From positions 1 through 64,000 of IMG/VR virus record IMGVR_UViG_3300035698_020241: 64,000 bases of DNA; one strand, 5' to 3'. This DNA is from a virus. Below are positions 1-64,000 of this stretch, piece after piece (the stretch's first letter is position 1; the number at the start of each line of letters is the position of its first letter). A model generated the notes under the pieces. The model did no database searches and was not told the DNA's origin. It saw only the letters and a list, made by a program, of their open reading frames with translations. The position numbers were made by a program, and so were the translations under genes.

Positions 1-2
1 AC

Positions 3-755
3 GGAACATTAGCAGGTAATAGTGATGACGCTGTACCAACAGAACAGGCCGTTAAGGAATATGTTGACGCTCAGGTAATTGCAGACCATGATACAACGGC
101 AACAGGCACGGAACTAACAACACTAACCGACAATTCTATTGCGAATGCGTTGCATAGGCATAGTGAACTTGTTGCAAGTGATGGTACTCCTGATCCTGCA
201 TTAACCGTTGATGCTAATGGTGTTCTTATATTAACATCATTAGGAACAACCCAAACATCAGGAGGTCTTTATACAGGAACAACCGATCCTACTGACACAA
301 CAAGATTAAATTATGACGGTTACTTTTATGCAACTAGATGTTATAATCCAATATATAACGATATAGCAGATTTCCAGGATGTAATTGATGAAATAATACC
401 TGGTAAGTGTTACTATGATACATATGAAGGAGCTAAAATATGCACTGAAAGATGTCAAATGGCAGTTATGGGAATTGCCTCAGATACTTTTGGTCTAAGT
501 GTTGGTAGTGATAGTAATGAAGAAAAAATTCCAGTAGCGATTTCAGGATGGGTATTAGCTTATGTAGATAATATGTATCCTTGTGGAACACCATTAACAA
601 ATGATGAAAATGGACATCTAACTGAAATGAATAAAGAAGAAAAATGTTTATATCCAGAAAGATTGATAGCAACATATAAAAAATCTGAAAATTCTAAAAA
701 TTGGGGACCTGAAAATATAGATGTTAATGGTCGTCATTGGGTTAAGGTAAAATAG
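3..755 (+). CDS. Tail-fibre-like structural protein, 5' end missing
   Basis: The reading frame is open from the left window edge, so the N-terminus lies outside. The first visible residues contain VPTEQAVKEYVDAQV, which resembles the short 'T-E-x-A-V-K-x-Y-V-D' segments common in phage tail fibres. The C-terminal half (YNPIYNDIADFQDVID, then a Gly-rich beta-type region with several Cys) looks like the end domain of tail-fibre or adhesin proteins. It is followed after 12 bp by the RCC1-repeat gene, so both probably belong to the virion or host-contact module. The exact role (fibre tip or baseplate appendage) cannot be decided from this fragment. Confidence 0.6.
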   Translation, partial: GTLAGNSDDAVPTEQAVKEYVDAQVIADHDTTATGTELTTLTDNSIANALHRHSELVASDGTPDPALTVDANGVLILTSLGTTQTSGGLYTGTTDPTDTTRLNYDGYFYATRCYNPIYNDIADFQDVIDEIIPGKCYYDTYEGAKICTERCQMAVMGIASDTFGLSVGSDSNEEKIPVAISGWVLAYVDNMYPCGTPLTNDENGHLTEMNKEEKCLYPERLIATYKKSENSKNWGPENIDVNGRHWVKVK

Positions 756-767
756 GAGATTTTTGAT

Positions 768-3700
768 ATGACTGTAGGTACAGATGAATTTATAGCCGCA
801 ACAGATAAAAACACTTTAAAAGATTTATGTGATACCAAAGCTGTTGAAGCAGGAGTTGATGTAACTGGATTGAGTGATGTATCAGTAGGTGATTTAATAC
901 AAGCCTCATGGCATACAACACTTATTGATAAACATAATGATCTATCAGTTCTATCTAATGAAGAGGATTCTATACAAAGTACTGTATCCTCAGGTGATAT
1001 AATTACAGCAATTTTACACTCTACCATGTTGAGTCAATTGAATTCTATGACCTTTTTATTATTTCATGAATTTGAAAAGGTTGTCTGTGGTAATCATCAT
1101 TCAATGGCTATAGATGCTGACGGTGCAGGATGGTCATGGGGATATAATACTACTGGTCAGTTAGGAGATAATACATTAATTAGTAGGAGTATTCCAGTTT
1201 TAGTAGCTGGAGGTCATACATTTACAAAGATTGCCTGTGGTAATTATCACTCATTAGGAGTTGATTCTGCTGGTTCAGGATGGGCATGGGGAAATAATTT
1301 TTACGGGAATTTAGGAGATAATACAACTACTATTAAAAGTACTCCTGTTTCGGTTCATGGAGACCATATTTTTACAGAGATTGCAGGAGGAAATTCTTGT
1401 TCATTAGCTATAGATGTTAGTGGTGCAGGATGGGCATGGGGACATAATACTTACGGCCAATTAGGAGATAGCACAACTGTTAGTAAAAGCACTCCAGTTT
1501 CAGTTGTTGGAGGAAATGTATTTGAAAAGGTTGCCTGTGGTGATTATCATTCATTAGGAATTGATTCTGATGGTGCAGGATGGGCATGGGGACGTAATTC
1601 TTCCGGTCAGTTAGGAGATAACACAATAATTAATAAGAGCTCTCCAATTTCAGTTCATGGAGGACATGTATTTATAGAGATTGATTGTGGTGAATACCAT
1701 TCATTAGGAATTGATTCTGCTGGTGCAGGATGGGCATGGGGATATAATACTGTTGGTCAATTAGGAGATAATACAACTATTAATAAAAGCACTCCAATTT
1801 CGATTATTGGAGGTCATGTATTTGAAAATATTACAGGTGGTCGTCGTCATTCATTAGGAGTTGATTCTGCTGGTGCTGCCTGGGCATGGGGACGTAATAC
1901 TTATGGCCAATTAGGAGATGATACAGAAACAGATAGAAGTATTCCGGTTTCGGTTCATGGAGACCATATTTTTACAGAGATTTCAGGAGGGTATTCTCAC
2001 TCATTAGGAGTTGATTCTGCTGGTGCTGCCTGGGCATGGGGATATAATTTTTCTGGTCAGTTAGGAAATAATACAATAATTAATAAAAGTACGCCTGTTT
2101 CGGTACATAAAGGTTATGTGTTTGAAACAATAAATTGTGGTGATTATCATTCATTAGCTATTGATTCTGCTGGTGCAGGATGGGCATGGGGAAATAATAC
2201 TTACGGCCAATTAGGAGATAATACATTAACTAGTAGGAGTACTCCTGTTTCAGTTCATGGAGATCATGTATTTGAAAAAATTACCTGTGGTAGTAGTCAC
2301 TCATTAGGAGTTGATTCTGCTGGTGCTGCCTGGGCATGGGGACGTAATACTTATGGTCAGTTAGGAGATAATACAACTATTAGTAAAAGCACTCCAATTT
2401 CGATTATTGGAGGTCATGTATTTGAAAAGATTGCCTGTGGTGATTTTCATTCATTAGGAGTTGATTCTGCTGGTGCAGGATGGGCATGGGGTCATAATGG
2501 TTACGGACAGTTAGGAAATAATACATTTCTTTATAAGAGTATACCATTTTCAATAGTTGGAGGCCATGTTTTTACAGAGATTGCAGGAGGGTATTCTTAT
2601 TCATTAGGAGTTGATTCTGCTGGTGCAGGATGGGCATGGGGATATAATACTTATGGTCAATTAGGAGATAACACAACTGTTAGTAAAAACTCTCCTGTTT
2701 CTGTTATTGGAGAACATGTATTTGAAAAAATTGCCTGTGGTTATCAACATTCATTAGGAATTGATTCTGCTGGTGCTGCCTGGGCATGGGGACGTAATTC
2801 TTCCGGTCAGTTAGGAGACAATACATTAATTAATAAAAGTACTCCTGTTTCAGTAGTTGGAGAACATGTATTTGAAAAAATTGCTTGTGGTAGTTATAAT
2901 CATTCATTAGGAATTGATTCTGTTGGAGTAGGATGGTCATGGGGTCATAATGATTATGGTCAGTTAGGAGACAATACATTAATTAATAAAAGTATTCCTG
3001 TTTCAGTAATTGGAGAACATGAATTTACAGAGGTTTCAGGAGGGTATTCTCATTCATTAGGAGTTGATTTTGTTGGAGTAGCATGGGCATGGGGACATAA
3101 TACTTACGGCCAATTAGGAGATAATACAACTATTAGTAAGAGTAATCCTGTTTCCGTAATAATAAGAAATGTATTTACTAAAATTTCATCTTTTGGTGAA
3201 AGCACAATAGCCATAGATGTTAATGGTGCAGCATGGGCATGGGGAAATAATACTTACGGCCAATTAGGAGATAGCACAACTGTTAGTAGGAGTACTCCTG
3301 TTTCAGTTCACGGAGATCATGAATTTATAAAGATTAATAGTGGAAAATATCACTCATTAGGAATTGATTCTGACGGTGCAGGATGGGCATGGGGATATAA
3401 TACTACTGGTCAGTTAGGAGATAATACAGAAACAAATAGAAGTATTCCTGTTTTAATATCTGGAAGTCATGAATTTACGGAAATTTCTGGTGGTGATCAT
3501 CACTCATTAGGAATTGATTCTGATGGTGCAGGATGGGCATGGGGACTTAATACTTATGGCCAATTAGGAGATAATACAGAAACAAATAGAAGTATTCCAG
3601 TTTCGGTAGCTGGAGGTCATGAATTTACAGAGATTGCCGGTGGTTCTATTTATTCATTAACTATAGATGTTAGTGGTGGTGCCTGGGCATGGGGACGTAA

Positions 3701-4220
3701 TGATTATGGTCAATTAGGAGATAATACAATAATTAGTAAAAGCACTCCGGTTTCAGTTTACGGAGATCATATATTTAAAACAATAGATTCTGGTTATTAT
3801 CATTCATTAGGAGTTGATTCTGCTGGTGCAGGATGGACATGGGGATGGAACGATTTTGGTCAATTAGGAGATAACACAACTACTAGTAGGAGTACTCCAA
3901 TTTCGGTAGTTGGAGGACATGTATTTGAAAATATTACCTGTGGTTATCGTCATTCATTAGGAGTTGATTCTGCTGGTGCTGCCTGGGCATGGGGACGTAA
4001 TACTTATGGCCAATTAGGAGATAATACAGAAACAAATAGAAGTATTCCGGTTTCGGTACATAGAGGTTATGTAGTTGAAACAATAGATTGTGGTGATTTT
4101 CATTCATTAGCTATAGATTCTGTTGGAGTAGGATGGTCATGGGGTCATAATGATTATGGTCAGTTAGGAGACAATACATTAATTAATAAAAGTATTCCTG
4201 TTTCAGTACATAAAAATTAA
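768..4220 (+). CDS. Giant RCC1-repeat protein (probable beta-propeller adhesin)
   Basis: This 1150-residue protein has a unique N-terminal region of about 100 residues followed by 21 tandem RCC1-type repeats of about 50 residues. Each carries a version of 'CGxxHSLGIDSxGxGWAWGxNxxGQLGDNT', with WAWG and GQLGDN nearly invariant. RCC1 repeats normally fold as seven-bladed beta propellers, so 21 copies would make three. The start has a GGAG-type ribosome site (taggagatttttgatATG). Its place after a tail-fibre-like gene suggests a virion-surface or receptor-binding role, which is inference. The repeats are similar enough at DNA level to recombine. A short ORF directly after the stop continues in another frame and may be a lost C-terminal tail. 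Confidence 0.85.
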   Translation: MTVGTDEFIAATDKNTLKDLCDTKAVEAGVDVTGLSDVSVGDLIQASWHTTLIDKHNDLSVLSNEEDSIQSTVSSGDIITAILHSTMLSQLNSMTFLLFHEFEKVVCGNHHSMAIDADGAGWSWGYNTTGQLGDNTLISRSIPVLVAGGHTFTKIACGNYHSLGVDSAGSGWAWGNNFYGNLGDNTTTIKSTPVSVHGDHIFTEIAGGNSCSLAIDVSGAGWAWGHNTYGQLGDSTTVSKSTPVSVVGGNVFEKVACGDYHSLGIDSDGAGWAWGRNSSGQLGDNTIINKSSPISVHGGHVFIEIDCGEYHSLGIDSAGAGWAWGYNTVGQLGDNTTINKSTPISIIGGHVFENITGGRRHSLGVDSAGAAWAWGRNTYGQLGDDTETDRSIPVSVHGDHIFTEISGGYSHSLGVDSAGAAWAWGYNFSGQLGNNTIINKSTPVSVHKGYVFETINCGDYHSLAIDSAGAGWAWGNNTYGQLGDNTLTSRSTPVSVHGDHVFEKITCGSSHSLGVDSAGAAWAWGRNTYGQLGDNTTISKSTPISIIGGHVFEKIACGDFHSLGVDSAGAGWAWGHNGYGQLGNNTFLYKSIPFSIVGGHVFTEIAGGYSYSLGVDSAGAGWAWGYNTYGQLGDNTTVSKNSPVSVIGEHVFEKIACGYQHSLGIDSAGAAWAWGRNSSGQLGDNTLINKSTPVSVVGEHVFEKIACGSYNHSLGIDSVGVGWSWGHNDYGQLGDNTLINKSIPVSVIGEHEFTEVSGGYSHSLGVDFVGVAWAWGHNTYGQLGDNTTISKSNPVSVIIRNVFTKISSFGESTIAIDVNGAAWAWGNNTYGQLGDSTTVSRSTPVSVHGDHEFIKINSGKYHSLGIDSDGAGWAWGYNTTGQLGDNTETNRSIPVLISGSHEFTEISGGDHHSLGIDSDGAGWAWGLNTYGQLGDNTETNRSIPVSVAGGHEFTEIAGGSIYSLTIDVSGGAWAWGRNDYGQLGDNTIISKSTPVSVYGDHIFKTIDSGYYHSLGVDSAGAGWTWGWNDFGQLGDNTTTSRSTPISVVGGHVFENITCGYRHSLGVDSAGAAWAWGRNTYGQLGDNTETNRSIPVSVHRGYVVETIDCGDFHSLAIDSVGVGWSWGHNDYGQLGDNTLINKSIPVSVHKN
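1071..4217 (+). repeat. 21 tandem 150-bp coding repeats (RCC1 units)
   Basis: The segment repeats with a period of 150 bp (50 codons), marked by the recurring string gcatgggg. One unit has an extra codon near 2895. Some neighbouring or distant units are almost identical, for example the unit ending near 2955 and the last unit, which suggests recent recombination or gene conversion between units. Confidence 0.9.
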
Positions 4221-4389
4221 GGAAAAAAGTATTGATGTTATAGTAAAAACAACTAATAATTATGAATTTATGATTATTTCTGGATATTCAATATATACTT
4301 ATAATGCTGATGATTTTCTGGTAAGTTTAAAGGAATTTCTTACTAATCCAAAAAATGATACTATAACTTTATTAAAAATAAATTGCTGA
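4183..4389 (+). pseudogene. Out-of-frame tail after RCC1 gene, possible decayed C-terminus or small gene
   Basis: In the +1 frame relative to the RCC1 gene an open frame crosses its stop codon and runs to a TGA at 4387. It reads protein-like: IKEKSIDVIVKTTNNYEF, then a 39-residue part from ATG 4270 ending DTITLLKINC. There is no good ribosome site for the ATG and no ATG, GTG or TTG nearer the frame's beginning. A one-base frameshift that removed a C-terminal extension of the RCC1 protein would explain it. A small free-standing gene from 4270 is the alternative. Confidence 0.4.
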
Positions 4390-4394
4390 ATTTG

Positions 4395-4423
4395 TTTACA
4401 AATATAAAATTTTAATGTATAAT
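4395..4423 (+). promoter_or_regulatory. Sigma70-like promoter
   Basis: TTTACA (4395-4400), a 17-bp spacer and TATAAT (4418-4423) lie 31 bp before the GTG start of the glycosyltransferase. The box sequences and spacing are the same as at ten other sites in the window. Confidence 0.8.
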
Positions 4424-4454
4424 TATAGTATAATTTTATAATAAGGGAGAAAAA

Positions 4455-6074
4455 GTGAAAAGAGCAATAGTAACAATTTGTATAGGTGAAGATTATAAGA
4501 AGATTTCAAAAATAACACATCCTAGTATAAAAAAGTATGTAAAAAAATTAGGTAAAGATGTTGAATTCATAGTTATTAATGAGGATTATAAAAAAGAAAT
4601 AATATCTCCTCATTGGGTAAAATTTGAATTATTTAACCTACTAAAATTATATGACAGAATAATTTATTTAGATACAGATTTAATAATAAGGGAAGATTGT
4701 CCTGATTTATTTAAATTAGTACCAGAAGGTATGATTGGAATGTATGAAGAAGGTAAGCATGTTAGTAGAATATCTTCTTTAACCGAGGCTTCACTTGCAT
4801 ATGAACAAAAAATGAAAGTGAAACAAATAGATGCTAGATATTACAATACAGGTGTAATGGTATTATCAAAACAGCATAAAAGCCTTTTTGTCCCTGTTGA
4901 ACAAAAAAAGTTAGGCATGTACGAACAAGGATATTTAAATCTAAAAATAAACAATGATAAAATAAAGAATATATACGAATTAACCTACCATTTTAACAGA
5001 ATGGAAATGATAGATTCTCTAACAGGAGAAAATAGATTAGCATCCTATATTATTCATTATGCAGGACTTATTGATTCATATGGTATAGATAATGTATTAA
5101 AAAATATGGAAGGTGATTTAGAACAATGGTCGAAAGATAGTCCAGAGTTTAAATATAAAAGAAATATTATGATTAAAGTTGGTGGCGGTCTTGGTGATCA
5201 AGTATGTGCAGAACCAGTAATTAGATATTGTTTAGATAGATATTGGAAAGATGATAATGTAGAAATTTTAAGTGATTGGCCAGAACTATTTAACCATCTT
5301 GGTTGTAAAGTGTATGATAATGAAACCTATAAAATATCCAGAGATAATAATGCAAGATATATAGGTCACACACTTCCATTAGATGACGCTGTTTTATGGG
5401 GAACCTGTTCACAAACAACAATGCATCAAACAGATTTTGCCGCATTAAGTATTTTGAAAAGATATCTACCTGATGCTGAAAAAGAAATACAACTACACTA
5501 TAATGATCAAGATTTAGATTTTGTAAAAAAATTATATGATGTTGATTTAAAAACACTTATTCTTATACATCCAGGTAAAGGTTGGAAAAGTAAAACATTT
5601 CCCGTAACCTGGTGGAAAAATGTTATAGATGGACTAACTAAAAATGGTTATAATGTTGGTATAATTGGAAAAACTAACCCAGATGATGATGGTCAAGGTT
5701 ATGTTGATACTGATATTGACGGAACTTATGATTTTAGAAATATGTTATCTATAAAACAACTTATAACTATAATAAGTCAAGCACCAGTTCTTATTAGTAA
5801 TGATTCTTCTCCTGTTCATATTGCAGGAGCATTTGATAACTGGATTGTATTAATACCGACCTGTAAACATCCTGATTATATCTTACCTACAAGAAAAAGA
5901 TCCAAATATTATAAATCAGTTGCCTTATATAAAAAACTAACCATTGACTCTTATGATAGTTCACCAACATCATTGACATATCATGGTGAAATAAATAAAG
6001 TAGAAGGCGATATTGAAACATACTTACCTGATCCAAATTTCGTAATAAAAAATGTCGCAATCATGATGAAATAG
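4455..6074 (+). CDS. Two-domain glycosyltransferase (GT8-like plus GT9-like)
   Basis: The 539-residue product has two catalytic-looking halves. Residues about 1-230 resemble glycogenin or GT8 enzymes, with the metal-binding motif in DRIIYLDTDLIIRED (DxD). Residues about 240-539 resemble heptosyltransferase/GT9 proteins, with GGGLGDQV near the start, HPGKGWKSKTFP, and NDSSPVHIAGAF near the end. The start is GTG with AGGGAG upstream and its own promoter. Likely substrates are nucleotide sugars; the acceptor (host surface glycan, virion protein or modified DNA base) is unknown. A fusion of GT-A and GT-B folds in one chain is uncommon. Confidence 0.75.
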   Translation: MKRAIVTICIGEDYKKISKITHPSIKKYVKKLGKDVEFIVINEDYKKEIISPHWVKFELFNLLKLYDRIIYLDTDLIIREDCPDLFKLVPEGMIGMYEEGKHVSRISSLTEASLAYEQKMKVKQIDARYYNTGVMVLSKQHKSLFVPVEQKKLGMYEQGYLNLKINNDKIKNIYELTYHFNRMEMIDSLTGENRLASYIIHYAGLIDSYGIDNVLKNMEGDLEQWSKDSPEFKYKRNIMIKVGGGLGDQVCAEPVIRYCLDRYWKDDNVEILSDWPELFNHLGCKVYDNETYKISRDNNARYIGHTLPLDDAVLWGTCSQTTMHQTDFAALSILKRYLPDAEKEIQLHYNDQDLDFVKKLYDVDLKTLILIHPGKGWKSKTFPVTWWKNVIDGLTKNGYNVGIIGKTNPDDDGQGYVDTDIDGTYDFRNMLSIKQLITIISQAPVLISNDSSPVHIAGAFDNWIVLIPTCKHPDYILPTRKRSKYYKSVALYKKLTIDSYDSSPTSLTYHGEINKVEGDIETYLPDPNFVIKNVAIMMK

Positions 6075-6119
6075 TGAGGTACTACTAATCCGTCAACTTA
6101 ATTATTTCAACAATTTATG

Positions 6120-6148
6120 TTTACATTTTATTGAAAATGATATATAAT
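6120..6148 (+). promoter_or_regulatory. Sigma70-like promoter before the gp55-like gene
   Basis: TTTACA (6120-6125), a 17-bp spacer and TATAAT (6143-6148) lie 29 bp upstream of the chosen ATG at 6178. A typical start site near 6155 would leave a leader of about 20 nt carrying the AGGAG ribosome site. Confidence 0.8.
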
Positions 6149-6177
6149 AATAATATAAGTTGCGAATAAGAGGAGAT

Positions 6178-6642
6178 ATGTTAAAAAAAGGAAATTATTA
6201 TGTAAGAAATAAAGATTTAGTTCCAGAGATTCATAAATATAAAGAAACTGGAAAGATATCAGAAGAATTAGGATCTATGATATTTAAGATCGCTAAGAAC
6301 TATGCCAATAAAGGTAGTTTTTCCAGATATACTTGGAAGGAAGACATGATTGGTGAAGCTGTGCTGACCTGTGTGAAATATATTCATAACTTTGACCCCA
6401 GTAAACAAAAACATCCAAACCCCTTTGCATACATAACAACTATATGTCACAATGCCTTTATCAATTTCATTAGAAAACAGAAAAGACATTCTGAGATAAA
6501 AGATAGATGTTTCAAAAAGGTACAAGTTATTGAAAATTTCACAGGGTATGTAGTAAAGGGTATCAATTATGAATTGATAAAACCAGAAGTAAAAATTAAG
6601 AAAAAGAAAAAACTAGAGGAGAGTACAAAGAATGACAAATGA
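6178..6642 (+). CDS. gp55: T4 gp55-like late-transcription sigma factor
   Basis: The 154-residue protein matches the T4 gp55 pattern: IFKIAKNYANKGSFSRYTW, then DMIGEAVLTCVKYIHNFDP, then NPFAYITTICHNAFINFIRK, a sigma region 2-like segment, followed by a basic tail. In T4, gp55 binds host RNA polymerase core and directs it to late promoters with TATAAATA. The frame is open from a TTG at 6160, but ATG 6178 has AGGAG five bases upstream and is preferred. It overlaps the next gene by 11 bp. As in T4, it lies upstream of gp47 and gp46. The late motif it should recognise is present elsewhere in this window. Confidence 0.85.
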   Translation: MLKKGNYYVRNKDLVPEIHKYKETGKISEELGSMIFKIAKNYANKGSFSRYTWKEDMIGEAVLTCVKYIHNFDPSKQKHPNPFAYITTICHNAFINFIRKQKRHSEIKDRCFKKVQVIENFTGYVVKGINYELIKPEVKIKKKKKLEESTKNDK

Positions 6643-6859
6643 TGTAGAAGAAAAAATAGAAGATGTAGCACCTCAACAAGAAGTAGATTTCAAAGCTCTT
6701 TTTATCAAAGAAAGATATGAAAGACTTCAAATTGAAGGAGCAGCTATACAAAAGAGATTTGCTGAAATTCAAAGAGAAATGGGTGATATTGAAAAAATGA
6801 ATAAAGCAGCAGAAGCAATAAGTACAACAGAAACGCCAGAAGTGCCAATAGAAGGTTAA
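6632..6859 (+). CDS. Small acidic coiled-coil protein, unknown
   Basis: A 75-residue product not recognised. The middle (residues about 25-60) is charged and helical, with heptad-like spacing in RLQIEGAAIQKRFAEIQREM, and both ends are acidic and low-complexity. The ATG overlaps the end of the gp55-like gene and has GAGGAG 12 bp upstream. It lies between gp55 and gp47 and is presumably co-transcribed with them. Confidence 0.65.
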   Translation: MTNDVEEKIEDVAPQQEVDFKALFIKERYERLQIEGAAIQKRFAEIQREMGDIEKMNKAAEAISTTETPEVPIEG

Positions 6860-6863
6860 AATA

Positions 6864-7856
6864 GTGGAAAAATTGTTATTAATAACTGATTCACATCTGG
6901 GGATAAAAAACTCCTCTAGTGTATGGCATAAAATTGTGATAGAAATCTTCAAAGAAGTATATGATTATTGTACCAAAAATGATATAAATCGTGTATTACA
7001 TTTAGGGGACTTTTTTGATAATCGTCGGTCATTGGATGGTAGAACATATGAGGCCGCCGGTGAGATAGTTGATATAATGAGAGGCCTTCCAATGGATATC
7101 ATAACTGGTAACCACGATACATACTATAAGAATAAATTGAAACCATCATTCTTAGATATTTTCAAGGATGAAAAGGACATAACAATTATTGATGAAACAA
7201 TTCAATATAGTGATGATATAGTAATAGTACCATGGAACAGTCCTATAGATGAGAAATTTGAAGGCAAGCATTTATTTGGACACCTTGAACTTAATGGTTA
7301 CAACATGAACAGTGGTTATGTTTGCAAGAGGGGAGAAGAACCAAGTAAATACTTGAATAGGTTTGAGAATGTGTTTTCGGGTCATTTTCATGCCCCATCT
7401 GATGATGGCAGGGTAACATATCTTGGCGCTCCTTATCAACAAACTTTTCATGATAAAGATGGTAAACGAGGATTCTATACTTTTGAAGATGGTGAGTTGG
7501 AATTTATAGAGTGTAATGTAGGACCTAAATTTATAGAACTACACACTGAGGACCTTGACTTATCTAATATAAAAGGTAACATAGTTAAAATAGTATTTGA
7601 TAGGAACTATGGTACTAATGAAAACAATAAATTGGTGGAAGAGGTCTCTATGAAAGAGCCTTTTCAAATGAATGTAGATTTTTCCAATGTTTCTGATGTG
7701 GGCACAGAGGAAGTTATGGAGGATTCAATTTGTGAGTTAGTGGATCATAAAGATATAATGATAGACTATATGAAGAAATCCGATCCTCCAGAGAACATCA
7801 ATTTAAAAATGGCGATTATGATGGTAACAAAACTTATGGAAGAGGTGAAAATATAA
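6864..7856 (+). CDS. gp47: gp47/SbcD-like recombination nuclease subunit
   Basis: A 330-residue calcineurin-type metallophosphoesterase of the Mre11/SbcD/T4 gp47 family. The metal-site motifs occur in order: DSHLG (9-13), GDFFDNR (48-54), GNHDTYY (82-88), GHLELNGY (139-146) and GHFHAP (173-178). With gp46 it would form the nuclease-ATPase that resects double-strand ends for UvsX-dependent recombination and recombination-dependent replication. The start is GTG. Its partner gp46 is encoded 3.8 kb downstream in two pieces. The stop overlaps the next ATG (TAATG). Confidence 0.93.
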   Translation: MEKLLLITDSHLGIKNSSSVWHKIVIEIFKEVYDYCTKNDINRVLHLGDFFDNRRSLDGRTYEAAGEIVDIMRGLPMDIITGNHDTYYKNKLKPSFLDIFKDEKDITIIDETIQYSDDIVIVPWNSPIDEKFEGKHLFGHLELNGYNMNSGYVCKRGEEPSKYLNRFENVFSGHFHAPSDDGRVTYLGAPYQQTFHDKDGKRGFYTFEDGELEFIECNVGPKFIELHTEDLDLSNIKGNIVKIVFDRNYGTNENNKLVEEVSMKEPFQMNVDFSNVSDVGTEEVMEDSICELVDHKDIMIDYMKKSDPPENINLKMAIMMVTKLMEEVKI

Positions 7857-8107
7857 TGGTAATGGAACCAGGAATATATCATCAAGGTGTGCCATATAGA
7901 AATAAAGAACCAGAAACTTTTACAGAAGGTGATACATATTTTAATATTGACGCTAATAATGGTTCTGTAAAAATGTATATGTCTATAGGTGGTGAATGGA
8001 AACAATTACAAAATGCACCAACACCTTTTATAGGATACGATGAACCTATGATTGATGTATTGGATGATGAGCTGTTTGAGTTGAATATACAAGAGGTGAA
8101 ACAATGA
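7856..8107 (+). CDS. Hypothetical protein
   Basis: An 83-residue product not recognised. It has a beta-rich middle (FTEGDTYFNIDANNGS, then MYMSIGGEWKQL) reminiscent of small phage structural domains, and an acidic C-terminus. It is translationally coupled to gp47 upstream (TAATG) and to the next gene (ATGA). Confidence 0.65.
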   Translation: MVMEPGIYHQGVPYRNKEPETFTEGDTYFNIDANNGSVKMYMSIGGEWKQLQNAPTPFIGYDEPMIDVLDDELFELNIQEVKQ

Positions 8108-8652
8108 TAAATGAAGGAATAAGTTCAGCTAGTATACAAAATGATACTTATAATTATAATGGTACAAATGATGCTTATAATTATAATTATACTAGTGATG
8201 TTATAGTAGATACAGATAATTATATAACATCACATGGTCATGGAGAGTATACTAGTGATGTTATAGTAGATACAGGTAATTATACAATAATAAATGATGA
8301 TGGAGAATATAATCCTAATACTGAGTTATCAGATTATTCATATTATACTCCAGAAACCGTTAATGCTGCAACTATTGAATTTACGACTGTAGATACACAA
8401 GCAAATATAACTTTGAATGATGATATGTGGTTTAATACCAGTGATGATAGAAAAATAAGTTTAGAACAAATAGTAGCAACAATGGATGCCGTGAAATTAT
8501 TAGGAGACATATTCAAGCATGTACAATTTAAGCCTGCTATATCTAAGAGCTTAATGAGATTCATGGAAATTGCCAAAAACTTACCAGATGTAACAGAGCC
8601 GATTGAAAAGGAAAAACCTGAACATATAGAAAAGGAACTCTTTGAAATTTAA
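8104..8652 (+). CDS. Asn/Tyr-rich repeat protein with helical C-terminus, unknown
   Basis: The first 90 of 182 residues are low-complexity and rich in Tyr, Asn and Asp, with a duplicated TSDVIVDTxNY segment (the DNA at about 8190-8215 and 8250-8275 is nearly identical). Residues about 118-165 form a predicted helical domain (ISLEQIVATMDAVKLL and following). The layout, a flexible repeat followed by a small folded domain, is seen in virion decoration or fibre-associated proteins, but no family is recognised. It overlaps the previous gene by ATGA and is the last gene before a new promoter. Confidence 0.6.
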   Translation: MINEGISSASIQNDTYNYNGTNDAYNYNYTSDVIVDTDNYITSHGHGEYTSDVIVDTGNYTIINDDGEYNPNTELSDYSYYTPETVNAATIEFTTVDTQANITLNDDMWFNTSDDRKISLEQIVATMDAVKLLGDIFKHVQFKPAISKSLMRFMEIAKNLPDVTEPIEKEKPEHIEKELFEI

Positions 8653-8653
8653 G

Positions 8654-8682
8654 TTTACTTTTATCTTAAATTATGTTATTAT
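8654..8682 (+). promoter_or_regulatory. Sigma70-like promoter
   Basis: TTTACT (8654-8659), a 17-bp spacer ending in TGT and TATTAT (8677-8682) stand 30 bp before the ATG of the dihydroorotate dehydrogenase-like gene. Both boxes differ by one base from the window's consensus. Confidence 0.7.
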
Positions 8683-8711
8683 TAAAATAATAACTATAAG
8701 TGGAGGTAGTA

Positions 8712-9428
8712 ATGAAATTTTTCTTTTCGTCAGGAGCTATGGGCTATCATGGTGAAGGTTGGAAATGGCACAAGTTATTTGGATATAAGTTTCCAAATTT
8801 TCCTGTGATAACAAAAACTATAACTTTGAGGCCAAAAAAGGGATTGCCTTTTGCTATTATACCTTTCGGTAAATCCGTATGGAATAAGAATATGTGGAGT
8901 AATATGGGGTTTCATGCATGGAAGGATACATGGGATAGAATATGGCATGAAAATAGACCTTTGATCGTATCTCTTGGTGGAACAGATAGAGAAATGCAAA
9001 CTATGTGCAATGGCCTGTATAGATGTAACGGTATTGCAGGTGTTGAACTGAACTATTCCTGTCCAAATGTAAAAACCTTAAATTACAGACTCCCTGATAC
9101 GGATTATCCCCTATACCTGAAGCTTAACTGTACTCAGAGTCCTCTGTGGTATAGAAACCATTTTGACAAAATTGAACGAATACATATTAATTCAGTACCA
9201 AAATATTGGGGTGGTATATCTGGAAGAATGGCTAGAAAAGATAACTGGGATTTCATTAGAAGAATGATAAATGCTAGAGAAATACCAATACCAATTGCAG
9301 GATGTTCATTTTATGATAGAAAGGATATAGACACATTAAGTGAAATGGGTATAAAATATATAGGGGTGGGCTCAACTATAATAACGAATCCTAAATTAAT
9401 AGAAGGATTACAAGACTATATAATATGA
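8712..9428 (+). CDS. Dihydroorotate dehydrogenase-like flavoprotein
   Basis: The 238-residue sequence has the order of motifs of the PyrD TIM barrel. TKTITLRPKKG appears near the N-terminus, then ELNYSCPNVK (family N-x-S-C-P-N), LYLKLN (flavin-contacting Lys), and NSVPKYWGGISGRM (family GGLSG). IPIAGCSFYDRKDI and YIGVGSTII end the barrel. PyrD oxidises dihydroorotate to orotate using FMN. The protein is shorter than the usual 300 or more residues, and the loop around the usual GG(I/V) phosphate site is altered, so the substrate may differ. The ATG has GGAGG seven bases upstream; an upstream GTG at 8700 is less likely. It has its own promoter. Confidence 0.72.
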   Translation: MKFFFSSGAMGYHGEGWKWHKLFGYKFPNFPVITKTITLRPKKGLPFAIIPFGKSVWNKNMWSNMGFHAWKDTWDRIWHENRPLIVSLGGTDREMQTMCNGLYRCNGIAGVELNYSCPNVKTLNYRLPDTDYPLYLKLNCTQSPLWYRNHFDKIERIHINSVPKYWGGISGRMARKDNWDFIRRMINAREIPIPIAGCSFYDRKDIDTLSEMGIKYIGVGSTIITNPKLIEGLQDYII

Positions 9429-9463
9429 GATTTATACAAAAAATGGAGTAATTAAAAGTTTTA

Positions 9464-10348
9464 ATGGGAAAGAAATTAACAATAGAAAAAGTGAAAGAAT
9501 ATATAGAGAAAGAAGGTTATAACCTTCTAAGCGATACATATATAAATAACAAAACTAAGTTAGAAATGCAATGTCCTGAAGGTCATAAATTGAAAATGAT
9601 ATTTAATAGTTTTCAGACCGGAAATAGATGTTGTATATGTTTTGGTAAGAAAAAATTTACCTACGAATATGTAAAGGAACAATTTGAAAAGGAAGGTTAT
9701 AAACTTCTAAGTGATACATATGTGGATAATATAACTAAATTAAAAGTACAATGTCCTGAAGGTCACAAATTTGGAATTAGATTGAATCATTTTAAGACAG
9801 GAATTAGATGCGCTGAATGTGCTGGTAATAAAAAACATACATACGAATTTGTAAAAGTACAAATTGAGAAGGAAGGTTATGAAATATTAAGCAAGGAATA
9901 TAAGAATAATGAAACTAAGTTACAATTACAATGTCCAAAGGGTCATAAAATGGAAATGAAATGGAGTAGTTTTAATAGAGGTGAAAGATGTCCTATATGT
10001 TGGGAAGAACAATCATTCTCAAAACCTGAAAAGGAAGTATTGGAAATAGTAAAATCATTTACAGGTGAATTGGTAGTTGAAAATGATAGAACACAAATAA
10101 TAAATCCTAAAACAGGTAATAACTTAGAATTAGATGTTTGGATACCTTCATTGAGTAAAGCAATTGAATTCAATGGTACATATTGGCATAGTAGTGATTA
10201 TTCCAAATATAAGGATAAACAAAAGGTAATACAGTGTAAAGAAAAAGGTATTGATTTAATGGTAATAACTGATGAAGATTGGTTAAAAAATAGAAAAATG
10301 TTGGAAAGAAAAATAAAAAAATATGTAAGGAGAGATAAAAATGAGTAG
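9464..10348 (+). CDS. Free-standing Vsr-like (EDxHD) homing endonuclease with three zinc-ribbon repeats
   Basis: The 294-residue protein has three tandem repeats of about 60 residues, each with 'YV/I-K-x-x-EKEGY-x-LLSDTY' followed by CPEGHK and a later CxxC pair. These look like DNA-binding zinc modules. The C-terminal nuclease has LELDVWIPSLSKAIEFNG and then TYWHSSDY, the pattern of the very-short-patch-repair fold used by EDxHD homing endonucleases. It sits between two unrelated genes and overlaps the next by 8 bp. It resembles the nuclease inside the split gp46 locus in its C-terminal domain. Probable role: cutting alleles that lack it to spread the element. Confidence 0.8.
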   Translation: MGKKLTIEKVKEYIEKEGYNLLSDTYINNKTKLEMQCPEGHKLKMIFNSFQTGNRCCICFGKKKFTYEYVKEQFEKEGYKLLSDTYVDNITKLKVQCPEGHKFGIRLNHFKTGIRCAECAGNKKHTYEFVKVQIEKEGYEILSKEYKNNETKLQLQCPKGHKMEMKWSSFNRGERCPICWEEQSFSKPEKEVLEIVKSFTGELVVENDRTQIINPKTGNNLELDVWIPSLSKAIEFNGTYWHSSDYSKYKDKQKVIQCKEKGIDLMVITDEDWLKNRKMLERKIKKYVRRDKNE

Positions 10349-10808
10349 ATTTGAAGACGTAACAGAGGAAGTATATAATGTACTTAAAGATGTGAAAGAT
10401 GCAAAATTTCCGGTACTTGCCGGAGCAAATATCAAAGTTCTTTTTGATACAAAGAAAAGAATGAGTGGAGGAAAAATAATATTAGGAAGGATTCAAAAGA
10501 CCAATGACTTATTGAGACATTTGACCATAAGTGAGTCGGATAATGACGAGGGTTTTGATTATATAATGTACCTGGATAAAATGATATGGGACAATATTGA
10601 AAGAATTGATAGAGTTCGTTTAGTAAGGCATGAACTGCGTCATACTCTGGTTGATTTAGAGTCTAACACCAACCCCTTCAAAATAGTTCCTCATGATATT
10701 GAGGATTTTGTAGAGGAAATAAGCCTAAACGCAGATGATGTGAATTGGGCAAGTAGAGTTGGTGAATTAGGCAGGCATTTGTACGACCAAGAGAGTGATG
10801 ATAGATAA
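10341..10808 (+). CDS. Putative phage metallopeptidase
   Basis: The 155-residue protein contains RLVRHELRHTLVD, a zinc-binding HExxH site, about two-thirds along, followed by acidic helices (PHDIEDFVEEISLNADD). This matches the phage-associated putative metallopeptidase family found in many large phages. Substrate and timing are unknown. An AAGGAG ribosome site lies inside the end of the preceding endonuclease gene, and the stop overlaps the next ATG. Confidence 0.72.
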   Translation: MSRFEDVTEEVYNVLKDVKDAKFPVLAGANIKVLFDTKKRMSGGKIILGRIQKTNDLLRHLTISESDNDEGFDYIMYLDKMIWDNIERIDRVRLVRHELRHTLVDLESNTNPFKIVPHDIEDFVEEISLNADDVNWASRVGELGRHLYDQESDDR

Positions 10809-10885
10809 TGAATGAAGAAGAATTAAAAGAACATTGTGATGATTGTGAGAATTGTTCAAAATGTAATCTAATACAGGAGAGATAA
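10808..10885 (+). CDS. Cys-rich 25-residue mini-protein
   Basis: A very short ORF (MNEEELKEHC and following) with the cluster CDDCENCSKC, which could bind one metal ion. It begins on the stop of the metallopeptidase gene (TAATG). Its last codons hold the GGAGAG ribosome site of the next gene, so it may also serve to couple translation. It could instead be only a leader. Confidence 0.45.
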   Translation: MNEEELKEHCDDCENCSKCNLIQER

Positions 10886-10888
10886 AAC

Positions 10889-11473
10889 ATGAATAAATTA
10901 ATAAGTGTTATTTTGAATATACGATCATGGGTTGTAAATACATTTCGTAAGTTTCTAAAAAAACATGGAATATGGAAGAAGTTTCAAGCATATACTATTC
11001 CAAGTAAAGTAAGACAATGGCAAGAAAGAGAGAGAAAGGATTTAGGATATGTAAAAATGCAAAAAGGTGTGGTTGATATGGTATTAGCTAAAAAACTACA
11101 TAAAGAAATGCTTAGAGATATTAAGTACATATCAGATAAAGAAAATTATGGTAAAAAGGAATACTGGGCATCCTCTAAAGAAGTAATAGAGAGAATGCAG
11201 GACGATTGTGATGGACAAGCCGTGTATATGTGGAGAAAATTAAGAGATGCTGGATTTCCTGATGATAAAATAGGTATCTGTATAGTAAAACAACATGCAT
11301 TTTGTATAATAATAATTAACGATAAAGATTTTTGGTTGTTAGACAACGGTGCTATTTCAAGACAAATCGTAAAGGCAAGTAATACATTCCCAATAATAAT
11401 ACAGGGTGTATATAGAGAACCTCTTTATGGTTTTAATCTTTTTGATTATTGGTTATACGGTGGTGTAAAATAA
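10889..11473 (+). CDS. Transglutaminase-like cysteine proteinase
   Basis: The 194-residue product fits the bacterial transglutaminase-like cysteine proteinase pattern: DDCDGQAVYMWRKLRDAGFP (nucleophile Cys), then IVKQHAFCII (His), then WLLDNG (Asp). The N-terminal 50 residues are basic and hydrophobic (ISVILNIRSWVVNTFRKF) and may associate with membrane or nucleic acid. Such enzymes occur in phages but their targets are not known. The ribosome site lies in the preceding mini-ORF. Confidence 0.7.
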   Translation: MNKLISVILNIRSWVVNTFRKFLKKHGIWKKFQAYTIPSKVRQWQERERKDLGYVKMQKGVVDMVLAKKLHKEMLRDIKYISDKENYGKKEYWASSKEVIERMQDDCDGQAVYMWRKLRDAGFPDDKIGICIVKQHAFCIIIINDKDFWLLDNGAISRQIVKASNTFPIIIQGVYREPLYGFNLFDYWLYGGVK

Positions 11474-11475
11474 TA

Positions 11476-11646
11476 ATGTTAGTATGTGAAACAGGTGAAT
11501 ATATGTACAATCCCGCAGATATTTTATGTATCTATTGTGGGTTTGCTACATTGTGTAGATTTGATATATGGGGAAAAAGAGCAGGTAAGCCACTAATAAA
11601 TTTGGAAGAATATGAAATGGAATTATTAGGGGTTGTACCTATATGA
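11476..11646 (+). CDS. Small zinc-binding protein, unknown
   Basis: A 56-residue product with LVCETGEYM, CIYCG and ATLCRFD, giving about four Cys that could bind zinc. The frame is open from 11449, but ATG 11476 follows the upstream stop by 2 bp and is the better start. No family is recognised. Confidence 0.55.
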   Translation: MLVCETGEYMYNPADILCIYCGFATLCRFDIWGKRAGKPLINLEEYEMELLGVVPI

Positions 11647-11652
11647 GGTAAA

Positions 11653-11865
11653 ATGAAAATAGAGTTAAAAGATGTGAAATTTAAAAACTTCCTCAGTTTT
11701 GGAAGTAAGTGGCAAGAGGTTAAACTTAGACACGGTGTGAATTTAGTCTTAGGATATGATGAAGAAAACGATAAAAGTAATGGTAGTGGTAAGTGTGTTG
11801 CGTTTAATACCCTTATCAATATTGAATGTTCTAAGGAAATTAGGAAAATTTTAGAAGGCATGTAA
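11653..11865 (+). CDS. gp46-N: gp46/SbcC-like ATPase, N-terminal piece with split-intein N-half
   Basis: Residues 1-47 are the start of a Rad50/SbcC/gp46 ATPase: ELKDVKFKNFLSFG, then the Walker A motif SNGSGK. It breaks off at the Lys of the P-loop. Residue 48 is Cys and begins CVAFNTLINIE, an intein block A. About 23 intein residues follow, then a TAA. The rest of the intein and of gp46 is encoded from 12899. On its own the fragment cannot be an ATPase. I infer protein trans-splicing joining Lys47 to the Ser that follows the intein C-half. This is the shorter (atypical) kind of N-half. Confidence 0.88.
   Translation: MKIELKDVKFKNFLSFGSKWQEVKLRHGVNLVLGYDEENDKSNGSGKCVAFNTLINIECSKEIRKILEGM
11794..11862 (+). 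other. Split intein, N-terminal half (about 23 residues)
   Basis: It begins with Cys (TGT 11794-11796) directly after the P-loop GSGK and carries block A only (CVAFNTLINIE). It ends at the stop after RKILEGM. Block B is absent here and is found in the other half. Confidence 0.85.
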
Positions 11866-11909
11866 ACAACCTTGGAATATAAAATAAACGGGAGTGGAAT
11901 ATAAAAGTA

Positions 11910-12923
11910 ATGATATGTAAATATCCTAATTGCAATAATGAAACACATACTTATAAAGGAAAGAAAACACCAGATTTATTCTGTAAAAAACACTGTACAA
12001 TTCAGAATCTAATTACTTTTCAAATTAGATTTGGAGAGAAAGAAGGAAAAAATAGATATTCTAAAATGTTAGAAAAAAGACGGAGATCAAAAACTCTTGA
12101 AGGTATGGTTGAAAAATATGGAGAAATTAATGGTAAAAAGAGATGGGAAGATTATTGTTATAAGCAAGGAAAAAGAAATACTCTTGAAGGTCAGATTGAA
12201 TATTGGGGTAAAGAATTAGGAATTAAAAAATATAAAGAACGATGTTATAATTGTGGTAAACCAGTAAGAATAGATTATTTTCTTGAAAAAACAAATGGAA
12301 ATAGAGAATTAGCAGAACAAATGTTGAAAGAAAGGCAAGCAACATTCTCAAAAGAAAAATGTATAGAAAAACATGGGAAAATAAAAGGATTAAAAGTTTG
12401 GAAAGATAGACAAGATAGATGGCAAAAAACTTTAAAATCTAAATCACCTGAGGAAATAGAAAGGATAAACAAAAAGAAAGCCATAACAAAAGAAAATCTT
12501 ATAAAAATATATGGTGAAGTAATTGGTAAACAAAAACACAATGAATGGTTGAAAAAAATAACAAACTGTTTACCAAATTCTATTTCAAAAGCATCCAAAG
12601 AATTTTTTATAGATATAGAAAAAGAATTATCTATAAAAATATTAAAAGAACAAGTAATTGGAAATTATATTGTTGACGGAAAATTCAATAATATTATAAT
12701 AGAATTTTATGGTGATTATTGGCATTGTAACCCAAAAATATATAAAGATGATTATTATCATGCTAAATTAAAAATGTTTGCTAAACAAAAATGGAAAATA
12801 GATAGAAAAAGAGAAAAAACATTAAAAGAGTTAGGATATGATGTATTAGTTGTATGGGAAAATAATTGGACGAATAATAAGGAGAATATTATAAAAAAAT
12901 GTTGTGTGAAATTGGTAAAATAG
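11910..12923 (+). CDS. Vsr-like (EDxHD) homing endonuclease nested between the gp46 pieces
   Basis: The 337-residue protein has an N-terminal Cys/His cluster (CKYPNCNNETH, CKKHC). It then has repeats of the type EKYGEINGKKRWEDYCYKQ and EYWGKELGIKKYKE that are frequent in phage homing endonucleases, and a C-terminal nuclease with IIIEFYGDYWHCNPKIY and DVLVVWENNW. That C-terminal pattern is the very-short-patch-repair-type EDxHD fold. It lies in the gap between the two intein halves, starting 44 bp after the first piece and overlapping the second by 25 bp. It should target the uninterrupted gp46 P-loop sequence, so both invasion and protection follow from its position. Confidence 0.88.
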   Translation: MICKYPNCNNETHTYKGKKTPDLFCKKHCTIQNLITFQIRFGEKEGKNRYSKMLEKRRRSKTLEGMVEKYGEINGKKRWEDYCYKQGKRNTLEGQIEYWGKELGIKKYKERCYNCGKPVRIDYFLEKTNGNRELAEQMLKERQATFSKEKCIEKHGKIKGLKVWKDRQDRWQKTLKSKSPEEIERINKKKAITKENLIKIYGEVIGKQKHNEWLKKITNCLPNSISKASKEFFIDIEKELSIKILKEQVIGNYIVDGKFNNIIIEFYGDYWHCNPKIYKDDYYHAKLKMFAKQKWKIDRKREKTLKELGYDVLVVWENNWTNNKENIIKKCCVKLVK

Positions 12924-13264
12924 TAAAATTATACAAAGAACATCCAGAATATATTGGTAAAGTTTTTGTTGATACTCCTTATGGTAAAAAAAGAATACTT
13001 TATGCTGACATTGTTGAAAAAAACACAGAAGTATATAAACTGAAAACAGATATATATGAACTTATAGGTTCACCACAACATAGAGTAGAATGTAATAACA
13101 AGTGGATGTATTTAAAAGATATTTCCAATGGTGATTTTGTTAGCACAATAAATGGTAAAAAGAAAGTATTGTTATGTCAAAAAGAAAATGATTTATATGA
13201 TTTATATGATATACAAGTTGAAGATGTAGAACAATATTATTCTAATGGAATACTTTCTCATAAT
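12899..13264 (+). other. Split intein, C-terminal half (about 122 residues)
   Basis: It contains block B (GSPQH, with the conserved His) and the C-terminal His-Asn followed by Ser (codon 13265-13267). The length split of about 23 plus 122 places the break between blocks A and B, not at the usual endonuclease site between B and F. Confidence 0.85.
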
Positions 13265-15337
13265 TCATCTTTCCTTGAAACTATACCTTTTGCACTATTT
13301 GGTAAAGTTCATAAGGATATAAAAAAAGACCAAATAGTTAATTGGAAAAATAGAAAAGGTTGTGAGGTTCACCTAACATTTACGAAAGGTGAATCAGAAT
13401 ATAGAGTATATAGAGGTATCAAACCTGATAAGTTTGAAATATATAAAGACGAAGTATTGGTTGATAAGCCGGCACATGTCAAGGATTATCAGTTAATACT
13501 TGATGGTATTATAGGCTTAAATTACAACGTCTTCATGAGCCTTGTCCATTCTAATATCAATTCATCTGCACCAATTCTGGCGATGAAAAAACCCGATAAA
13601 CGAAAATTTATAGAGAAATCGTTTGGTCTTGAGTTATATACAAAACTTCATGAGATTTGTAATGAAAAACTCAAGAAAGGTAATGAGAAGATAAAAGAAA
13701 TGGAATTCTCTACACTTAAAAACAATGAGGCTGTAAAATTAGCCGAGGAAAGAGTCGCATCTATTAATAGAAAATTAAAGGAAATGGGATCATCAGTAAT
13801 TGAATTAAAAGATGCAGAAGAAAAACTGAAGGAACTTATTGATGGTGATGAAGACTGGGACGAACAACTTGATGCTGCAAGTACTGAACTTAAAATAGTT
13901 GATGAGGCTGATTCACATCATTCATGGCTTGTAAAAGCTATAGAAGGTAAAATGGCTCTTACAACTCAAAAGATAAAAATGATGATTAACCAAGTTCAAA
14001 GTTTAAAATCTGATATAAGTAAAACAGAAGACATAGAGACCAAAAAAAGGAAGATAACAGCCATTCTGAAATTATGGGGTGATGAAGATATAATATCAGA
14101 AAAAATAGGGTTAACAAAAGCTCTTATCAATGACTATAATATAAGAATAGATCATCATTTAGAAAATACACAAAAACTACAAATTGATGTTACAAGTTGT
14201 AAAAAGAATGTCAAAAAGATACAACACCAATGGGGTGTATTGAAAATAGATAAAAAATGTCCAACATGTAATACGAATGTTGAAGGTACTGACATTCTAA
14301 AGAACTTGGAAAGAGATATGAAAGAAGATCAGGATTTTGCGGATAGACAAACTGAACAAATTAAAAAAATAGTTGCAGATGTTGATGAAATAAGAAAAAG
14401 TCATAAAACGAATAGTGGACTTTTGAAAGAGTTGGAAGATGTAAAGATGCAATACTTATTACTTGAAAAAGAGGTAACAAGTAGTAATTATGATGAACTT
14501 ATAGAAAGATTAGATATATTAAATAATAAAATAACTCGTACACGGTCTGTTGCTGATAAGTTGAGGACTAAAAGGGATGAAATTGATGCTTATAGGGAGA
14601 AGTCTATAAGTAGAATTGAGATTTTGAAGGAAGAGAAAAATGATTTTCTTAATAAGATCAATAATATATCAGATGCTCAAAAACAAGTAGATAAATTAGA
14701 TGAGAAGGTATCACTTGAAGTAGATAACAAATCAACATATGTTACACTGGTTAAAAAAGATGAGAAAAATATAAAAAGGTTACTATCTGAAAATAGAAGT
14801 TTTATTGCAAAGGTTAGTAAGTTGTCCGATCTCAAGGATTATATTAATTTTATAAAAACATGTTGCGGTGATGATAAGGTAAAACAATATGCAATAAGTT
14901 CAATAATGCCGTATCTTAACAAACAAACGAACCATTATTTATCAGATGTAGGCCATAATTTCTGGGTAAAACTAGATAAATGGTTAGAAGCCCGGATAGA
15001 AGGACCTGGTATTATTAATGGTAGTTATGGTTCATTAAGTGGAGGTGAAGGACGAGTTATAGATTTATCACTTCAATTTGCCTTTCTTGATATTGCGAGA
15101 CTTAGAGCAGGTGTATTTCCATCTATATTAATTTTTGATGAAATACTTGACAGTAGTATTGATGTTCAAGGGTTACAAAAAATTATAGATATCGTTAAAA
15201 TTAAACAGAAAGAAGATAATTCACAAGTATTCATAATTAGTCATAGGCAAGAAATAGATGAACTTGAGGTTGATGATGTTTATTTTGTTACAAAAAGTGA
15301 AGGATATTCAAGTATTGAAATCAAGGAATCTATATAA
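12899..15337 (+). CDS. gp46-C: gp46/SbcC-like ATPase, C-terminal piece preceded by split-intein C-half
   Basis: Residues 1-122 are the intein C-half, with block B-like LIGSPQHRVE and blocks F/G in LYDIQVEDVEQYYSNG then ILSHN. Ser123 starts the extein: SSFLETIPFALFGK continues the P-loop. The rest has long coiled coils, a Rad50 zinc hook CPTC (about residue 456), the ABC signature SLSGGEGR (about 712) and Walker B ILIFDEI (about 743). After trans-splicing the mature protein would be about 737 residues. With gp47 it resects DNA ends. ATG 12899 has AAGGAG 14 bp upstream, a rather long spacing, so the exact start is less sure. Confidence 0.88.
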   Translation: MLCEIGKIVKLYKEHPEYIGKVFVDTPYGKKRILYADIVEKNTEVYKLKTDIYELIGSPQHRVECNNKWMYLKDISNGDFVSTINGKKKVLLCQKENDLYDLYDIQVEDVEQYYSNGILSHNSSFLETIPFALFGKVHKDIKKDQIVNWKNRKGCEVHLTFTKGESEYRVYRGIKPDKFEIYKDEVLVDKPAHVKDYQLILDGIIGLNYNVFMSLVHSNINSSAPILAMKKPDKRKFIEKSFGLELYTKLHEICNEKLKKGNEKIKEMEFSTLKNNEAVKLAEERVASINRKLKEMGSSVIELKDAEEKLKELIDGDEDWDEQLDAASTELKIVDEADSHHSWLVKAIEGKMALTTQKIKMMINQVQSLKSDISKTEDIETKKRKITAILKLWGDEDIISEKIGLTKALINDYNIRIDHHLENTQKLQIDVTSCKKNVKKIQHQWGVLKIDKKCPTCNTNVEGTDILKNLERDMKEDQDFADRQTEQIKKIVADVDEIRKSHKTNSGLLKELEDVKMQYLLLEKEVTSSNYDELIERLDILNNKITRTRSVADKLRTKRDEIDAYREKSISRIEILKEEKNDFLNKINNISDAQKQVDKLDEKVSLEVDNKSTYVTLVKKDEKNIKRLLSENRSFIAKVSKLSDLKDYINFIKTCCGDDKVKQYAISSIMPYLNKQTNHYLSDVGHNFWVKLDKWLEARIEGPGIINGSYGSLSGGEGRVIDLSLQFAFLDIARLRAGVFPSILIFDEILDSSIDVQGLQKIIDIVKIKQKEDNSQVFIISHRQEIDELEVDDVYFVTKSEGYSSIEIKESI

Positions 15338-16090
15338 GTGAAAAACTTTGGTATAATATATAAGGTAACTAATATTCTTAATGGTAAAATTTATATAGGA
15401 CAGACTATTAGAGGTTTAGAAGTAAGGGGGCAATGTCATATATCTGAATCAAAAAATGGTAATACATATTTTAATAGAGCTTTAAGAAAATATTGTCCGG
15501 AAAACTTTGAATGGGAAGTTATTGAAGAATGTTATTCAAAGGAAGATTTAGATTTAGCCGAAGAATGGTATATTAGATATTATAACACTTTCGGATCAAA
15601 TGGATATAATTTGACGTTTGGTGGAGAGGGAACTATAGGTTGGAAACCTTCAGAAGAGACAAGGAAAAAGATTAGTAAATCCATGTGTGGTGAGAATAAT
15701 CCTAACTATGGTAAGGAACGTTCTGAAGAGTATAGAAAAAAATTAAGTGATACATTAAAAGGTAGAAAACACTCAGAAGGACATAAGAGAAAGTTAAGTG
15801 AAGTTAATAAAGGTAAAAAACTTTCAGAAGAGACAAGGAAAAAGATGGGCGAATCGCGTAAAGGTGAAAAAAATGTAAGAGCAAAGAAGAGGGTTGTTAT
15901 AAGACCCGATGGTAGAAAATATTTTTGTCACGGAACATTTACTAAACTTTGTAAAGAATTTAGTAAAGAGTTTAAAAAGAATATGTTAAGATTTTTGATT
16001 GATGTTAATAAGTCCGGGAAAGAAATAAATGGTTGGGTGGTTTTTGATGTTGATGATACACCTACAAATGAAAATATTATCATATATTAG
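15338..16090 (+). CDS. GIY-YIG homing endonuclease with NUMOD3 repeats
   Basis: The 250-residue product starts with GIIYKVTNILNGKIYIGQT, a GIY-YIG nuclease start, followed by EEWYIRYYNT and GYNLTFGGEG. Residues about 100-180 hold repeats such as SEETRKKISKSMCGENNPNYG and SEGHKRKLSE, the NUMOD3 DNA-binding type. The C-terminal part is probably a helix-turn-helix. It begins with GTG directly on the stop of gp46, a typical place for a free-standing homing endonuclease. It is clearly related to the leftward genes at 23294-24001 and 48642-49448. Confidence 0.88.
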   Translation: MKNFGIIYKVTNILNGKIYIGQTIRGLEVRGQCHISESKNGNTYFNRALRKYCPENFEWEVIEECYSKEDLDLAEEWYIRYYNTFGSNGYNLTFGGEGTIGWKPSEETRKKISKSMCGENNPNYGKERSEEYRKKLSDTLKGRKHSEGHKRKLSEVNKGKKLSEETRKKMGESRKGEKNVRAKKRVVIRPDGRKYFCHGTFTKLCKEFSKEFKKNMLRFLIDVNKSGKEINGWVVFDVDDTPTNENIIIY

Positions 16091-16102
16091 AAAAAACAAT
16101 AG

Positions 16103-16131
16103 TTTACAATTTTATTCAATTGTGTTATAAT
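16103..16131 (+). promoter_or_regulatory. Sigma70-like promoter with inverted repeat in the spacer
   Basis: TTTACA (16103-16108), 17 bp and TATAAT (16126-16131). ACAATT and AATTGT arms (16106-16111 and 16118-16123) form an inverted repeat overlapping the -35 box and spacer, which could be an operator or chance. Confidence 0.75.
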
Positions 16132-16154
16132 TTATTTAATGAAAGGAATATGAA

Positions 16155-16337
16155 ATGAGGATATCAGAAAAACAATTACAAGCATTGATGGTTATTTTGA
16201 AAGATTCTATAAACCAGAATATTGTTGGTATATTTAGTTTAACATGGGAAGATAGACGAGACTTAATTAATGAGATAGTTAATCAACAAAGTGATGTATT
16301 AATAGATGTGGAGGGAGATAAACAAATTGAAAGTTAA
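16155..16337 (+). CDS. Small hypothetical protein
   Basis: A 60-residue helical product (EKQLQALMVILKDSI and following) not recognised. It starts 24 bp after the promoter -10 box, with GAAAGGAA upstream. It overlaps the next gene. Confidence 0.6.
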   Translation: MRISEKQLQALMVILKDSINQNIVGIFSLTWEDRRDLINEIVNQQSDVLIDVEGDKQIES

Positions 16338-16803
16338 CAGTGTGGAATATGACGATACCCATATTGAATTGTTCCTTGAGAAACTATTCTGGAGTGCAGG
16401 AGAAGGAGGAGGAGCAGCTCAACTGTTATTAGAAAAACTAGCTTACGGTGATAATATTATTATTGCTGATAAAACACATGAGGAAACTCTTAATCAAGTA
16501 GCAGAGTTAAAAAATGAACTTAAATTGGTAAATAATGATTTGGAAAGTTATACAGATGAATTTACAAAATCTAGAAAATCATTAAAAGATGCTCAATTTA
16601 CGATATATAATCAAAATAAAGAAAAGAGAAAACTAATAATTGAGTGTGATAGTTATGCAGATCAAGTAACAGAATATGAAAGAATATGCGGCCTTGTTAA
16701 TTTATGGGAAAAAAGACCAAAAGAAAATATGATAGAAGTTGATAGAACCGATTTAGTATCAGGATTATTTGAAGATGAAGATGAAGATGAAGTACAATTT
16801 TAA
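16327..16803 (+). CDS. Coiled-coil protein, unknown
   Basis: About 158 residues, with a long coiled coil in the middle (LNQVAELKNELKLVNNDLES and following) and a very acidic C-terminus (EDEDEDEV). The frame is open from ATG 16306, but TTG 16327 has GGAGGGA ten bases upstream and is preferred. It overlaps the previous gene by 11 bp. Function unknown; it is the second gene after a promoter and before thymidylate synthase. Confidence 0.6.
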   Translation: MKVNSVEYDDTHIELFLEKLFWSAGEGGGAAQLLLEKLAYGDNIIIADKTHEETLNQVAELKNELKLVNNDLESYTDEFTKSRKSLKDAQFTIYNQNKEKRKLIIECDSYADQVTEYERICGLVNLWEKRPKENMIEVDRTDLVSGLFEDEDEDEVQF

Positions 16804-16812
16804 GGAGAAAAT

Positions 16813-17670
16813 ATGAAAAATTTAGAACCGATAAAAATATCGGCTATTAATTTACCAGATGCATGGTTTCAAACCCTTTATACATGTGTTGATGTTGGTA
16901 AAAAATTTATGATTGATAGAGGGTCTTATGCTGGACAGGAAAGGTTAGAATTTGATTTTATAGAAATTGATATTGAGTATCCTGGTCAAGAACCATTGAT
17001 ACCTCAAGTACCTGAACATCATAACTTTCCGAATCCTGTGGATGACGATTACTTGGCTAACTATATACCATATCTTCTCACAGGTGATGAAAAAGAAGGA
17101 GAAGCTTATACATACGGACAAAGATTGAATAAGTTTTTAGTTCCTGAGAGTGTTATGTATTACAGGAGAAATAAAGCTTATCTGAAAGAAGGTATGTTAA
17201 AAATAATTGTATCGGAAGATGAGATTTGGGAAAATACAGATATACTATATAAAGCTAGAAATAGTAACTGGTATTTGAATCAAGTTGAATTAATGATATG
17301 GACTTATAAAAAATATGGTGAGAGAAATAACCAAATGATATTACAAATTGGTATGGGCTCTGACCTATTACTACAGGATCCGCCTTGTCTCAGGCATATT
17401 GATACCAGAGTACAAAACGGAAAATTACATTTTTTTCCATATTTTAGATCATGGGATTTATTCAATGGATTCTCAGCAAACCTTGCGGCAATTGAGACTT
17501 TAAAACAATACTGTGCAGACAGAATAGGTGTAGAAAATGGAAGTATAATAGCAACAAGTAAAGGATTACACATCTACGATCATGTATGGGAAATTTCAGA
17601 GTCGTTAAGAGGTAAATCAATTCACGAATGGCGTGAAGAAACCATGGCCGTTCAGAAAGGTATAAAGTAG
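16813..17670 (+). CDS. thyA: Thymidylate synthase family protein (archaeal-like ThyA)
   Basis: The 285-residue protein keeps the ThyA catalytic core: QDPPCLRHIDTR with the nucleophile Cys, followed by FFPYFRSWDLFNGFSANLAA and, near the end, KGLHIYDHVWEI (nucleotide-binding H-x-Y). The N-terminal part is divergent, as in archaeal-type enzymes. The reaction is dUMP to dTMP with methylene-tetrahydrofolate. A dCMP/dUMP hydroxymethylase is possible, since the same fold makes modified phage bases. With the ribonucleotide reductase on the other arm it would supply dNTPs. The stop overlaps the next GTG start. Confidence 0.78.
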   Translation: MKNLEPIKISAINLPDAWFQTLYTCVDVGKKFMIDRGSYAGQERLEFDFIEIDIEYPGQEPLIPQVPEHHNFPNPVDDDYLANYIPYLLTGDEKEGEAYTYGQRLNKFLVPESVMYYRRNKAYLKEGMLKIIVSEDEIWENTDILYKARNSNWYLNQVELMIWTYKKYGERNNQMILQIGMGSDLLLQDPPCLRHIDTRVQNGKLHFFPYFRSWDLFNGFSANLAAIETLKQYCADRIGVENGSIIATSKGLHIYDHVWEISESLRGKSIHEWREETMAVQKGIK

Positions 17671-17930
17671 TGGAAAAGAGAGACGAAATACCAGATATTG
17701 TAACACAAGATAGATCAGATATTTGTGATATAATAAGTGAAATGTTGGATAATCCTGATAAACATGGTATATATCAAACCACAATAGCTTATAATAAACT
17801 TGAAGATTTAATGCGTGACATTAGAAAAGAAACTATTGAATGGTTATTTAATGAAATTTGTGAGTTTAATTTTTCCGATGTTATAGAAAAGTCTCAAGCT
17901 GAACTCAATCCTGAATGGAAAGGAAAGTAA
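17670..17930 (+). CDS. Hypothetical protein
   Basis: An 86-residue acidic, helical protein (SDICDIISEMLDNPDKHG and following) starting with GTG on the stop of thymidylate synthase. No recognised domain. Its stop overlaps the next ATG (TAATG). Confidence 0.6.
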   Translation: MEKRDEIPDIVTQDRSDICDIISEMLDNPDKHGIYQTTIAYNKLEDLMRDIRKETIEWLFNEICEFNFSDVIEKSQAELNPEWKGK

Positions 17931-18442
17931 TGAAAAAAGAACTTGAAATGAAGTTAGTGGAAAAATATCCAAAATTGTTCAAACATTATGGTAAAAGTCC
18001 TCAAGAAACATGTATGGCTTGGGGTTGTGAACATGGTGATGGATGGTATAATATACTTGATGAATTATGTGAAAAGTTGTCTCAACTAAAATTTCATAAA
18101 ACTCTTGTAGAATGTACAAGAGTTCCCAGAAATCCCTTATGTGAATGGTTATTTAATAGATCGCCTTCATGGAATATACTTGATAAGTTATTCTTAAAAG
18201 AAATATATAATACTATTCATGTTGAAGGTATTACATTTGATCAAATTAAAGAAAAATTTGGAACTCTTAGAATTTATACAAATGGATGCCCAGAAGTAAT
18301 ATATACGGAATCAAATAATTATATCCAAGAAGCCGAATCAAAATCAGAGACAACTTGTGAACAATGTGGAGAAATAGGAACTTTAAAAGTTACTGGTTGG
18401 CATGGAGTAACATGTGATAAATGTGAAGAGAAAAAGGAATAA
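17930..18442 (+). CDS. Phage protein with C-terminal zinc ribbon, unknown function
   Basis: The 170-residue product contains IKEKFGTLRIYTNG followed by CEQCGEIG and CDKCEEKK, a combination that recurs in hypothetical proteins of many phages. The two CxxC pairs should bind zinc. ATG 17930 overlaps the upstream stop and is preferred over 17915. No enzymatic motif is visible. Confidence 0.65.
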   Translation: MKKELEMKLVEKYPKLFKHYGKSPQETCMAWGCEHGDGWYNILDELCEKLSQLKFHKTLVECTRVPRNPLCEWLFNRSPSWNILDKLFLKEIYNTIHVEGITFDQIKEKFGTLRIYTNGCPEVIYTESNNYIQEAESKSETTCEQCGEIGTLKVTGWHGVTCDKCEEKKE

Positions 18443-18450
18443 GGTAAATA

Positions 18451-18654
18451 ATGAGTGAAAAAAGGTTTAAGTACGGTAAAATTAATATAAATTCTTTAAA
18501 GAAGGAAATATGTGGTTACAAGGATGACTGCCAAATGTATAGGACAACTGAAAAAGATTGTATGTGTATGTGTGCATTTTGTTTACATGCAGCTAAGCTT
18601 GATGTACCTAAAATAATTAACGAATTACTAAAAAAGAAAGGATATGAAATATAA
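18451..18654 (+). CDS. Cys-rich small protein
   Basis: 67 residues with a cluster of five Cys (CQMYRTTEKDCMCMCAFC) plus one earlier Cys, suggesting a metal site. Basic N-terminus. Overlaps the next gene by one base. Not recognised. Confidence 0.6.
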   Translation: MSEKRFKYGKININSLKKEICGYKDDCQMYRTTEKDCMCMCAFCLHAAKLDVPKIINELLKKKGYEI

Positions 18655-19025
18655 TGTTTGATGATATGATAGAAAAAGAAGAAGATTTAAAAATGCCAGA
18701 GGTAACACAAGAATATGATAAACTAAAAAAAGGTGGAGGTCCAAGAACAGGAACAGTATCAGGTCCAAGAACAGGTGCAGGAACAGGACAAAAGTACCCT
18801 AAAGCAACGACTATTATAGGTAGTGGCCCTAATGTATATCCATGTAATATTCCTGATTGTAGATATTACAGTAAGTGGACAATTGATCATCCAGCTAATT
18901 TTGGTATTGCAAGAAAAGGAAGCGGACTTGGAAATGGCTCTATAACACCAGATAATGGTTTGAATCCTGAGTGGTGTATGGCTTGTGAAGATTTCGAAGG
19001 AGTTACTGTAAGGAGAAAAAAATAA
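18654..19025 (+). CDS. Hypothetical protein with Gly/Pro linker and Cys motifs
   Basis: 123 residues: an acidic N-terminus, a repetitive linker (GGPRTGTVSGPRTGAGTG) and a C-terminal domain with YPCNIPDCRYY and PEWCMACEDF, four Cys that could bind zinc. It starts on the stop of the previous gene and ends on the start of uvsX, so it is co-translated with the recombinase. A role as a UvsX partner is possible only by position. Confidence 0.6.
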   Translation: MFDDMIEKEEDLKMPEVTQEYDKLKKGGGPRTGTVSGPRTGAGTGQKYPKATTIIGSGPNVYPCNIPDCRYYSKWTIDHPANFGIARKGSGLGNGSITPDNGLNPEWCMACEDFEGVTVRRKK

Positions 19026-20218
19026 TGGGATTATTAGAATTACAACACAGATTAGAAAAAGTGAAAGGTACTCATGTAAGTATACTATCACAATCGGAGA
19101 TAGCCTCTACTAAAGAGTGGATGCCAACGCCGGCGTTAGATTTAAACCGCATATTATCAGGGTCACTATTCAAAGGACTTCCAAGTAAAACCTTTACTCT
19201 ATTTATAGGACCCGAAGCTACTGGAAAAAGTAGTTTCATGTGTTTGTGTTTATCAGAAGCCCAGAAACAAGGATATACCCCTGTGGTTATTGACACAGAG
19301 GGTGCATGGACTTCTGACTTTGTGACCAGATGGAACCTTAACCCTGATAATATGCTTTATATATACACACCATGGATTGATAAAGTAATATCAACACTTG
19401 GTGAGATAATACAATCAGGAGAAGAAAAAATTGCTATTGTTCTTGATAGTATTGGTGGTCTTGAAAGATATAAAGTAATGACTGATATTATCGGTAAAGA
19501 CGGAGCAGTTGCAAATGCGGCAAAAGCTGACCAAGGACAACTTCAAAAAGAGATCAAAAGAATGTTGAAGATGTTAGTGAATATATGTAAGGCTCAAGGA
19601 AGTATAGCAATGGGTGCAGGACATTATTATGGTAATCCTACTGGATATGGTGATCCTGATCAAATAGGTGGTGGAAAATATATAAGACTGGCAGCTGATA
19701 CTATAGTGTCTCTTAAAAGATCAAAACTATTTGAAAATCCAAATGCATCAGGTCCTGCAAGAGGTGATGTAATAGGAAGTTTAGTTAAGGCGTGTACTTT
19801 AAAAAATAGATATTATCCTCCATTTGAAGAAGCAATAGTTGAAATAAACTATAAGGATGGTATAAACAAATATGCAGGTATTATGGAATTACTTGTAAAG
19901 GCTAATATAGTTTCATTAGGTGGCGGTGGTTGGTATGATATTGGTGGACAAAAATATCAAGGTAAACCTAAAGCAGAAGCTGCTTTAAGTACTATGCCCG
20001 ATATTTTCAATAAACTTAATAAGTGGTTAGAATCAACTGGATATTCAACTGTCAATGAAAATGTAAAGGCAGCCGAGGAATTACTTGTTGAACCAAAAGA
20101 AAAAACAGGAAAACCAGAACCACCAGAAGACAGAAAGGTAAAAGAAGGCACACAACCAACTGCTATAAAGAAGAAAAAACCTGTAAAAAAAAGTACCACA
20201 AGGATAACTAAAAAATAA
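19025..20218 (+). CDS. uvsX: UvsX/RecA-family recombinase
   Basis: The 397-residue protein has Walker A GPEATGKSS (62-70), VVIDTEGAW (the E and D positions), Walker B IAIVLDSIGGL and the GAGHYYGNP region where RecA proteins carry mobile loop 2. The C-terminal 60 residues are Lys/Pro/Glu-rich and probably unstructured. It forms filaments on ssDNA and drives strand exchange, working with the gp46/47 nuclease and gp32. The gene overlaps its neighbours on both sides, indicating one operon of small genes. Confidence 0.9.
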   Translation: MGLLELQHRLEKVKGTHVSILSQSEIASTKEWMPTPALDLNRILSGSLFKGLPSKTFTLFIGPEATGKSSFMCLCLSEAQKQGYTPVVIDTEGAWTSDFVTRWNLNPDNMLYIYTPWIDKVISTLGEIIQSGEEKIAIVLDSIGGLERYKVMTDIIGKDGAVANAAKADQGQLQKEIKRMLKMLVNICKAQGSIAMGAGHYYGNPTGYGDPDQIGGGKYIRLAADTIVSLKRSKLFENPNASGPARGDVIGSLVKACTLKNRYYPPFEEAIVEINYKDGINKYAGIMELLVKANIVSLGGGGWYDIGGQKYQGKPKAEAALSTMPDIFNKLNKWLESTGYSTVNENVKAAEELLVEPKEKTGKPEPPEDRKVKEGTQPTAIKKKKPVKKSTTRITKK

Positions 20219-20457
20219 TGAAAGAAGATACAGCTAATAGAATAGCACAAAGTCTTGAAAATTTAGTGGCATCAATGAATTGTATAGAAGGTAGTATAAC
20301 ATTGTTAAATGAAAGGTTATACTCACTAGATGATATCAATAATAATATTAGTGGTATGAATTCTAATATGTACATGGTTTCTACTTATTTACAACAAAAT
20401 AATGAAACTATGGCAAAACTGATGGAAAAAATAGAAAAAAATGGAGTGTGGATATAA
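20218..20457 (+). CDS. Small coiled-coil protein
   Basis: 79 residues, strongly helical with heptad-like Leu/Ile/Met positions (ITLLNERLYSLDDINNNI and following). It begins on the stop of uvsX (TAATG). No family recognised; a multimerising accessory protein is possible. Confidence 0.6.
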   Translation: MKEDTANRIAQSLENLVASMNCIEGSITLLNERLYSLDDINNNISGMNSNMYMVSTYLQQNNETMAKLMEKIEKNGVWI

Positions 20458-20474
20458 CACAAGGGGGTGATAAT

Positions 20475-20825
20475 ATGAAGTGTGTTGAACAATGTGAGTT
20501 TCAGAAGTTTGCAGAAGGATGTTTCTACTGTTTATTTTATGATGGAATTATACTTACAGCTGATAAACCTCTTTCTATAGACAAAGGTGATAAAATTATC
20601 ATACATAGGTGTGAAAAGTGTGTAGAAGAAGAACTTATTGGTAGTAATACCACATTAGAAACTGCTAGAAAACTTAAACAATATTTAGGTACAATGGCAG
20701 ATGAATTTTATACTTTTAAAGATGAATTTGAAACAGGTCTAACAGAAATGTATAGACTTATTAAAGGTATTGAATATAATGCAGAAAATGAATCAGAAAT
20801 GAAGGAAGTAAAAGATGAAAGCTGA
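20475..20825 (+). CDS. Cys-containing hypothetical protein
   Basis: 116 residues. The N-terminal half has paired Cys (CVEQCEF, CFYC, then HRCEKCVEEE), a likely zinc site. The C-terminal half is helical and acidic. The frame is open from a GTG at 20448, but ATG 20475 has AGGGGGTGA just upstream. It overlaps the next gene by 11 bp. Confidence 0.62.
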   Translation: MKCVEQCEFQKFAEGCFYCLFYDGIILTADKPLSIDKGDKIIIHRCEKCVEEELIGSNTTLETARKLKQYLGTMADEFYTFKDEFETGLTEMYRLIKGIEYNAENESEMKEVKDES

Positions 20826-21033
20826 TGAATGGTTTAGAGTAAAAATAGTAGAAGATATGACCACAAGTAAGCTTAAAGTGGGTGACAAATTTCTTACTGG
20901 TAGTAATGTAATAGGACAGAAAGAAAATAAAAAAATAGGCGATCAAATAACCTATTTTGAAGTTATTAGTATCAATAATAATAACGTGAGGTATATAATG
21001 AAAATTGAAATATTAAAGGAGGTAAAAAGGTAA
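20815..21033 (+). CDS. Hypothetical beta-rich small protein
   Basis: 72 residues (WFRVKIVEDMTTSKLKVGDK and following), alternating hydrophobic pattern suggesting a small beta barrel. Not recognised. Confidence 0.58.
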   Translation: MKADEWFRVKIVEDMTTSKLKVGDKFLTGSNVIGQKENKKIGDQITYFEVISINNNNVRYIMKIEILKEVKR

Positions 21034-21034
21034 C

Positions 21035-21292
21035 ATGAATGAGTTAGGAGTATACAAATTTGGGTATGAAAAGAGAAATGTTAACGGAGATACCACAAAC
21101 TGGAAAATATGTATTGGCGCTTATAATATAGACGATGCACAAGAAGCATTAGTAAAAGCTGTAGGTAATGTTAACATTACAGAACGTGGTTTTGAATGCA
21201 GACTTGATCATCTTAGTGATAGACTAAGAAATAAGATTGTAGAGAATGCTCAACCTAAGAAAAAAGGACCAGGCAGACCACCAAAGAAATAA
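21035..21292 (+). CDS. Small protein with C-terminal AT-hook-like tail
   Basis: 85 residues. The body (VYKFGYEKRNVNGDTTNWK) is unrecognised, but the last 13 residues include KKKGPGRPPKK, the core of an AT-hook that binds the minor groove of AT-rich DNA. A DNA-binding role in an AT-rich genome is plausible but inferred from the tail only. GGAGG lies upstream of the ATG. Confidence 0.62.
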   Translation: MNELGVYKFGYEKRNVNGDTTNWKICIGAYNIDDAQEALVKAVGNVNITERGFECRLDHLSDRLRNKIVENAQPKKKGPGRPPKK

Positions 21293-21313
21293 AAATAAGA
21301 AAGGAAAAGTGTT

Positions 21314-22159
21314 ATGTTAATAGGCGAATACAATTTGTGTGAACACTTAAAAATTACTTTAAGTAAAAAAGGTTTCACAGTTTTAAATCTTGAAGGTAGT
21401 GATTTCCCAAGAGTTGATGGTATTATTATTGATTGGGTAACAAAAAATAATAAAAAATTTACACACCAAGCAGCTCTTGTGGATCACTATGCAAGGAAGA
21501 TACCAACATTTTTATATGATAGATTTTCAGCTCTAACATATAAAGAGTATAAGTGGCTTAGTAAATTTAAGGTAAAGTTCTATGAACCCTTAATGTTAGG
21601 TAGGAGAGGTTTTGACTATCTACCTCAATGGACCCGTATGCTCGAATATGAGGAGATACCAAACACTGAGACAATGTATAGAATTGGATATACAGGGGAA
21701 TTATCAAATGATAGGATAAAATCATTTGAGAAGTATTATAAAGAATATGCGTCCCTATATCCAAAAGATAAAGTTGTATATAGTGATGGAATATCACATA
21801 GAAAGACAGAAGAATATAGGAACTTTAATTTAAATCATAAAACATTCCATTGGAGTAATACAAGTTTTACAATACTTATAGATTCTTTGAAGAATTATAA
21901 TTCTGGGTTTTTAGACCCTCTTATATTCTCAGCTATGAAGAATGGTTGTTGTCCTTTACTACCTATTGAACATAAATATTTTCATGCTATGTTCAAAAAT
22001 TTAGTAGTAAAGGATGTTGATGATATTTCTTTCCTTTCAGGTTCATGTAAAGGAATTAGGGATGTTTTAATAGAAGAAATATACCAAAATATCAAAAACT
22101 TTTACCCTGAATTTACAATAGATTACGCTACAAGTACAATAATAGATAGTTTTAAATAG
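21314..22159 (+). CDS. Glycosyltransferase-like protein (GT-B type)
   Basis: 281 residues. The C-terminal part resembles the acceptor end of GT-B enzymes: FLDPLIFSAMKNGCCPLLPI, then H-x-x-x-x-F and LVVKDVDDI. The N-terminal half (DGIIIDWVTKNNKKFTHQAA) is divergent and no clear nucleotide-sugar motif is seen. It lies close to another sugar gene at 22651. Function is tentative. Confidence 0.5.
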   Translation: MLIGEYNLCEHLKITLSKKGFTVLNLEGSDFPRVDGIIIDWVTKNNKKFTHQAALVDHYARKIPTFLYDRFSALTYKEYKWLSKFKVKFYEPLMLGRRGFDYLPQWTRMLEYEEIPNTETMYRIGYTGELSNDRIKSFEKYYKEYASLYPKDKVVYSDGISHRKTEEYRNFNLNHKTFHWSNTSFTILIDSLKNYNSGFLDPLIFSAMKNGCCPLLPIEHKYFHAMFKNLVVKDVDDISFLSGSCKGIRDVLIEEIYQNIKNFYPEFTIDYATSTIIDSFK

Positions 22160-22164
22160 GAGAA

Positions 22165-22464
22165 ATGATGAAAGCAGATATAACGATAAATAGACAGATT
22201 ACCATAAACACAGGCAATTATAGTGCTGTTAGACCATCAGTATCGGTAACTCTTAAAGATGTTGATGCTAATAAAATGGGTGATTCTTACAAACAACTTG
22301 AAACAATAGTTGATGGTCTTTTTGCTCTTGAAATGGCAACATTATTAAAAGATCAAGATGAACTAAACGGTGTGCCTTTGAATCTTAAAAGGACCATAGA
22401 AAGCATAGAATCACATAGAGATCAAATATTTGAAAGTTTAGAGGAGGATATATTCAAAGTATGA
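22165..22464 (+). CDS. Hypothetical protein
   Basis: 99 residues, with a beta-rich N-terminus (ADITINRQITINTGNYSAVR) and a helical C-terminus (LKRTIESIESHRDQIFESL). Two ATG codons in tandem (22165 and 22168) follow AGGAG. Overlaps the next gene by ATGA. This beta-then-helix pattern recurs in small phage proteins, but I cannot name the family. Confidence 0.6.
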   Translation: MMKADITINRQITINTGNYSAVRPSVSVTLKDVDANKMGDSYKQLETIVDGLFALEMATLLKDQDELNGVPLNLKRTIESIESHRDQIFESLEEDIFKV

Positions 22465-22670
22465 TACCTGATAATATAGACAAATTAAAAGACCTACCAA
22501 ACCTGGTAGTAAATATAAAGCCGGGCAAAGCATGTTTTTTTTTGCGCATATGTCCATTAAGTAAAGGATGTATTGGAGCTATAAAAAATAGTAAACTGAG
22601 AAATAAGAAATGGCAATGTGATATAAAAGCATTGAAGGAGATGTACAAAATTGAGAGTGATTCGTTCTGA
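22461..22670 (+). CDS. Hypothetical protein
   Basis: 69 residues, basic, with Cys at FFLRICPLSKGCIGA and one further Cys. It starts by ATGA overlap and extends past the TTG start of the next gene by 20 bp. Not recognised. Confidence 0.55.
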   Translation: MIPDNIDKLKDLPNLVVNIKPGKACFFLRICPLSKGCIGAIKNSKLRNKKWQCDIKALKEMYKIESDSF

Positions 22671-23322
22671 TAAGAACCCGAAAGTATTAGTAGTAACACC
22701 TTTATTAAAAGGTCATAAAATTTCAAAAGATACAAAGAAAACAATTAAAAGAAATACAACTCCCATTGTATGGATAGCCAGTGAAGGAAATAATAATATA
22801 CCTATAAACATACAAAATGGTATCAATTTTTGGAAAAAAGAAGGTAACGAATTACCACCTTATCTTTTACCATTGGATAATGATATAATTTTAGGTCGTC
22901 ATATAATAGATAGACTTGTAAAGAAATTGGATAGGACTGGTGATGAAGTTGGATATGCATATGCATCATTTGAATATAAGGGTCATATAAATAAAAGATT
23001 CCCAGCAGTACCTTTTGAAGCACAAAATTTAGTTAATGCTAATTATATTAGTAGTAATTCTTTGATTAAGATAGGTCATTTAATTGCGGTAGGCGGTATG
23101 GTTACCGATGAGAAATACAAGCGACTTCTTGACTATTGCATGTGGTTAAGATTTCTATATTTTGGCGTGGTTGGTGTACCTTGTCCAGAGGCTTCATTTG
23201 TAGCCGTTTCATCTAAAGATGATATATCAGCAGGCACATCAGAAGATTACCAGTTGAAATATCAAAGAGTTAAAAAGGATTTTATTGAACCAATTATAGA
23301 GAAATACAGCGCCAATTCTTAG
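22651..23322 (+). CDS. GT-A family glycosyltransferase-like protein
   Basis: 223 residues with an N-terminal VLVVTPLLKG strand, then IASEGNNNIP and YLLPLDNDIILGRHII, a DxD-like metal motif of GT-A folds. It is reminiscent of GT2-type enzymes. The start is TTG with GAAGGAG ten bases upstream. It is the last rightward gene; its 3' end overlaps the convergent GIY-YIG gene by 29 bp. No membrane segment. Confidence 0.6.
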   Translation: MRVIRSDKNPKVLVVTPLLKGHKISKDTKKTIKRNTTPIVWIASEGNNNIPINIQNGINFWKKEGNELPPYLLPLDNDIILGRHIIDRLVKKLDRTGDEVGYAYASFEYKGHINKRFPAVPFEAQNLVNANYISSNSLIKIGHLIAVGGMVTDEKYKRLLDYCMWLRFLYFGVVGVPCPEASFVAVSSKDDISAGTSEDYQLKYQRVKKDFIEPIIEKYSANS

Positions 23323-24001
23323 ATTTACCATTTCTGAGCATACATTGGTAAGATATACTTCTTCGTTTGCAAAATTCTTGAATTGTTGAACTATTAACAA
23401 TGAACTTTTTACGAAGGGGAGATGTAAATTCATAATATCTTCTACCTTTTTCACTAATTTTCTTTTTTGCATCGTCAGTATGCGTTTTACCAAAGAATGG
23501 ATGATTTTTACCAGATAATTTTTTACTAATCAATTCCCTATGTTTTTCATCTTTCCACATCTTCTTAGATGCTTTACTTATTTTTCTTTTCGCATCATCT
23601 GTATGTGTTTTACCTTTCATATGGTGGTTATTTGATACTGTAAAACTTATTTTCTTTCTAACTTCCGGTCTCGTTGAAGGATTTATAAATCCTTCAGGTC
23701 TTTTATATCCCAACACACCTTCTCCACCAAATGTTAAATTATATCCACCATTTTTACAATATGTATTATAATATCTAATGTACCATTCTTCTGCTAAATC
23801 TAATTCTTCTTTGGAATTACATTCTTCTATAATTTCCCATTCAAAATTTTCCTTGCCATATTTTCTCAAAGAATTATGAAAATATGTTGATGATGTCTTA
23901 GAAAGTCTTATATGTGTAGCCTTTCTATATTCAAATTTTTGTGTTGTTTGGCCTATATAGGACTTTCCAGTTATAATATTTTTGGATTTATAAATTAACA
24001 T
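23294..24001 (-). CDS. GIY-YIG homing endonuclease with NUMOD3 repeats
   Basis: 235 residues beginning MLIYKSKNIITGKSYIGQT, with EEWYIRYYNT and GYNLTFGGEG as in the rightward copy at 15338, and NUMOD3-like KGKTHTDDAKRKISKASKK repeated twice. It is the last gene of the leftward arm and its 3' end overlaps the rightward glycosyltransferase by 29 bp. It begins 5 bp after the preceding stop. Confidence 0.87.
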   Translation of the reverse strand: MLIYKSKNIITGKSYIGQTTQKFEYRKATHIRLSKTSSTYFHNSLRKYGKENFEWEIIEECNSKEELDLAEEWYIRYYNTYCKNGGYNLTFGGEGVLGYKRPEGFINPSTRPEVRKKISFTVSNNHHMKGKTHTDDAKRKISKASKKMWKDEKHRELISKKLSGKNHPFFGKTHTDDAKKKISEKGRRYYEFTSPLRKKFIVNSSTIQEFCKRRSISYQCMLRNGKSKNWRCISL

Positions 24002-24006
24002 ATTTT

Positions 24007-24282
24007 CTACTTAGAACGCCAAACATCTTCGGTTTCACCTGTACTCCAACCCTCACCAGTGTCCCATATTTTATCCTTTTCATCACTACCGGTATCTTTC
24101 CAGCCATCATTTTTAGGTGAACTACCCCCCATTTGTTTTACAGTTTCGTCAATGATATCATCAAGGAATCCTCTTCCTGGTTCTGTTATTTCATTTTTTT
24201 CAGCATCACCATTTATTTCACCATGATTAGGTATAGGATCACTAACATCATCCTTGTCATATATATCGTCAAATATTCCCAT
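24007..24282 (-). CDS. Acidic hypothetical protein
   Basis: 91 residues, rich in Asp, Glu, Gly and Trp (GIFDDIYDKDD near the start, then DTGEGWSTGETED). Probably disordered. Good GGAAGG site upstream. Function unknown. Confidence 0.6.
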   Translation of the reverse strand: MGIFDDIYDKDDVSDPIPNHGEINGDAEKNEITEPGRGFLDDIIDETVKQMGGSSPKNDGWKDTGSDEKDKIWDTGEGWSTGETEDVWRSK

Positions 24283-24302
24283 CTTTTTCCTTCCTTTCTT
24301 TG

Positions 24303-25103
24303 TTAAGGTTTAAATAATTCACAGTAGGATTTAACACTCATACTGGTTTCAAAATTCAACATTTCCTTAGCATCTTTAATATTTGCTAAATTCCACGCTA
24401 CACCAATTCTATCACTTTTTAGATTAGATGTAAACGAACTTTTAAAGTAAGAGGCCAAAGTAGCCACAGAGACAGGAATTCCTGAACCTATATCAATAGG
24501 AGAAAATATGGTGCTTTTATTACAAAGTGCTTTGTATATAGCCCTACATACATCCACTACATTTATAAAATCTCTTACCTGAGAACCATCTCCATTTACT
24601 ATCATTGGTTCACCATTCTTTACAGCTTTGGCAAATTCTGAAACTACTGAATCTTTTGTCTCTATATAATCATTACCACCGTATACATTACAGAGTCTCA
24701 AAACTTTTATATTGGCATCTTTTCTGTTGAGTCTTTTCGCCTCAACTTCTGCCATGTACTTTGTCATAGCATAAAAATTTGCGTCGGGTTGTTTTGCTGC
24801 CTGTGATGAAGTAAATACTGTGGGTATACGATACTTGTGAGCCAAATTGAATAAATGATAACTAGCCGATATATTACTTATTACAGCTTGTTTCATATCA
24901 TCCATACAATCCTTGATACTTGATATAGCGGCTAAATGTACTATACCGTCATATCTTTTGAATTTTCTATTATCTTTAATACATTCAACATTATTACCAT
25001 CAAGTTTATCAGCAATATCCACTTTAACTTTATAGTTTTTTAAAAAGTTTTTTAAATTTTTTCCAATATATCCACGACCACCAGTAATAAGAACTCTTTT
25101 CAT
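24303..25103 (-). CDS. NAD-dependent nucleotide-sugar epimerase/dehydratase (SDR)
   Basis: 266 residues from the ATG at 25103, which has GGAGGT ten bases upstream; an earlier in-frame ATG overlaps that site. The Rossmann motif TGGRGYIG is at the start, with VHLAAISS, TSSQAA (catalytic Ser region) and YAMTK (YxxxK). These are the hallmarks of extended SDR sugar epimerases such as GalE-like enzymes. It would convert a nucleotide sugar for the transferases of the island. Substrate not predictable. Confidence 0.83.
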   Translation of the reverse strand: MKRVLITGGRGYIGKNLKNFLKNYKVKVDIADKLDGNNVECIKDNRKFKRYDGIVHLAAISSIKDCMDDMKQAVISNISASYHLFNLAHKYRIPTVFTSSQAAKQPDANFYAMTKYMAEVEAKRLNRKDANIKVLRLCNVYGGNDYIETKDSVVSEFAKAVKNGEPMIVNGDGSQVRDFINVVDVCRAIYKALCNKSTIFSPIDIGSGIPVSVATLASYFKSSFTSNLKSDRIGVAWNLANIKDAKEMLNFETSMSVKSYCELFKP

Positions 25104-25288
25104 ATTAATTTGTACCTCCATTTTTTATTTTTACAATAATTCATAATAATTTTTACATGTTTACCAGTTGTCCAATGAAGTATCGGCGCTGCCTGGGTTA
25201 TAACACAATTCTTGTTGACTACAATCCCAGCACAAAAATGAGGAGCTGTAATCTGAATAAGTCTATATTTCTTTAATATCTTTCTCAA
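25100..25288 (-). CDS. Small conserved phage protein, unknown
   Basis: 62 residues with TAPHFCAGIVVNKNCVITQA and PILHWTTGK, a pattern I recognise from small hypothetical proteins of many large phages. The N-terminus is basic. Its stop overlaps the start of the epimerase gene by ATGA. Confidence 0.65.
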   Translation of the reverse strand: MRKILKKYRLIQITAPHFCAGIVVNKNCVITQAAPILHWTTGKHVKIIMNYCKNKKWRYKLI

Positions 25289-25460
25289 TATGTCCTGTTT
25301 TCTTCGACGGCATCGCTAAAACATTTACAGTATGACTGAACACATCATCAAGATACACATCAATATGCACGTTATACTTTTCACCCTCAACTCTACGATA
25401 TTTTAAATCAATTTTTCCATGTTTTATAAACCATAAACACAACTTTTTGAAAAATTTCAT
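25263..25460 (-). CDS. Hypothetical basic protein
   Basis: 65 residues, N-terminal amphipathic and basic (FFKKLCLWFIKHGK), then a beta-rich part (YNVHIDVYLDDVFSHTVNVL). Overlaps both neighbours. Not recognised. Confidence 0.55.
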   Translation of the reverse strand: MKFFKKLCLWFIKHGKIDLKYRRVEGEKYNVHIDVYLDDVFSHTVNVLAMPSKKTGHIEKDIKEI

Positions 25461-26212
25461 TATTCTACACCTTTCTCTAATATTTTATTAATTGCATCTT
25501 GAATTGCATCTACTGTAAATGCAAAACTTATACCCTTACTCTCAGGTATAACAGCCCAAGTAATACCTATAATTTCATATCTGGCATTTCTGTTATTATA
25601 TATGAGTACTGGTGCTCCACTATCACCAGGATTTGTTGGTATTGTAGTAACAAAACTAAGTGGCATATAACCACTTTGACTATTATAATTACCTTTTACT
25701 AAATCTGTTGCTGAGATAATACCTCGTTTAACATTAGGACCTTCACCTAAAGACCAACCTCTTGTGATAACTTCTCTACCTACTATAGTTTCAGATACAT
25801 CAGCAAAATATAATCCTTCAAATGGTAAGTGTGTTTTAAAAAGGCTAATATCGTTATCTCTTCCTAATAATATTATCTGGTGCTCACCTATATAATGTTT
25901 TTCATTAAGCATTTTTACCTTCATTTCTATAAGAACATTTTTTGATGTTTCAACAAATACCGGATCTTCATCTTCTTTTGTCGCATGTGTTAAGGCTATT
26001 ATATATCCATTTTCTAAACTTATAGCAAGACCATGTTTATTACAAATCTTAACCTCTTCACCTATTTGCATTTCTGACACTGTTTCTATCAGAGTTATAT
26101 TTTCAATTATACAGTCCCATTTACTTGATTTCAGTACATTCCCACTACCATAAATACCACTGGCACATGAAATAAAAAATAAAACAAATAACAATAATAC
26201 ACAATTTTTCAT
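25460..26212 (-). CDS. Predicted secreted lipoprotein, trypsin-like serine protease
   Basis: 250 residues. The N-terminus is a signal peptide with a lipobox-like end (VLLLFVLFFISCAS), so the mature protein would be anchored through Cys. The chymotrypsin-fold triad is readable: IALTHAT (His), GRDNDISLFK (Asp) and TNPGDSGAPV (Ser in GDSG). The late segment GISFAFTVDAI also fits trypsin-like proteases. A phage-encoded exported protease could act in the host envelope, for example in superinfection exclusion or remodelling during lysis; this is inference. Neighbouring genes are sugar enzymes. Confidence 0.82.
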   Translation of the reverse strand: MKNCVLLLFVLFFISCASGIYGSGNVLKSSKWDCIIENITLIETVSEMQIGEEVKICNKHGLAISLENGYIIALTHATKEDEDPVFVETSKNVLIEMKVKMLNEKHYIGEHQIILLGRDNDISLFKTHLPFEGLYFADVSETIVGREVITRGWSLGEGPNVKRGIISATDLVKGNYNSQSGYMPLSFVTTIPTNPGDSGAPVLIYNNRNARYEIIGITWAVIPESKGISFAFTVDAIQDAINKILEKGVE

Positions 26213-26224
26213 AATATAAATCTC

Positions 26225-26866
26225 CTATAATCCTTTAAACCACTCTTTTTTAACCATTTTACATCTTCTCATTTCTCTTATAACTTCACCATAATTTGAT
26301 ACAATAACTTTAGTACTTGGGTATCCATGTTTACTCAATGGCACATCTATTATGGGGTTTTTATTTATTCTCAATAAATTATAAATCTTACCAACATGCA
26401 TCATACCTCTATTTTTATCGGTCAATTCTTCATATGATATTTTCAAATATCTTTTACCTTTAAAATATTTTGTAAGCTCTTTATTAGCCTTGTTTATCTT
26501 GTTAATTTTACTAGGTATTTTAGTCATATCTATTTTAGGAGAAACCTTTACATCCTCTAATATTATTTGTTTTATTACATTTTCCCTGTAAAGATGTATT
26601 ACATAAATATCATTATTCTTTATATAATCTTTAACAAGTGGTGTTTTTGATAAATGTTTATGAAATAATTTGAAACCGTCATATTTGTTATTAGATAACA
26701 TTTCGTTCAAACAATTTGATACATCAATCAAATTTTCTAATTTAATAAGGTCTTTATTATTTTCATATACATTAAAATCTCCTAAATTTCTTAATGCTGA
26801 TGTTAGCCTTGATATTCCTGCCCCTGGCATTGATGTTATTACGAACTTCTTATTACGTTTATTCAT
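26225..26866 (-). CDS. Sulfotransferase-like P-loop protein
   Basis: 213 residues from the ATG at 26866, which overlaps the upstream stop (ATGA). The N-terminal KFVITSMPGAGISRLTSAL looks like the PAPS-binding loop of sulfotransferases, though the usual PRSG is altered. IYVIHLYRENVIKQII and YLKISYEELTDKN match later family motifs, and IVSNYGEVIREM matches the C-terminal one. It would transfer sulfate from PAPS to a sugar or protein. The neighbouring UDP-sulfoquinovose synthase-like gene makes sulfur-containing glycans a possible theme. A nucleotide kinase-like alternative is less likely. Confidence 0.62.
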   Translation of the reverse strand: MNKRNKKFVITSMPGAGISRLTSALRNLGDFNVYENNKDLIKLENLIDVSNCLNEMLSNNKYDGFKLFHKHLSKTPLVKDYIKNNDIYVIHLYRENVIKQIILEDVKVSPKIDMTKIPSKINKINKANKELTKYFKGKRYLKISYEELTDKNRGMMHVGKIYNLLRINKNPIIDVPLSKHGYPSTKVIVSNYGEVIREMRRCKMVKKEWFKGL

Positions 26867-27828
26867 ACAACCTTGTTGGCTTTGCCTCCTATACATTCTA
26901 ATATATTTTTCATTCTTACTTTACAACTATGTTTTTCCTGAATATAAGTAAAAGCTTTGACTCTCCTCTCCATAGTGTTTCTATCCTTCCAATTATTCCA
27001 TTTATCAAGTACATAAAATAAATCAGATTGTGTATAACCATAAAAAGGTACATACAAATCATCTGGTATTATTGATTCCATACCCTTAAATTTTCTTGCT
27101 ATAAAGAAAGCTCCTGTACCTAAATACTGAAATGGTCTAACATCAATAAATCCATCTATATCATATCCTGTGCATAGTCCTAATATACACTTTGCAGATA
27201 TAGATAGTTTAGCAGTTAGATGTCTTTTATCACGACGACTTTGTGTGGGAAATATCATTATATCTTGATGTTTTTGCATCAATTCAATAAATTGTTTTCT
27301 ATCTGGATGTTCATCTACATCACCTGTAAATACAGGTATATCATAAGATAGTACATTATCATGTACAGCAAGTTCATCATAACATAATGATGAATATGGA
27401 CTATAATGAACAGGTACCTTCCATGCTTTACTCATATTTTCTACACCACATCTATTACTTATAAATGCCATATGTATAGCGTGGGAGATATCTCCCATAT
27501 ATCTATCTTGCATTCCGTTTGATTCAATTTGTGCGTCACCGAGTGTATGAATAACTTTAACTCCAAGTTTCTTATTCAATTTTTCATACAAATCTAATAC
27601 TTTAGCGACCGTGTTTACTTTACCGTAGAAACTCAAGTTGGTAAAAACGATATCAGGTTTTATTTCTTCACATTTTTTATATATCTGTGGGATTGATGTG
27701 GTCTTATAATCTATTTCAAAGACCTCATGACCGTTGGCTCTACAACCTTCAATATGTGTAAGACAAAACCAACTATATATACCTTTACCCGTAAGTGATT
27801 TAACAGTACCTAATATTACAATTTTCAT
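26863..27828 (-). CDS. Glycosyltransferase (GT-B, CgeB-like)
   Basis: 321 residues. VILGTVKSLTGKGIYSW starts the first Rossmann domain, and KPDIVFTNLSF and VIHTLGDAQ follow. The C-terminal part has KLSISAKCILGLCTGYD and RPFQYLGTGAFFIARKF, the usual 'ExxxxGxF' region of CgeB-type transferases. Cytoplasmic. Overlaps its neighbours at both ends by ATGA. Confidence 0.72.
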   Translation of the reverse strand: MKIVILGTVKSLTGKGIYSWFCLTHIEGCRANGHEVFEIDYKTTSIPQIYKKCEEIKPDIVFTNLSFYGKVNTVAKVLDLYEKLNKKLGVKVIHTLGDAQIESNGMQDRYMGDISHAIHMAFISNRCGVENMSKAWKVPVHYSPYSSLCYDELAVHDNVLSYDIPVFTGDVDEHPDRKQFIELMQKHQDIMIFPTQSRRDKRHLTAKLSISAKCILGLCTGYDIDGFIDVRPFQYLGTGAFFIARKFKGMESIIPDDLYVPFYGYTQSDLFYVLDKWNNWKDRNTMERRVKAFTYIQEKHSCKVRMKNILECIGGKANKVV

Positions 27829-28217
27829 ACTTTAAATAATTCATCCTCCATCTGATCTATTTCTGGATCATCACTTACTGTTCCTTCACTATCAGGAGGC
27901 CATTTTTTATATATTTTCTCATAATCAAAAAGTGTCTTCATATATCTATCTTTAATAAGTTCTTTTAAAACATCAGTCAACTCATCATTTGAAAGTGCGA
28001 AATTTAAACAATATTGGTTTAATTCCTGAAAAGGATCTTCCTCTCTAATTTCTAACTTCATGGATGGCGGTTCTGTTCCTATTCCTATATTATCATTAAC
28101 ACTAAATGAAAAATAATCCTTCTTTTCATATTCACGCATTTCTCGTCTTATATTTATTCCAAAACTTACTGAGCCTGGTCCATTATCATACCAATCTCCA
28201 TAACTATCATATTCCAT
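27825..28217 (-). CDS. Hypothetical acidic protein
   Basis: 130 residues, Tyr/Asp-rich N-terminus (YDSYGDWYDNGPGSVSFG), helical middle (YCLNFALSNDELTDVLKEL), acidic C-terminus. Not recognised; coupled to the downstream transferase. Confidence 0.55.
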   Translation of the reverse strand: MEYDSYGDWYDNGPGSVSFGINIRREMREYEKKDYFSFSVNDNIGIGTEPPSMKLEIREEDPFQELNQYCLNFALSNDELTDVLKELIKDRYMKTLFDYEKIYKKWPPDSEGTVSDDPEIDQMEDELFKV

Positions 28218-28247
28218 TACAAATCTCCCTGAATTCTTTCTATTTTA

Positions 28248-29201
28248 TTAACAAATCTCTTTAACATGTTCTATAAACTCCTTTGCACGTATCTCAACTG
28301 TATGTCTTTCTTTAATTAATTTTTGACCTTCTATTGATATTCGTTCTATTTTATCATTATTTTTTAAAAGACTCTCAATCTGTTTAGAGATATTATTCTC
28401 ATTAAGAACAACTATGTTCTTATTTGGCTCAAAACCTAAATCACTCAATTCATTAAACCAATTAGATAATAACAATGTCCCACATGCAGGTATTTCCATA
28501 AATTTCATTACTGGATAATTAACTGTCGCACCTGTTGCTATGGAAATTTTAGCACTACTAATTAATTTAGCATATTCTAATCCTTGTGGATATTTGTAAA
28601 TCTTCTCAAGGGTTTCTTGGGATCTATTATAGTAATGGAAATATGACTTTCTTTTTAGTTCTTGAACAATCTTCCATCTTAATGGGTAATGAGTGGAAAT
28701 TGTTGCACCAGTAAACACGACATCTTTGTTCTTTTTACTATAATTTTTAAATATGGAATCTACCGCATGTGGTAACCATATACACTTATTTGTTTCTCTT
28801 AATCCTGGATGAAACACATCTAATGAGTTATTATAACGATGTAATATTATAAAATTATGCTTCTTTGCTAACTCAACTTGTTTTTCAATAACAGGACCAT
28901 GAAGATCCTCTAATATCATAAAAACAGGTATATCAATATTAGACCAGTCCTCATTCATATAGGCAAATAAGGCATCACATACAATTATATCATATTGGTT
29001 TATATTTAATAAAAAATCTAAGACCATAGGTTCTACTAATTTATTAGAAGTTGTTAATTTACTATATTGACCTGCTGTCATTGGCAATTTCTTAAAATGA
29101 GTAAACACCTTTGTTTCTTTGACCACGGCATCCCTTAGAGTATCAAAATGCCGTGCAACTCTTGCTGATCTATCAATTGCTAACCATAATATTTTAGACA
29201 T
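28248..29201 (-). CDS. Glycosyltransferase (GT-B, CgeB-like)
   Basis: 317 residues. ILWLAIDRSARVARHFD begins the fold, VFMILEDLHGP and WLPHAVDSIFKN follow, and VVFTGATIST marks the start of the second domain. YPVMKFMEIPACGTLLLSNW is the typical nucleotide-sugar site (E-x-x-A-C-G). Probably adds a sugar to a surface or virion glycan. The upstream methyltransferase gene ends immediately before it. Confidence 0.75.
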   Translation of the reverse strand: MSKILWLAIDRSARVARHFDTLRDAVVKETKVFTHFKKLPMTAGQYSKLTTSNKLVEPMVLDFLLNINQYDIIVCDALFAYMNEDWSNIDIPVFMILEDLHGPVIEKQVELAKKHNFIILHRYNNSLDVFHPGLRETNKCIWLPHAVDSIFKNYSKKNKDVVFTGATISTHYPLRWKIVQELKRKSYFHYYNRSQETLEKIYKYPQGLEYAKLISSAKISIATGATVNYPVMKFMEIPACGTLLLSNWFNELSDLGFEPNKNIVVLNENNISKQIESLLKNNDKIERISIEGQKLIKERHTVEIRAKEFIEHVKEIC

Positions 29202-29906
29202 TTAAATCATCCGATCTTTATGCATTCTGGACATATGTGTCTTAACACCTCTTGCTGATTTCAATACTTTACCACATATAAGACAAGTATTATCAACTAC
29301 TGGTTCTTCTTTGACTTTATTTACCTCTACTATATATCTATCTCCATTACCTACTGTCATACTATTTTTATATTTCACTTTATATTTATTGAAAAAAGAT
29401 TCTATATACTTTGGAGAAATTCTTGATTTCAAAACGCCTTTATGATTTTTTTCTTCTACATATAATATGTTATTATTCATTTGATGTTTTGTAGGTGGAG
29501 ATATCATAAAAAACATTCTTTCATTAGATAATAAATCCATTTTATTTAAAAATGTTTCTATGTTTTTTTCATTTGCTATATGATGTAGTATATTTAAACA
29601 TAACACAAAATCAAATTTCTTGTCAGTCTTATAATTATAAAAATTTTTTTGTAAAAAATCAACATCTTTAAATTTTAATCTATTTTTTATATCATTTGCA
29701 ATTCTCAAAGGTGTTGGACTCAAATCAATACCTAAACAATATTTTGCGCCTTCATATAATGATTGTAATGAAAAAAATCCAGTATAACATCCAATATCTA
29801 ATATAGTCTTTCCTTTTACTTTATTAGAAAGCATCCATTTGTAATCTTTCATTCTATCTGTTCCATCTATTTTTACATCATTTATATGTATTTTTTGATA
29901 ATTCAT
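29202..29906 (-). CDS. SAM-dependent methyltransferase fused to a C2H2 zinc finger
   Basis: 234 residues. The methyltransferase has the SAM motif TILDIGCYTGFFSLQ (about 35-49), GIDLSP, and LCLNILHHIAN (motif post-II region). The last 30 residues are CLICGKVLKSARGVKTHMSR with a further His, a classical C-x2-C, H-x3/4-H zinc finger. The finger may target DNA or a protein partner. The setting in a glycan island suggests a sugar or lipid O-methyltransferase, while the finger suggests nucleic acid; this is unresolved. Confidence 0.75.
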   Translation of the reverse strand: MNYQKIHINDVKIDGTDRMKDYKWMLSNKVKGKTILDIGCYTGFFSLQSLYEGAKYCLGIDLSPTPLRIANDIKNRLKFKDVDFLQKNFYNYKTDKKFDFVLCLNILHHIANEKNIETFLNKMDLLSNERMFFMISPPTKHQMNNNILYVEEKNHKGVLKSRISPKYIESFFNKYKVKYKNSMTVGNGDRYIVEVNKVKEEPVVDNTCLICGKVLKSARGVKTHMSRMHKDRMI

Positions 29907-29946
29907 ACTACTTTTCTATCTCCTTTTGTCTCTATTTTTTTATAGT

Positions 29947-30588
29947 TCATATTACTTTTCTATCTCCTTCTATCTCTATATCAAGAACAATAAAATTGTC
30001 ATTATATAATCCTAATTGTCTTATAGAAAAAGTGTCAGGTTTTAAATGTATTCCATCACTCTCAAAAACTCTCCTTATTTCTTGTTTATTTTTAGCTGAA
30101 AGTATTTCAGGTTTTTTATATAATCTTTGTATACACGCAGGATAATAAATATCAACATCACTTCCATGTGTATTAGTTTTCCATCCACCTTTTACATATT
30201 TTCCAGTATGTTTTATAACAAGCCAATCATATACTTCAGGTAAATATTTTCTACAATTATTTGTTTTATTAAAAAATTTTTTCCATTTTTCATTTCTATA
30301 TTTTTTTTCCATTTCAGCTACATCATAACAAGAACATCTTCTATTATTATATATTTTTATTCCCATATCTTTACTTAATGGAATCCACCAGATACAAGAC
30401 CCATAGTTACCTTTTAATTTTAAATTATTAGATAAAGTTAATTTTCCTTTAGGAAAAAATTGTTTTATATCTTCATGATCACCTTTTAATTCTAAATGTG
30501 GATTATATAAAATTAAATCTCCTTTAGCAAAAAATTGTTTTATATCTCCATTTATCTTTATAAGTTTTTGAGGGTCACTTTTCTGCAT
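29947..30588 (-). CDS. Hypothetical protein with N-terminal duplication, weakly kinase-like
   Basis: 213 residues. DIKQFFAKGDLILYN and DIKQFFPKGKLTLSN form a 22- to 26-residue direct duplication near the N-terminus. Downstream, GSCIWWIPLSKDMGIKIYN and later IRQLGLYNDNFIVLDIEI are faintly like the ATP-Lys and D-x-x-N regions of protein-kinase-like folds, but no clear catalytic motif is present. It sits among glycosyltransferases. I would call it unknown. Confidence 0.5.
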   Translation of the reverse strand: MQKSDPQKLIKINGDIKQFFAKGDLILYNPHLELKGDHEDIKQFFPKGKLTLSNNLKLKGNYGSCIWWIPLSKDMGIKIYNNRRCSCYDVAEMEKKYRNEKWKKFFNKTNNCRKYLPEVYDWLVIKHTGKYVKGGWKTNTHGSDVDIYYPACIQRLYKKPEILSAKNKQEIRRVFESDGIHLKPDTFSIRQLGLYNDNFIVLDIEIEGDRKVI

Positions 30589-31371
30589 TTATTTTTCCAC
30601 TCTAAGAAGTGTTTTAATGTCTTCATTTCTCTCTAAAATAGTCAATCCATTATTATTTGTAAATATTTCCTTTATAACCCACGAATAATTATCAAGTAAA
30701 AATTCATTTATTGCTTTCGTTAAACCAAAATCTATATCACCAAATCCAACTCTATATCCAACATCATAATCACATGTATCGAAAACCTGTCGTCTAACAA
30801 CTATAGTTGCCGCTCCAAGTGAAATTGATTCATTATATACTTTTTTAGGCCAACGATAAATAATTTGATTTTTTTTATTAATACTCCAAACATTTGAATT
30901 TGGTAAAGTTTTTATGCAAACAGCTCCTAATTCTGAACGGTCTTTCAGTAATGATATCATTAACTCTATCGCATATTTAGGCAATCGCATATCATCGTCA
31001 GTGAAGTGTATAAAAGGAGTATTCCATTTTTCCAATGCTCTATGTAATGTTTTATGCCGTGGTGGTATACTTCCTTCATTTTTATCAGTAAATACAACAT
31101 CGCTATCATAAAAATATTTCATTTTCATTTTCAGTTCATCTTGACGTTTTTTTCTAGTATTTTCCTGTGAAGTAATACACATATTTGTTGGTGTTGTTTG
31201 TTGTTTATTTATATGTTCTAAACTTTCCATAAAAATACCCCATCTAAGCCAATTTACCATAACTGTTGAATATAGTGGCTCTTTAGATTTAACAACATCA
31301 TATACCGTATCTTTGTCAAATTTATCACATTTTGATATTAATGTATTCAAGTGTGTTTCATTTACTATCAT
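30589..31371 (-). CDS. GT-A glycosyltransferase, duplicate of the neighbour's third domain
   Basis: 260 residues from ATG 31371, which overlaps the upstream stop by ATGA; an earlier ATG at 31386 is less likely. Up to about residue 215 it is nearly identical to the C-terminal domain of the 1012-residue neighbour: STVMVNWLRW, NMCITSQENT, FIHFTDDDMRLPKYAIEL (metal DDD motif) and CDYDVGYRVGFGDIDFGL. The last 45 residues are unrelated to the neighbour. A recent tandem duplication followed by divergence or replacement of the 3' end explains this. Confidence 0.78.
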   Translation of the reverse strand: MIVNETHLNTLISKCDKFDKDTVYDVVKSKEPLYSTVMVNWLRWGIFMESLEHINKQQTTPTNMCITSQENTRKKRQDELKMKMKYFYDSDVVFTDKNEGSIPPRHKTLHRALEKWNTPFIHFTDDDMRLPKYAIELMISLLKDRSELGAVCIKTLPNSNVWSINKKNQIIYRWPKKVYNESISLGAATIVVRRQVFDTCDYDVGYRVGFGDIDFGLTKAINEFLLDNYSWVIKEIFTNNNGLTILERNEDIKTLLRVEK

Positions 31372-34300
31372 ATTATATATCCCCATTTATCTTTAAATCT
31401 TTTAATACTTTCATTAACAATTTTTTTATTATGCCGTTCTTTGTTATATATCTTATTATTACTACCACTATTTTTATTTGTAGCATGAAACCCCGGAATG
31501 TCAAGCATAATCATTTTCCATCCAGCTTTATTCATTTGTAAACCAAAATCTATATCACCACATCCAATTTTATATCCCGCATCATAATCACATGTATCAA
31601 AAACTTGTCTTCTAACAACTAAAGTTGCTGATCCAAGTGAAATTGATTCATTATATACATTTTTAGGTTTATAATAATAAAGTTGATTTTTTTCATTAAT
31701 ACCCCAAACATTTGAATATGGTAAGGTTCGTATGCAAACAGCTCCTAACTCTAAATGGTCTTTCAATAATGATATCATTAACTCTATCGCATATTTAGGT
31801 AATCGCATATCATCGTCAGTGAAATGTATAAAAGGAGTATTCCATTTTTCTAATGCTCTATGTAATGTTTTATTTCGTGGTGGACCACTTCCTTCATTTT
31901 TATCAGTGAATACAACATCACTATCATAAAAATATCGCATCTTTGATTCTAATTGATTTTGATGTTTTTTACTAGTATTTTCCTGTGAAGTAATACACAT
32001 ATTTATCGGCGTTGTTTGTTGTTTGTTTATATGTTCTAATGTTTCCATAAAAATAGGCCATCTAAGCCAGTTTAACATAACTGTTGAATATAATGGTTTT
32101 TTAGATTTAATAATCTCATACACCGTATCTTTGTCAAATTTATCGCATTTTGATATTAAGGTATTCAATTTTCTTTCATATTTCACATTGGATTTCTTAA
32201 ATCCTCCGTTCTTTTTATTTGTATTACCGTATATATTAATACCCCATTTATTAAAAAAATTATCAGCACTTTTTTGTGCATATTGGTTATTATATCTTAC
32301 TTTTCTATATTCTGGTGGATCTTGCGATACATCATTAACTGCTTTTAATTCATTTAGTGCTAATATTGCCCACAACCATCCGTCTTGTTTAATTTGCATA
32401 GACAGATCAGTATCTCCCCAACCCACATAATAATTTTCCCAATCATAGTCACATTTTTCAAATACTTCTGATCGCATCATTGTTGTTGCACTACCAGATG
32501 CGTCCGCATATTCAAAAGGAGGTTTAGGTTGGCTACCTCGTAACATATTTCCTGACACATTATATGATGTATATCCTGGAGAACACCAAGAAGCAACAGC
32601 ACCTAAATTCTTCTTAGATATTAACAATGACGCAAGTGCCTCTACACCACCTGGTTGATGTGTTGTATCATCATCACCAAATAATATAAATGGTGTATTA
32701 AATTCCAAAGCTTTATGTAATGTCTCCCATCTAGGTTTACCTGAACCGTGATTATGTTCTGTAAAAGATACATGTCCATTATAAAATTTATCTACAATAT
32801 TTGAAATTTCTTTTCTACCCTTTTCATCCAATCTTCTCGCACCCTGAACTCTCAATGCTATGTTAATAGGAATTCCTATGGTATCAAGAAAATGGTTTAA
32901 TGTTTTTTTTAATTTATCATAGCGTATATATGAAAGCATAACTATAGTTATCAAAGGTTCTTTCGTGTAATAAACTTCTTCTAATGCCTTTCTATCAAAT
33001 CCATCCCACATATTACATAATCTATCTATTTCTGGTTTTTTCGGACGGACATGAAACGGCGTGATCTTCATGTAAGGATCACATACATCAGTCTTGTAAT
33101 CATTAGACCGGTCACATATTCCCCAATTATTACCTATTTCTTTTATATGCTGTTTCCATTCAGGTTTATTCCATTTCAAAATTTGGCCACTTCTAACTCT
33201 TAAATCATTCGCGTCTTTTGTTCTATGAGAATGGAATAAATGATGTATTTTTGTCTGAAACCTTTTAGGAGGATATCCCATAGTATAGAATTTTGAAAGA
33301 GTTACATTATCTTCAAAACCCCACCCTTCTACCTCAAACATACCACGCATTTTATAAAACACATCTCTTTTTATAAATGTGGCGCCGCCAGCGGCACCAA
33401 ATATATTAGGTACTCGTTTTTTTACAACACGATGTTCTTCAATTTTTCCTGATTTCATATATTCTTTTGTTGCGTCCTCATTTAAAAATGGTAAAACACC
33501 CCAAGCAGCAGCAATAGGATAATCACAAGTAAACGCTTCATTAATCCAATCATTATTAACTATCAAATCAGAATCCATCAATATTAATGACTGGCCTGTT
33601 GATAATTCCTTTACACCAACATTAAATGCCCAGCCTCTATTAAATAATCCATCATACTTAGTGAATTTATAATTAAAATTCTTTACAAAATCAGAATCTA
33701 ATCCACGGATTGGACCAATTTCATGAATACATATTTCTAAATTCGGGTAATCTCTTTTATATGGCAATTTTTCTATGCATTTTTTAAATAATTCAAATCT
33801 TTCAGGATTATGCATATAAGGTATAATTATCGACACACTTCTATTTTCTGATAATATAACTTTATCAGTATCAGTTATTTTTATTAAATCTTTACGCATA
33901 TCACTATCAATATCGTTTCGTCTTCTACTAATATTAACAAATGTTTTTTGATATATATTACTCATACCTTTCACAGTCGCTTTTTGTTTCATATTATTCA
34001 CAGATACGATTTTATACATATTATCATCAATAACTTTTTGTCTTCTATTCTTACTAACATATGCGTTTTTATATATAGCCTCTGTAGCGGCTTTTTGTTT
34101 GATATTATTCTCAATAGCTTTTTGTTTCATATTATTCACAGGAGATTTATATATCGTATTATTCTCAATAGCTTGTTGTCTTCTAGTAGTATGAACAACG
34201 GCCTTTTGTTTCAAAGCCTCCACCGCTGCTTTTTGTTTAATACTATTCTCAATAGCTTGTTGTCTTCTAGTAGTATGAACAACGGCCTTTTGTTTCAAAG

Positions 34301-34406
34301 CCTCCACCGCTGCTTTTTGTTTAATACTATTCTCAATAGCTTTTTGTTTCATATTATCCATATGATTATTTTTTTTCATATCATTATCTGTGACTCTAAT
34401 ATCCAT
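31368..34406 (-). CDS. Three-domain glycosyltransferase (1012 residues) with repetitive N-terminus
   Basis: Residues about 1-185 are repeats of the type IENSIKQKAAVEALKQKAV and HTTRRQQA, helical and basic. Domain 1 (about 190-430) has SVSIIIPYMHN, LILMDSDLIVNND (DxD) and EGWGFEDNVTL, the chondroitin-polymerase/GT27-like end motif. Domain 2 (about 500-740) has ITIVMLSYIRYDKLKKTL and FILFGDDDTTH. Domain 3 (about 770-1012) has FIHFTDDDMRLP and GCGDIDFGLQM. All three are GT-A folds and could build a repeating glycan. The gene starts just after the SDR gene and shows in-frame DNA repeats. Confidence 0.8.
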   Translation of the reverse strand: MDIRVTDNDMKKNNHMDNMKQKAIENSIKQKAAVEALKQKAVVHTTRRQQAIENSIKQKAAVEALKQKAVVHTTRRQQAIENNTIYKSPVNNMKQKAIENNIKQKAATEAIYKNAYVSKNRRQKVIDDNMYKIVSVNNMKQKATVKGMSNIYQKTFVNISRRRNDIDSDMRKDLIKITDTDKVILSENRSVSIIIPYMHNPERFELFKKCIEKLPYKRDYPNLEICIHEIGPIRGLDSDFVKNFNYKFTKYDGLFNRGWAFNVGVKELSTGQSLILMDSDLIVNNDWINEAFTCDYPIAAAWGVLPFLNEDATKEYMKSGKIEEHRVVKKRVPNIFGAAGGATFIKRDVFYKMRGMFEVEGWGFEDNVTLSKFYTMGYPPKRFQTKIHHLFHSHRTKDANDLRVRSGQILKWNKPEWKQHIKEIGNNWGICDRSNDYKTDVCDPYMKITPFHVRPKKPEIDRLCNMWDGFDRKALEEVYYTKEPLITIVMLSYIRYDKLKKTLNHFLDTIGIPINIALRVQGARRLDEKGRKEISNIVDKFYNGHVSFTEHNHGSGKPRWETLHKALEFNTPFILFGDDDTTHQPGGVEALASLLISKKNLGAVASWCSPGYTSYNVSGNMLRGSQPKPPFEYADASGSATTMMRSEVFEKCDYDWENYYVGWGDTDLSMQIKQDGWLWAILALNELKAVNDVSQDPPEYRKVRYNNQYAQKSADNFFNKWGINIYGNTNKKNGGFKKSNVKYERKLNTLISKCDKFDKDTVYEIIKSKKPLYSTVMLNWLRWPIFMETLEHINKQQTTPINMCITSQENTSKKHQNQLESKMRYFYDSDVVFTDKNEGSGPPRNKTLHRALEKWNTPFIHFTDDDMRLPKYAIELMISLLKDHLELGAVCIRTLPYSNVWGINEKNQLYYYKPKNVYNESISLGSATLVVRRQVFDTCDYDAGYKIGCGDIDFGLQMNKAGWKMIMLDIPGFHATNKNSGSNNKIYNKERHNKKIVNESIKRFKDKWGYII
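34161..34328 (-). repeat. Two exact 84-bp in-frame tandem repeats plus partial copies
   Basis: 34161-34244 and 34245-34328 are identical 84-bp units (28 codons) within the N-terminus of the large glycosyltransferase. Truncated, diverged copies flank them on both sides (about 34100-34160 and from 34329). Exact identity points to recent slippage or recombination. Confidence 0.92.
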
Positions 34407-34407
34407 A

Positions 34408-35580
34408 CTACCCCCATAATACCTTAGGAATTACAAGTTTTTTTAATATTTCTTTTTGTTCTGTGCTCCATTTAGGTATAAGATTAAGAACATATTCAAC
34501 TTCTTGTTCAACGGTTCTTGTAGGTTTATAACCTAAATCAGTAAGATTTTTAGTTATATACTTATAGTAATGGTCTCCGGTATGCTCATTACGAGGTGTT
34601 GTTATGTTTACTCGTTCAACATTCTTTATACCACATTTATCTGCTGTTTTAATTACCATATTTGCTACATCATTCATTGAAAACCACTCTGATAACTGAT
34701 TCCATACTTGTGGTCTACATTTCTTTGCTGGATTCTTTACAGCCAACATCATAGCCTGTACTGAATCATTCAATGATAAAAATCCTCTTTTATGATCTCC
34801 ATCTCCATATATTGTTAACGGTACACCAAGTAAGGCTTGAATTATAAATCTATTTAACACTGTACCAAAACATTCATCTGAATTAAAATCTGAATAGATT
34901 TTTGATTTATCTATAACATCTGTATATAATCCAAATACTATTGATTGTTGAGGATCTGTACATCTTAAACCCCATGATCTTGAACAAAAATCTATAAGAT
35001 ATGTTGATCCTGTTTTACTTGAATGATATATGGATCCAGGTTTTCGTGGAAATATCTGTTCTGTGGATTGTCTACCCTTATGTTCAAATTTAAAATATCC
35101 TTCTTCAATATCTATATTTGATTGATGATCATATTCACCAGTAGTTCCTATGGTTATATAATGAATTTCAGGATCATTATTCTTTATAGCCCATAATAAG
35201 TTATTGGTTCCCATAGTATTATTTTGTAGGGTAATTTCGGCGTGTCTCCGATCTATCATAGAATATGGACCAGAGTTGATGTGTGCTAAGTTAATAATCG
35301 TAGATGGTTTCCATTTTTGGATTATTATGTTCAAATGAGAAAAATCCTCTGCAATATCTATTCTTTCAAAGATATATTTCCCCATTTTTTTATACTTCTT
35401 TGTTTTTTCTAATTGTGTTAAAGTTGGACCTGCAGGAAATGAATTCATCTCCTTTATCAAGTCAATCTTCATAAGATTATCAAGTCCGATAACCGTATAA
35501 CCCTCACTCAAAAGGGTTTGTGTAAGGGCATTTCCTATGTAACCATTACAACCACACAATACAATTGTTTTTTCATTCAT
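34408..35580 (-). CDS. UDP-sulfoquinovose synthase-like SDR enzyme (SQD1/SqdB-like)
   Basis: 390 residues. The Rossmann motif is GCNGYIGNAL. Strong SQD1-type signatures follow: GPYSMIDRRHAEITLQNN, TIGTTGEY (catalytic Thr region), IDIEEGYF, PGSIYHSSKT (YxxxK), WGLRCTDPQQSIVFGLYTD, and CFGTVLNRF with VPLTIYGDG. PRNEHTGDHYY comes near the end. The family converts UDP-glucose and sulfite to UDP-sulfoquinovose. Similarity is along the whole length, so at least the same subfamily is likely, though substrate specificity is not proven. It starts the glycan island with the large transferase directly downstream. Confidence 0.82.
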   Translation of the reverse strand: MNEKTIVLCGCNGYIGNALTQTLLSEGYTVIGLDNLMKIDLIKEMNSFPAGPTLTQLEKTKKYKKMGKYIFERIDIAEDFSHLNIIIQKWKPSTIINLAHINSGPYSMIDRRHAEITLQNNTMGTNNLLWAIKNNDPEIHYITIGTTGEYDHQSNIDIEEGYFKFEHKGRQSTEQIFPRKPGSIYHSSKTGSTYLIDFCSRSWGLRCTDPQQSIVFGLYTDVIDKSKIYSDFNSDECFGTVLNRFIIQALLGVPLTIYGDGDHKRGFLSLNDSVQAMMLAVKNPAKKCRPQVWNQLSEWFSMNDVANMVIKTADKCGIKNVERVNITTPRNEHTGDHYYKYITKNLTDLGYKPTRTVEQEVEYVLNLIPKWSTEQKEILKKLVIPKVLWG

Positions 35581-35596
35581 ACAAATTAATCTCCTA

Positions 35597-36718
35597 TTAA
35601 TATACTTTAATAAATTCTGACGAATTGCCTCCTGTTGATTTAGCTCCTTGGTACCATGTGTTTACTATATCGTCAGCTACACTTTTATGTGTATTCAAAA
35701 AGGCACCAATTTCAAGGGAATGTAATATTGATTGCCAGTAACCTACAGCATCTATCACTATACCACTTTTATCTATTACATTTTTACCTTTAATTCTCAT
35801 TTTCATATTCTTTTCAATATCAGATGAAGAAAACTTATATCCGGTTTGTTTCCATAAGTTTAAAACTAATTTTGTAAGTTTTTGAGGTCCTTCATCAACA
35901 TACTGTTTTATACGGGACTTTGGCATTTGAGGTATCTTATACTTATCAACCATTTCTTTTTTGGCAGATGATGGAACCTTACCATGTCTAGCTGCTCCGC
36001 CTTTCATGATTACCTCACCACCGATATCTGCTTGTTTACTGATTCTAAAACTTCTAAAATTTATACCTATACTTTCTTTAGTAGTTATAACCAACATACC
36101 TGTAGGATATATTGCTTTAGGTTTTCTGATAATTTTGTATCCCACTATTTCAAAGTCACCACCTGTTCCTTCATGGGTAACCTTGGCTGATTTACCAACC
36201 TTTTTTAATGATATTGGTAAAACAATTCCTCTTTTCAAACTCTTTGATATATACATATTGAGTTCCGCTAAATGTCCAAACTGTGGTAACACCTCATCAA
36301 CAGATGCCCATATATCAGCAGGGTTCCATTTATCGTTTGCTAATTTTATACCATCAACATTTTTAAGTTTATTAAATTCTGAGTAAACAAGATTCATAAA
36401 TCCTGTACCTCTATAAAAGGTATAATCACCTCTTTTTAAAAACTTTGAAGATTTTAAAGCATTTGAAGCTTTTACTACACTTTCGGCCCAATCAGGTTTT
36501 TCTTGTGCAAATTCAAATAAATCACTTTGACCTGCATCAACTTTACAATACTTATCATATGATTGACCAAAAAGTTTACCATTTAATAAGTCTTCAACTG
36601 TAATATTTTTCTTCTTTTGTGCTATACCTAACGCAACACAATGAAGTCCTTCTTGTAATCTTGTAGTATTAGACGCTTCACCAGCAACCTCATTTATATA
36701 ATCATTAAATCTACTCAT
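35597..36718 (-). CDS. Hypothetical protein, unknown
   Basis: 373 residues, basic overall, no signal peptide or membrane segment. Readable blocks are FLKRGDYTFYRGTGFMNLVY, LAELNMYISKSLKRGIVLPI, GGDFEIVGYKII and WYQGAKSTGGNSSEFIKVY. The pattern suggests a soluble enzyme or structural protein, and I do not recognise the family. It lies upstream of the SDR gene with 16 bp between them. Confidence 0.55.
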   Translation of the reverse strand: MSRFNDYINEVAGEASNTTRLQEGLHCVALGIAQKKKNITVEDLLNGKLFGQSYDKYCKVDAGQSDLFEFAQEKPDWAESVVKASNALKSSKFLKRGDYTFYRGTGFMNLVYSEFNKLKNVDGIKLANDKWNPADIWASVDEVLPQFGHLAELNMYISKSLKRGIVLPISLKKVGKSAKVTHEGTGGDFEIVGYKIIRKPKAIYPTGMLVITTKESIGINFRSFRISKQADIGGEVIMKGGAARHGKVPSSAKKEMVDKYKIPQMPKSRIKQYVDEGPQKLTKLVLNLWKQTGYKFSSSDIEKNMKMRIKGKNVIDKSGIVIDAVGYWQSILHSLEIGAFLNTHKSVADDIVNTWYQGAKSTGGNSSEFIKVY

Positions 36719-36733
36719 TGTTATTCTCCGTTA

Positions 36734-36991
36734 TTAACCTTCTGGCACAACAACATTTTTTCCTTCAGCTTTTTGTTTTTTATAATCATTCCAATACATT
36801 GACGAATTGCCTTCCCAATCACAGCAATCTGTTTTATTGTTATATTTTAACTCAAATCTAAATGTAGAAGGTATTTTAGTCATTATATTTCTACACTTTT
36901 GACACTTCCTTGGCCAATCACACTCTTTTACTGGTATTAATTTTTCTACTATTTCTTCACATTCATAACACACGAATTCGTATAGTGGCAT
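36734..36991 (-). CDS. FmdB-type zinc ribbon protein
   Basis: 85 residues beginning PLYEFVCYECEEIVEKL, then CQKCRNIMTKIPSTF. The start and the two CxxC pairs match the FmdB family of small putative regulators. A second half with two more Cys (TDCCDWEG) is phage-specific. Probably a DNA- or protein-binding zinc module; role unknown. Confidence 0.75.
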   Translation of the reverse strand: MPLYEFVCYECEEIVEKLIPVKECDWPRKCQKCRNIMTKIPSTFRFELKYNNKTDCCDWEGNSSMYWNDYKKQKAEGKNVVVPEG

Positions 36992-37035
36992 TACTTAATC
37001 TCCTTTACATATTTTTATTATATTCATTTTTATTA

Positions 37036-37857
37036 TTAAACTTCTTTTAAAAAATGTGAAAGCATTCTTAACACACCTTTTGGTTTTATATCTTTATATG
37101 TAGGAAAAGCGAAAGACTTTTCATTACCTAAATAATGTATTCCACCTTCTCTATATTGTCCTACTGATTCTCCCCATGAAAAAACAGGAGATTTCTGCAT
37201 ATTTGCTATTACTGTCCAATGTCCTAATGGACATACAACAGCTTTAGCCATTGTAATATATTTCAAAATTTTCAAATATCCATTTTCAAAATAATTTATA
37301 TCTGAAAGTATTTTATTTTCATCAGGAAAATTAGTTTTCATATCACCAATTATCATGAATCCCTTATCTTTTAAGAATTCTAATATATGATCTGTTAAAA
37401 CTAAATTTGTAGTCGTATCCGGTATAAAAATCAACTTATCTTTATATTCATCTTCCACATCACCCAAAGGTATCTTTTCAAATATCTTCTTATGTATAGG
37501 ATATGAAGGTGTTGATTTGATATATTTTAAAAAGTGTATATCAATATCCTTTTTACTACATTTTTCCTTCTCTACTATTTCTTCTTTAAACATCTTAATG
37601 ATTGTATTGAAATCTTTCTGATTTAAGGAACCATAAGTATATCCATGTTGGCCATTTTCATCCCTTGATATATGTTCACCTACAGGTATAAATTTATGTG
37701 GGAAGTTATAAAGAAAGGAACGATTCCTATGCGTACAAACATACACATTATCTATTCCAACAACTTCATGTATCCATTTAATATGAGGCTGAAAATTTAA
37801 TATCTCATTCTTAAAATCACCAATATATGGTCCTAATGCTAACACAGTTTTTTTCAT
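37036..37857 (-). CDS. Glycosyltransferase-like protein (GT-B/GT9-like)
   Basis: 273 residues from ATG 37857; an upstream in-frame start at 37902 would overlap the previous gene. TVLALGPYIGDFKNEIL starts the fold, KLIFIPDTTTNLVL and FLKDKGFMIIGDM are typical of the second Rossmann domain, and MAKAVVCPLGHWTVIANM resembles the 'S-x-D-S-G-x-x-H-x-A' region of GT9 enzymes. Tentative. Confidence 0.55.
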   Translation of the reverse strand: MKKTVLALGPYIGDFKNEILNFQPHIKWIHEVVGIDNVYVCTHRNRSFLYNFPHKFIPVGEHISRDENGQHGYTYGSLNQKDFNTIIKMFKEEIVEKEKCSKKDIDIHFLKYIKSTPSYPIHKKIFEKIPLGDVEDEYKDKLIFIPDTTTNLVLTDHILEFLKDKGFMIIGDMKTNFPDENKILSDINYFENGYLKILKYITMAKAVVCPLGHWTVIANMQKSPVFSWGESVGQYREGGIHYLGNEKSFAFPTYKDIKPKGVLRMLSHFLKEV

Positions 37858-37874
37858 ACAGTTTCGTTTCACCT

Positions 37875-38333
37875 TTATTTTATTATCACATTTCCATTCC
37901 ATTCATTGAGAATCATTTCCTTCTCATCGAATGTTTGTTTATCAATCATAATAACTTCCGTATTTTTTAACACATCTCTAAACATACCATCAACCAAAAT
38001 CAATGACAGTTCAACACCTTCAAAGTTTAAAAAATTTATTAATACCTTGTTATTTCTCCTGAAGAATGAAATCAACCTATCTTCAGTGGTGTTCATAATA
38101 TAATACTTCTTAGAAGTCTTTCTTAGGATGTAATTATAAGTTCTTACATCTTTCTCAATAACAAACCTATTAGTCAATGGGTATAGTGATAGAACATCCT
38201 TAATTTTGTTTTCATTTGGATTATCAAAATCTAGTTTTATCAAATGTACTCTTGGTAGACCAGTAAGTTTTTCATCGTATAAATTTTCCTCATTAACAGT
38301 AATATAATCAGATCCAATTTTAGTTATACGCAT
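37875..38333 (-). CDS. Hypothetical protein
   Basis: 152 residues, mixed alpha/beta (HLIKLDFDNPNENKIKDVLS and following), no known motif. It lies between primase and the glycan island. Good GGAGG ribosome site upstream. Confidence 0.58.
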   Translation of the reverse strand: MRITKIGSDYITVNEENLYDEKLTGLPRVHLIKLDFDNPNENKIKDVLSLYPLTNRFVIEKDVRTYNYILRKTSKKYYIMNTTEDRLISFFRRNNKVLINFLNFEGVELSLILVDGMFRDVLKNTEVIMIDKQTFDEKEMILNEWNGNVIIK

Positions 38334-38347
38334 TTACATTTTCCTCC

Positions 38348-39403
38348 CTATTTTATCCACTTATTTGTGTGTAATTTTACATACGCTTCAGACCAATCAT
38401 AACTGTTATTAACTATAAAAGAAAAAACATCACTAAATCCGTACTTTACACTATACATATTTATATCTTTACACTCTTTATATTTACGAGGGAATAAAAA
38501 GTATTTAACTTTTTTTGCATATTTACTTGGTGATATATCCAATCGTCTACCCTTTCTTTTTTTACCAATCATAAATTTTGTCATTAAATCAATTCCGGCT
38601 TTATCATTATCCGGCGCCACAATTATATATTCATCTGTTAATTTAAATATCTCTTTCATCAAATCGTCTGATATTTCTGCACCCAGACAAGTTGTTCCCT
38701 GCGAACCAATAGTCATGGCATCTAATAACCCCTCTACAATTATGATAGGTTTTTTTCTATCAAATTTATGTTTGTTATGTATGATACTACCTTTTGCTAT
38801 CGTTGGATTTTTATACTTTGGATCCATATCGGACCCTGGAGGACGACGAGCCTGAAAATAAATAATATCTTTATTTTCATCGTATATAGGAATAATTATT
38901 CTACCTTTATAATCATCTTTAAAAGCATATAATAATTCATATTCCTTAGATAGTTTCCTACTTTCACGAAAATCACATAAGAGTTTCAAATATTTCTTAG
39001 CCATAACTCCTTCTTGAGGAAGCATATCCGTTATACAACTATCTAATATATAATTATGATTCTCGGTAGATATCTCTTTTACAATCTTTTCTTTCTTTTT
39101 ATTGGAAAGTTTTTGAATAAGATAATCTGGATTATATTTGAAAAGATCCTTTTTGGCTTGATTTATATCAACACCTTTTATCATTGTATATAATTCAAGG
39201 AATGAACCACTTTTCATACAGTTAAAGCAGTGATACATAGGATTACCATTATTGAAATCAAGATGGAATCTTTTTTTGGTTTGACTTTTTTGTGAATCAC
39301 CACATAATAAACATCGAGCATGAAAATGTGTACCATTTTTTGATACAGTAACTAAAGCAAAAAATTCATACATAAAATCATCCACAACTTGTAAGTCTAA
39401 CAT
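38348..39403 (-). CDS. gp61: DnaG-type primase (T4 gp61-like)
   Basis: 351 residues. The zinc-binding domain has CLLCGDSQ (31-38) and YHCFNC (57-62), typical of the CHC2 fold. The Toprim core has IIVEGLLDAMTIG, LGAEIS and IVAPDNDKAG, giving the Glu and Asp metal ligands. It synthesises RNA primers for lagging-strand synthesis with a gp41-type helicase, which is not in this window. Own promoter at 39452-39480. Confidence 0.9.
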   Translation of the reverse strand: MLDLQVVDDFMYEFFALVTVSKNGTHFHARCLLCGDSQKSQTKKRFHLDFNNGNPMYHCFNCMKSGSFLELYTMIKGVDINQAKKDLFKYNPDYLIQKLSNKKKEKIVKEISTENHNYILDSCITDMLPQEGVMAKKYLKLLCDFRESRKLSKEYELLYAFKDDYKGRIIIPIYDENKDIIYFQARRPPGSDMDPKYKNPTIAKGSIIHNKHKFDRKKPIIIVEGLLDAMTIGSQGTTCLGAEISDDLMKEIFKLTDEYIIVAPDNDKAGIDLMTKFMIGKKRKGRRLDISPSKYAKKVKYFLFPRKYKECKDINMYSVKYGFSDVFSFIVNNSYDWSEAYVKLHTNKWIK

Positions 39404-39415
39404 TTAATCTCCTTA

Positions 39416-39449
39416 ATAAAAAAACCCACACGGTAAAAACCATGTGGGT
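39416..39449 (-). terminator. Rho-independent terminator abutting the primase promoter
   Basis: On the minus strand ACCCACA, a 12-nt loop region and TGTGGGT are followed by a run of seven T. It would end transcripts from the sigma-like and upstream genes. Initiation from the promoter immediately upstream would fall inside the first stem arm, so primase transcripts would escape the hairpin. Confidence 0.8.
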
Positions 39450-39451
39450 CC

Positions 39452-39480
39452 ATTATACACTAACTAATTGTAATTGTAAA
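39452..39480 (-). promoter_or_regulatory. Sigma70-like promoter for primase
   Basis: Reading leftward: TTTACA (39480-39475), 17 bp, TATAAT (39457-39452). Predicted start near 39445. Confidence 0.8.
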
Positions 39481-39494
39481 TATAAATTATATTT

Positions 39495-39686
39495 TTATGC
39501 TAACTCAAAAAAGTAACATTCAAAATCCAATGGTGTATATATTATAGGCTTATTTTTATCCATATCTTCAAAATAACCTTTTATACAATACACTTTACCT
39601 TTTCGTGTTTTGCAATGATGGCAATTTACACAAAGTAATAATTTATTTTTTAATTCCTGGCATTCTTTTAACGGCATCATCTTCAA
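39495..39686 (-). CDS. Small Cys-rich protein
   Basis: 63 residues with LLCVNCHHCKTRKGKVYC and a later CYFF, a probable zinc site. The frame overlaps the 3' end of the HTH gene by 44 bp. The start may be TTG 39686 (GGAAAGAG just upstream) or the ATGs at 39680 or 39677. Not recognised. Confidence 0.55.
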   Translation of the reverse strand: MKMMPLKECQELKNKLLLCVNCHHCKTRKGKVYCIKGYFEDMDKNKPIIYTPLDFECYFFELA

Positions 39687-39978
39687 TCTCTTTCCTTATT
39701 TTTGGTGGGAATAATTTAAAAAACTTTGACATTTCAACTTCATCAACATTGAACATTATTGACATTGCGGCGGCAACTTCAAAAGGACCCCAACCTTTTT
39801 CTACTTTTTTTGTTTCGACATAAACCTTAGCCATAGCCCTCTTTAGTGTCTGTGAAACAGCTTGTCTTGAAATACCAAGTTCTTTTGCTATCTCTGCACC
39901 TGTCTTTGCCAAAACTTCTTCTTCAAAGACCATTTCTTGTCTTTCGCAATCTTCTATATGTTCTCTTAAACTACCCAT
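39643..39978 (-). CDS. Sigma region 4-like helix-turn-helix protein
   Basis: 111 residues. Residues 27-52, GAEIAKELGISRQAVSQTL then KRAMAKVY, form a clear sigma-70 region 4/LuxR-type helix-turn-helix. The rest is helical and acidic-basic mixed (WGPFEVAAAMSIMF, FKLFPPKIRKEIED). T4 gp55 lacks region 4 and works with gp33, so a separate region 4-like protein could fill that place here; this is inference. A plain DNA-binding regulator is the alternative. GGAGAT lies upstream of the ATG. Confidence 0.72.
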   Translation of the reverse strand: MGSLREHIEDCERQEMVFEEEVLAKTGAEIAKELGISRQAVSQTLKRAMAKVYVETKKVEKGWGPFEVAAAMSIMFNVDEVEMSKFFKLFPPKIRKEIEDDAVKRMPGIKK

Positions 39979-40017
39979 GTTATTTATCTCCTAAAGTTTG
40001 TTGTTTATTAATATTAT

Positions 40018-40686
40018 TTATACGGTTTCAAACTCTTTTAGAACTTCTGGTTTATATTTTCTTAAAAAATTTATACAGTATTTAGTCTTATCGTTTACCC
40101 TCTGACCTGCTGGGTGAGATTTATCCCAAAGTTCTAAATTTTCAGGATCATTATCATTTCTAATACCATTTTTATGATGTACCTCTTCGTTTTTAGTTAA
40201 AGGTCTTCCTAATACACCGCTCATTATTTTTATATGTTCTCTAACTTGTCCATTACTATTAGAATTAGGATGTTTAGGTTCTCTAACTAAAATATATCCA
40301 CTCTCTGTCAAACTTTTATTTCCCCAAGCTAAACATCCACAAGATTTATGTCTATTGTTTCTTATATTACCAGATTCAGCAATGGTAATATTTCCACAAT
40401 CACATTTACATAACCATCTAGTACCTTTTTTATCATCAAATACTCTTTCAATAACCGTTAATTTATGAAATCTTTTTCCTGCTATATTATATTTTATACT
40501 TCGTTCTTTTTTCTGACATCCACAGTGGGTTTTTCTTTTTAGGTTTAAATCAGAAGTTTTTACTACTATTTCACTTCCACAATCACATTTACATAACCAT
40601 CTAGTAGGTTTTTTATCAACCATTTTAATGATATTTAAAATTCCATTTCTTTGTCCTGTTTTATCTTTCAGATTTGACATAAACAC
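40018..40686 (-). CDS. HNH homing endonuclease with two zinc-ribbon repeats
   Basis: 222 residues. Two copies of TRWLCKCDCGxxIxV and HCGC/SCGC (about 28-58 and 88-118) are zinc-ribbon modules typical of phage HNH homing enzymes. The nuclease part has EEVHHKNGIRNDNDPENLELW, the HNH/N signature. Start at 40686 or the ATG at 40680, just behind AGGAG. A T4-type late promoter motif lies about 46 bp upstream. Inserted between an HTH gene and a DUF3310 gene. Confidence 0.85.
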   Translation of the reverse strand: MFMSNLKDKTGQRNGILNIIKMVDKKPTRWLCKCDCGSEIVVKTSDLNLKRKTHCGCQKKERSIKYNIAGKRFHKLTVIERVFDDKKGTRWLCKCDCGNITIAESGNIRNNRHKSCGCLAWGNKSLTESGYILVREPKHPNSNSNGQVREHIKIMSGVLGRPLTKNEEVHHKNGIRNDNDPENLELWDKSHPAGQRVNDKTKYCINFLRKYKPEVLKEFETV

Positions 40687-40731
40687 TCCTCAATTTATAT
40701 ACATTCTTATCAATATGTAATGTTTTAATTG

Positions 40732-40739
40732 TATTTATA
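40732..40739 (-). promoter_or_regulatory. T4-type late promoter motif before HNH gene
   Basis: The minus strand reads TATAAATA, the -10 element recognised by gp55-type late RNA polymerase. It overlaps the end of the upstream DUF3310 gene and would start transcripts about 35 nt before the endonuclease AUG. Confidence 0.55.
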
Positions 40740-41109
40740 CTTTACTTGAAAATTCTTTTTGGATAAAATCCAAAAATTTCTTATCAATAAAATCACGTTT
40801 ATACATTTCTCTTATAATATACCAGACAGACTTTTTCATATCATTATAGCAATCATCTTTAAAATCAGCTCGCCATAAATATTTCATAGAATTACCAAGA
40901 TTAAAACCCATATGCTCTACAACATCTATACATTCTACTGGTATATGATTATAATGTGATGGGTGATTTGACCTTTCAGGTCCTATATCTTCACTACCTC
41001 TCAGTATACCATCAGCATCAAGTCCCATTGCTATATCACATATATGATTCTCGAACTTTTCACACAATTTTCCACAATGCGTACATGTCCATTTAGTATC
41101 TTTTTGCAT
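40735..41109 (-). CDS. DUF3310 protein with N-terminal zinc finger
   Basis: 124 residues. WTCTHCGKLCEKFENHIC at the start is a zinc finger-like segment. NHPSHYNHIPVECIDVVEHM, then GNSMKYLWRADFKDD, then KKSVWYIIREM is the DUF3310 (SaV-like) family found in many phages. Function is unproven, though nucleotide-kinase-like roles have been suggested for the family. It overlaps the ribonucleotide reductase stop (TAATG), which may link it to nucleotide supply. Confidence 0.82.
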   Translation of the reverse strand: MQKDTKWTCTHCGKLCEKFENHICDIAMGLDADGILRGSEDIGPERSNHPSHYNHIPVECIDVVEHMGFNLGNSMKYLWRADFKDDCYNDMKKSVWYIIREMYKRDFIDKKFLDFIQKEFSSKV

Positions 41110-43985
41110 TATATTAACTCACATCCTCCTGCAGAACATGCCAACTCTGTGGCTCCTATAGTATAGTCGGAACTTTCGTATATATTCAAATCTTCAAAGT
41201 TTATCTTACGAGGAAAATCTTTTACCAGTTCTTTATATTTTTCTTCATCAATCTCCTCATAAGGAGGTAACTGATAAATTCCTGTATCATATGGTAAAAA
41301 ACTAATACCTGATACTATATCCCAATTCTTGTATACCCAAGCACCAACTTCAAGCCATTCATCATCCCTTACATAACAAGTAATACTTGGTTTATGCTCA
41401 CACCACGCAGTTTGCATTATTCTCCAATGCTCAAGTTGTGCTATTGCAGTTTTATCATTTCTGAATATTGCTCGTTTTGTGGGTGATTTAATTGGAAAGT
41501 CAAAGACAACTGTTGAACATTCATCAACTGTTCCTTGTTCCAATTCAGGGGTATGATTTACTCCTTTGTCTATTAAAAATTTACATATTGGATCTGTTCT
41601 TGAAACTCTTACTCTCCTGATATAATACATTGAATATCGTGGATGAATACCAGAAGATGTGTTAACTAACTGAGATACCGTACCACTTGGTTTGATAGCT
41701 GTAATGGCTGTAGGCATATTAATTCCTAAATTTTTACTCCACTTTTCTGCTACTTTTATAGCAGTGGTTCTCATAGACTCCAACCAATCAGATACTTTCT
41801 CAGATTTATTCTCATTACTCAATACTGGGTGATCCATTATACCTGTAAGTGATACACCAAGTAATCGTTCCTCATCACAATTCACCTTCCAACTTTTATC
41901 AAGAAATTTGAAATCTGTAAGTGTGGATTGTAATACACCAAGTATAGTTGCAAACTTAACTTTTTCAGTTAGATCATTCAGTTTATCACTATATCTAACT
42001 ACTACTTCTGAAAGGTTACAGAACTGGTTTGGTCTTAGAATAATTTCACTACATGGATTTGTACCGAAATCCCAATTTGCATCCCTTCTACCATTTATTG
42101 CTGCTATTCTCTTGGCACCTTCTCTATTGAAAATACCTCTTTCACCTGTACCTGACTTAATAAGTCTTCCCCATTCTTCCATGAATATTGGTATTTCAGG
42201 TCTTTCAGTATAAGCCACAGAATTGTTTGATAACTGTCTGTAAGGCGTTGACATCCAAAATTGTCCCTCTTTAGCCTTCATCATTCTTTGATCTGATAAA
42301 TTTGAAAGACTGATAGATGCGCTCCTTCTTACACCACCTACAACTACAATACTCGCAATATAACAAGCTAAATCATGAACCTCAAGTGAATTGAGTTTCC
42401 TGCCTTTAGCATTATGAAATGTTTGTATTGTAAATTCAATTAATCTTTTCAATGGACCAGGACCCGATGCCCTGCCACCAAATGTTTTCAGTATGGAACC
42501 TTTAGGTCTTATAAGGGTAAAATCAGTGTCAATTTCCTTACCTATGTATAATCCCTCTATGAATTGGCGATAGCCCTCTGCCCAACCAAACTTTGAATCT
42601 TCAAATATTATTACTTCATCACATCTGTTTATCATTGCTGGTATTTCTGGCAGTTTATTAATATGTTGTCTCTCTACTGAAAAACCTACACCACAACCGT
42701 TCATCATGATATACATGATCTCGGAGAGTGCTTTTACTCTATCTATTATTGTATAGGCACAATTTCCTGTTACGATACCATTAGGCATTACAAATGATTT
42801 ATCATCTTCCACTTCAAGACACCATACATCTGATTTAAAAGTATTACCTATATTTTTGACCTTCCAAGCAGTTCTACCATAATTATGCTTATTTTCATCA
42901 AAACCTAACTGATACGATGATATGAAATACCTATATGCTTTATTACTATATTTACCAAGATTTGTTTCTTGATTAACATCACCTTTTGATGTTATATAAA
43001 CACCGGCAATAGGAAAACACTTTTCAATAAAATCTTGTGCTTCTTTAGATACCTGTACTATATTTCTATAACGGGAAATCTTTATATTATCATCATCTTT
43101 TCTTTTGAGATTTGTGTTTTTACCACCATCTCCGTCTAAAAATCCTCTAATAAAAGCCCTTAATAATCTTGGATCATCCACTGAAGGATCTGGTAAGGTT
43201 TTTAAATATTTACCAGTATATACCATAAAATCTCCATCAAGTGAATTACTTGAAGATGTTTTAAATCCTAATTCTTCAAATCTATGTTTATATCTTATAT
43301 CATCTCCACACAATCTTATCATTGATCGTCTTGGTGATCCATCATCATTCTTTGTTACTGTTCCGTCTGCATATACAAGACCGTAAGCCCAATATACCCT
43401 CTCATCTGTAGGGGCTCCATCATACACAAAATCTTCAAACATATTAGGTTGTCCTAATAATGTATGTCCTTCTTTTAATTCGGTAGTTTCACTACCATCC
43501 TTTAATAACCATCTATGGTCCTTTGTTGTATTAACAACAAAAGGTTTTGAATTTCCTTTTTTAAATGTTACAGGATAAAGAAAATCTTTACCATAATTTC
43601 TTACTTTTGCTTTTTTCCAATTACCTTTATGTGTTAATACTACTGTAAAATCACCATCTTTAAAATCTTTAAATGATTTTACACCACATTTTGTAACAAA
43701 CTCTGTTTCTCGTCCAAAGCAGTTGTACCCTGCTATGTTATCATTCTCAAGTGCTGGGCCTGCACTCCACAATGCCCTCATTGAAGGCATTATTTTCTTT
43801 TCAAGAACAAATTCCTTTGCTTTGTCAAAAGCCCTTTGTAAGTTAGTGGGAACCCTATCTCCAAAAAAATCAAAATACCGATCAACAGTCTCTTCCCATG
43901 TTTCTCTTCTCTGCTGATCCCATATCCATCTACTGTAAGTTCTTTTATAAATGAACTCACTGTAAAAACTACTAATGTCCCTCAT
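41109..43985 (-). CDS. nrdJ: Class II (B12-dependent) ribonucleotide reductase containing an intein
   Basis: 958 residues as translated; about 638 after removal of a 320-residue intein (residues 89-408). The extein has CAYTIIDRVKALSEIMYIMM right after the intein, GCGVGFSVERQHI, TNPCSEIILRPNQFCNLSEV (active-site Cys-x-Glu and partner Cys), and SGTVSQLVNTSSGIHP. A terminal CSAGGC pair should re-reduce the site. These fit adenosylcobalamin-dependent RNR. It makes dNTPs and needs no small subunit, consistent with none being seen here. Activity needs host cobalamin and intein splicing. Confidence 0.9.
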   Translation of the reverse strand: MRDISSFYSEFIYKRTYSRWIWDQQRRETWEETVDRYFDFFGDRVPTNLQRAFDKAKEFVLEKKIMPSMRALWSAGPALENDNIAGYNCFGRETEFVTKCGVKSFKDFKDGDFTVVLTHKGNWKKAKVRNYGKDFLYPVTFKKGNSKPFVVNTTKDHRWLLKDGSETTELKEGHTLLGQPNMFEDFVYDGAPTDERVYWAYGLVYADGTVTKNDDGSPRRSMIRLCGDDIRYKHRFEELGFKTSSSNSLDGDFMVYTGKYLKTLPDPSVDDPRLLRAFIRGFLDGDGGKNTNLKRKDDDNIKISRYRNIVQVSKEAQDFIEKCFPIAGVYITSKGDVNQETNLGKYSNKAYRYFISSYQLGFDENKHNYGRTAWKVKNIGNTFKSDVWCLEVEDDKSFVMPNGIVTGNCAYTIIDRVKALSEIMYIMMNGCGVGFSVERQHINKLPEIPAMINRCDEVIIFEDSKFGWAEGYRQFIEGLYIGKEIDTDFTLIRPKGSILKTFGGRASGPGPLKRLIEFTIQTFHNAKGRKLNSLEVHDLACYIASIVVVGGVRRSASISLSNLSDQRMMKAKEGQFWMSTPYRQLSNNSVAYTERPEIPIFMEEWGRLIKSGTGERGIFNREGAKRIAAINGRRDANWDFGTNPCSEIILRPNQFCNLSEVVVRYSDKLNDLTEKVKFATILGVLQSTLTDFKFLDKSWKVNCDEERLLGVSLTGIMDHPVLSNENKSEKVSDWLESMRTTAIKVAEKWSKNLGINMPTAITAIKPSGTVSQLVNTSSGIHPRYSMYYIRRVRVSRTDPICKFLIDKGVNHTPELEQGTVDECSTVVFDFPIKSPTKRAIFRNDKTAIAQLEHWRIMQTAWCEHKPSITCYVRDDEWLEVGAWVYKNWDIVSGISFLPYDTGIYQLPPYEEIDEEKYKELVKDFPRKINFEDLNIYESSDYTIGATELACSAGGCELI
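42762..43721 (-). other. Intein with LAGLIDADG endonuclease inside NrdJ
   Basis: 320 residues from CFGRETEFVTKCG (block A, Cys1) to MPNGIVTGN (terminal Asn), followed by Cys+1. Block B is VVNTTKDHRWLL. Two LAGLIDADG-type motifs are WAYGLVYADGTV and FIRGFLDGDGG. The penultimate residue is Gly, not the usual His, which can still splice in some inteins. The reading frame is intact. Confidence 0.88.
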
Positions 43986-44019
43986 TAAATATTACATGTC
44001 TCCCCGTTCTCCTTTATAT

Positions 44020-44475
44020 TTAAAGGTTAAACTTGTTTATTTCTACTTTTGTTACTTTACCTGTTACACTTACCAATTTACCACATTTAACACAATGCAA
44101 TGTTTCAGCGTGAATAGTTATATCCTGATATAAACCTACATAATCAAGAGTTCCAGCAGGACTTTCCCGTGTATAATCTATCCAAATAACATATGATACA
44201 CCGCATTCACAATCATAAGGTGAGGGTTTAGAGGTCTGTTGTGTTTGCCATAGTCTTTCTCTTATTTGGTCCTCACCTTCCCATATTCTTCTTCTTACTC
44301 GGTCCTCATGGCGATCTCTTTCTAGATTGTAACGGCTAATACCTCTATCCATATCATCATATGATACAGCATTATTTCTTGCAGTTGCCTTTACAGTTTC
44401 AACAACAATATCATCCACTAGTTCTTTACCAAACTTATCTAGTGTTTCACCTATTTCATCAAAAATCTCGTCCAC
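44020..44475 (-). CDS. Hypothetical protein with zinc-ribbon C-terminus
   Basis: About 151 residues from GTG 44475 (VDEIFDEIGETLDKFGK). The frame is open further to an ATG at 44520, but that stretch is a perfect terminator hairpin, and TTGGTGAT precedes the GTG. The N-terminal half is helical and charged (DRHEDRVRRRIWEGEDQIRE). The C-terminal half has CECG and HCVKCGK, a four-Cys ribbon. A late promoter motif lies upstream. Function unknown. Confidence 0.62.
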   Translation of the reverse strand: MDEIFDEIGETLDKFGKELVDDIVVETVKATARNNAVSYDDMDRGISRYNLERDRHEDRVRRRIWEGEDQIRERLWQTQQTSKPSPYDCECGVSYVIWIDYTRESPAGTLDYVGLYQDITIHAETLHCVKCGKLVSVTGKVTKVEINKFNL

Positions 44476-44488
44476 ATTATCACCAAGC

Positions 44489-44517
44489 AAAACCAGGAGC
44501 CTTGGGCTCCTGGTTTT
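44489..44517 (-). terminator. Strong 13-bp hairpin, bidirectional terminator
   Basis: AAAACCAGGAGCC, loop TTG, GGCTCCTGGTTTT: a perfect 13-bp stem with T runs on either strand. It lies 13 bp before the GTG of the downstream gene. It may end the RNase H-to-44539 operon, or form the 5' end of a late transcript. Confidence 0.85.
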
Positions 44518-44519
44518 CA

Positions 44520-44533
44520 TATTTATATTTATA
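44520..44533 (-). promoter_or_regulatory. Double T4-type late promoter motif
   Basis: The minus strand reads TATAAATATAAATA, two overlapping TATAAATA boxes. A start about 8-12 nt downstream would fall within the first arm of the terminator hairpin. The gene served would be 44020-44475. Confidence 0.5.
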
Positions 44534-44538
44534 TCTCG

Positions 44539-44745
44539 TTATATTCTGAGATATTCTCTTGCATCATCTGTTATTCTTTCAACTTTCAGATCCTCACGAA
44601 ATTTCTCAGGTATTTTTTTAAATACCGCTATTATTTCCTCTCTGTCCGTAAAGATTTTAAACGAACCATATCCATATGGAATTTGATGTTCTTTTTCAAA
44701 AGAATCTCTAACTTTCGGGTCAACAATAGCATATCTCTCAATCAT
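44539..44745 (-). CDS. Hypothetical protein
   Basis: 68 residues (VRDSFEKEHQIPYGYGSFKI, then FKKIPEKFREDLKVER), alpha/beta, no recognised motif. Overlaps the DUF4326 gene upstream by ATGA. Confidence 0.58.
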   Translation of the reverse strand: MIERYAIVDPKVRDSFEKEHQIPYGYGSFKIFTDREEIIAVFKKIPEKFREDLKVERITDDAREYLRI

Positions 44746-45044
44746 TTCTGCTCCTTTTTATGAAAAAAGATTGTATTTCTTTTTTCCTGTCTACGTTTCT
44801 CAATTATACTTACTAACACATCACCATGACATGGTTTCGGTTTACACCAACATCCTAATATCTTACCTTCTAACTCATCCAGTGACGACATTAAATGTTT
44901 TTGAGTCAATATCCACTTTTCATACTTCTTAATCCTATCACATCTAGTTCCATTTGTAAATGGATTTTTCCACTTAGATGGGTTTGCGATTAGAACATCG
45001 TAAGTATCATTTTTTAAATGAACTACTTTCGTTTTATTTTTCAT
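44742..45044 (-). CDS. DUF4326 protein
   Basis: 100 residues. DTYDVLIANPSKWKNPF, then LDELEGKILGCWCKPKPCHG and DVLV, match the DUF4326 family (G-C-W-C-x-P-x-x-C-H-G-D) common in phages. The Cys/His residues probably bind metal. Function unknown. It overlaps both neighbours. Confidence 0.85.
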   Translation of the reverse strand: MKNKTKVVHLKNDTYDVLIANPSKWKNPFTNGTRCDRIKKYEKWILTQKHLMSSLDELEGKILGCWCKPKPCHGDVLVSIIEKRRQEKRNTIFFHKKEQK

Positions 45045-45396
45045 AATGACTACAACAAAAGTCCTCTCTTGTTACAAATTCTGGGTTAAGAGCTGTATGG
45101 GTTTCAATCGTAAACAAACAATCCTCCCTGTCAGTCTTATCACAGTATCCATATCTTGGTGTAATTTCTCTCTCTTTTCGTAACCAAAATGCACATGCAC
45201 CACAATTTTTTTCTCCATCCTTAACAATCATATGCTCATAGTCTTTAGATTCCATATGAATAATATGTTCAAATCTTTTAAGGGCCTGTCTTATTGTTTC
45301 CGCTTTGCTTGGAGAATCTATTTCCTTGGTCAACTCATTTAATCTTTTGACTGCCTCTTTTGAAAAGTCAAAACTTATTCTTTTATATACTTTCAT
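45034..45396 (-). CDS. Ribbon-helix-helix-like protein with Cys-rich C-terminus
   Basis: 120 residues. The N-terminal RISFDFSKEAVKRLNELTKE and SPSKAETIRQALKRFEHII read as a beta strand followed by two helices, as in MetJ/Arc-type DNA-binding proteins. The C-terminal half has NCGACAFW, GYCDK, EDCLF and FCCSHY, probably zinc-binding. Possibly a phage repressor; target unknown. Confidence 0.65.
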   Translation of the reverse strand: MKVYKRISFDFSKEAVKRLNELTKEIDSPSKAETIRQALKRFEHIIHMESKDYEHMIVKDGEKNCGACAFWLRKEREITPRYGYCDKTDREDCLFTIETHTALNPEFVTREDFCCSHYEK

Positions 45397-45409
45397 TAGT
45401 GTCCTTTCC

Positions 45410-46294
45410 TTAGTATAAACTCATTAGCTTTCGTTCAATATTTGTAAAGTCATCCAAAAATCCACGCATATTATATTGTTTAAAGAATTTACGAATGTTT
45501 TGAGGTGGTGGGAAAGTTGATCGTTTATATGATATTGTGATTCTATCTCTCATTGACTGTGGTATATAACCAAAGTCCATAAGAATTCTATTTCGTTTAA
45601 AATTGTCCTGTAAATCTTTCTTTTCAAGCCATTCTTCATAACCTTCTTTCATCACTTTATCACAAGATTTTGGACCAAAACCTGGCTTTCTTTTACCTGC
45701 AGTTTCGGGCGTCTGGCCCCAATTATTTGGTGTTATTACATTAAATATATCATCTTTTGCTTGTCCCATTAAACTTTTTCTTATAACAAAAAGTTCTGTA
45801 TCATCACATTGAGAATATTTTTTATTCTTGGGATTCCATACCCGTACACTATCACTACATAGTTGTAAATAATCTTCATCATTGCTTATAACTATACTCT
45901 CACCTCTATTTTCCATGGCGAGTATGCCTATAATATCATCTGCTTCTGCACCTCTAACTTTTAATACTTTATAGGGCATGAAATGCTTCAAGTCAGCCGC
46001 AAGTCTATCTATAGCACCATAAAGTAAGTTAAAATCTACCTCTGTTTTATCTCTTTTCTTTTTTCTGGATTCTTTATATCTGGGGAAATAGGATTTTCTC
46101 CAGGTGTTCTTGTCGTCCACAGCAATCACAACTTCGTTGATACCTTTCTCAAGATACATCCACTTATGGATTACTTCACATACCATGTATCTCCATATGT
46201 CAAAATTCGGTTTAGGCGTGTACACTGCCACTTCTTTTAGGAAGAAATAGCGGAAGGCTAGATTATTAAAATCTATCAGTATCGTTTTTTTCAT
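45410..46294 (-). CDS. rnh: RNase H / 5'-3' exonuclease (T4 Rnh-like, FEN family)
   Basis: 294 residues. The FEN acidic residues are visible: ILIDFNNLAFR, VVIAVDDKNTWRKSYFPRYK, VRGAEADDIIGILA and VISNDEDYLQL. The helix-hairpin-helix-like region is around KPGFGPKSCDKVM. It removes RNA primers and flaps during lagging-strand synthesis. Its own promoter lies directly upstream. Shares the replication task with gp61, gp32 and the DNA ligase. Confidence 0.9.
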   Translation of the reverse strand: MKKTILIDFNNLAFRYFFLKEVAVYTPKPNFDIWRYMVCEVIHKWMYLEKGINEVVIAVDDKNTWRKSYFPRYKESRKKKRDKTEVDFNLLYGAIDRLAADLKHFMPYKVLKVRGAEADDIIGILAMENRGESIVISNDEDYLQLCSDSVRVWNPKNKKYSQCDDTELFVIRKSLMGQAKDDIFNVITPNNWGQTPETAGKRKPGFGPKSCDKVMKEGYEEWLEKKDLQDNFKRNRILMDFGYIPQSMRDRITISYKRSTFPPPQNIRKFFKQYNMRGFLDDFTNIERKLMSLY

Positions 46295-46324
46295 TTTTAC
46301 ATCCTTTCATATTTCACTACTTAT

Positions 46325-46353
46325 AGTATAACATATGAAGATGTTTTTGTAAA
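46325..46353 (-). promoter_or_regulatory. Sigma70-like promoter for RNase H
   Basis: TTTACA (46353-46348), 17 bp ending in TGT, TATACT (46330-46325). The -35 box abuts the stop codon of the upstream gene. Confidence 0.78.
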
Positions 46354-46536
46354 CTAATCGTTTTTCTTCTTGTTTTTCTCTATTAAAAATGACTTAGCAA
46401 ACGCTATCAATTTCTTGATTTGGGTTTTTGATTGTTTATGACACATGAATATAGGAAGCATGTTAAGTACTTCCTCATTCGTAGGCTCATATTGCTCCAA
46501 ATACCCTTGTGCTGTATTAGGTTCAATTTCTTTCAT
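46354..46536 (-). CDS. Small helical hypothetical protein
   Basis: 60 residues from ATG 46536, behind AAAGGAA; an earlier ATG at 46551 overlaps the likely mRNA start. KEIEPNTAQGYLEQYEPTNE and a basic Lys/Asn tail. Single gene behind its own promoter. Unknown. Confidence 0.6.
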   Translation of the reverse strand: MKEIEPNTAQGYLEQYEPTNEEVLNMLPIFMCHKQSKTQIKKLIAFAKSFLIEKNKKKND

Positions 46537-46566
46537 TATGTTTCCTTTCATTATTTTAATACCTAT

Positions 46567-46595
46567 ATTATAACATATAAAGGTAGTATTGTAAA
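46567..46595 (-). promoter_or_regulatory. Sigma70-like promoter
   Basis: TTTACA (46595-46590), 17 bp ending in TGT, TATAAT (46572-46567). It drives the small gene 46354-46536. Confidence 0.8.
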
Positions 46596-46596
46596 C

Positions 46597-47052
46597 CTAT
46601 GGTTTACCTTTATACAACGCCGTTTCTGCCGCATATACTTTATTAAAACATTCAGCATAACTTAAAATATTTAATCCATTTGAATACTTCATCCAACTAT
46701 AAAGATATAAAGATTTTATTTTACCAATAGGCAAAGTACACCTTGTACTTTTATATTCTTTACATGTAAGGGTTGATGCTCCATATGGAAACAATGATCT
46801 TACTTTAGTTGAACTATAATTAATAGGTGATACAAAAAATGTCTTAGTTATAACAACATCTAATATTTCAACAGAACTACTTAATATCTTTTTCAATACA
46901 TCTATCTGTGTGTTTCTATCTGGTTGTTTAATTACTCCTGCTAAACTACCAAGTTTAAATATCAATGAATCTGTTTGTTCTCTTACTCTATCTACAACAT
47001 CATAAACACAGATTGCTCCTTCCTTTTTAGGTGAAATTAAATCATCAAACAT
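46597..47052 (-). CDS. Hypothetical protein
   Basis: 151 residues, alpha/beta (DVVDRVREQTDSLIFKLG, then SVEILDVVITKTFFVSPI), one Cys pair region (TCKEYKSTRCTLP). Not recognised. It ends just before a promoter, and its ATG sits on the stop of the preceding gene. Confidence 0.55.
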   Translation of the reverse strand: MFDDLISPKKEGAICVYDVVDRVREQTDSLIFKLGSLAGVIKQPDRNTQIDVLKKILSSSVEILDVVITKTFFVSPINYSSTKVRSLFPYGASTLTCKEYKSTRCTLPIGKIKSLYLYSWMKYSNGLNILSYAECFNKVYAAETALYKGKP

Positions 47053-47345
47053 TATTTAATCTTCCTTGTGTATCCATCATGACTTATATGAAATGCTTGT
47101 TTATACATAGAACCTGCCATATATTTTGATGCAGATGTGCCGTTTTTAAATCTTACCCTTTTACGTCCATGACGCATATTTTGATGAAACTCATCTTTAC
47201 TTACATTAAATACAGGTAGACCTCCCTTCTCACCGTCAGCAAAACAATCAGCTACACATGTTTTTACTTTTCCGAGTTCTCCTGTTACAGCATGATCTTT
47301 AGCTGCTAAATCTTCTGGTCTTATATTACCACCTATTTCACTCAT
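47052..47345 (-). CDS. Hypothetical protein
   Basis: 97 residues. A motif VADCFADGEKGGLPVFNVSK and a basic segment RHGRKRVRFKNG are visible, which may mean nucleic-acid or capsid contact. Overlaps neighbours by one base. Unknown. Confidence 0.55.
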   Translation of the reverse strand: MSEIGGNIRPEDLAAKDHAVTGELGKVKTCVADCFADGEKGGLPVFNVSKDEFHQNMRHGRKRVRFKNGTSASKYMAGSMYKQAFHISHDGYTRKIK

Positions 47346-47773
47346 TAAACTTCCTCCTCATTTAATATTTCTTCCACTAACATTTCTAATCCTTCATCAG
47401 ATATGGAATGACTATTTCCTAACATTTTCATTGCTGCCATTTTAACAATTTTCTTCAATTTTTTAAGTTTACTTTTTTTCTCAGGTTCCTCTACTCTTTT
47501 AGTATCATCAGATTTTACTATATTTATAGTATTCGTTCCCATTTCCTCATCATTAAATGCATCTTTTAATCTTTTATATTTTACTCTCATTTCCGAATTC
47601 ATGGAAATATAGTATCTCAATAACAAAGGTTTCATACCTTTTTTTTCCATAGTAGTGGCCAATTTATTAAAATCTTTATTGTTAGATATAACCTCATTAG
47701 GGTTTACCAATTTGTCAAATAAAAATGCCACTGTAAAATCTGCATACTCATTGGGTGTTATATTTATCTTCAT
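47345..47773 (-). CDS. Hypothetical protein
   Basis: 142 residues. The N-terminal half is helical with YADFTVAFLFDKLVNPNEVI and LLLRYYISMNSEMRVKYKRL. The middle is Lys-rich, and the C-terminus is acidic (LEMLVEEILNEEEV). Coupled by ATGA to the nuclease-like gene upstream. Unknown. Confidence 0.57.
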   Translation of the reverse strand: MKINITPNEYADFTVAFLFDKLVNPNEVISNNKDFNKLATTMEKKGMKPLLLRYYISMNSEMRVKYKRLKDAFNDEEMGTNTINIVKSDDTKRVEEPEKKSKLKKLKKIVKMAAMKMLGNSHSISDEGLEMLVEEILNEEEV

Positions 47774-48312
47774 TTTATCTCCGCCAATTCTTTAATATTT
47801 TCAGGTGTTATAATATTGAAAAAATTCTCAAATGAAAAGAACTCAACAGATGGTAAATAATCACATTCCCATGTCATAACAATAGATGGAAGTTCACAAA
47901 GTTTCTCATTTATACAACTAAGTGTCCATGATACTTCTTCCTCTATACCAACTATATGTTTTTGACCCTTTTTCCTATATATAAGCATTCCTGCTTTATC
48001 ACCTTTTTTAGCATCGTCCATACATTGTATCCAAAAATCTCTAATATTAAAATTTTTTATGTTTTTAAAATGTTGCCAGAAAGATGTTTTTGGATAACCA
48101 TTTTTACATTCAATGCTAAAATAATCTGTTAAAAACTCCGCATCAGGTGCTAAAGCTCTTATATCACCTGATAGATCAACATTCTCCTCATGTATAGTGG
48201 CTAAACCACCACTACCTGGCATTCGCCAATATTTATAAGGTTTTGGTTTTCCTGTTAACCATGATGTAAGTTCCTTACTTACATCCCTTTCAAAATCTCC
48301 TCCTTTCCCCAT
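47770..48312 (-). CDS. PD-(D/E)XK nuclease-like protein (resolvase/RecB type)
   Basis: 180 residues. GGDFERDVSKELTSWL has the N-terminal Glu, WRMPGSGG is the substrate loop seen in Holliday junction resolvase-like proteins, and then LSGDIRAL (Asp) and FSIECKNG (ExK) complete the PD-(D/E)XK core. It is probably a structure-specific or restriction-like endonuclease acting on phage DNA. The motif order is complete; specificity is not predictable. Confidence 0.72.
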   Translation of the reverse strand: MGKGGDFERDVSKELTSWLTGKPKPYKYWRMPGSGGLATIHEENVDLSGDIRALAPDAEFLTDYFSIECKNGYPKTSFWQHFKNIKNFNIRDFWIQCMDDAKKGDKAGMLIYRKKGQKHIVGIEEEVSWTLSCINEKLCELPSIVMTWECDYLPSVEFFSFENFFNIITPENIKELAEIK

Positions 48313-48352
48313 ACACTAATCACCTCGTTTATATTTTGTCGCACAACTGTAA

Positions 48353-48377
48353 GTCTGTAGAATATATCTATACAGAC
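48353..48377. repeat. Inverted repeat in intergenic DNA
   Basis: GTCTGTA and TACAGAC arms separated by 11 AT-rich bases, in the 116-bp gap before the nuclease-like gene. No T run follows on either strand, so an operator or RNA hairpin is likelier than a terminator. No promoter of the shared type is seen in this gap. Confidence 0.5.
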
Positions 48378-48428
48378 ATTTATTTTAAAAAATTCTTATT
48401 ATGTTTACCATAAAAAAATTACACTCTC

Positions 48429-48584
48429 CTACTTATGTGAATCACATGTATCGCAATCACCAGCACAGTCACAATCTTTACAATCATCACCCCATTTATC
48501 TTCATCTGGTTCTGGTTGTGTAGTCTCTGACACTTCTTGATCGCATCCACCAGTACATCCTTGGCATCCATCTCCATCACTCAT
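48429..48584 (-). CDS. Cys-rich 51-residue protein
   Basis: MSDGDGCQGCTGGCDQ at the start and DDCKDCDCAGDCDTCD at the end give nine Cys in 51 residues, with an acidic Pro/Glu linker. GGGAGG lies nine bases before the ATG, so it is very likely expressed. It looks like a small metal-binding or metallothionein-like protein. It follows a terminator. Confidence 0.7.
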   Translation of the reverse strand: MSDGDGCQGCTGGCDQEVSETTQPEPDEDKWGDDCKDCDCAGDCDTCDSHK

Positions 48585-48605
48585 AACAATTACCTCCCTT
48601 ATGAA

Positions 48606-48629
48606 AAGGACCTCCCAATGGGAGGTCCC
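48606..48629 (-). terminator. Rho-independent terminator after GIY-YIG gene
   Basis: GGACCTCCC, a short AT loop and GGGAGGTCC form a 9-bp stem followed on the minus strand by TTTT. It separates the endonuclease transcript from the Cys-rich gene, whose GGGAGG ribosome site lies just downstream. Confidence 0.78.
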
Positions 48630-48641
48630 GATTTAAAACTA

Positions 48642-49448
48642 TTACATATTTTCAAGTCGTTCACACTTGAAACCTTTATACTGTTTTATTCTTCCACTAA
48701 CTATATGTTGAAAATTACTTTGATATAATTTTATACCAGTATTTTCTTCATAATCTCTACAAAAACTAGTTAAACAATTTGTAAAAATTTCTTTACCATC
48801 TGGATGAATAATTTTCCACTTAATATTTTTCAAACCTTTATTATAATTAGGATTATTCTCTCCAATCTTACCATACATAGGATTACTTTTCCCTTTATTA
48901 TGTATTTTTCCTTTCTCACTCAAAATTATTTTCGTTTCAATAGAATGTTTTTTCCCATACATACCATTATTTTTACCACTAAATTTTTTTCTATATGAAC
49001 CACTCTCATAAAGAACTTTCATTTTTTTCTGGAAATCTTCATCCTGTAATAATTTCTTACGTGCTTTACTAATATTTTTCCTATGTTCTTTTGAAAATTT
49101 TCTACCTATTAATGAATTTGATAATTTATTTCTCTGTTCCTTACTGGCCTTCCAACCATAATGTCCCTCACCACCCCAAGTCATATTATATCCATTTTCC
49201 GATATATGACTGTGATATTGTTTAATGTAATGAAACTCCATCTCATCCAATTCTTCTTTGGAATTACATTCTTCAACTATAGTCCATTCAAAAACATCTT
49301 CATTATATTTTTTAAGAGCCCTATGAAAATAAAAGTTAGTATTCTTAGATTTCCAATAATGTTCCTTTATTCTATTATCTAAATCAAATTTTGTTTGTCC
49401 TATATAACATTTTGAATTTATTTTATTTTTAACTTTATAAATTATCAT
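48642..49448 (-). CDS. GIY-YIG homing endonuclease with NUMOD repeats
   Basis: 268 residues beginning MIIYKVKNKINSKCYIGQT, with ALKKYNEDVFEWTIVEECN, YNMTWGGEGHYGW and NUMOD3-like SKEHRKNISKARKK repeats. The C-terminus has a conserved 'IIHPDGKEIFTNCLTSFCRD' element shared in type with the copies at 15338 and 23294. It lies directly downstream of the gp32 gene, with a T4-type late promoter motif and a dedicated terminator. Confidence 0.88.
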   Translation of the reverse strand: MIIYKVKNKINSKCYIGQTKFDLDNRIKEHYWKSKNTNFYFHRALKKYNEDVFEWTIVEECNSKEELDEMEFHYIKQYHSHISENGYNMTWGGEGHYGWKASKEQRNKLSNSLIGRKFSKEHRKNISKARKKLLQDEDFQKKMKVLYESGSYRKKFSGKNNGMYGKKHSIETKIILSEKGKIHNKGKSNPMYGKIGENNPNYNKGLKNIKWKIIHPDGKEIFTNCLTSFCRDYEENTGIKLYQSNFQHIVSGRIKQYKGFKCERLENM

Positions 49449-49472
49449 ATAAATATCTCCATTTCTATAAAG

Positions 49473-49480
49473 TATTTATA
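49473..49480 (-). promoter_or_regulatory. T4-type late promoter motif before GIY-YIG gene
   Basis: The minus strand reads TATAAATA, 24 bp before the ATG, leaving a short leader that carries the GGAG ribosome site. Confidence 0.6.
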
Positions 49481-49541
49481 TACCTTCTACTAAACGAACT
49501 GGAAATAATATAAAAATTGTAAACGCCTATTATTATTACGA

Positions 49542-50567
49542 TCACATTGATTCTAATTCTTTTAAAAGGTCCGAATCTAATATATCACCATCATCAGTAT
49601 CCATAGAACTAACCTTTTCTTTTTCAGATTGTTCTAAAGGAGTATCTGTAGATGTATCTGGACTATCCCACTGGGAATCATCTATATCATCTTCGGTTGT
49701 ACTTCCGAGGCCGCCTGTTATTTTAGCTACTCTGTCCTCTTTAGCTTTATTTTTTTTGATATCGTCCTCAACTATCTCATAAACCATTTCGTCTTTGAGA
49801 ACTTTGATTACGAATTCTTCACCCCTATCAAGACTCTTAATATATTCATCAAGTCCAACAGTTGTTTTCATTATCTTATCTATCTCATCATCCGTACCGA
49901 TTGCTGATGAGCGTCTTGCAAATGTTGACTGACTATAATCAGGCCATATGTTGCCTCTTGCATCCTTTTTTGTGGAAAGTACTTTAAGAATGAAATTATA
50001 TCCTTCATCACTTGGATCAAATATTGAATGACCAAGGCCATTTTTTGTATCTGTAATTTCTTCTTTAAGTTTCATTTCAACTTTACCAGGAAACTCATAT
50101 AATCTTACATTTCCAGAAACTTTCTTATCATCCTCAAGTTCTGAATCCCGTGGATCGTCAACAATATAAAAGTTACCAACGAACTTTTCCTTTCTTTTAA
50201 AATTACTAGCCATTGCCTTATCTGCAGCAACACCCATGTATAACTTTGAAGTTGCTGTGCATAATGGACAGAATGCATCAAAATTATGTGTTTTTGGACA
50301 TACTATAAATGCCCATTGCTCACCAGATTTGAACATATGATAGTAATATTTATTATAAAAGTTACCATCCTTATCAGGTATAAATCTACCCTCATAAACT
50401 TTTGCTCTTGAATCTGTTCCCTTTTCAGGGGTTTTCCATACGAACTCTGAGCGTCTTATACCACCGCTTTTTGGCTCGTCTTTCTCATCCGTTTTCTTAC
50501 TTTGGAATTTGTTAAATTTTTCCTTGTTTATCCATTTACTCAATCTTTCTCCTCTTATATCACCCAC
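49542..50567 (-). CDS. gp32: gp32-like single-stranded DNA-binding protein
   Basis: 341 residues. A basic N-terminus precedes the OB-like core: SEFVWKTPEKG, then CPKTHNFDAFCPLC (Cys/His zinc site as in T4 gp32), and KEKFVGNFYIVDDPRD. The C-terminus is very acidic (DDIDDSQWDSPDTSTDT, DDGDILDSDLLKELE), typical of SSB tails that recruit partners. It covers ssDNA in replication and recombination with UvsX. The promoter lies about 80 bp upstream, leaving a leader of about 70 nt where T4-like autoregulation could act. Confidence 0.88.
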   Translation of the reverse strand: MGDIRGERLSKWINKEKFNKFQSKKTDEKDEPKSGGIRRSEFVWKTPEKGTDSRAKVYEGRFIPDKDGNFYNKYYYHMFKSGEQWAFIVCPKTHNFDAFCPLCTATSKLYMGVAADKAMASNFKRKEKFVGNFYIVDDPRDSELEDDKKVSGNVRLYEFPGKVEMKLKEEITDTKNGLGHSIFDPSDEGYNFILKVLSTKKDARGNIWPDYSQSTFARRSSAIGTDDEIDKIMKTTVGLDEYIKSLDRGEEFVIKVLKDEMVYEIVEDDIKKNKAKEDRVAKITGGLGSTTEDDIDDSQWDSPDTSTDTPLEQSEKEKVSSMDTDDGDILDSDLLKELESM

Positions 50568-50643
50568 TGCGGTTGATTAGTTGTAAAGTGATATAATTTT
50601 TATAATTTATTTTTTTATCGTACCGCAGATTTCTTCATATTTT

Positions 50644-50672
50644 ATAATAACATATAAATTATAAAATGTAAA
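50644..50672 (-). promoter_or_regulatory. Sigma70-like promoter for gp32
   Basis: TTTACA (50672-50667), 17 bp ending in TGT, TATTAT (50649-50644). Predicted leader about 70 nt before the gp32 ATG. Confidence 0.75.
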
Positions 50673-50685
50673 CTATTTAAAATAA

Positions 50686-50967
50686 CTATTCACACCACAT
50701 CATATCACGGATATTATCTTTCCAATACTCAAAATCTCCGTCATTATCAAGGCCGTTTATACTGGTTAAGCCTTTATGATGAGCATAACAAAATTTGAAG
50801 ATTTCGTTCTGAGCGTCTGTAATACTTACCAAATGTTCTTCCAAAAGGTCTTCTCTTAAAATATCAACAACAGCCTTTTCAACAAGAAGATCATTTTCTT
50901 CCTTATTTGTTTCAATTGTTAAAACAGCACTACCATCATCATTTTCTTTAATTTCCAAAACTTCCAT
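50686..50967 (-). CDS. Hypothetical protein
   Basis: 93 residues, acidic, beta then helix (DDGSAVLTIETNKEENDLLV, then FKFCYAHHKGLTS). Not recognised. GGAAAG ribosome site. Confidence 0.6.
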   Translation of the reverse strand: MEVLEIKENDDGSAVLTIETNKEENDLLVEKAVVDILREDLLEEHLVSITDAQNEIFKFCYAHHKGLTSINGLDNDGDFEYWKDNIRDMMWCE

Positions 50968-50989
50968 TTTACTTTCCTTTCACAATTTA

Positions 50990-51169
50990 TTATTCATTTA
51001 ATGGTTCTTGTTTACCGTCTGTCTCGTTTAACTTTTTCTTTTTTGTCCACAGGGGGTCGCCCTTCAACTTTTCGTTTTTTAGATAATCCTTCTTTGGGTC
51101 TTTCCATAGTGGATCGCCCTCTATTCTTTTTTCCTTTATAAGGTCTTTTCTTTTTATTACTTTTGCCAT
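50990..51169 (-). CDS. Small basic protein with GDPLW repeats (overlapping frame)
   Basis: 59 residues from ATG 51169, which has AAGGAG five bases upstream. It contains EKRIEGDPLWKDPKKDY and NEKLKGDPLWTKKKK, a direct duplication of about 17 residues. It overlaps most of the gene 51012-51263 in another frame. The good ribosome site and the repeated GDPLW argue that this frame is used. Confidence 0.55.
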   Translation of the reverse strand: MAKVIKRKDLIKEKRIEGDPLWKDPKKDYLKNEKLKGDPLWTKKKKLNETDGKQEPLNE

Positions 51170-51263
51170 ATCTCTCCTTAGTAACCCCTTTATCATCCAT
51201 AAGGTCATTCCATGCATGTTCCATTGCGGTTCGTGGGTTCTTAATCTTAAATAGTTCTTTCAT
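51012..51263 (-). CDS. Small basic protein (overlapping frame)
   Basis: 83 residues. The first 30 (KELFKIKNPRTAMEHAWNDL) look like a real folded segment. The rest is Lys/Arg-rich and lies in the region shared with the overlapping gene. It starts right after the VWA gene stop with AAAGGAAAA upstream. Either both are translated or a frameshift has split one gene. Confidence 0.5.
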   Translation of the reverse strand: MKELFKIKNPRTAMEHAWNDLMDDKGVTKERYGKSNKKKRPYKGKKNRGRSTMERPKEGLSKKRKVEGRPPVDKKEKVKRDRR

Positions 51264-52157
51264 TTATTTTCCTTTCTTTTCAGTTTCTTTCATCATCTTC
51301 AATAGCTTAACCAATTCATCTTGAGCAGGTGCTGTATCTTTAACACTCCAAACAGACTTTTCCTCATCTTTTTCCATTGCTGATTTTACTTTATCTTGTA
51401 TCTCTGCAAGATCGGCCATAATAACTTCAGGAGTTTTTTCTACAACATATTCTTTTTCTCCCTCATCTTCATAGAAACTCTTTACAGACTTAACACCCAT
51501 TTTTCTTGATGTGTAATAATTACTAATTGCAGTATTCATAGTGTGTTTTGCATCATTGACACCTTTAGAGGTAGCGTCAAATGACATAGTATTACCAGCA
51601 CCCATACTGAAACCTGTAACAGCTGTTGCCTCAACATCAATATTAGCTCCCAGAAATGTGAATGTCCAGTTACCTTGTTTCTCAAGTTTCTCAATCTTCT
51701 CTTTTATCATAATACGGCCTGGTTCTCTTTTGAACTCTTGTGATGCATTCTCACCACCATCTGTTATGATTATGAAAAGAACTGAATGATCTTTTGATAG
51801 GTCTTTTATATACTCATTCTTTTCAAATTTAGATATTGTCAATCCTATAGCATCGTATAATGCTGTCAGACCGCCTGTCCAATAACCATTAAGTTCGGCA
51901 ACATTTTCAAGATATGTATCAAGATGTCGTGTTTTTATTTCATTATCAAACTCAACAACCGTTATCAGTGTTTTGATACCCTCTGTCTCTTCCTTTATCT
52001 TTTTAATTTGATCATTGAAATTATCCATTGATTCTTTTCTGATATTTGACATTGAACCACTATGGTCCATAATGAATACAACATGATTTACAGCCTCAGG
52101 TTTTTCACCTGTTATAGCCTCTTCCAATAAATCAAACAAATTTTTTTGTTCTTCCAT
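51264..52157 (-). CDS. VWA-domain protein
   Basis: 297 residues. The metal-ion-dependent adhesion site is complete: IMDHSGSMS (29-37, DxSxS), WTGGLTALYDAI (Thr) and FIIITDGGENAS (Asp). A helical acidic tail follows. VWA proteins mediate metal-dependent protein contacts; in phages their roles are little known. No MoxR-type ATPase partner is seen next to it. It heads a small cluster upstream of gp32. Confidence 0.82.
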   Translation of the reverse strand: MEEQKNLFDLLEEAITGEKPEAVNHVVFIMDHSGSMSNIRKESMDNFNDQIKKIKEETEGIKTLITVVEFDNEIKTRHLDTYLENVAELNGYWTGGLTALYDAIGLTISKFEKNEYIKDLSKDHSVLFIIITDGGENASQEFKREPGRIMIKEKIEKLEKQGNWTFTFLGANIDVEATAVTGFSMGAGNTMSFDATSKGVNDAKHTMNTAISNYYTSRKMGVKSVKSFYEDEGEKEYVVEKTPEVIMADLAEIQDKVKSAMEKDEEKSVWSVKDTAPAQDELVKLLKMMKETEKKGK

Positions 52158-52170
52158 TACAAATTCTCCT

Positions 52171-52704
52171 TTATGATGTTAACATTTCATCTATCTTATC
52201 TATTAAATCGTTATTTATTATATCAGGTAAATTATCAAATGATTTTACAAATTCTATATCAGGTAAATCATCAAAATCTTCGGATATTTCACCAGCTAAT
52301 TCTTTAAATGGTATCTTCATACCTCTACCAACTTCTGCCTTTATATCTACAAGTATTTCACCATCATATTCTCTAAAGTCAGGTGTTCCTTTTAATAATG
52401 TTTTAGCCCAATTTATAATAAATTTTCTATTTTTTGGATTCAGAATATATGTGTTTATTGACCAAAAATTATCACCGTATCTTCTTATTCTAATCCAACC
52501 ACGATTAACTAACATTAAAATTATAGATTCTCTTGCTTTTCCTTCTTGACCCATTCTTTCATTATACTTCTCATATTGATCTTTTATAAACTCTTTTGAA
52601 ATACCAAACTTATTGGGATTTCTAATAATTGCTGTTATGTGGTTAGACACATAAACAACCTTACCTTTTGGACTTATGAAATATGCAGGACTAAATCCAG
52701 CCAT
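52171..52704 (-). CDS. Conserved phage protein of unknown function
   Basis: 177 residues. SPAYFISPKGKVVYVSNHIT, then RNPNKFGISKEFI, then EGKARESIILMLVNRGWIRI is a pattern I recognise from hypothetical proteins of large myoviruses. The acidic C-terminus has a duplicated DDLPDIEFVKSFDNLPDI. Function unknown. Confidence 0.65.
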   Translation of the reverse strand: MAGFSPAYFISPKGKVVYVSNHITAIIRNPNKFGISKEFIKDQYEKYNERMGQEGKARESIILMLVNRGWIRIRRYGDNFWSINTYILNPKNRKFIINWAKTLLKGTPDFREYDGEILVDIKAEVGRGMKIPFKELAGEISEDFDDLPDIEFVKSFDNLPDIINNDLIDKIDEMLTS

Positions 52705-52714
52705 ATTGCCTCCC

Positions 52715-53398
52715 TTAATATAATAAATTCATCGCCTTATAGAGTTTATTAGATGAGTTGGAGGGGTTAGGAATTGATATACCTTCAAGTATAATATTGA
52801 TAATTCTTCCTTTATTTCTCGTTTTCTTTAACTCTGTAAAACCTTGTAACCCTATAATTCTATTAAATCCATAATCTATAGATTTACCTGATATTGCTCC
52901 AAAATCTTCCCATTTCTTACCATTTTTACCAAATAATCCAAAATCTTTACCTATTCTAGCGACTATAGCATCTTGTTTATACTTTCTTGCCATTTCAAGT
53001 GTAACATCAAAAAATTTTGGATTTTTTTGATCGTTTAATATAAGCCATGATTCTTCAAGTGTGTCTTGTATCTTACCATCATATTCAGAACATTTATCAA
53101 TTGTTATATTATCAGGTAATTCAACACTACATTCTTTCCAATGACCAACTAATCTATACGCGCCATATGCTTTTATATTTCCAAGTTTCTGTCTTAATGA
53201 TTTTATTAGAGAATTATTATTTTGTTGATTCTGTTTATATGTATTATTCTTTCTAAATGCAGTAATCATCACAAAATCATCATCACCTTTAAGTTTTGAT
53301 AGTATTCTGCTTAAAGACGCTCCTGATTCTAATAATGTTCTTTCTTCAATTTCATTATCTTGTTTATATATTAATTCTAAATAATTTTTAAATTTCAC
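52715..53398 (-). CDS. DUF3293-like protein
   Basis: 227 residues. DDFVMITAFRKNNTYKQN, then NNSLIKSLRQKLGNIKAYGA, and AIVARIGKDFGLFGKNGK follow the layout of DUF3293 ('ITA...N...L...L', then a fold around 'G-x-x-F-x-Q-x-A'). Its function is unknown. The call is tentative. It overlaps the gene upstream by one base. Confidence 0.55.
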   Translation of the reverse strand: MKFKNYLELIYKQDNEIEERTLLESGASLSRILSKLKGDDDFVMITAFRKNNTYKQNQQNNNSLIKSLRQKLGNIKAYGAYRLVGHWKECSVELPDNITIDKCSEYDGKIQDTLEESWLILNDQKNPKFFDVTLEMARKYKQDAIVARIGKDFGLFGKNGKKWEDFGAISGKSIDYGFNRIIGLQGFTELKKTRNKGRIINIILEGISIPNPSNSSNKLYKAMNLLY

Positions 53399-54003
53399 TA
53401 TAGTTTATCCTTTAACTTTTTTAAAAAATTCTCTGAACCTTTTAAACTTAATATTATATCTCTATATTGTTCAATAATATATGGCACTTGTACTCTCTCA
53501 TCATCCGTTAAGTTTAACATTTTCATATGTATCAACCAGACAATAAAATACTTATCAACTTTATTATTAAGATAATGATAAACAACAAGTTTCAATTCAT
53601 CTTTTTCTATCATACAATAACGACTAACAGAGGATATGGTTTTCTCCTTCATGTATAGTTTTACAAACTTTAAGGAATTGATTATTCCTTCTTTAGTCAT
53701 TCGTATATCTCTTTTTATATGTTTATCGTGTTGTATATATAAGTTTATTATTCTTTGATCAAAAAATTGAACATATGTAAATGATTTAAGTATTTCAAAT
53801 CCACATTGCATGAATCTATATACATCTATTTTATTCCATTTTGTGTTGAAATATTTGGAAGCAAGTGTCAACGCCTCTCTATTCTTATCTGACATTTTCT
53901 TTTGAAAATGGTCGTCCCAGTTCTTTGGCATTCTATAAGGTCTATTCTTAGACTCTGCCTGGGCCCGTCTAAATCCAAAATATATATCATATTCAGTTAT
54001 CAT
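53398..54003 (-). CDS. Hypothetical helical protein, apparently leaderless
   Basis: 201 residues from ATG 54003. YFGFRRAQAESKNRPYRMP, then HFQKKMSDKNREALTLASKY; the rest is all-helical. The size and the location near gp32 recall the T4 gp59 helicase loader, but sequence similarity is too weak to claim it. The promoter -10 box ends seven bases before the ATG, so the mRNA would begin at or next to the AUG. A start further downstream is the alternative. Confidence 0.55.
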   Translation of the reverse strand: MITEYDIYFGFRRAQAESKNRPYRMPKNWDDHFQKKMSDKNREALTLASKYFNTKWNKIDVYRFMQCGFEILKSFTYVQFFDQRIINLYIQHDKHIKRDIRMTKEGIINSLKFVKLYMKEKTISSVSRYCMIEKDELKLVVYHYLNNKVDKYFIVWLIHMKMLNLTDDERVQVPYIIEQYRDIILSLKGSENFLKKLKDKL

Positions 54004-54009
54004 ATTATA

Positions 54010-54038
54010 ATTATACACCAAAATTTAGTATTTGTAAA
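54010..54038 (-). promoter_or_regulatory. Sigma70-like promoter, probably leaderless start
   Basis: TTTACA (54038-54033), 17 bp, TATAAT (54015-54010). The ATG at 54003-54001 coincides with the expected transcription start. Confidence 0.75.
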
Positions 54039-54064
54039 CAAATTCAGTTATAGTAATATTATTA

Positions 54065-54304
54065 CTATGCTACTTCATCAGGAGGTATAGTTGATCCGCC
54101 TTTTTCTACATCTACACACCAAACTCCATTTTTATTTTCATAAGCATTTGAGTCACATGTAAAAATAGTTTCACAATGTCCATTTTTCACAGGGTCATCA
54201 TTAGGTTCAAACATTTTAAATATATCACCTTTTCGTAAAAAGGACATGCTTGTACTTTCCCATTTATCTCCGACTTTTTTAAAAACCTTTCTTTTGAGAT
54301 TCAT
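54065..54304 (-). CDS. Hypothetical protein
   Basis: 79 residues, KRKVFKKVGDKWESTSMSFL then GDIFKMFEPND, beta-rich, small barrel-like. I see no catalytic motif. Overlaps the upstream Cys-containing gene by 26 bp. Confidence 0.58.
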   Translation of the reverse strand: MNLKRKVFKKVGDKWESTSMSFLRKGDIFKMFEPNDDPVKNGHCETIFTCDSNAYENKNGVWCVDVEKGGSTIPPDEVA

Positions 54305-54557
54305 AAAATTTCTCCTTTATTCTTATTGCTTCTGTGCAGATATCACAAAAATATCTAACTGAATAAGGTCTTTTACAATAAATACGACTTATTATTAATA
54401 ATCCTTTGTTAGTAACAAACTTATTAGTTTCTACTTTGTTAAGTTTTGTATTACCTACTACTCCATTGGTTTTTGAACTTATATAAAATTTAACATCATT
54501 CATCTTATATGAATGAAACTGACATAAAGGATTAGCACAAAACTCTTTTTGTATCAT
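54279..54557 (-). CDS. Small zinc-finger-like protein
   Basis: 92 residues from ATG 54557 (TAATG overlap with the glycosyltransferase stop); the longer open frame upstream is not used. CANPLCQFHSYK near the start and YFCDICTEAI near the end give four Cys for zinc. Unknown role. Confidence 0.58.
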   Translation of the reverse strand: MIQKEFCANPLCQFHSYKMNDVKFYISSKTNGVVGNTKLNKVETNKFVTNKGLLIISRIYCKRPYSVRYFCDICTEAIRIKEKFYESQKKGF

Positions 54558-55678
54558 TATTTTCCGTTCTTTTTTGGTAATCTTTTTCCAAAAAGTTTCA
54601 AGTATGTATTTAAATATCGTTTCAAATTGTTTCCTTCTTCCCACCATAATTGTGTTCCTACAGCCTCCCTATCTTTCTTATATGTTTTAGCTCTTTGATC
54701 TATATCACCTGCAAGAAGTTCAATATGACTTATCATTTCTTCATCAGTTTTAGCTCTTAACTTTGTGTTTTTATAAGGGTATACATCACTGAATACACCT
54801 GGCGCTCCACATGCAGAGAATTCTAACATCTTAATATTACTCTTACAACTATTGAATACACTATCTTCCAATGGAGCTATACATATATCAGGCTCTATTG
54901 ATTTCATAACATGTGGATAATTAAATACTGATGCCCATGGTACGAATGTTATTTTATTCTTTATATTATTGAGTTCCTCAGGCATAGCACCCATAAACAC
55001 CCAATCATATTTATCCGTTGTTTTTCTTATGAAGTTTAATAATCCGTTACTAAAGTCTCCACCTTTTATACCTTTTTTTACCATCTTTTTCAAAGCAAAA
55101 TGATTCTGTGAACCTCCCCAAAAAATACGAGGCCTTCTTTCTCTTGGTTCATTATGATGTTTAGGATATATATCACCCCAAATAAATTTTGGAAGATGAT
55201 TTGGTATAACCTCTATTCTTTTATTATATTCTGAATATATTTTCTTTAGTGGCTCTGTGGAACATATCATACCATCAGCCCACGACATCATTCTTTTAAC
55301 ATTTTCTTCATTCTTAACATAATAATCACTGGCAAAATTCCATGAAGGTATGCCAAGTAATAGATCATCAATTTCATATATTACAGGTATTTTTATTTTT
55401 TTCTGGATTTTTTCTTTATAATGTGCAAAGATTTTAACATGTTCGGATGTTGACGCTCTTTGGAATTGAACATATGATATATTTTTATAAAAGCCTATAT
55501 CAGATGCATAATGACCAATCATTTCTGTGCTCGCTTGAACACCATTCTCACGATAATGATTTAATAATAAATACGGGTAAATCATACGGATTGTACCACA
55601 TCCTTGAGTATCTCCTAGGTAACCTAGGAATGATAATCTGGTAGGTGTCTTAATTACTTCTAATTTCTTTATACTCAT
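54557..55678 (-). CDS. Glycosyltransferase (GT4-like, GT-B)
   Basis: 373 residues. IPVIYEIDDLLLGIPSW, then ADGMICSTEPLKKIYSEYN, IEVIPNHLPKFIWGD, and IKMLEFSACGAPGVFSDVYP (donor-site E-x-x-A-x-G-x-P) are the usual GT4 elements. It lies away from the glycan island, among replication-associated genes. Confidence 0.75.
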   Translation of the reverse strand: MSIKKLEVIKTPTRLSFLGYLGDTQGCGTIRMIYPYLLLNHYRENGVQASTEMIGHYASDIGFYKNISYVQFQRASTSEHVKIFAHYKEKIQKKIKIPVIYEIDDLLLGIPSWNFASDYYVKNEENVKRMMSWADGMICSTEPLKKIYSEYNKRIEVIPNHLPKFIWGDIYPKHHNEPRERRPRIFWGGSQNHFALKKMVKKGIKGGDFSNGLLNFIRKTTDKYDWVFMGAMPEELNNIKNKITFVPWASVFNYPHVMKSIEPDICIAPLEDSVFNSCKSNIKMLEFSACGAPGVFSDVYPYKNTKLRAKTDEEMISHIELLAGDIDQRAKTYKKDREAVGTQLWWEEGNNLKRYLNTYLKLFGKRLPKKNGK

Positions 55679-55681
55679 ATT

Positions 55682-55915
55682 TCACAGTTTCTCCTCTACA
55701 AAATGTATGGACATTATATCATCAAAACTAATATCCTGTTCTAATATATTATCTATAATATTATTGAATATCATTGACAATACTTCTTTCTCCATTGATT
55801 TACCAAAAAGTTTATACATTTTTGATTCATCTGTTTTCTTGAAGGTGGTGTATAATTTAACACTACTACCATCCTTCATATTTACTTCAACACATTTTTC
55901 TTTAACTTCTGACAT
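55682..55915 (-). CDS. Hypothetical acidic protein
   Basis: 77 residues from ATG 55915, with TTAGGAGAT just upstream; the longer frame from 55951 overlaps the previous gene. VEVNMKDGSSVKLYTTFKK then helical LSMIFNNIIDNILEQDIS. Unknown. Confidence 0.58.
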   Translation of the reverse strand: MSEVKEKCVEVNMKDGSSVKLYTTFKKTDESKMYKLFGKSMEKEVLSMIFNNIIDNILEQDISFDDIMSIHFVEEKL

Positions 55916-55931
55916 CTTATCTCCTAAATAG

Positions 55932-56432
55932 TTACTTGTATAACTCCTCAAGTACTTTTTCTATACCTAATTTTTCCATTTTCTTTCTGATAAACTCCAT
56001 TACAGTTGGAGCAACTGGTTTTACTCTCAAATACATACCAATCTCTCGGCAGGTTTTATCCTCTTTTTTATTGTTACATGGTTTACATGCAGCAACACAA
56101 TTCTCAAAAGTAGATTTACCTCCCTTAGCTTTTGGTATTATATGATCTATAGTCAACTTTGAAGGCTTTGCTCCACAGTATGCGCAAGTAAGTCCGTCTC
56201 TTATTATAACAGCTCTTTTACTGAACGGTACTTTGCTTCTATAAAGAGTTCTAATAAGTTTAACAAGTTTCATTACTAAAGGTATTTGATAAACAGATGT
56301 AATAGTATTCATTACATCTTTAGAATATTTCAATACTTCTACTTTACCTTTAGCCACCATCTTAAATGCCTTTTTGATACTAACAACATTTAAAAATGTA
56401 TGATCAGAATTTAGAATTATACAATTAGTCAT
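55932..56432 (-). CDS. HNH endonuclease
   Basis: 166 residues. The C-terminal half carries CAYCGAKPSKLTIDHIIPKA, then FENCVAACKPCNNKK, a full zinc-bound HNH site. The N-terminal half (LNSDHTFLNVVSIKKAFKM) matches the common bacterial/phage HNH subfamily. It has no repeats of homing-enzyme type, so it could be a packaging or defence-related nuclease or a simple mobile HNH. Confidence 0.83.
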   Translation of the reverse strand: MTNCIILNSDHTFLNVVSIKKAFKMVAKGKVEVLKYSKDVMNTITSVYQIPLVMKLVKLIRTLYRSKVPFSKRAVIIRDGLTCAYCGAKPSKLTIDHIIPKAKGGKSTFENCVAACKPCNNKKEDKTCREIGMYLRVKPVAPTVMEFIRKKMEKLGIEKVLEELYK

Positions 56433-56433
56433 G

Positions 56434-56718
56434 CTATCTCCTTTCAGATTTTAAATCAATTACTCCTGCATCCATAATCCTTTTTGCTATGGTTGGTTTA
56501 TCTGCAAGCATTCTAAGGAACTTTCTATAATCCTCTGATGCCTCTGTTTTTGTATATCTTGTTTCTATACCCAATTTTTCAACTGTGATATAATCTTGTC
56601 CTATTTTACAAAAAACACATTCTTTATCGTCTTCTTTCCCTGGTGATACTATTTGTCCTGGTATTACCCACATGAAATCAGGTACAAAAAAGTGTTTACA
56701 TTTTACACATTGTGACAT
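56434..56718 (-). CDS. Small protein with four Cys, unknown
   Basis: 94 residues. SQCVKCKHFF at the start and ECVFCKIGQ later form two CxxC pairs; the C-terminal half is helical (YRKFLRMLADKPTIAKRI). This type occurs in several phages, but I cannot name the family. Confidence 0.6.
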   Translation of the reverse strand: MSQCVKCKHFFVPDFMWVIPGQIVSPGKEDDKECVFCKIGQDYITVEKLGIETRYTKTEASEDYRKFLRMLADKPTIAKRIMDAGVIDLKSERR

Positions 56719-56727
56719 TACTCCTCC

Positions 56728-57135
56728 TTATAACAGAGTTAAATCTCCTGTTATAACATCTATTTTTTTATTATTTCCTGGTCCCACAGCCAAGCATGTA
56801 ATGGTAGGCACACCTTTAAACTCTGTAAGTCCTGCATCTTTTATAAGTGCATGCGGCACTTCATGAAATAAACATTCATCCCTAAGTGTGAGTAATTCCA
56901 ACTCACTTTTCACATATACAACTATCTTTGTATATCTATCTCTTAACCATAACCTCATTGGATCATCATAATCCATTGTAAGTTTCAAATGCATTTGGCC
57001 TTCAAAATTTGAACATCGCATTCTATCAAGCATAACCCTCATAGAGGCATGTGCCACTTGAGCACACATTTTACCTTTCCTCATATTAAGGTCCTTTCTT
57101 ACAACTATAACTTGTTTTACATTGCCATCTTCCAT
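56728..57135 (-). CDS. pth2: Peptidyl-tRNA hydrolase, Pth2 type
   Basis: 135 residues. VKQVIVVRKDLNMRKGKMCA, then QVAHASMR, KIVVYVKSELELLTLRDE, and HALIKDAGLTEFKGVPT with TCLAVGPGN follow the archaeal/eukaryotic Pth2 family along its length. The enzyme frees tRNA from peptidyl-tRNA that drops off ribosomes. With phage tRNAs and an RNA ligase in the same arm it may help keep the tRNA pool working in infected cells. Confidence 0.87.
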   Translation of the reverse strand: MEDGNVKQVIVVRKDLNMRKGKMCAQVAHASMRVMLDRMRCSNFEGQMHLKLTMDYDDPMRLWLRDRYTKIVVYVKSELELLTLRDECLFHEVPHALIKDAGLTEFKGVPTITCLAVGPGNNKKIDVITGDLTLL

Positions 57136-57171
57136 ATTTATCCTTTTTTACCAATTATAAATACTATAAAA

Positions 57172-57960
57172 TTAAGTATCTAATATCACCATAAGTTGTT
57201 CGTATGATATAATATCAATACCATATTTCCTCGCCTTTTTGGACTTACCACTCTGACTATCAGGATCATCAGTTACCAACATATTAACATCTTTACTTAT
57301 ACCCTTTACGGTTCCACCAAGAGATTCTATTTTCTTTTTAATAGCAGGTCTACTCATGTTTCCCTTACCTGTAAGAGTGAATTTCTTACCCTGTAATTTC
57401 TGTCCTACCTCAAACTTCAAACCTTGTTCAAGAAGAAATGTATATAATGGATAAAATTTACCACGATTTATAACAATGGATTCTGCTATAACCTCACCTA
57501 TACCATCTATATCCTCAAAGAAATCTTCATCATCTGAGAAAAATTGTAACATCATATCTTTAGGTGATATATCAGAATATGTATCACATATTGACTTACC
57601 AACCGATCTACCAACATTAGGCATTCCAAATGCTGATATCAGTTTATTTGGAGTAGTTCGTAATGTTCCTTGAATCTCATTAACGATCTGTTCTCCTCGT
57701 TTCATTCCGAAACCTTCTATCGTTGCAATTTCAAACTCATCAATCTCATACGCTTTCTGTATAGTGTTAATATTTAATTTCTTGAGGGTTTTTTCAGTTA
57801 TATACTCTGCTCCAAGGCGTACCAAAAAGTGTTCAACTTCTTTATAGGCTTTAGCAAGACAATCTACATTATTACATACCATATCAACACCTCTTGGAAC
57901 AGCACGGCCTCCACATGATGGACAAAATTCCGGAACATAATTAAAACCATTCATTTTCAT
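57172..57960 (-). CDS. ligA-C: NAD-dependent DNA ligase, C-terminal piece (Zn finger, HhH, BRCT)
   Basis: 262 residues. FCPSCGGRAVPRG and CNNVDCLAK form the four-Cys zinc finger. The helix-hairpin-helix set follows (IATIEGFGMKRGEQIV, ISAFGMPNVGRSVGKS, DIDGIGEVIAESI). The BRCT domain is LQGKKFTLTGKGNMSRPAIK to the end. It has everything of LigA after the OB fold and nothing before it. The ATG at 57960 has GAAAGGAT upstream and overlaps the stop of the GIY-YIG remnant (ATGA). It should act with ligA-N. Confidence 0.88.
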   Translation of the reverse strand: MKMNGFNYVPEFCPSCGGRAVPRGVDMVCNNVDCLAKAYKEVEHFLVRLGAEYITEKTLKKLNINTIQKAYEIDEFEIATIEGFGMKRGEQIVNEIQGTLRTTPNKLISAFGMPNVGRSVGKSICDTYSDISPKDMMLQFFSDDEDFFEDIDGIGEVIAESIVINRGKFYPLYTFLLEQGLKFEVGQKLQGKKFTLTGKGNMSRPAIKKKIESLGGTVKGISKDVNMLVTDDPDSQSGKSKKARKYGIDIISYEQLMVILDT

Positions 57961-58091
57961 ATCCTTTCACACATGTATCCCTTATTATTAGCATTACATT
58001 TATGGCCTTTTATTCTATCATTTAATGTTCTTATTGTTTGTCCTACGTAAGACTTTCCTGTAATTTTGTTTATTGATTTATATATTATCAT
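57957..58091 (-). pseudogene. GIY-YIG homing endonuclease remnant between ligase pieces
   Basis: A 44-residue ORF: MIIYKSINKITGKSYVGQT then RTLNDRIKGHK, followed soon by a stop. It corresponds only to the first strand pair of the GIY-YIG domain seen in the intact genes here and lacks the catalytic Glu and DNA-binding parts. It starts on the stop of ligA-N and ends on the start of ligA-C, both by ATGA, so it may now serve as a translational bridge. Confidence 0.82.
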
Positions 58092-59125
58092 TTATAAACC
58101 TTTGAAATGAAAGGTATTACATCACCAGATCTCTGGATATCAATCATTGATCCTTTACATATTTTATTCTCTTGGATGTATTTTGCATTATGACCTGTGG
58201 CCCTTTGTATACTAACACCGTTTATTATAATAGTTTTAACAATAACTGTTGGAATTATTCTTCCAGTTCGTGAGGTATTCCATTCAACATCTATAACCTC
58301 TGTTTTAACACCTTTTTCATTTACTTTGAACGCTATTTTATTTTCAGGATAAAGAACATCCTCTCTTACATAATTGTCAGGTGTAATAACAAGACCATCA
58401 ATATCTTTCAGGTGAGATTTACACATCGTCAAGAAGTCTGTTAAAGATTCTATAACATCTGGAGAATTTGACATATGCATAATATTAGGAGTTTTCAATC
58501 CCATACTTTGCATCAATGTGAATTTGCTTATTTCACTATCATGTTCAACAGAACCCCCATCAAGTATCTCATAGAAGTATGGAACTATATATTTTGCATT
58601 CTTTATACCATCTTTATTCAGTATACCTGCAGTGCCATTTCTACGAGTTTTAAATCCAAGTTTCTTATGTGTGTCTCCTATCAACATAGCTTCACATCTG
58701 AAGGAAAAGTTATGTTTAAGATTTTTTATAACAGGACAGAACATCTTTGCCTTATCTGTTATATCACTACCCTGATAGCCATCACCTCTGGTTGTAGCAG
58801 AAATAACCTTACCGTCTTTAAATCCATATGTAACCATGAAACTTACACCATCAAGTTTTTCTGATATACAATGTGGTCCTGGGTGTTTCTCAATCCACTT
58901 TTCTATTGTATCCGTCTTTTTTTTATGAAGGCTGCCGAGTACAAAAGGTAGGTCTACCTTTTTACCAGAAATAGGAGCACCAATATCATCAAAGTAAGGA
59001 TGGTCAGGTCTTATAGCCCTTGCCTTATCTTTCAAATCATCATAATCGGCGTCTGTTATTTCAACATCACCGTTATAATAGGCATCATCGTGTTCCTTTA
59101 AGGTTCTTATCATCAAATCAAACAT
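58088..59125 (-). CDS. ligA-N: NAD-dependent DNA ligase, N-terminal piece (Ia, adenylation, OB)
   Basis: 345 residues. The NMN-binding Ia domain has YYNGDVEITDADYDDLKDKA. The adenylated Lys is K90 in ISEKLDGVS. GDGYQGSDIT, FRCEAMLIG and IDGLVITPDN are later nucleotidyltransferase motifs, and IDIQRSGDVIPFISKVYK ends the OB fold. The protein stops exactly where LigA continues into the zinc finger. It can probably self-adenylate; full nick sealing would need the C-terminal piece. Confidence 0.9.
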   Translation of the reverse strand: MFDLMIRTLKEHDDAYYNGDVEITDADYDDLKDKARAIRPDHPYFDDIGAPISGKKVDLPFVLGSLHKKKTDTIEKWIEKHPGPHCISEKLDGVSFMVTYGFKDGKVISATTRGDGYQGSDITDKAKMFCPVIKNLKHNFSFRCEAMLIGDTHKKLGFKTRRNGTAGILNKDGIKNAKYIVPYFYEILDGGSVEHDSEISKFTLMQSMGLKTPNIMHMSNSPDVIESLTDFLTMCKSHLKDIDGLVITPDNYVREDVLYPENKIAFKVNEKGVKTEVIDVEWNTSRTGRIIPTVIVKTIIINGVSIQRATGHNAKYIQENKICKGSMIDIQRSGDVIPFISKVYK

Positions 59126-59134
59126 CTTATCTCC

Positions 59135-59476
59135 TTAGTGTAACCCATCTACAAGTCCTAATGAACTTGCAATAATCAACCAACCTTGTATATCAGTTAA
59201 ACCTTCACTAACAAACCATTCAACAGCTTTATATGGAAAATCCCTTAAAAATTCATCTTTCAAAATTTTATAATTCTGAGAATTTATTAACTCTAATATT
59301 GTTATACCGTTATCATCGGCGATCATTTTATTTAATTGTTTCTTATTTGACAACCCTTTAAATTTTTCACCAAATTTTTCACCGATTCTATCCGATTCTT
59401 CATTTGTCATGTTATTAAGAGTAACAATAGCCGCTCTTAATTCAAAAACATTATAAGGTATTTCCATCTTTTCCAT
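59135..59476 (-). CDS. Hypothetical protein
   Basis: 113 residues, all-helical (VFELRAAIVTLNNMTNEES, ILELINSQNYKILKDEFL), ending LIIASSLGLVDGLH. Not recognised. GGAGAG ribosome site. Confidence 0.58.
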   Translation of the reverse strand: MEKMEIPYNVFELRAAIVTLNNMTNEESDRIGEKFGEKFKGLSNKKQLNKMIADDNGITILELINSQNYKILKDEFLRDFPYKAVEWFVSEGLTDIQGWLIIASSLGLVDGLH

Positions 59477-59492
59477 ATTTTTATCTCTCCTA

Positions 59493-60251
59493 TTAAACTA
59501 TATCTATATCAGAGTTTCTATCTTTTCCATCTTTTCCATCCTTTTCATCACCATATACTTCTCTTTTATGATATACATCTTCAAGTTCTTTACAAAGAAC
59601 CCTTTTTATTTTTTTTAAGTCTCCTACTTTCATATCATCCAGTTGATCATCATACATAAGTCTTTTTATAGTTGAGTCTACAACTGCTTGTCTACCCTTT
59701 GACTCACCTAATTCACCTACTGCAGAAAGAGAACGAACCGTGGCTTCCACAGAGTCACATATCATCAAAACGGCTGCCTCTATACTTTGAGGAGGACTAC
59801 ACTTATATCTGAATAAATCCTCTGGAATATCAGGGTTTATATCTATTGCCTTTTTATAAAAAAATTGTAGTACAGTACTACCATGATGCTGTGCGATTAT
59901 ATTCATCACATCCATTGGCATATCTTTTATATCCAAAAGCATAACAACACTATCACCAACATGTCTTGTAAGTATCTGATAAGATAATATAGGATCAATG
60001 TTTTCATGAATATTTTTCCCACCATTCTGATTCTCACTGAAAGCCTCAGGATAATTTATTTTACCTATATCATGGTAATGTGCCGCAACAAGTAAAGTAT
60101 CAACATCAAGTCCTAGTTTCAAAGCAACACTTTCACAAAAACTAGCAACATTCTTACAATGTTTAAAGGTACCAGGTGCTACCTCTCTAAATTTTTCAAG
60201 TAAGGGATACTTTGAATCCAAAAATTTTTTAATATCTACCTTGTCTGGCAT
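59493..60251 (-). CDS. Soluble PgpH-type HD phosphohydrolase, possible cyclic-dinucleotide phosphodiesterase
   Basis: 252 residues. The HD core reads GTFKHCKNVASFCES (H31), AHYHDIGKINYPEAFSENQ (H60-D61), NIHENIDPILSYQIL, IIAQHHGSTVLQFFYKKA, LFRYKCSPPQS, and MICDSVEATVRSLS. The block from GTFKH to the C-terminal LEDVYHKREVYG follows the cytoplasmic HD domain of 7TMR-HD proteins such as PgpH, which cut c-di-AMP. The membrane and extracellular parts of PgpH are absent. A role in lowering host c-di-AMP or disarming a nucleotide-signalled defence is inference. It has its own promoter. Confidence 0.78.
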   Translation of the reverse strand: MPDKVDIKKFLDSKYPLLEKFREVAPGTFKHCKNVASFCESVALKLGLDVDTLLVAAHYHDIGKINYPEAFSENQNGGKNIHENIDPILSYQILTRHVGDSVVMLLDIKDMPMDVMNIIAQHHGSTVLQFFYKKAIDINPDIPEDLFRYKCSPPQSIEAAVLMICDSVEATVRSLSAVGELGESKGRQAVVDSTIKRLMYDDQLDDMKVGDLKKIKRVLCKELEDVYHKREVYGDEKDGKDGKDRNSDIDIV

Positions 60252-60294
60252 TTTGTTTGCTCCTTTTCATTTAATTTCTATACCTATTACTTTT

Positions 60295-60323
60295 ATTATA
60301 TCACAGTGATCCTGTCTTGTAAA
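60295..60323 (-). promoter_or_regulatory. Sigma70-like promoter for the HD phosphohydrolase
   Basis: TTTACA (60323-60318), 17 bp, TATAAT (60300-60295). The -35 box begins at the end of the upstream terminator's T run. Confidence 0.8.
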
Positions 60324-60350
60324 CCAAAAAAACCGTAGTAATCCACGGTT
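60324..60350 (-). terminator. Terminator after the tRNA genes
   Basis: On the minus strand AACCGT, an 8-nt loop and ACGGTT are followed by TTTTT and GG. It ends the tRNA transcript just before the next promoter. Confidence 0.72.
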
Positions 60351-60355
60351 GAATA

Positions 60356-60433
60356 TGGTAGCGAAGGTGGGAGTCGAACCCACAAAGACGCTTACTTTTG
60401 AGGCAAGCCGATATACCAGTTCTCTACTTCGCC
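60356..60433 (-). tRNA. tRNA with anticodon CAA (Leu by anticodon)
   Basis: 78 nt including an encoded CCA. The acceptor stem GGCGAAG/CTTCGCT has seven pairs (one G-U), the T arm GTGGG-TTCGACT-CCCAC is perfect, and the anticodon loop is CTCAAAA. The anticodon reads CAA, for Leu UUG codons. The variable region is only about seven nt, much shorter than in normal Leu tRNAs, so its charging identity is uncertain. Confidence 0.8.
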
Positions 60434-60434
60434 T

Positions 60435-60508
60435 TGGAAGCGATGATGGGTGACGATCCCATATACTAACGGGGTTGCAATCCGTTGCCCAGGCCGCTGG
60501 TCATCGCT
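60435..60508 (-). tRNA. tRNA-Cys (GCA)
   Basis: 74 nt including encoded CCA. Acceptor AGCGATG/CATCGCT pairs fully. The T arm ATGGG-ATCGTCA-CCCAT pairs fully. The anticodon arm ACGGA-TTGCAAC-CCCGT has one A-C mismatch at the loop. The discriminator base is U, the known identity base for Cys, which supports GCA over the alternative reading TGC (Ala). The D arm is unusual. It lies one base from the previous tRNA. Confidence 0.78.
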
Positions 60509-60520
60509 CTATGTTTTTTC

Positions 60521-60820
60521 TTATTTAAGTTTGACGCCTGTTATTTTTCTTATCATGTTCTTGAATTTATCCCAGTCCGCCGCTCTTACTATCATTTCCA
60601 TTTCTTCAATCTGTTTATGTGTAGCCTTCTGATAAAACTGGGCCATTTCCTGAAATCCTATATTAGCCTCATAAGACGCTTCATCCTTACGAGGACTTAA
60701 GATATAATTTTTAAATGTTGGCATATATTTCTTCCATTCCTTTAATCTTAAAGCACTTGTACAACTGTTTGACGGTTTCACAGGGAAACTTGTACGACTT
60801 TTCATAGTTATTTTACCCAT
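60521..60820 (-). CDS. Hypothetical basic protein between tRNA genes
   Basis: 99 residues (KSRTSFPVKPSNSCTSALRL, then NYILSPRKDEASYEANIGF and a helical C-terminus AADWDKFKNMIRKITGV). GGAGAT lies upstream of the ATG. It lies between the Gly-like and the Cys tRNA genes. Unknown. Confidence 0.58.
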   Translation of the reverse strand: MGKITMKSRTSFPVKPSNSCTSALRLKEWKKYMPTFKNYILSPRKDEASYEANIGFQEMAQFYQKATHKQIEEMEMIVRAADWDKFKNMIRKITGVKLK

Positions 60821-60856
60821 TTATATATCTCCTTAGATTGTTTATAAAAAGGTGTT

Positions 60857-60932
60857 TGGAGCGGGTACTTAGGAATCGAACCTAAAATCTCTAGTCGGGT
60901 AGACCATTGTAATACCATTATACCATACCTGC
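60857..60932 (-). tRNA. Probable tRNA-Gly, irregular
   Basis: 76 nt including CCA. The ends GCAGGTA and TACCCGC followed by TCCA resemble Gly tRNAs, but there is an A-C mismatch at the third acceptor pair and one extra base beside the T stem (TTAGG-TTCGATT-CCTAA). D arm TGGTATAATGGTATTAC is Gly/Asp-like. The anticodon loop CTACCCG gives ACC by the U33 rule; CCC is the other reading. It may be partly decayed. Confidence 0.62.
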
Positions 60933-60947
60933 ACATTGTACCTTTAT

Positions 60948-61316
60948 TTATGAAATTCTTGGTAAATCTTCAATAGAAGTTTTCTCTACCAATTTTATAT
61001 TTGAGGAATATAACTGCCTTTTTGTTCTACTACCGAAATGAACGGCGAATAATTCCCTCTCGTAATCCCATAGAACTTCAACAAAATTATCTTCATCCTT
61101 TATAAATGTTCTATAAAAAACTCCTCTTTCATTTTGAACTATCGGTATACGATGGTTTTTACGAAAAGAGTGTCTTTCAGCATATTCTGGGTTCAAGAAA
61201 TCCTCATTTTCCTTTTCAAGGACTTTTATTCTATCTCTCGTTTTACACCCTATACTACCTATAATTAATCCAAATACAACACTTAAACAAATTACTATCG
61301 CAATATCCCAAAACAT
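60948..61316 (-). CDS. Membrane-anchored hypothetical protein
   Basis: 122 residues. Residues 4-24 (IAIVICLSVVFGLIIGSIG) form one membrane helix or uncleaved signal; the rest is soluble and beta-rich (GVFYRTFIKDEDNFVEVLW). AAAAGGAG lies upstream. Unknown; could anchor a phage protein to the inner membrane. Confidence 0.62.
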   Translation of the reverse strand: MFWDIAIVICLSVVFGLIIGSIGCKTRDRIKVLEKENEDFLNPEYAERHSFRKNHRIPIVQNERGVFYRTFIKDEDNFVEVLWDYERELFAVHFGSRTKRQLYSSNIKLVEKTSIEDLPRIS

Positions 61317-61317
61317 A

Positions 61318-61455
61318 TTATTTCTTCTCCTTTTTCATTTCTTCTACTTTACATTTATGGAAAAAATTACCAAATAATTGGAAAATTCCAATCCATCCTA
61401 TTTGTTCACCACATGATTGACAACACCAACTATTATATTTTACATTCTTCATCAT
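61318..61455 (-). CDS. Small zinc-ribbon-like protein
   Basis: 45 residues beginning MMKNVKYNSWCCQSCGEQIG, with a third Cys region FFHKCKVEEM. It starts on the stop of the upstream HD gene (TAATG) and ends one base before the next ATG, so it is part of a tightly packed operon. Its C-terminal codons carry the AAGGAG site of the next gene. Confidence 0.6.
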   Translation of the reverse strand: MMKNVKYNSWCCQSCGEQIGWIGIFQLFGNFFHKCKVEEMKKEKK

Positions 61456-61994
61456 TAAAATCTATAAACCGTTGATTTTTCAGGTATTAATACATTTTCA
61501 TCTGGACCTAAAGTATTGATAACACTTGCTGAGTATGCCCAATCTATTACACTCTGCTTTTTACCTTCATGGGTACAAAGTTTTTTCGGATCTGGTCTAT
61601 AACCAACACGGCCAAGGTCAAGTCTATCCATATCCCAGCATGTCGTAATAGTGACATCATGAGATCGTGTTCCACCCATATTATGATGTTTAATGGCATA
61701 CATTAAACAATCAATTTGCTTATGTGTATATTCTTTAAGTTCATATTTGAGTAAAGACGCAACATATCTTGCACCTCTTATACCATGGAAATCGTCAGGA
61801 CCTTCTGTTACTCTTTGTGAATCATGGAGTAAAGCGAACAAATCACAAACATCTTGATCTGCTCCTGTCAAAGGTGCAAGGTATCTACCTATCCTTAACA
61901 CTCTGGACCAGTGGGACATACCATGTGTACCTTCAATTCTCAGTCTATATTGACCCAGCACTTTTGACATTATACTATTTGTATCAACTGACAT
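61455..61994 (-). CDS. HD-domain hydrolase
   Basis: 179 residues. THGMSHWSRVLRIGRYLA (H28), LFALLHDSQRVTEGPDD (H57-D58), IKHHNMG and TTCWDMDRLDLGRVG (late Asp) give a complete HD metal site. It is distinct from the PgpH-like gene and resembles small HD proteins of unknown substrate, perhaps nucleotides. It is the first gene behind a promoter. Confidence 0.76.
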   Translation of the reverse strand: MSVDTNSIMSKVLGQYRLRIEGTHGMSHWSRVLRIGRYLAPLTGADQDVCDLFALLHDSQRVTEGPDDFHGIRGARYVASLLKYELKEYTHKQIDCLMYAIKHHNMGGTRSHDVTITTCWDMDRLDLGRVGYRPDPKKLCTHEGKKQSVIDWAYSASVINTLGPDENVLIPEKSTVYRF

Positions 61995-62014
61995 ATTATT
62001 CCTTTCTATCTATT

Positions 62015-62043
62015 ATTATACATGGTTTTATTCAAAATGTAAA
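62015..62043 (-). promoter_or_regulatory. Sigma70-like promoter
   Basis: TTTACA (62043-62038), 17 bp, TATAAT (62020-62015). It drives the HD hydrolase operon that runs down to the tRNAs. Confidence 0.8.
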
Positions 62044-62044
62044 C

Positions 62045-62794
62045 CTACTCTGGGAGCCAATCCCACCATCCTTCCTCATGAGTCATTGAGAGTGCTGTCC
62101 AATCACAACCCTTGTATGAGTTTCTACGATAATGATGAAAATGTCCAAAATACCATTTTTTCGGTCTATACTTGTCAAAAGCGATATTTAAAGCTACACA
62201 ACTCGGGTCTGTATGTTTCCCTAGGTACATCTCCATTTTCATTCCATCGAAGAAATATCTCGGGCATGTATGGGATATAATGATATCCACATCAATATCC
62301 GGTAGCGCATCAACATCCGCTTGATCTATGACCTCAGTTTTCCACCAGTCGAGACCTTGAGTTCTATATTCAAAGTCAATACTATGTCCACCGCCGATGA
62401 AAAGTACAACCCTTCCATCAGGTAGAGTCACATAGGACCCTCTGGGACAATGCCACACATCACTGAAATTTGGCATAGGAAAAGGCTCACGTTTATCTAT
62501 AAGAACCTTTAGTGAATCATGGTCGTCATGATTTCCATCACACCAGTAAAATCTTATATCATTACCATTTATGTCTCTATTCTTTAGACCAAACTGATCC
62601 CAAGGCTTACGTTTAACACAGCCATTCATATTCATTTCTGTATTTTGATGGAGTTTAGGAAAATACCCAAAGTCACCGCACTGGAGTATCATGTGAGGTT
62701 TCCTGCTACTAATCAATTGATTAACAGGATACCAAACTCCATGTGTGTCACCGAGTACCATTATTCTATCTTTATTTGGTTTACTAATCTGCAT
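62045..62794 (-). CDS. Metallophosphoesterase
   Basis: 249 residues. RIMVLGDTHGVWYPV, LQCGDFGYFP, YWCDGNHDDHD, IIISHTCPRYF and YFGHFHHYRRN are the calcineurin-like metal motifs in order. It is unlike the gp47 gene. A 2'- or 3'-phosphatase or phosphodiesterase role next to an RNA ligase would suit RNA repair, but this is inferred from position. Confidence 0.85.
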   Translation of the reverse strand: MQISKPNKDRIMVLGDTHGVWYPVNQLISSRKPHMILQCGDFGYFPKLHQNTEMNMNGCVKRKPWDQFGLKNRDINGNDIRFYWCDGNHDDHDSLKVLIDKREPFPMPNFSDVWHCPRGSYVTLPDGRVVLFIGGGHSIDFEYRTQGLDWWKTEVIDQADVDALPDIDVDIIISHTCPRYFFDGMKMEMYLGKHTDPSCVALNIAFDKYRPKKWYFGHFHHYRRNSYKGCDWTALSMTHEEGWWDWLPE

Positions 62795-62808
62795 TCTCTT
62801 TACTCCTT

Positions 62809-63444
62809 TTAAAACACTTTCAATAGGAAAAGATATAGTTTTTCTTCTTTTCCTTCTTCTATTCTTTCCATTTCATAGGCTATACCAACATCAATCAATT
62901 TATTAACCTTCTTTTTTATAATTAAGAATGTTTCATAAAACCGTATATCATAGCCTATTGTATAATCTATATTTTTATAAATCCATATAACCTTTGTTGT
63001 GGGACATGGTTTTGAATCTTTAATATATAACGAAAAACCAAAAGATAATCTATAATCATATTCATATTCATCAATTTTTCTATTGATATCACCTGGTAAA
63101 TATAAATTTGCATTCTCTGAATTTCGTTTTTTACTATATTCTATTCTACCATATGAGGTTAATACATCAAACTTTCGTAATGTATATTGACCTATTGGAG
63201 TCTTTTTAAATTTATTACCTATAAATTTTGTTGTATAATCTATTGCGGCATCCCTTCTTATATCCTCAAGTTCCTCTCTACCATATGAATTTTCAAGAAA
63301 CTCCTCATCATAAGACAAGGCATAATAAGGACTATTATAATTTGATTGTTCTTTTTCAAGGATATCAGCATTTGATGTGAACGTGAGCGCACAGAGAAAC
63401 AAAGTAAAGAGGACGATTTTTAGAATATGGACCGTCGCCCTCAT
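62809..63444 (-). CDS. Exported hypothetical protein
   Basis: 211 residues with a clear signal peptide (HILKIVLFTLFLCALTFTSNA, cleavage near residue 26). The mature part is beta-rich and Tyr-rich (IDEYEYDYRLSFGFSLYIKD), with TKVIWIYKNIDYTIGYDI. It could act in the periplasm or be anchored in an outer membrane. No family recognised. Confidence 0.68.
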   Translation of the reverse strand: MRATVHILKIVLFTLFLCALTFTSNADILEKEQSNYNSPYYALSYDEEFLENSYGREELEDIRRDAAIDYTTKFIGNKFKKTPIGQYTLRKFDVLTSYGRIEYSKKRNSENANLYLPGDINRKIDEYEYDYRLSFGFSLYIKDSKPCPTTKVIWIYKNIDYTIGYDIRFYETFLIIKKKVNKLIDVGIAYEMERIEEGKEEKLYLFLLKVF

Positions 63445-63447
63445 AAA

Positions 63448-64000
63448 TTACAATGCTTCTTGTAACATTTTTACTATCCACTTGGCATGGTTATACACAT
63501 ATTGGGTTTCTTTTTTGTCAAGACTTTCCATATATCCGCTATTGTCTTTAAGAAAATCTTTTTTAGCGTCTTTAAGCATATATTTTATATATTCTCCCAG
63601 TTGCTTATTTTCTTTCATCTCACCATATTTAGAGAATATTCCCTGTATCCGCATTGGTGTGAGATATGATCTAAATTCATCATGTAGGTCAAGGAGTTCC
63701 TGAGATATAGGGTCTTTTTGACTCTTAACTCTTTTCTTTCTTTTCATTTTTTCTATGAATTTTTCATTCTTTTTCTTCAAATATACTGTATGTCCGCCAG
63801 AATTTATGTAATATTCATAGTAAGGTTTAATAACCACACCTTCCATTATATTATCACCTTCTGCAATAGGATATATACAACTTTTAAGAACCACATCATA
63901 CTCTATAGCTTTTCTTAATCCCGTTACCATATCAACCGTAGGACATAACAGGTATAACAGTCCTCTATCTCCAAAGAAACATTCCATTCCTTTATCAGAA
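63448..64000 (-). CDS. rnl2: Rnl2-type RNA ligase, 5' end outside window
   Basis: The frame is open to the right window edge; at least 183 residues are visible. NIMEGVVIKPYYEYYINSGG and HTVYLKKKNEKFIEKMKRKK correspond to nucleotidyltransferase motifs IV and V of T4 Rnl2 (EGxVxKP and KxKxxxF), followed by the helical Rnl2 C-terminal domain (RIQGIFSKYGEMKENKQLGE). The adenylated Lys motif should lie outside the window. It would seal nicks in RNA or tRNA cut during infection. Confidence 0.82.
   Translation of the reverse strand, partial: SDKGMECFFGDRGLLYLLCPTVDMVTGLRKAIEYDVVLKSCIYPIAEGDNIMEGVVIKPYYEYYINSGGHTVYLKKKNEKFIEKMKRKKRVKSQKDPISQELLDLHDEFRSYLTPMRIQGIFSKYGEMKENKQLGEYIKYMLKDAKKDFLKDNSGYMESLDKKETQYVYNHAKWIVKMLQEAL

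Follow-up and report, generated by a model that had tools for sequence, protein, structure and literature searches.

A NAD+-dependent DNA ligase gene of a virus, probably split in two by a GIY-YIG homing gene that survives as a relic

The ligase locus and its genes

The window, that is, the whole stretch of 64,000 nucleotides that was analysed, corresponds to bases 1-64000 of the IMG/VR record IMGVR_UViG_3300035698_020241 (126,240 bases; 31.7% G+C), which also encodes a gp32-like SSB, a T4-type RNase H and an SbcC/gp46-like gene. In this window, the NAD+-dependent DNA ligase (LigA) is encoded in two pieces, LigA-A and LigA-B, with the relic of a GIY-YIG homing endonuclease between them (Table 1). 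A sequence-only reading had described three ORFs joined by ATGA overlaps, and both coordinates and sequence agree with that description: the ORFs are on the minus strand, and the two overlaps are of 4 nt each. Its division of the enzyme is likewise borne out: (i) in the A part, Pfam finds the adenylation domain and the OB fold; and (ii) in the B part, it finds the HhH and BRCT domains, and the sequence also has the four zinc-finger cysteines.

Table 1. Features of the split ligase locus and the intact endonuclease gene of the genome most akin to the relic.
Feature	Position	Strand	Basis
LigA-A: domain Ia, adenylation domain with KLDG (K90), OB fold	58088..59125	-	PF01653 + PF03120
44-codon GIY-YIG homing endonuclease relic	57957..58091	-	PF01541, E 3.8e-5
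LigA-B: Cys4 zinc finger, HhH, BRCT	57172..57960	-	Pfam HhH + BRCT; phmmer; Foldseek
ATGA overlap of the LigA-A stop with the relic start	58088..58091	-	sequence
ATGA overlap of the relic stop with the first ATG of LigA-B	57957..57960	-	sequence
Shine-Dalgarno GAAAGGA of LigA-B, within the last relic codons (E R I)	57962..57968	-	sequence
Intact GIY-YIG/NUMOD3 homing-type endonuclease	48642..49448	-	closest intact relative of the relic within this genome

The open frames of LigA-A and LigA-B extend over 345 and 262 codons, respectively, in an AT-rich genome, and the start codon of each has a Shine-Dalgarno site. LigA-A ends in GDVIPFISKVYK, followed by the stop codon. The true start of LigA-B is probably the second ATG, at 57954 (MNGFNYVPEFCPSC), 8 nt from the Shine-Dalgarno sequence. 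As for the surroundings, tRNA-Leu(CAA) (60356-60433) and tRNA-Gly(ACC) (60857-60932) (minus strand) lie directly upstream of the ligase gene cluster, and a peptidyl-tRNA hydrolase 2 (PTH2) gene (56728-57135, minus strand), not there in the syntenic loci L001 and L014, adjoins LigA-B.

Identity and conservation of the two halves

Together, the two halves contain the full set of LigA domains: Ia, adenylation (KxDG), OB, Cys4 zinc finger, HhH and BRCT. In PHROGs, A and B cover positions 13-381 and 391-650, respectively, of one ligase family of 656 positions (phrog_3869). LigA-A aligns to E. coli LigA (2owo) across 85-342, while phmmer and Foldseek match LigA-B with the C-terminal half of LigA and with chain B of PDB 9hu3 ("DNA ligase subunit B"). 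Furthermore, structure prediction (pLDDT 81 for A and 85 for B) gives models that match those of LigA enzymes as well as both 9hu3 chains.

Both halves are conserved. All the strictly invariant (29/29) and nearly invariant (40/40) ligase positions are kept in the window, the zinc-finger cysteines of LigA-B (C13, C16, C29 and C34) are conserved among relatives, and the branch leading to the window has a length of 0.74, versus 0.67-0.84 for the fused ligases of L118, L014 and L123. No match to an ATP-dependent DNA ligase (PF01068) was found in the record, although IMG/VR classes it as a possible fragment and a further ligase may thus be encoded elsewhere.

The GIY-YIG relic

The 44-residue ORF had been taken for the remnant of a GIY-YIG enzyme, an identification that is upheld by a Pfam match above the curated cut-off and by a kin gene in the same genome. 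Along 112 nt, it shares 70% DNA identity with the beginning of the intact endonuclease gene of Table 1, so the match is not due to chance. It keeps the N-terminal motif of the GIY-YIG family (IIY...YVG) together with R26 and H30, aligned with intact kin. Nevertheless, it has 44 codons versus 211-268 in the intact kin of the same genome, and the middle is missing: given that the complete catalytic domain and the DNA-binding part are not present, it must be considered a relic. Four full-size GIY-YIG genes are present in the record, three of them in the window (15338-16090, 23294-24001 and 48642-49448) and one at record bases 65893-66528; at least three of the four carry NUMOD3 motifs.

In terms of its make-up, the relic consists of about 36 N-terminal residues fused in frame to the last eight or so (KGYMCERI), and the latter fit the C-terminal motif of the endonuclease family (KGFKCKKL, RGYWCERI and others). 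Using a weight matrix for this motif built from other genomes, KGYMCERI ranks second among the 154,390 8-mers in all six frames of the record; only the C-terminus of the intact endonuclease at 48642-49448 scores higher. Since the relic matches the homing endonuclease family at both ends, it is best read as a gene that lost its middle by an in-frame deletion and retained the two ends, a deletion deduced from the 8-residue C-terminal match. A simple C-terminal truncation was rejected in favour of this reading.

Other ways of interrupting a gene were also considered. A plain frameshift in an intact ligA was ruled out, as the bases between the halves are endonuclease-like, and a single-base assembly slip is excluded as the cause of the split because the 130-odd bases in between are not ligase sequence. 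No known Rfam family of self-splicing introns was found within the window, nor any Pfam intein domain in LigA-A or LigA-B. A DNA search of the phage collection gave no match.

Elsewhere in the window (11653-15337, plus strand), the SbcC/gp46-like gene is broken at its P-loop (between NGSGK and CVAFNTLINIE). A Vsr-like endonuclease ORF (11910-12923) lies within it and its second half starts with an intein C-terminal splicing region (TIGR01443); this locus has the appearance of a gene fractured around a split intein. Intein-like sequences were also observed in other loci: (i) the glycosyltransferase ORF of L014 (7599-9818; 739 aa) has a LAGLIDADG intein, while its orthologues in the window and L001 (373 aa) are without it; and (ii) a clamp-loader-like gene of L002 (2123-3563) is apparently interrupted by an intein-like stretch across two ORFs.

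Fused relatives and the linker

A comparison with uninterrupted ligA genes in relatives had been proposed together with the first description of the split. The syntenic loci L001 and L014 have a single fused ligA (620 and 605 residues; about 50% identical to that of the window) within a shared gene order: HD protein, ligase, zinc-ribbon protein, HNH and glycosyltransferase. Two further fused, syntenic kin were found on MAG contigs. Besides, in a profile scan of the ligase clade of the window, which covered 80 related viral ligA loci, 77 genes were continuous through the OB-zinc finger linker. As the syntenic relatives are fused and 77 of the 80 surveyed genes are continuous, the ancestral state was an intact gene.

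The linker of the window comprises seven residues past the "IP" of the OB fold (motif GDVIP) in LigA-A and 12 before the first zinc cysteine in LigA-B, compared to 16-18 residues in most intact relatives. The earlier claim that the cut falls in this linker without loss of residues therefore stands.

Other split loci

The remaining three loci of the survey (L133, L124 and L120) are split in the linker, and a fifth split locus (L039) was found by a separate endonuclease search. At all the split loci, the A half stops 6-9 residues past the "IP" of the OB fold, and each of the five gaps in this ligase family contains GIY-YIG sequence. Apart from the window, the following situations can be distinguished: (i) L133 has an intact, antisense GIY-YIG gene (283 aa) in the gap; (ii) L039 has the A half, an intact, antisense GIY-YIG gene (287 aa; 50% identity with its L133 counterpart), four small ORFs and the B half, in this order; (iii) L124 has an antisense GIY-YIG gene with a single frameshift, located in a stretch of A close to its beginning; and (iv) L120 has a shortened, antisense GIY-YIG remnant with multiple frameshifts. 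The inserts are of different types, with NUMOD3 in L124 and an I-HmuI-like NUMOD in L133 and L039.

The ligase halves are also kept intact at these four loci: 29 of the 29 strictly invariant positions are present in L120 and 28 of the 29 in L124; L133 misses seven, six of which are explained by the contig end. In L133, the OB-end motif (IIGDVIPQVFI, followed by a stop codon) occurs once more at 1646-1724, in the space that separates the antisense endonuclease from LigA-B; it looks as though the insertion had duplicated the target flank.

An intact, sense-oriented endonuclease at the ligA site was not found in close relatives, the inserts of the four other splits being antisense. Queries with the B half and with the ligA-site endonucleases returned known loci only, and a search of the genome collection gave fused kin and L133 again, with no new split.

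The ligase tree takes in four of the five split genes (L039 was left out) and places them apart from each other. The window is grouped with the fused genes of L118, L014, L123, L001 and L122 (98/97); L133 pairs with the fused L127 (100/99); L124 is grouped with the fused L139, L125 and L132 (98/97); and L120 stands alone. By parsimony, the four split genes require four changes on the tree. A single clade of the four splits is rejected (p-AU 1.8e-7), and so is the grouping of the window with L124 (p 0.002). The splits are thus several and independent, and re-fusion many times to the exact linker appears less likely than repeated insertion. To judge from these loci, the OB-zinc finger linker is a recurrent GIY-YIG target in this ligase family. 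The same enzyme being cut at the same joint in at least four other viral loci, selfish genes appear capable of making a two-piece enzyme out of a one-piece one repeatedly.

Promoter-like sites at the antisense inserts

Where the endonuclease is antisense, LigA-B is not translationally coupled via the insert. At three of these loci, sigma-70-like promoters lie antisense to the first codons of the endonuclease (IIYKxTNxVN) and are directed toward LigA-B: (i) in L133, a 12/12 site (TTGACA-17-TATAAT; 1618-1646), the strongest in the stretch; (ii) in L120, an 11/12 site (5313-5341), also the strongest in the stretch; and (iii) in L124, a 10/12 site (5632-5660), one of two tied. Such sites are likewise present in some GIY-YIG genes elsewhere (L215 and L223).

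Against a background of 55 endonucleases, the antisense promoter signal looked very strong. In a background of 101, eight others reached at least 10/12, with one at 12/12, and the link is hence only suggestive; the hypergeometric estimate (p ~0.003) refers to three of four ligA-site genes that were chosen after the fact. The idea of a specific adaptation was dropped after this larger background.

A wider generalisation would make the linker a general homing site in NAD+-dependent ligases, and insertion the usual route to phage heterodimers, those of T5 and PR1 included, with the insert supplying the expression signals of the B half. We put it forward tentatively, as a rather doubtful extension. 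According to it, the tail of a sense insert would provide the Shine-Dalgarno sequence of LigA-B, as in the window, and the first codons of an antisense insert would provide its sigma-70 promoter, for which the sites above are suggestive.

Origin of the split

Insertion of a homing gene followed by its decay, already put forward in the sequence-only reading, is strongly favoured by the intact ancestor, by the match of the relic at both ends and by the intact and decayed GIY-YIG genes in the same linker of the other splits. Very probably, then, a GIY-YIG homing gene split ligA and decayed to the present relic, leaving two halves, presumably coupled in translation, that are likely to work as a heterodimer. 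The present analysis goes beyond that reading in three respects: the internal deletion of the relic with retention of both ends, the repeated hits at the site and the previously known split of the T5-like ligases.

We infer the following order of events: (i) a free-standing GIY-YIG gene, in sense orientation, would have inserted into the OB-zinc finger linker of the NAD+-dependent ligase; (ii) the insertion would have divided ligA into A and B, with all the ligase residues kept; and (iii) the middle of the endonuclease would then have been lost by in-frame deletion and, with it, the ability to cut. The retained start of the relic overlaps the stop of LigA-A, and its retained last codons hold the ribosome-binding site of LigA-B and overlap its start. 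Given these overlaps at both ends, A, relic and B would be translated as a coupled chain: ribosomes ending LigA-A would restart on the relic at the first ATGA, and those ending the relic would restart at LigA-B, helped by the Shine-Dalgarno sequence. Both halves would then pair as in the PR1 enzyme, LigA-A being adenylated by NAD+ and LigA-B bringing the zinc finger, HhH and BRCT domains for DNA binding. In this respect, a truncated LigN formed by domain Ia, adenylation domain and OB fold is adenylated by NAD+ just as well as the full-length protein (PMC1684257). The conserved halves and the solved structures of heterodimers cut at the same joint make it plausible that the ligase has two subunits whose translation is coupled, and in all likelihood A and B come together as a functional heterodimeric NAD+ ligase.

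The opposite order, in which the gene was split first, as in T5-like phages, and the GIY-YIG gene entered the gap later, must be weighed. The T5-like phages inspected have the same split without an endonuclease between the genes, and such an order has been discussed for gene 43 of phage 25 (PMC2988022). However, the nearest relatives of the window are fused and syntenic, the split genes sit on separate branches, GIY-YIG sequence occupies every gap in the family and, in the window, A and B are both tied to the relic by the ATGA overlaps, which leave no spare intergenic DNA, all of which makes this order improbable.

Genes cut in two often die, and the ligase might be a pseudogene destroyed by the insertion, in a phage that uses the ligase of its host. 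Yet both halves have stayed open while the endonuclease between them lost most of its length; the full set of invariant positions and both Shine-Dalgarno sites persist, and the halves are intact at the four other split loci too. A dead ligase is accordingly a little less credible still than a split that came first.

It is also conceivable that the locus is an assembly artefact, the relic being a collapsed copy of a full endonuclease or A and B having been misjoined, as the record is metagenomic and its four other GIY-YIG genes could mislead an assembler. Nevertheless, the reading frame and both overlaps are preserved, the gene order is that of the relatives and, with only 70% DNA identity between the relic and its nearest kin in the genome, collapse of a repeat is unlikely; an artefact is very improbable. 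Lastly, the 44 residues might be the product of a small gene under selection (a linker or a regulator), in agreement with its own Shine-Dalgarno site and its retained open frame, but both of its ends match homing endonucleases, the rest of the catalytic domain is gone and no such peptide occurs at the other split loci, and this is the least probable explanation of all.

Insertion and decay of a homing gene, the preferred explanation, offers a cause for heterodimeric NAD+ ligases. These loci provide a natural series at one spot of one enzyme, from the fused gene to an intact insert, a frameshifted insert and an in-frame relic, and they make gene fission testable, since the activity of fused enzymes can be set against that of split relatives about 50% identical to them.

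Comparison with known systems

Heterodimeric NAD ligases are already known. T5 (LigA/LigB) and Providencia phage PR1 (PDB 9hu3 and 9i5i) have the same enzyme, divided likewise between the OB fold and the zinc finger, and the end points are nearly identical to those of the window: A ends in GGVIPRIVERVYD, followed by the stop codon, and B starts with MKIEIPTNCPSC. The entry 9hu3 is the "PR1 phage heterodimeric DNA ligase" on nicked DNA; a literature search found no publication on the PR1 ligase. A match to the T5-like B subunit is present in 914 phage records. Nevertheless, the T5-like ligases belong to another clade, the window being grouped with the fused L001 and L014 (100/100) and not with the T5-like A subunits, and a common origin with the T5-type split is unsupported by the tree. 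Moreover, in the T5-like phages inspected the gap contains small ORFs, a terminator or an annotated promoter (both annotated promoter and terminator in PR1), with no endonuclease, in contrast to the overlapping genes of the window. The T5 split may still have an older homing origin.

It is also known that homing genes can split phage enzymes without killing them. In Aeromonas phage Aeh1 (nrdA/mobE) and T4 (gene 60/mobA), a homing gene splits an essential phage enzyme and the two polypeptides reassemble; the split nrdA of Aeh1 retains function (PMC2988022). Those cases involve HNH (Mob) endonucleases and other enzymes, whereas a GIY-YIG gene is found here in ligA; unlike them, ligA presents repeated, independent hits at one linker in several stages of decay. 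In Aeromonas phage 25 (43A/43B), a GIY-YIG (Seg) gene adjoins a split DNA polymerase whose halves co-purify and are active, but whether that split was due to the endonuclease is not clear (PMC2988022). The causal order is much clearer for ligA, where there are both fused relatives and split ones that have the endonuclease gene in the gap.

A mobile endonuclease has likewise broken the gene in the fractured genes that have split inteins and Vsr-like endonucleases (Dassa 2009), and the SbcC-like gene of this phage is a candidate of that kind; unlike these cases, the break in ligA is without an intein and the halves remain separate. Several features of "genes in pieces" are found here: a fused ancestor, an endonuclease gene in the break and both parts intact. 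What is new, in comparison with all these systems, is the invasion of one ligA linker by GIY-YIG genes repeatedly, in both orientations and in several stages of decay.

Follow-up and report, generated by a model that had tools for sequence, protein, structure and literature searches.

A membrane-free PgpH-type HD protein from a virus with T4-type replication genes, a candidate cyclic-dinucleotide phosphodiesterase

The stretch of DNA analysed here (the window, 64,000 nucleotides) covers positions 1 to 64,000 of IMG/VR virus record IMGVR_UViG_3300035698_020241, which is 126,240 bases long. Upstream of a pair of DNA ligase ORFs lies a gene for an HD-domain protein (Table 1), for which the first-pass annotation gave coordinates that match exactly and no strand; the gene is read from the minus strand, and the plus strand across the same interval is crowded with stop codons. 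The full open frame amounts to only 257 amino acids, its maximum 19-residue hydropathy is 1.27, and the DNA directly ahead of it is taken up by a Shine-Dalgarno site, a promoter-like site, a hairpin and tRNA-Leu, all of which bears out the earlier claim that the protein has no membrane part. The two motifs named at that stage, KHC (which contains H31) and a C-terminal Y-H-K-R-x-x-Y (residues 227-233), are both present. The observation of a soluble PgpH-type HD reading frame is confirmed, and chance is excluded as its source.

Table 1. Features at the HD locus, with positions numbered from the first letter of the window.
Feature	Position	Strand	Details
Terminator-like hairpin and T run, between tRNA-Leu and the HD unit	60331..60350	-	
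Sigma70-type promoter motif TTTACA-N17-TATAAT, ahead of the HD gene	60295..60323	-	sequence motif
Shine-Dalgarno AGGAG	60260..60264	-	8 nt before ATG; read from sequence
Soluble PgpH-type HD phosphodiesterase (predicted)	59493..60251	-	252 aa; ATG 60251, stop 59493; ligands H31, H60, D61, H97, H122, H123, D166
113-aa ORF, no Pfam/PHROG match of weight	59135..59476	-	16 nt past HD stop
NAD-dependent DNA ligase, adenylation and OB, 345 aa	58088..59125	-	Pfam DNA_ligase_aden, DNA_ligase_OB; phrog_3869 3.8e-73
NAD-dependent DNA ligase, HhH and BRCT, 262 aa	57172..57960	-	Pfam BRCT, HHH; phrog_3869, phrog_3498

The HD gene, the 113-aa ORF and the N-terminal part of the ligase stand in a row, separated by 16 and 9 nt, and the latter two likely share an operon with the HD gene. 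The ligase is split into two ORFs in the window and forms one ORF of ~600 aa in relatives such as L120. Upstream of the HD gene, the order is tRNA-Leu, terminator-like hairpin and the motif TTTACA-N17-TATAAT. Terminator-like sites number 8 in 9 kb versus 3.5 in shuffles, and exact copies of the promoter motif number 8 in the window versus 0.08 expected, a comparison in which the motif was chosen after it had been sighted at the HD gene. These copies (positions 4395, 6120, 16103, 39452, 46567, 54010, 60295 and 62015) share the strand of the genes around them, and the motif, judged from its sequence, probably marks a class of promoters in this phage. TTTACA is found upstream of the HD gene in all six aligned loci (the window together with L008, L010, L012, L015 and L120, close relatives picked for good scores), and among the 44 loci scored for the viral family as a whole an upstream sigma70 site is not general (mean rank fraction 0.60). 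Since the motif precedes the HD gene, we infer that the gene is expressed early by host RNA polymerase. The copy at 62015-62043 (minus strand) belongs to another HD-domain ORF, of a different kind (61455-61994, minus strand), for which Roseobacter phages CRP-901/902 and Vibrio phages carry relatives at 40-47%.

A scan with a neighbouring gene gave 36 loci of the phage lineage, with the HD gene within the fetched flank in 16, elsewhere on the record for L163 (the same contig as L021) and as a contig-end fragment in L149; the records of the remaining 18 loci, many of them short and the largest 155,948 bases, carry none. Where at least 8 kb lies upstream, the gene was found there in 13 of 20 loci. 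The HD gene is thus common, not universal, in its phage lineage. It stands just upstream of the ligase in every neighbour-scan locus that holds both genes (10/10, two of them near-identical), and the three ligase-only loci have less than 1 kb between the ligase and the upstream contig end. Counting the window, 46 loci were inspected, and 11 of them have a ligase gene within their flanks. HNH ORFs and ORFs resembling glycosyltransferases and ssDNA-binding proteins also recur nearby, as labelled by sequence reading.

Comparison with solved structures places the protein in one branch of the HD superfamily. Pfam HD (9.8e-17) and NCBIfam HDIG (1.2e-14) match it, and in a phmmer search of the PDB residues 14-235 align with the HD domain of Lmo1466, the PgpH of Listeria (4s1b/4s1c), at E 1e-37, with 0.2 for the second-best match; a profile of the viral family gave 4.9e-58 for the same domain and 0.02 for the next. 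The comparison of a predicted structure with the PgpH HD domain that the first-pass annotation proposed was run on an AlphaFold2 model (43 aligned rows, pLDDT 92.8, pTM 0.87), in which only the acidic C-terminal tail from about residue 235 has low confidence. Foldseek matched the model to 4s1b/4s1c at E ~1e-14 with target TM 0.94-0.95, followed by an HD-GYP protein at 4e-3, and VIA gave Z 31.1 and 31.0 at 1.2 and 1.5 A for the pair 4S1B/4S1C, the next family being HD-GYP at Z 13.2. In the BFVD structure library there is no viral match at E <=0.001, the best being Bacillus phage G gp79 at 0.012. As evidence against its proposal the annotation had named a better fit to some HD family that acts on a different substrate; such a fit was sought by Pfam, NCBIfam, phmmer, Foldseek, VIA and the profile, and none was found. 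For example, HD-GYP phosphodiesterases, including those predicted in jumbo phages (PMC7824862), share with the phage protein the HD superfamily, cyclic-dinucleotide hydrolysis and a predicted anti-signal role; unlike them, the phage protein lacks the GYP triad (STVLQFF follows HHG), and their profile matches are at 0.02 or weaker. Likewise, the alarmone hydrolases of jumbo phages (SpoT/MESH1-type) belong to the same superfamily, and sometimes adjoin a PgpH-type gene, but fall in Pfam family HD_4 and act on another substrate class; HD_4 gave no match to the phage protein at E up to 1, the Pfam models listed being HD, HD_5, HDOD and Cas3_HD. A Cas3'' HD nuclease was rejected as well, with 24.9 bits for the NCBIfam cas3_HD model versus a curated cut-off of 43.45 and only weak PADLOC Cas3 models.

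Likeness to PgpH (7TMR-HD) extends over the whole HD domain at 36-38% identity, and the phage protein also holds the ENQ, N80/H82, RY, D166xxEA and RxxY motifs. What it lacks is the 7TMR-HDED part and the membrane helices, and it is phage-borne and falls in a clade of its own. We call it PgpH-type rather than PgpH because the membrane feature of PgpH proper is missing.

The metal ligands reported for PgpH are H514, H543, D544, H580, H604, H605 and D648 (PMC8177086), and they map in this order to the seven ligands listed in Table 1, seven of seven. All are kept in 51/51 viral sequences (46 distinct); the same positions are fixed in the 80 bacterial rows of our alignment, save that position 123 has Q in 4 rows and H in the other 76. 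Residues found across PgpH, namely E73, N74, H82, S90, Y149, Q203 and R230, likewise hold in the viral proteins. Such complete retention is needless for a sponge or sensor that binds c-di-AMP without cutting it, and although phage cyclic-nucleotide sponges are known (Acb2 and Acb4, PMC12657230), we regard this role as very unlikely here. Because the metal site and the fold of PgpH are intact, the best reading of the phage protein is a cyclic-dinucleotide phosphodiesterase, most likely for c-di-AMP, as judged from the sequence and the model; hydrolysis of c-di-AMP is the most likely activity, given that residues invariant about the metal centre in bacterial PgpH are invariant in the viral proteins too.

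Some positions do depart from the bacterial pattern. Position 101, four residues past ligand H97, is Gly in 80/80 bacterial sequences and Ser in 29, Thr in 13 and Gly in 9 of the 51 viral ones; loops 136-139 and 179-182 differ from those of bacteria; and the C-terminal H228 is replaced by Q, S or Y in 16/51 viral sequences. Position 101 and the two loops suggest that the substrate may have shifted. One possibility is a hydrolase that keeps the PgpH fold and acts on linear dinucleotides, RNA ends or modified nucleotides of phage DNA or RNA metabolism. The substrates of HD domains vary widely (PMC8177086), and the gene is grouped with DNA ligase and replication genes. This possibility appears improbable, however, as no other HD family scores near PgpH and most of the residues that surround the metal site in bacterial PgpH are also fixed in the phage clade, as is expected for the same substrate.

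Relatives of the protein are numerous among uncultivated viruses. Scanning viral records with this one protein as query returned none, and alignment-based scans of IMG/VR recovered 27 + 23 = 50 further records that encode the soluble protein, on contigs of 5 to 315 kb. An HD model detects the gene in 51/51 carrier records, the window's own included; most of these records are probably fragments. Viral frames run from 227 to 280 aa (that of L009 ends at a contig end), and the highest 19-residue hydropathy among all of them is 1.63. Record G027 (L034, 228 kb) has two diverged copies, at 57732-58457 and 74117-74827, the first adjoining a SpoT/MESH1-like HD_4 gene. A further scan match, L035, was excluded from the family as an HD-GYP-like protein. 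In PHROGs, one unnamed family matches 8/24 viral members at 2.8e-5 or weaker and there is no good family, and the 'Plasmids' collection gave 12 matching records with identity <=38%.

For the bacterial side, the best 80 of 400 confirmed genome-scan matches were taken, ranked by similarity to the query, a choice that favours the nearest kin. Even so selected, the best 80 of 400 reach identities to the phage protein of <=41%, and in 78 of these 80 the frame carries four or more hydrophobic segments ahead of the HD domain, so that nearly all are plainly anchored in the membrane; the exceptions are L068, a short frame with 2 segments, and L101, on a cut contig. In an unrooted IQ-TREE phylogeny of 104 rows, a single branch splits the 24 viral from the 80 bacterial sequences (best 80 of 400) with support of 100/100 and presence in 100% of bootstrap trees. 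These bacterial rows come from many phyla, including Bacillota, Bacteroidota, Planctomycetota, Cyanobacteriota and Spirochaetota, and none is nested on the viral side.

This separation bears on whether the gene belongs to a phage at all, rather than stemming from contaminating bacterial DNA or from a host gene picked up recently. The worry is a real one, in that the 'phages' collection does contain bacterial PgpH operons under phage names. When the window's HD protein was compared by tblastn with 50,697 phage records, 9 records matched, and the divergent L140 and L034 proteins as queries each matched 8 of the same 9; no genuine carrier emerged from these 50,697 records of sequenced phages, six of the nine matches having been examined and the other three being short and Listeria-named. 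L002, L003, L005 and L006 (OR846595, MT835511, OR848126 and MT837542) are bacterial chromosome under phage names with full membrane PgpH frames, three of them adjoining genes that we take from their sequences to be YbeY and Era. L007 has a cut PgpH frame followed by YbeY and Era (names again read from sequence) and is bacterial, and L004 is an HD-GYP protein in bacterial DNA filed as phage. Such misfiled pieces of bacterial PgpH are a trap in phage homology searches. The present gene, by contrast, sits in a 126-kb virus record with T4-type UvsX and gp41, its carriers include 15 of 51 records with the major capsid protein Gp23, it shares neighbours in many phages, and the viral sequences stand apart as one clade. 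A non-phage origin is excluded as far as present data reach. Among the matches listed, UvsX and gp41 of this record show 24-29% and 27-32% identity to cultured phages, and none of these is near enough for host prediction.

A diadenylate cyclase domain was found on 0/51 carrier records, with a positive control detected in 11/14 genomes, and the substrate would therefore have to come from the host. In many bacteria c-di-AMP is a housekeeping messenger and is often essential. We consider the best explanation, at a probability of roughly 55%, to be that the protein is a soluble PgpH-type, metal-dependent HD enzyme that linearises host c-di-AMP during infection; homology, fold, the complete metal site, the absence of membrane segments, the phage context and conservation as a phage family are established here, and from them the activity, the substrate, early timing and a benefit for the phage are predicted. 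The gene would have descended from the cytoplasmic domain of PgpH, or would share a common ancestor with it. Transcribed from a sigma70-type phage promoter, probably early and together with the phage ligase genes, it would yield a soluble dinuclear-metal enzyme that cuts the 3',3'-c-di-AMP of the host to pApA and so collapses the messenger. The chemistry would follow PgpH, where a pair of metals holds the scissile phosphate and activates a water molecule, yielding pApA (PMC8177086, PMC12072042). Having no membrane sensor part, the phage enzyme would escape the control that the host exerts on PgpH and drain c-di-AMP. Host metabolism and ion balance might in this way be freed from c-di-AMP control, or a nucleotide signal of defence might be removed.

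The latter benefit leads to an alternative in which the ordinary c-di-AMP pool is irrelevant and the true target is a defence signal, such as 3',3'-cGAMP or similar molecules of CBASS, 2',3'-c-di-AMP of Panoptes or the signals of type III CRISPR systems. Phage enzymes with such a purpose exist. Acb1, which counters CBASS, has a 2H fold and metal-free chemistry and in these respects differs from the phage HD protein. Like that protein it is a phage enzyme, and Acb1 of T4 has been assayed on both 3',3'- and 2',3'-c-di-AMP, the loss of the latter triggering Panoptes (PMC12657230). The remark made at first pass that known anti-CBASS proteins belong to other folds agrees with the descriptions of Acb1 and Apyc1 in the literature covered. 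According to section 3.4.8 of PMC7824862, jumbo phages are predicted to counter nucleotide signals with phosphodiesterases of the HD-GYP, HD-alarmone, DHH, calcineurin-like and 2H types; the section does not mention HD proteins of the PgpH type. In the open-licence PMC literature covered, the phage counters to cyclic nucleotides have other folds or come from other HD branches, none being PgpH-type, and titles and opening abstracts hold no description of a phage PgpH-type protein. Phage HD enzymes directed against nucleotides are not wholly new, because the HD-GYP and alarmone types have been predicted in jumbo phages (PMC7824862). The fold and chemistry of the present family are already known; its setting, its architecture and its separate clade are new.

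Gene neighbours of the viral relatives are relevant to the same alternative. HD_4 (SpoT/MESH1-like) domains occur on 14/51 carrier records at E up to 0.001, 8 of them above the Pfam cut-off, and in 11 distinct viruses HD_4 lies closer to the PgpH-type gene than expected if genes were placed uniformly (Fisher p 0.0019, exploratory; p 0.0009 without two relatives of one virus). G020, G023, G027 and G044 drive this result, there is no closeness in G016, G026 and G050, and it should be regarded as exploratory only because phage genes cluster by timing anyway. A cREC cluster is found at 5/28 loci and a NADAR cluster at 4/28 (near-copies counted, HD-carrying loci only), with one member of each confirmed by Pfam. 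The adjacency of relatives to these predicted nucleotide-signal enzymes is consistent with an anti-defence role, and the replacement of Gly 101 might reflect an altered specificity. However, HD_4-type, cREC and NADAR enzymes are common in jumbo phages and the counts come from HD-carrying loci alone; PgpH is reported to be specific for c-di-AMP among cyclic dinucleotides (PMC8177086); and the near-fixed spot beside the ligase in one sub-lineage looks more like part of a standing replication block than like a mobile anti-defence gene. The first-pass interpretation is supported in part: a soluble PgpH-type HD protein with an intact metal site stands, and no result here favours CBASS over ordinary host c-di-AMP as the target. 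We judge a dedicated defence target unlikely, if the foremost of the alternatives to hydrolysis of the host's own c-di-AMP.

A broader proposal, which we put forward tentatively and at somewhat below even odds, is that the viral proteins have long formed a family of soluble c-di-AMP phosphodiesterases specific to phages. With them, and in some cases with a (p)ppGpp-type hydrolase alongside, large T4-like phages would shut off a host housekeeping messenger that is normally essential, at an early stage of infection. If so, this would be a viral takeover of the second-messenger state that goes beyond immune evasion alone, and a guard system of the host that, like Panoptes, monitors molecules resembling c-di-AMP could detect such phages. 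A viral PgpH-type clade with a full catalytic centre would show that phages also attack c-di-AMP. The phage PgpH-type proteins are candidate triggers or targets of guard systems such as Panoptes, and the protein of the window may offer a compact soluble enzyme with which to probe the importance of c-di-AMP for phage growth.

Two minor observations concern other genes of these phages. ORFs for cytochrome c7/class III cytochrome are present in relatives at L023:5129-5431, L028:4148-4707 and L123:3010-3303 (Pfam on these three) and at L128:3712-3999 (by clustering); they hint that some phages of the HD family carry electron-transfer genes and that the few related phages bearing cytochrome c7 may infect metal- or sulfate-reducing hosts. 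Near its start, at 768-4220 on the plus strand, the window encodes a repeat-rich protein of 1150 aa, with repeats that are presumably RCC1-like.
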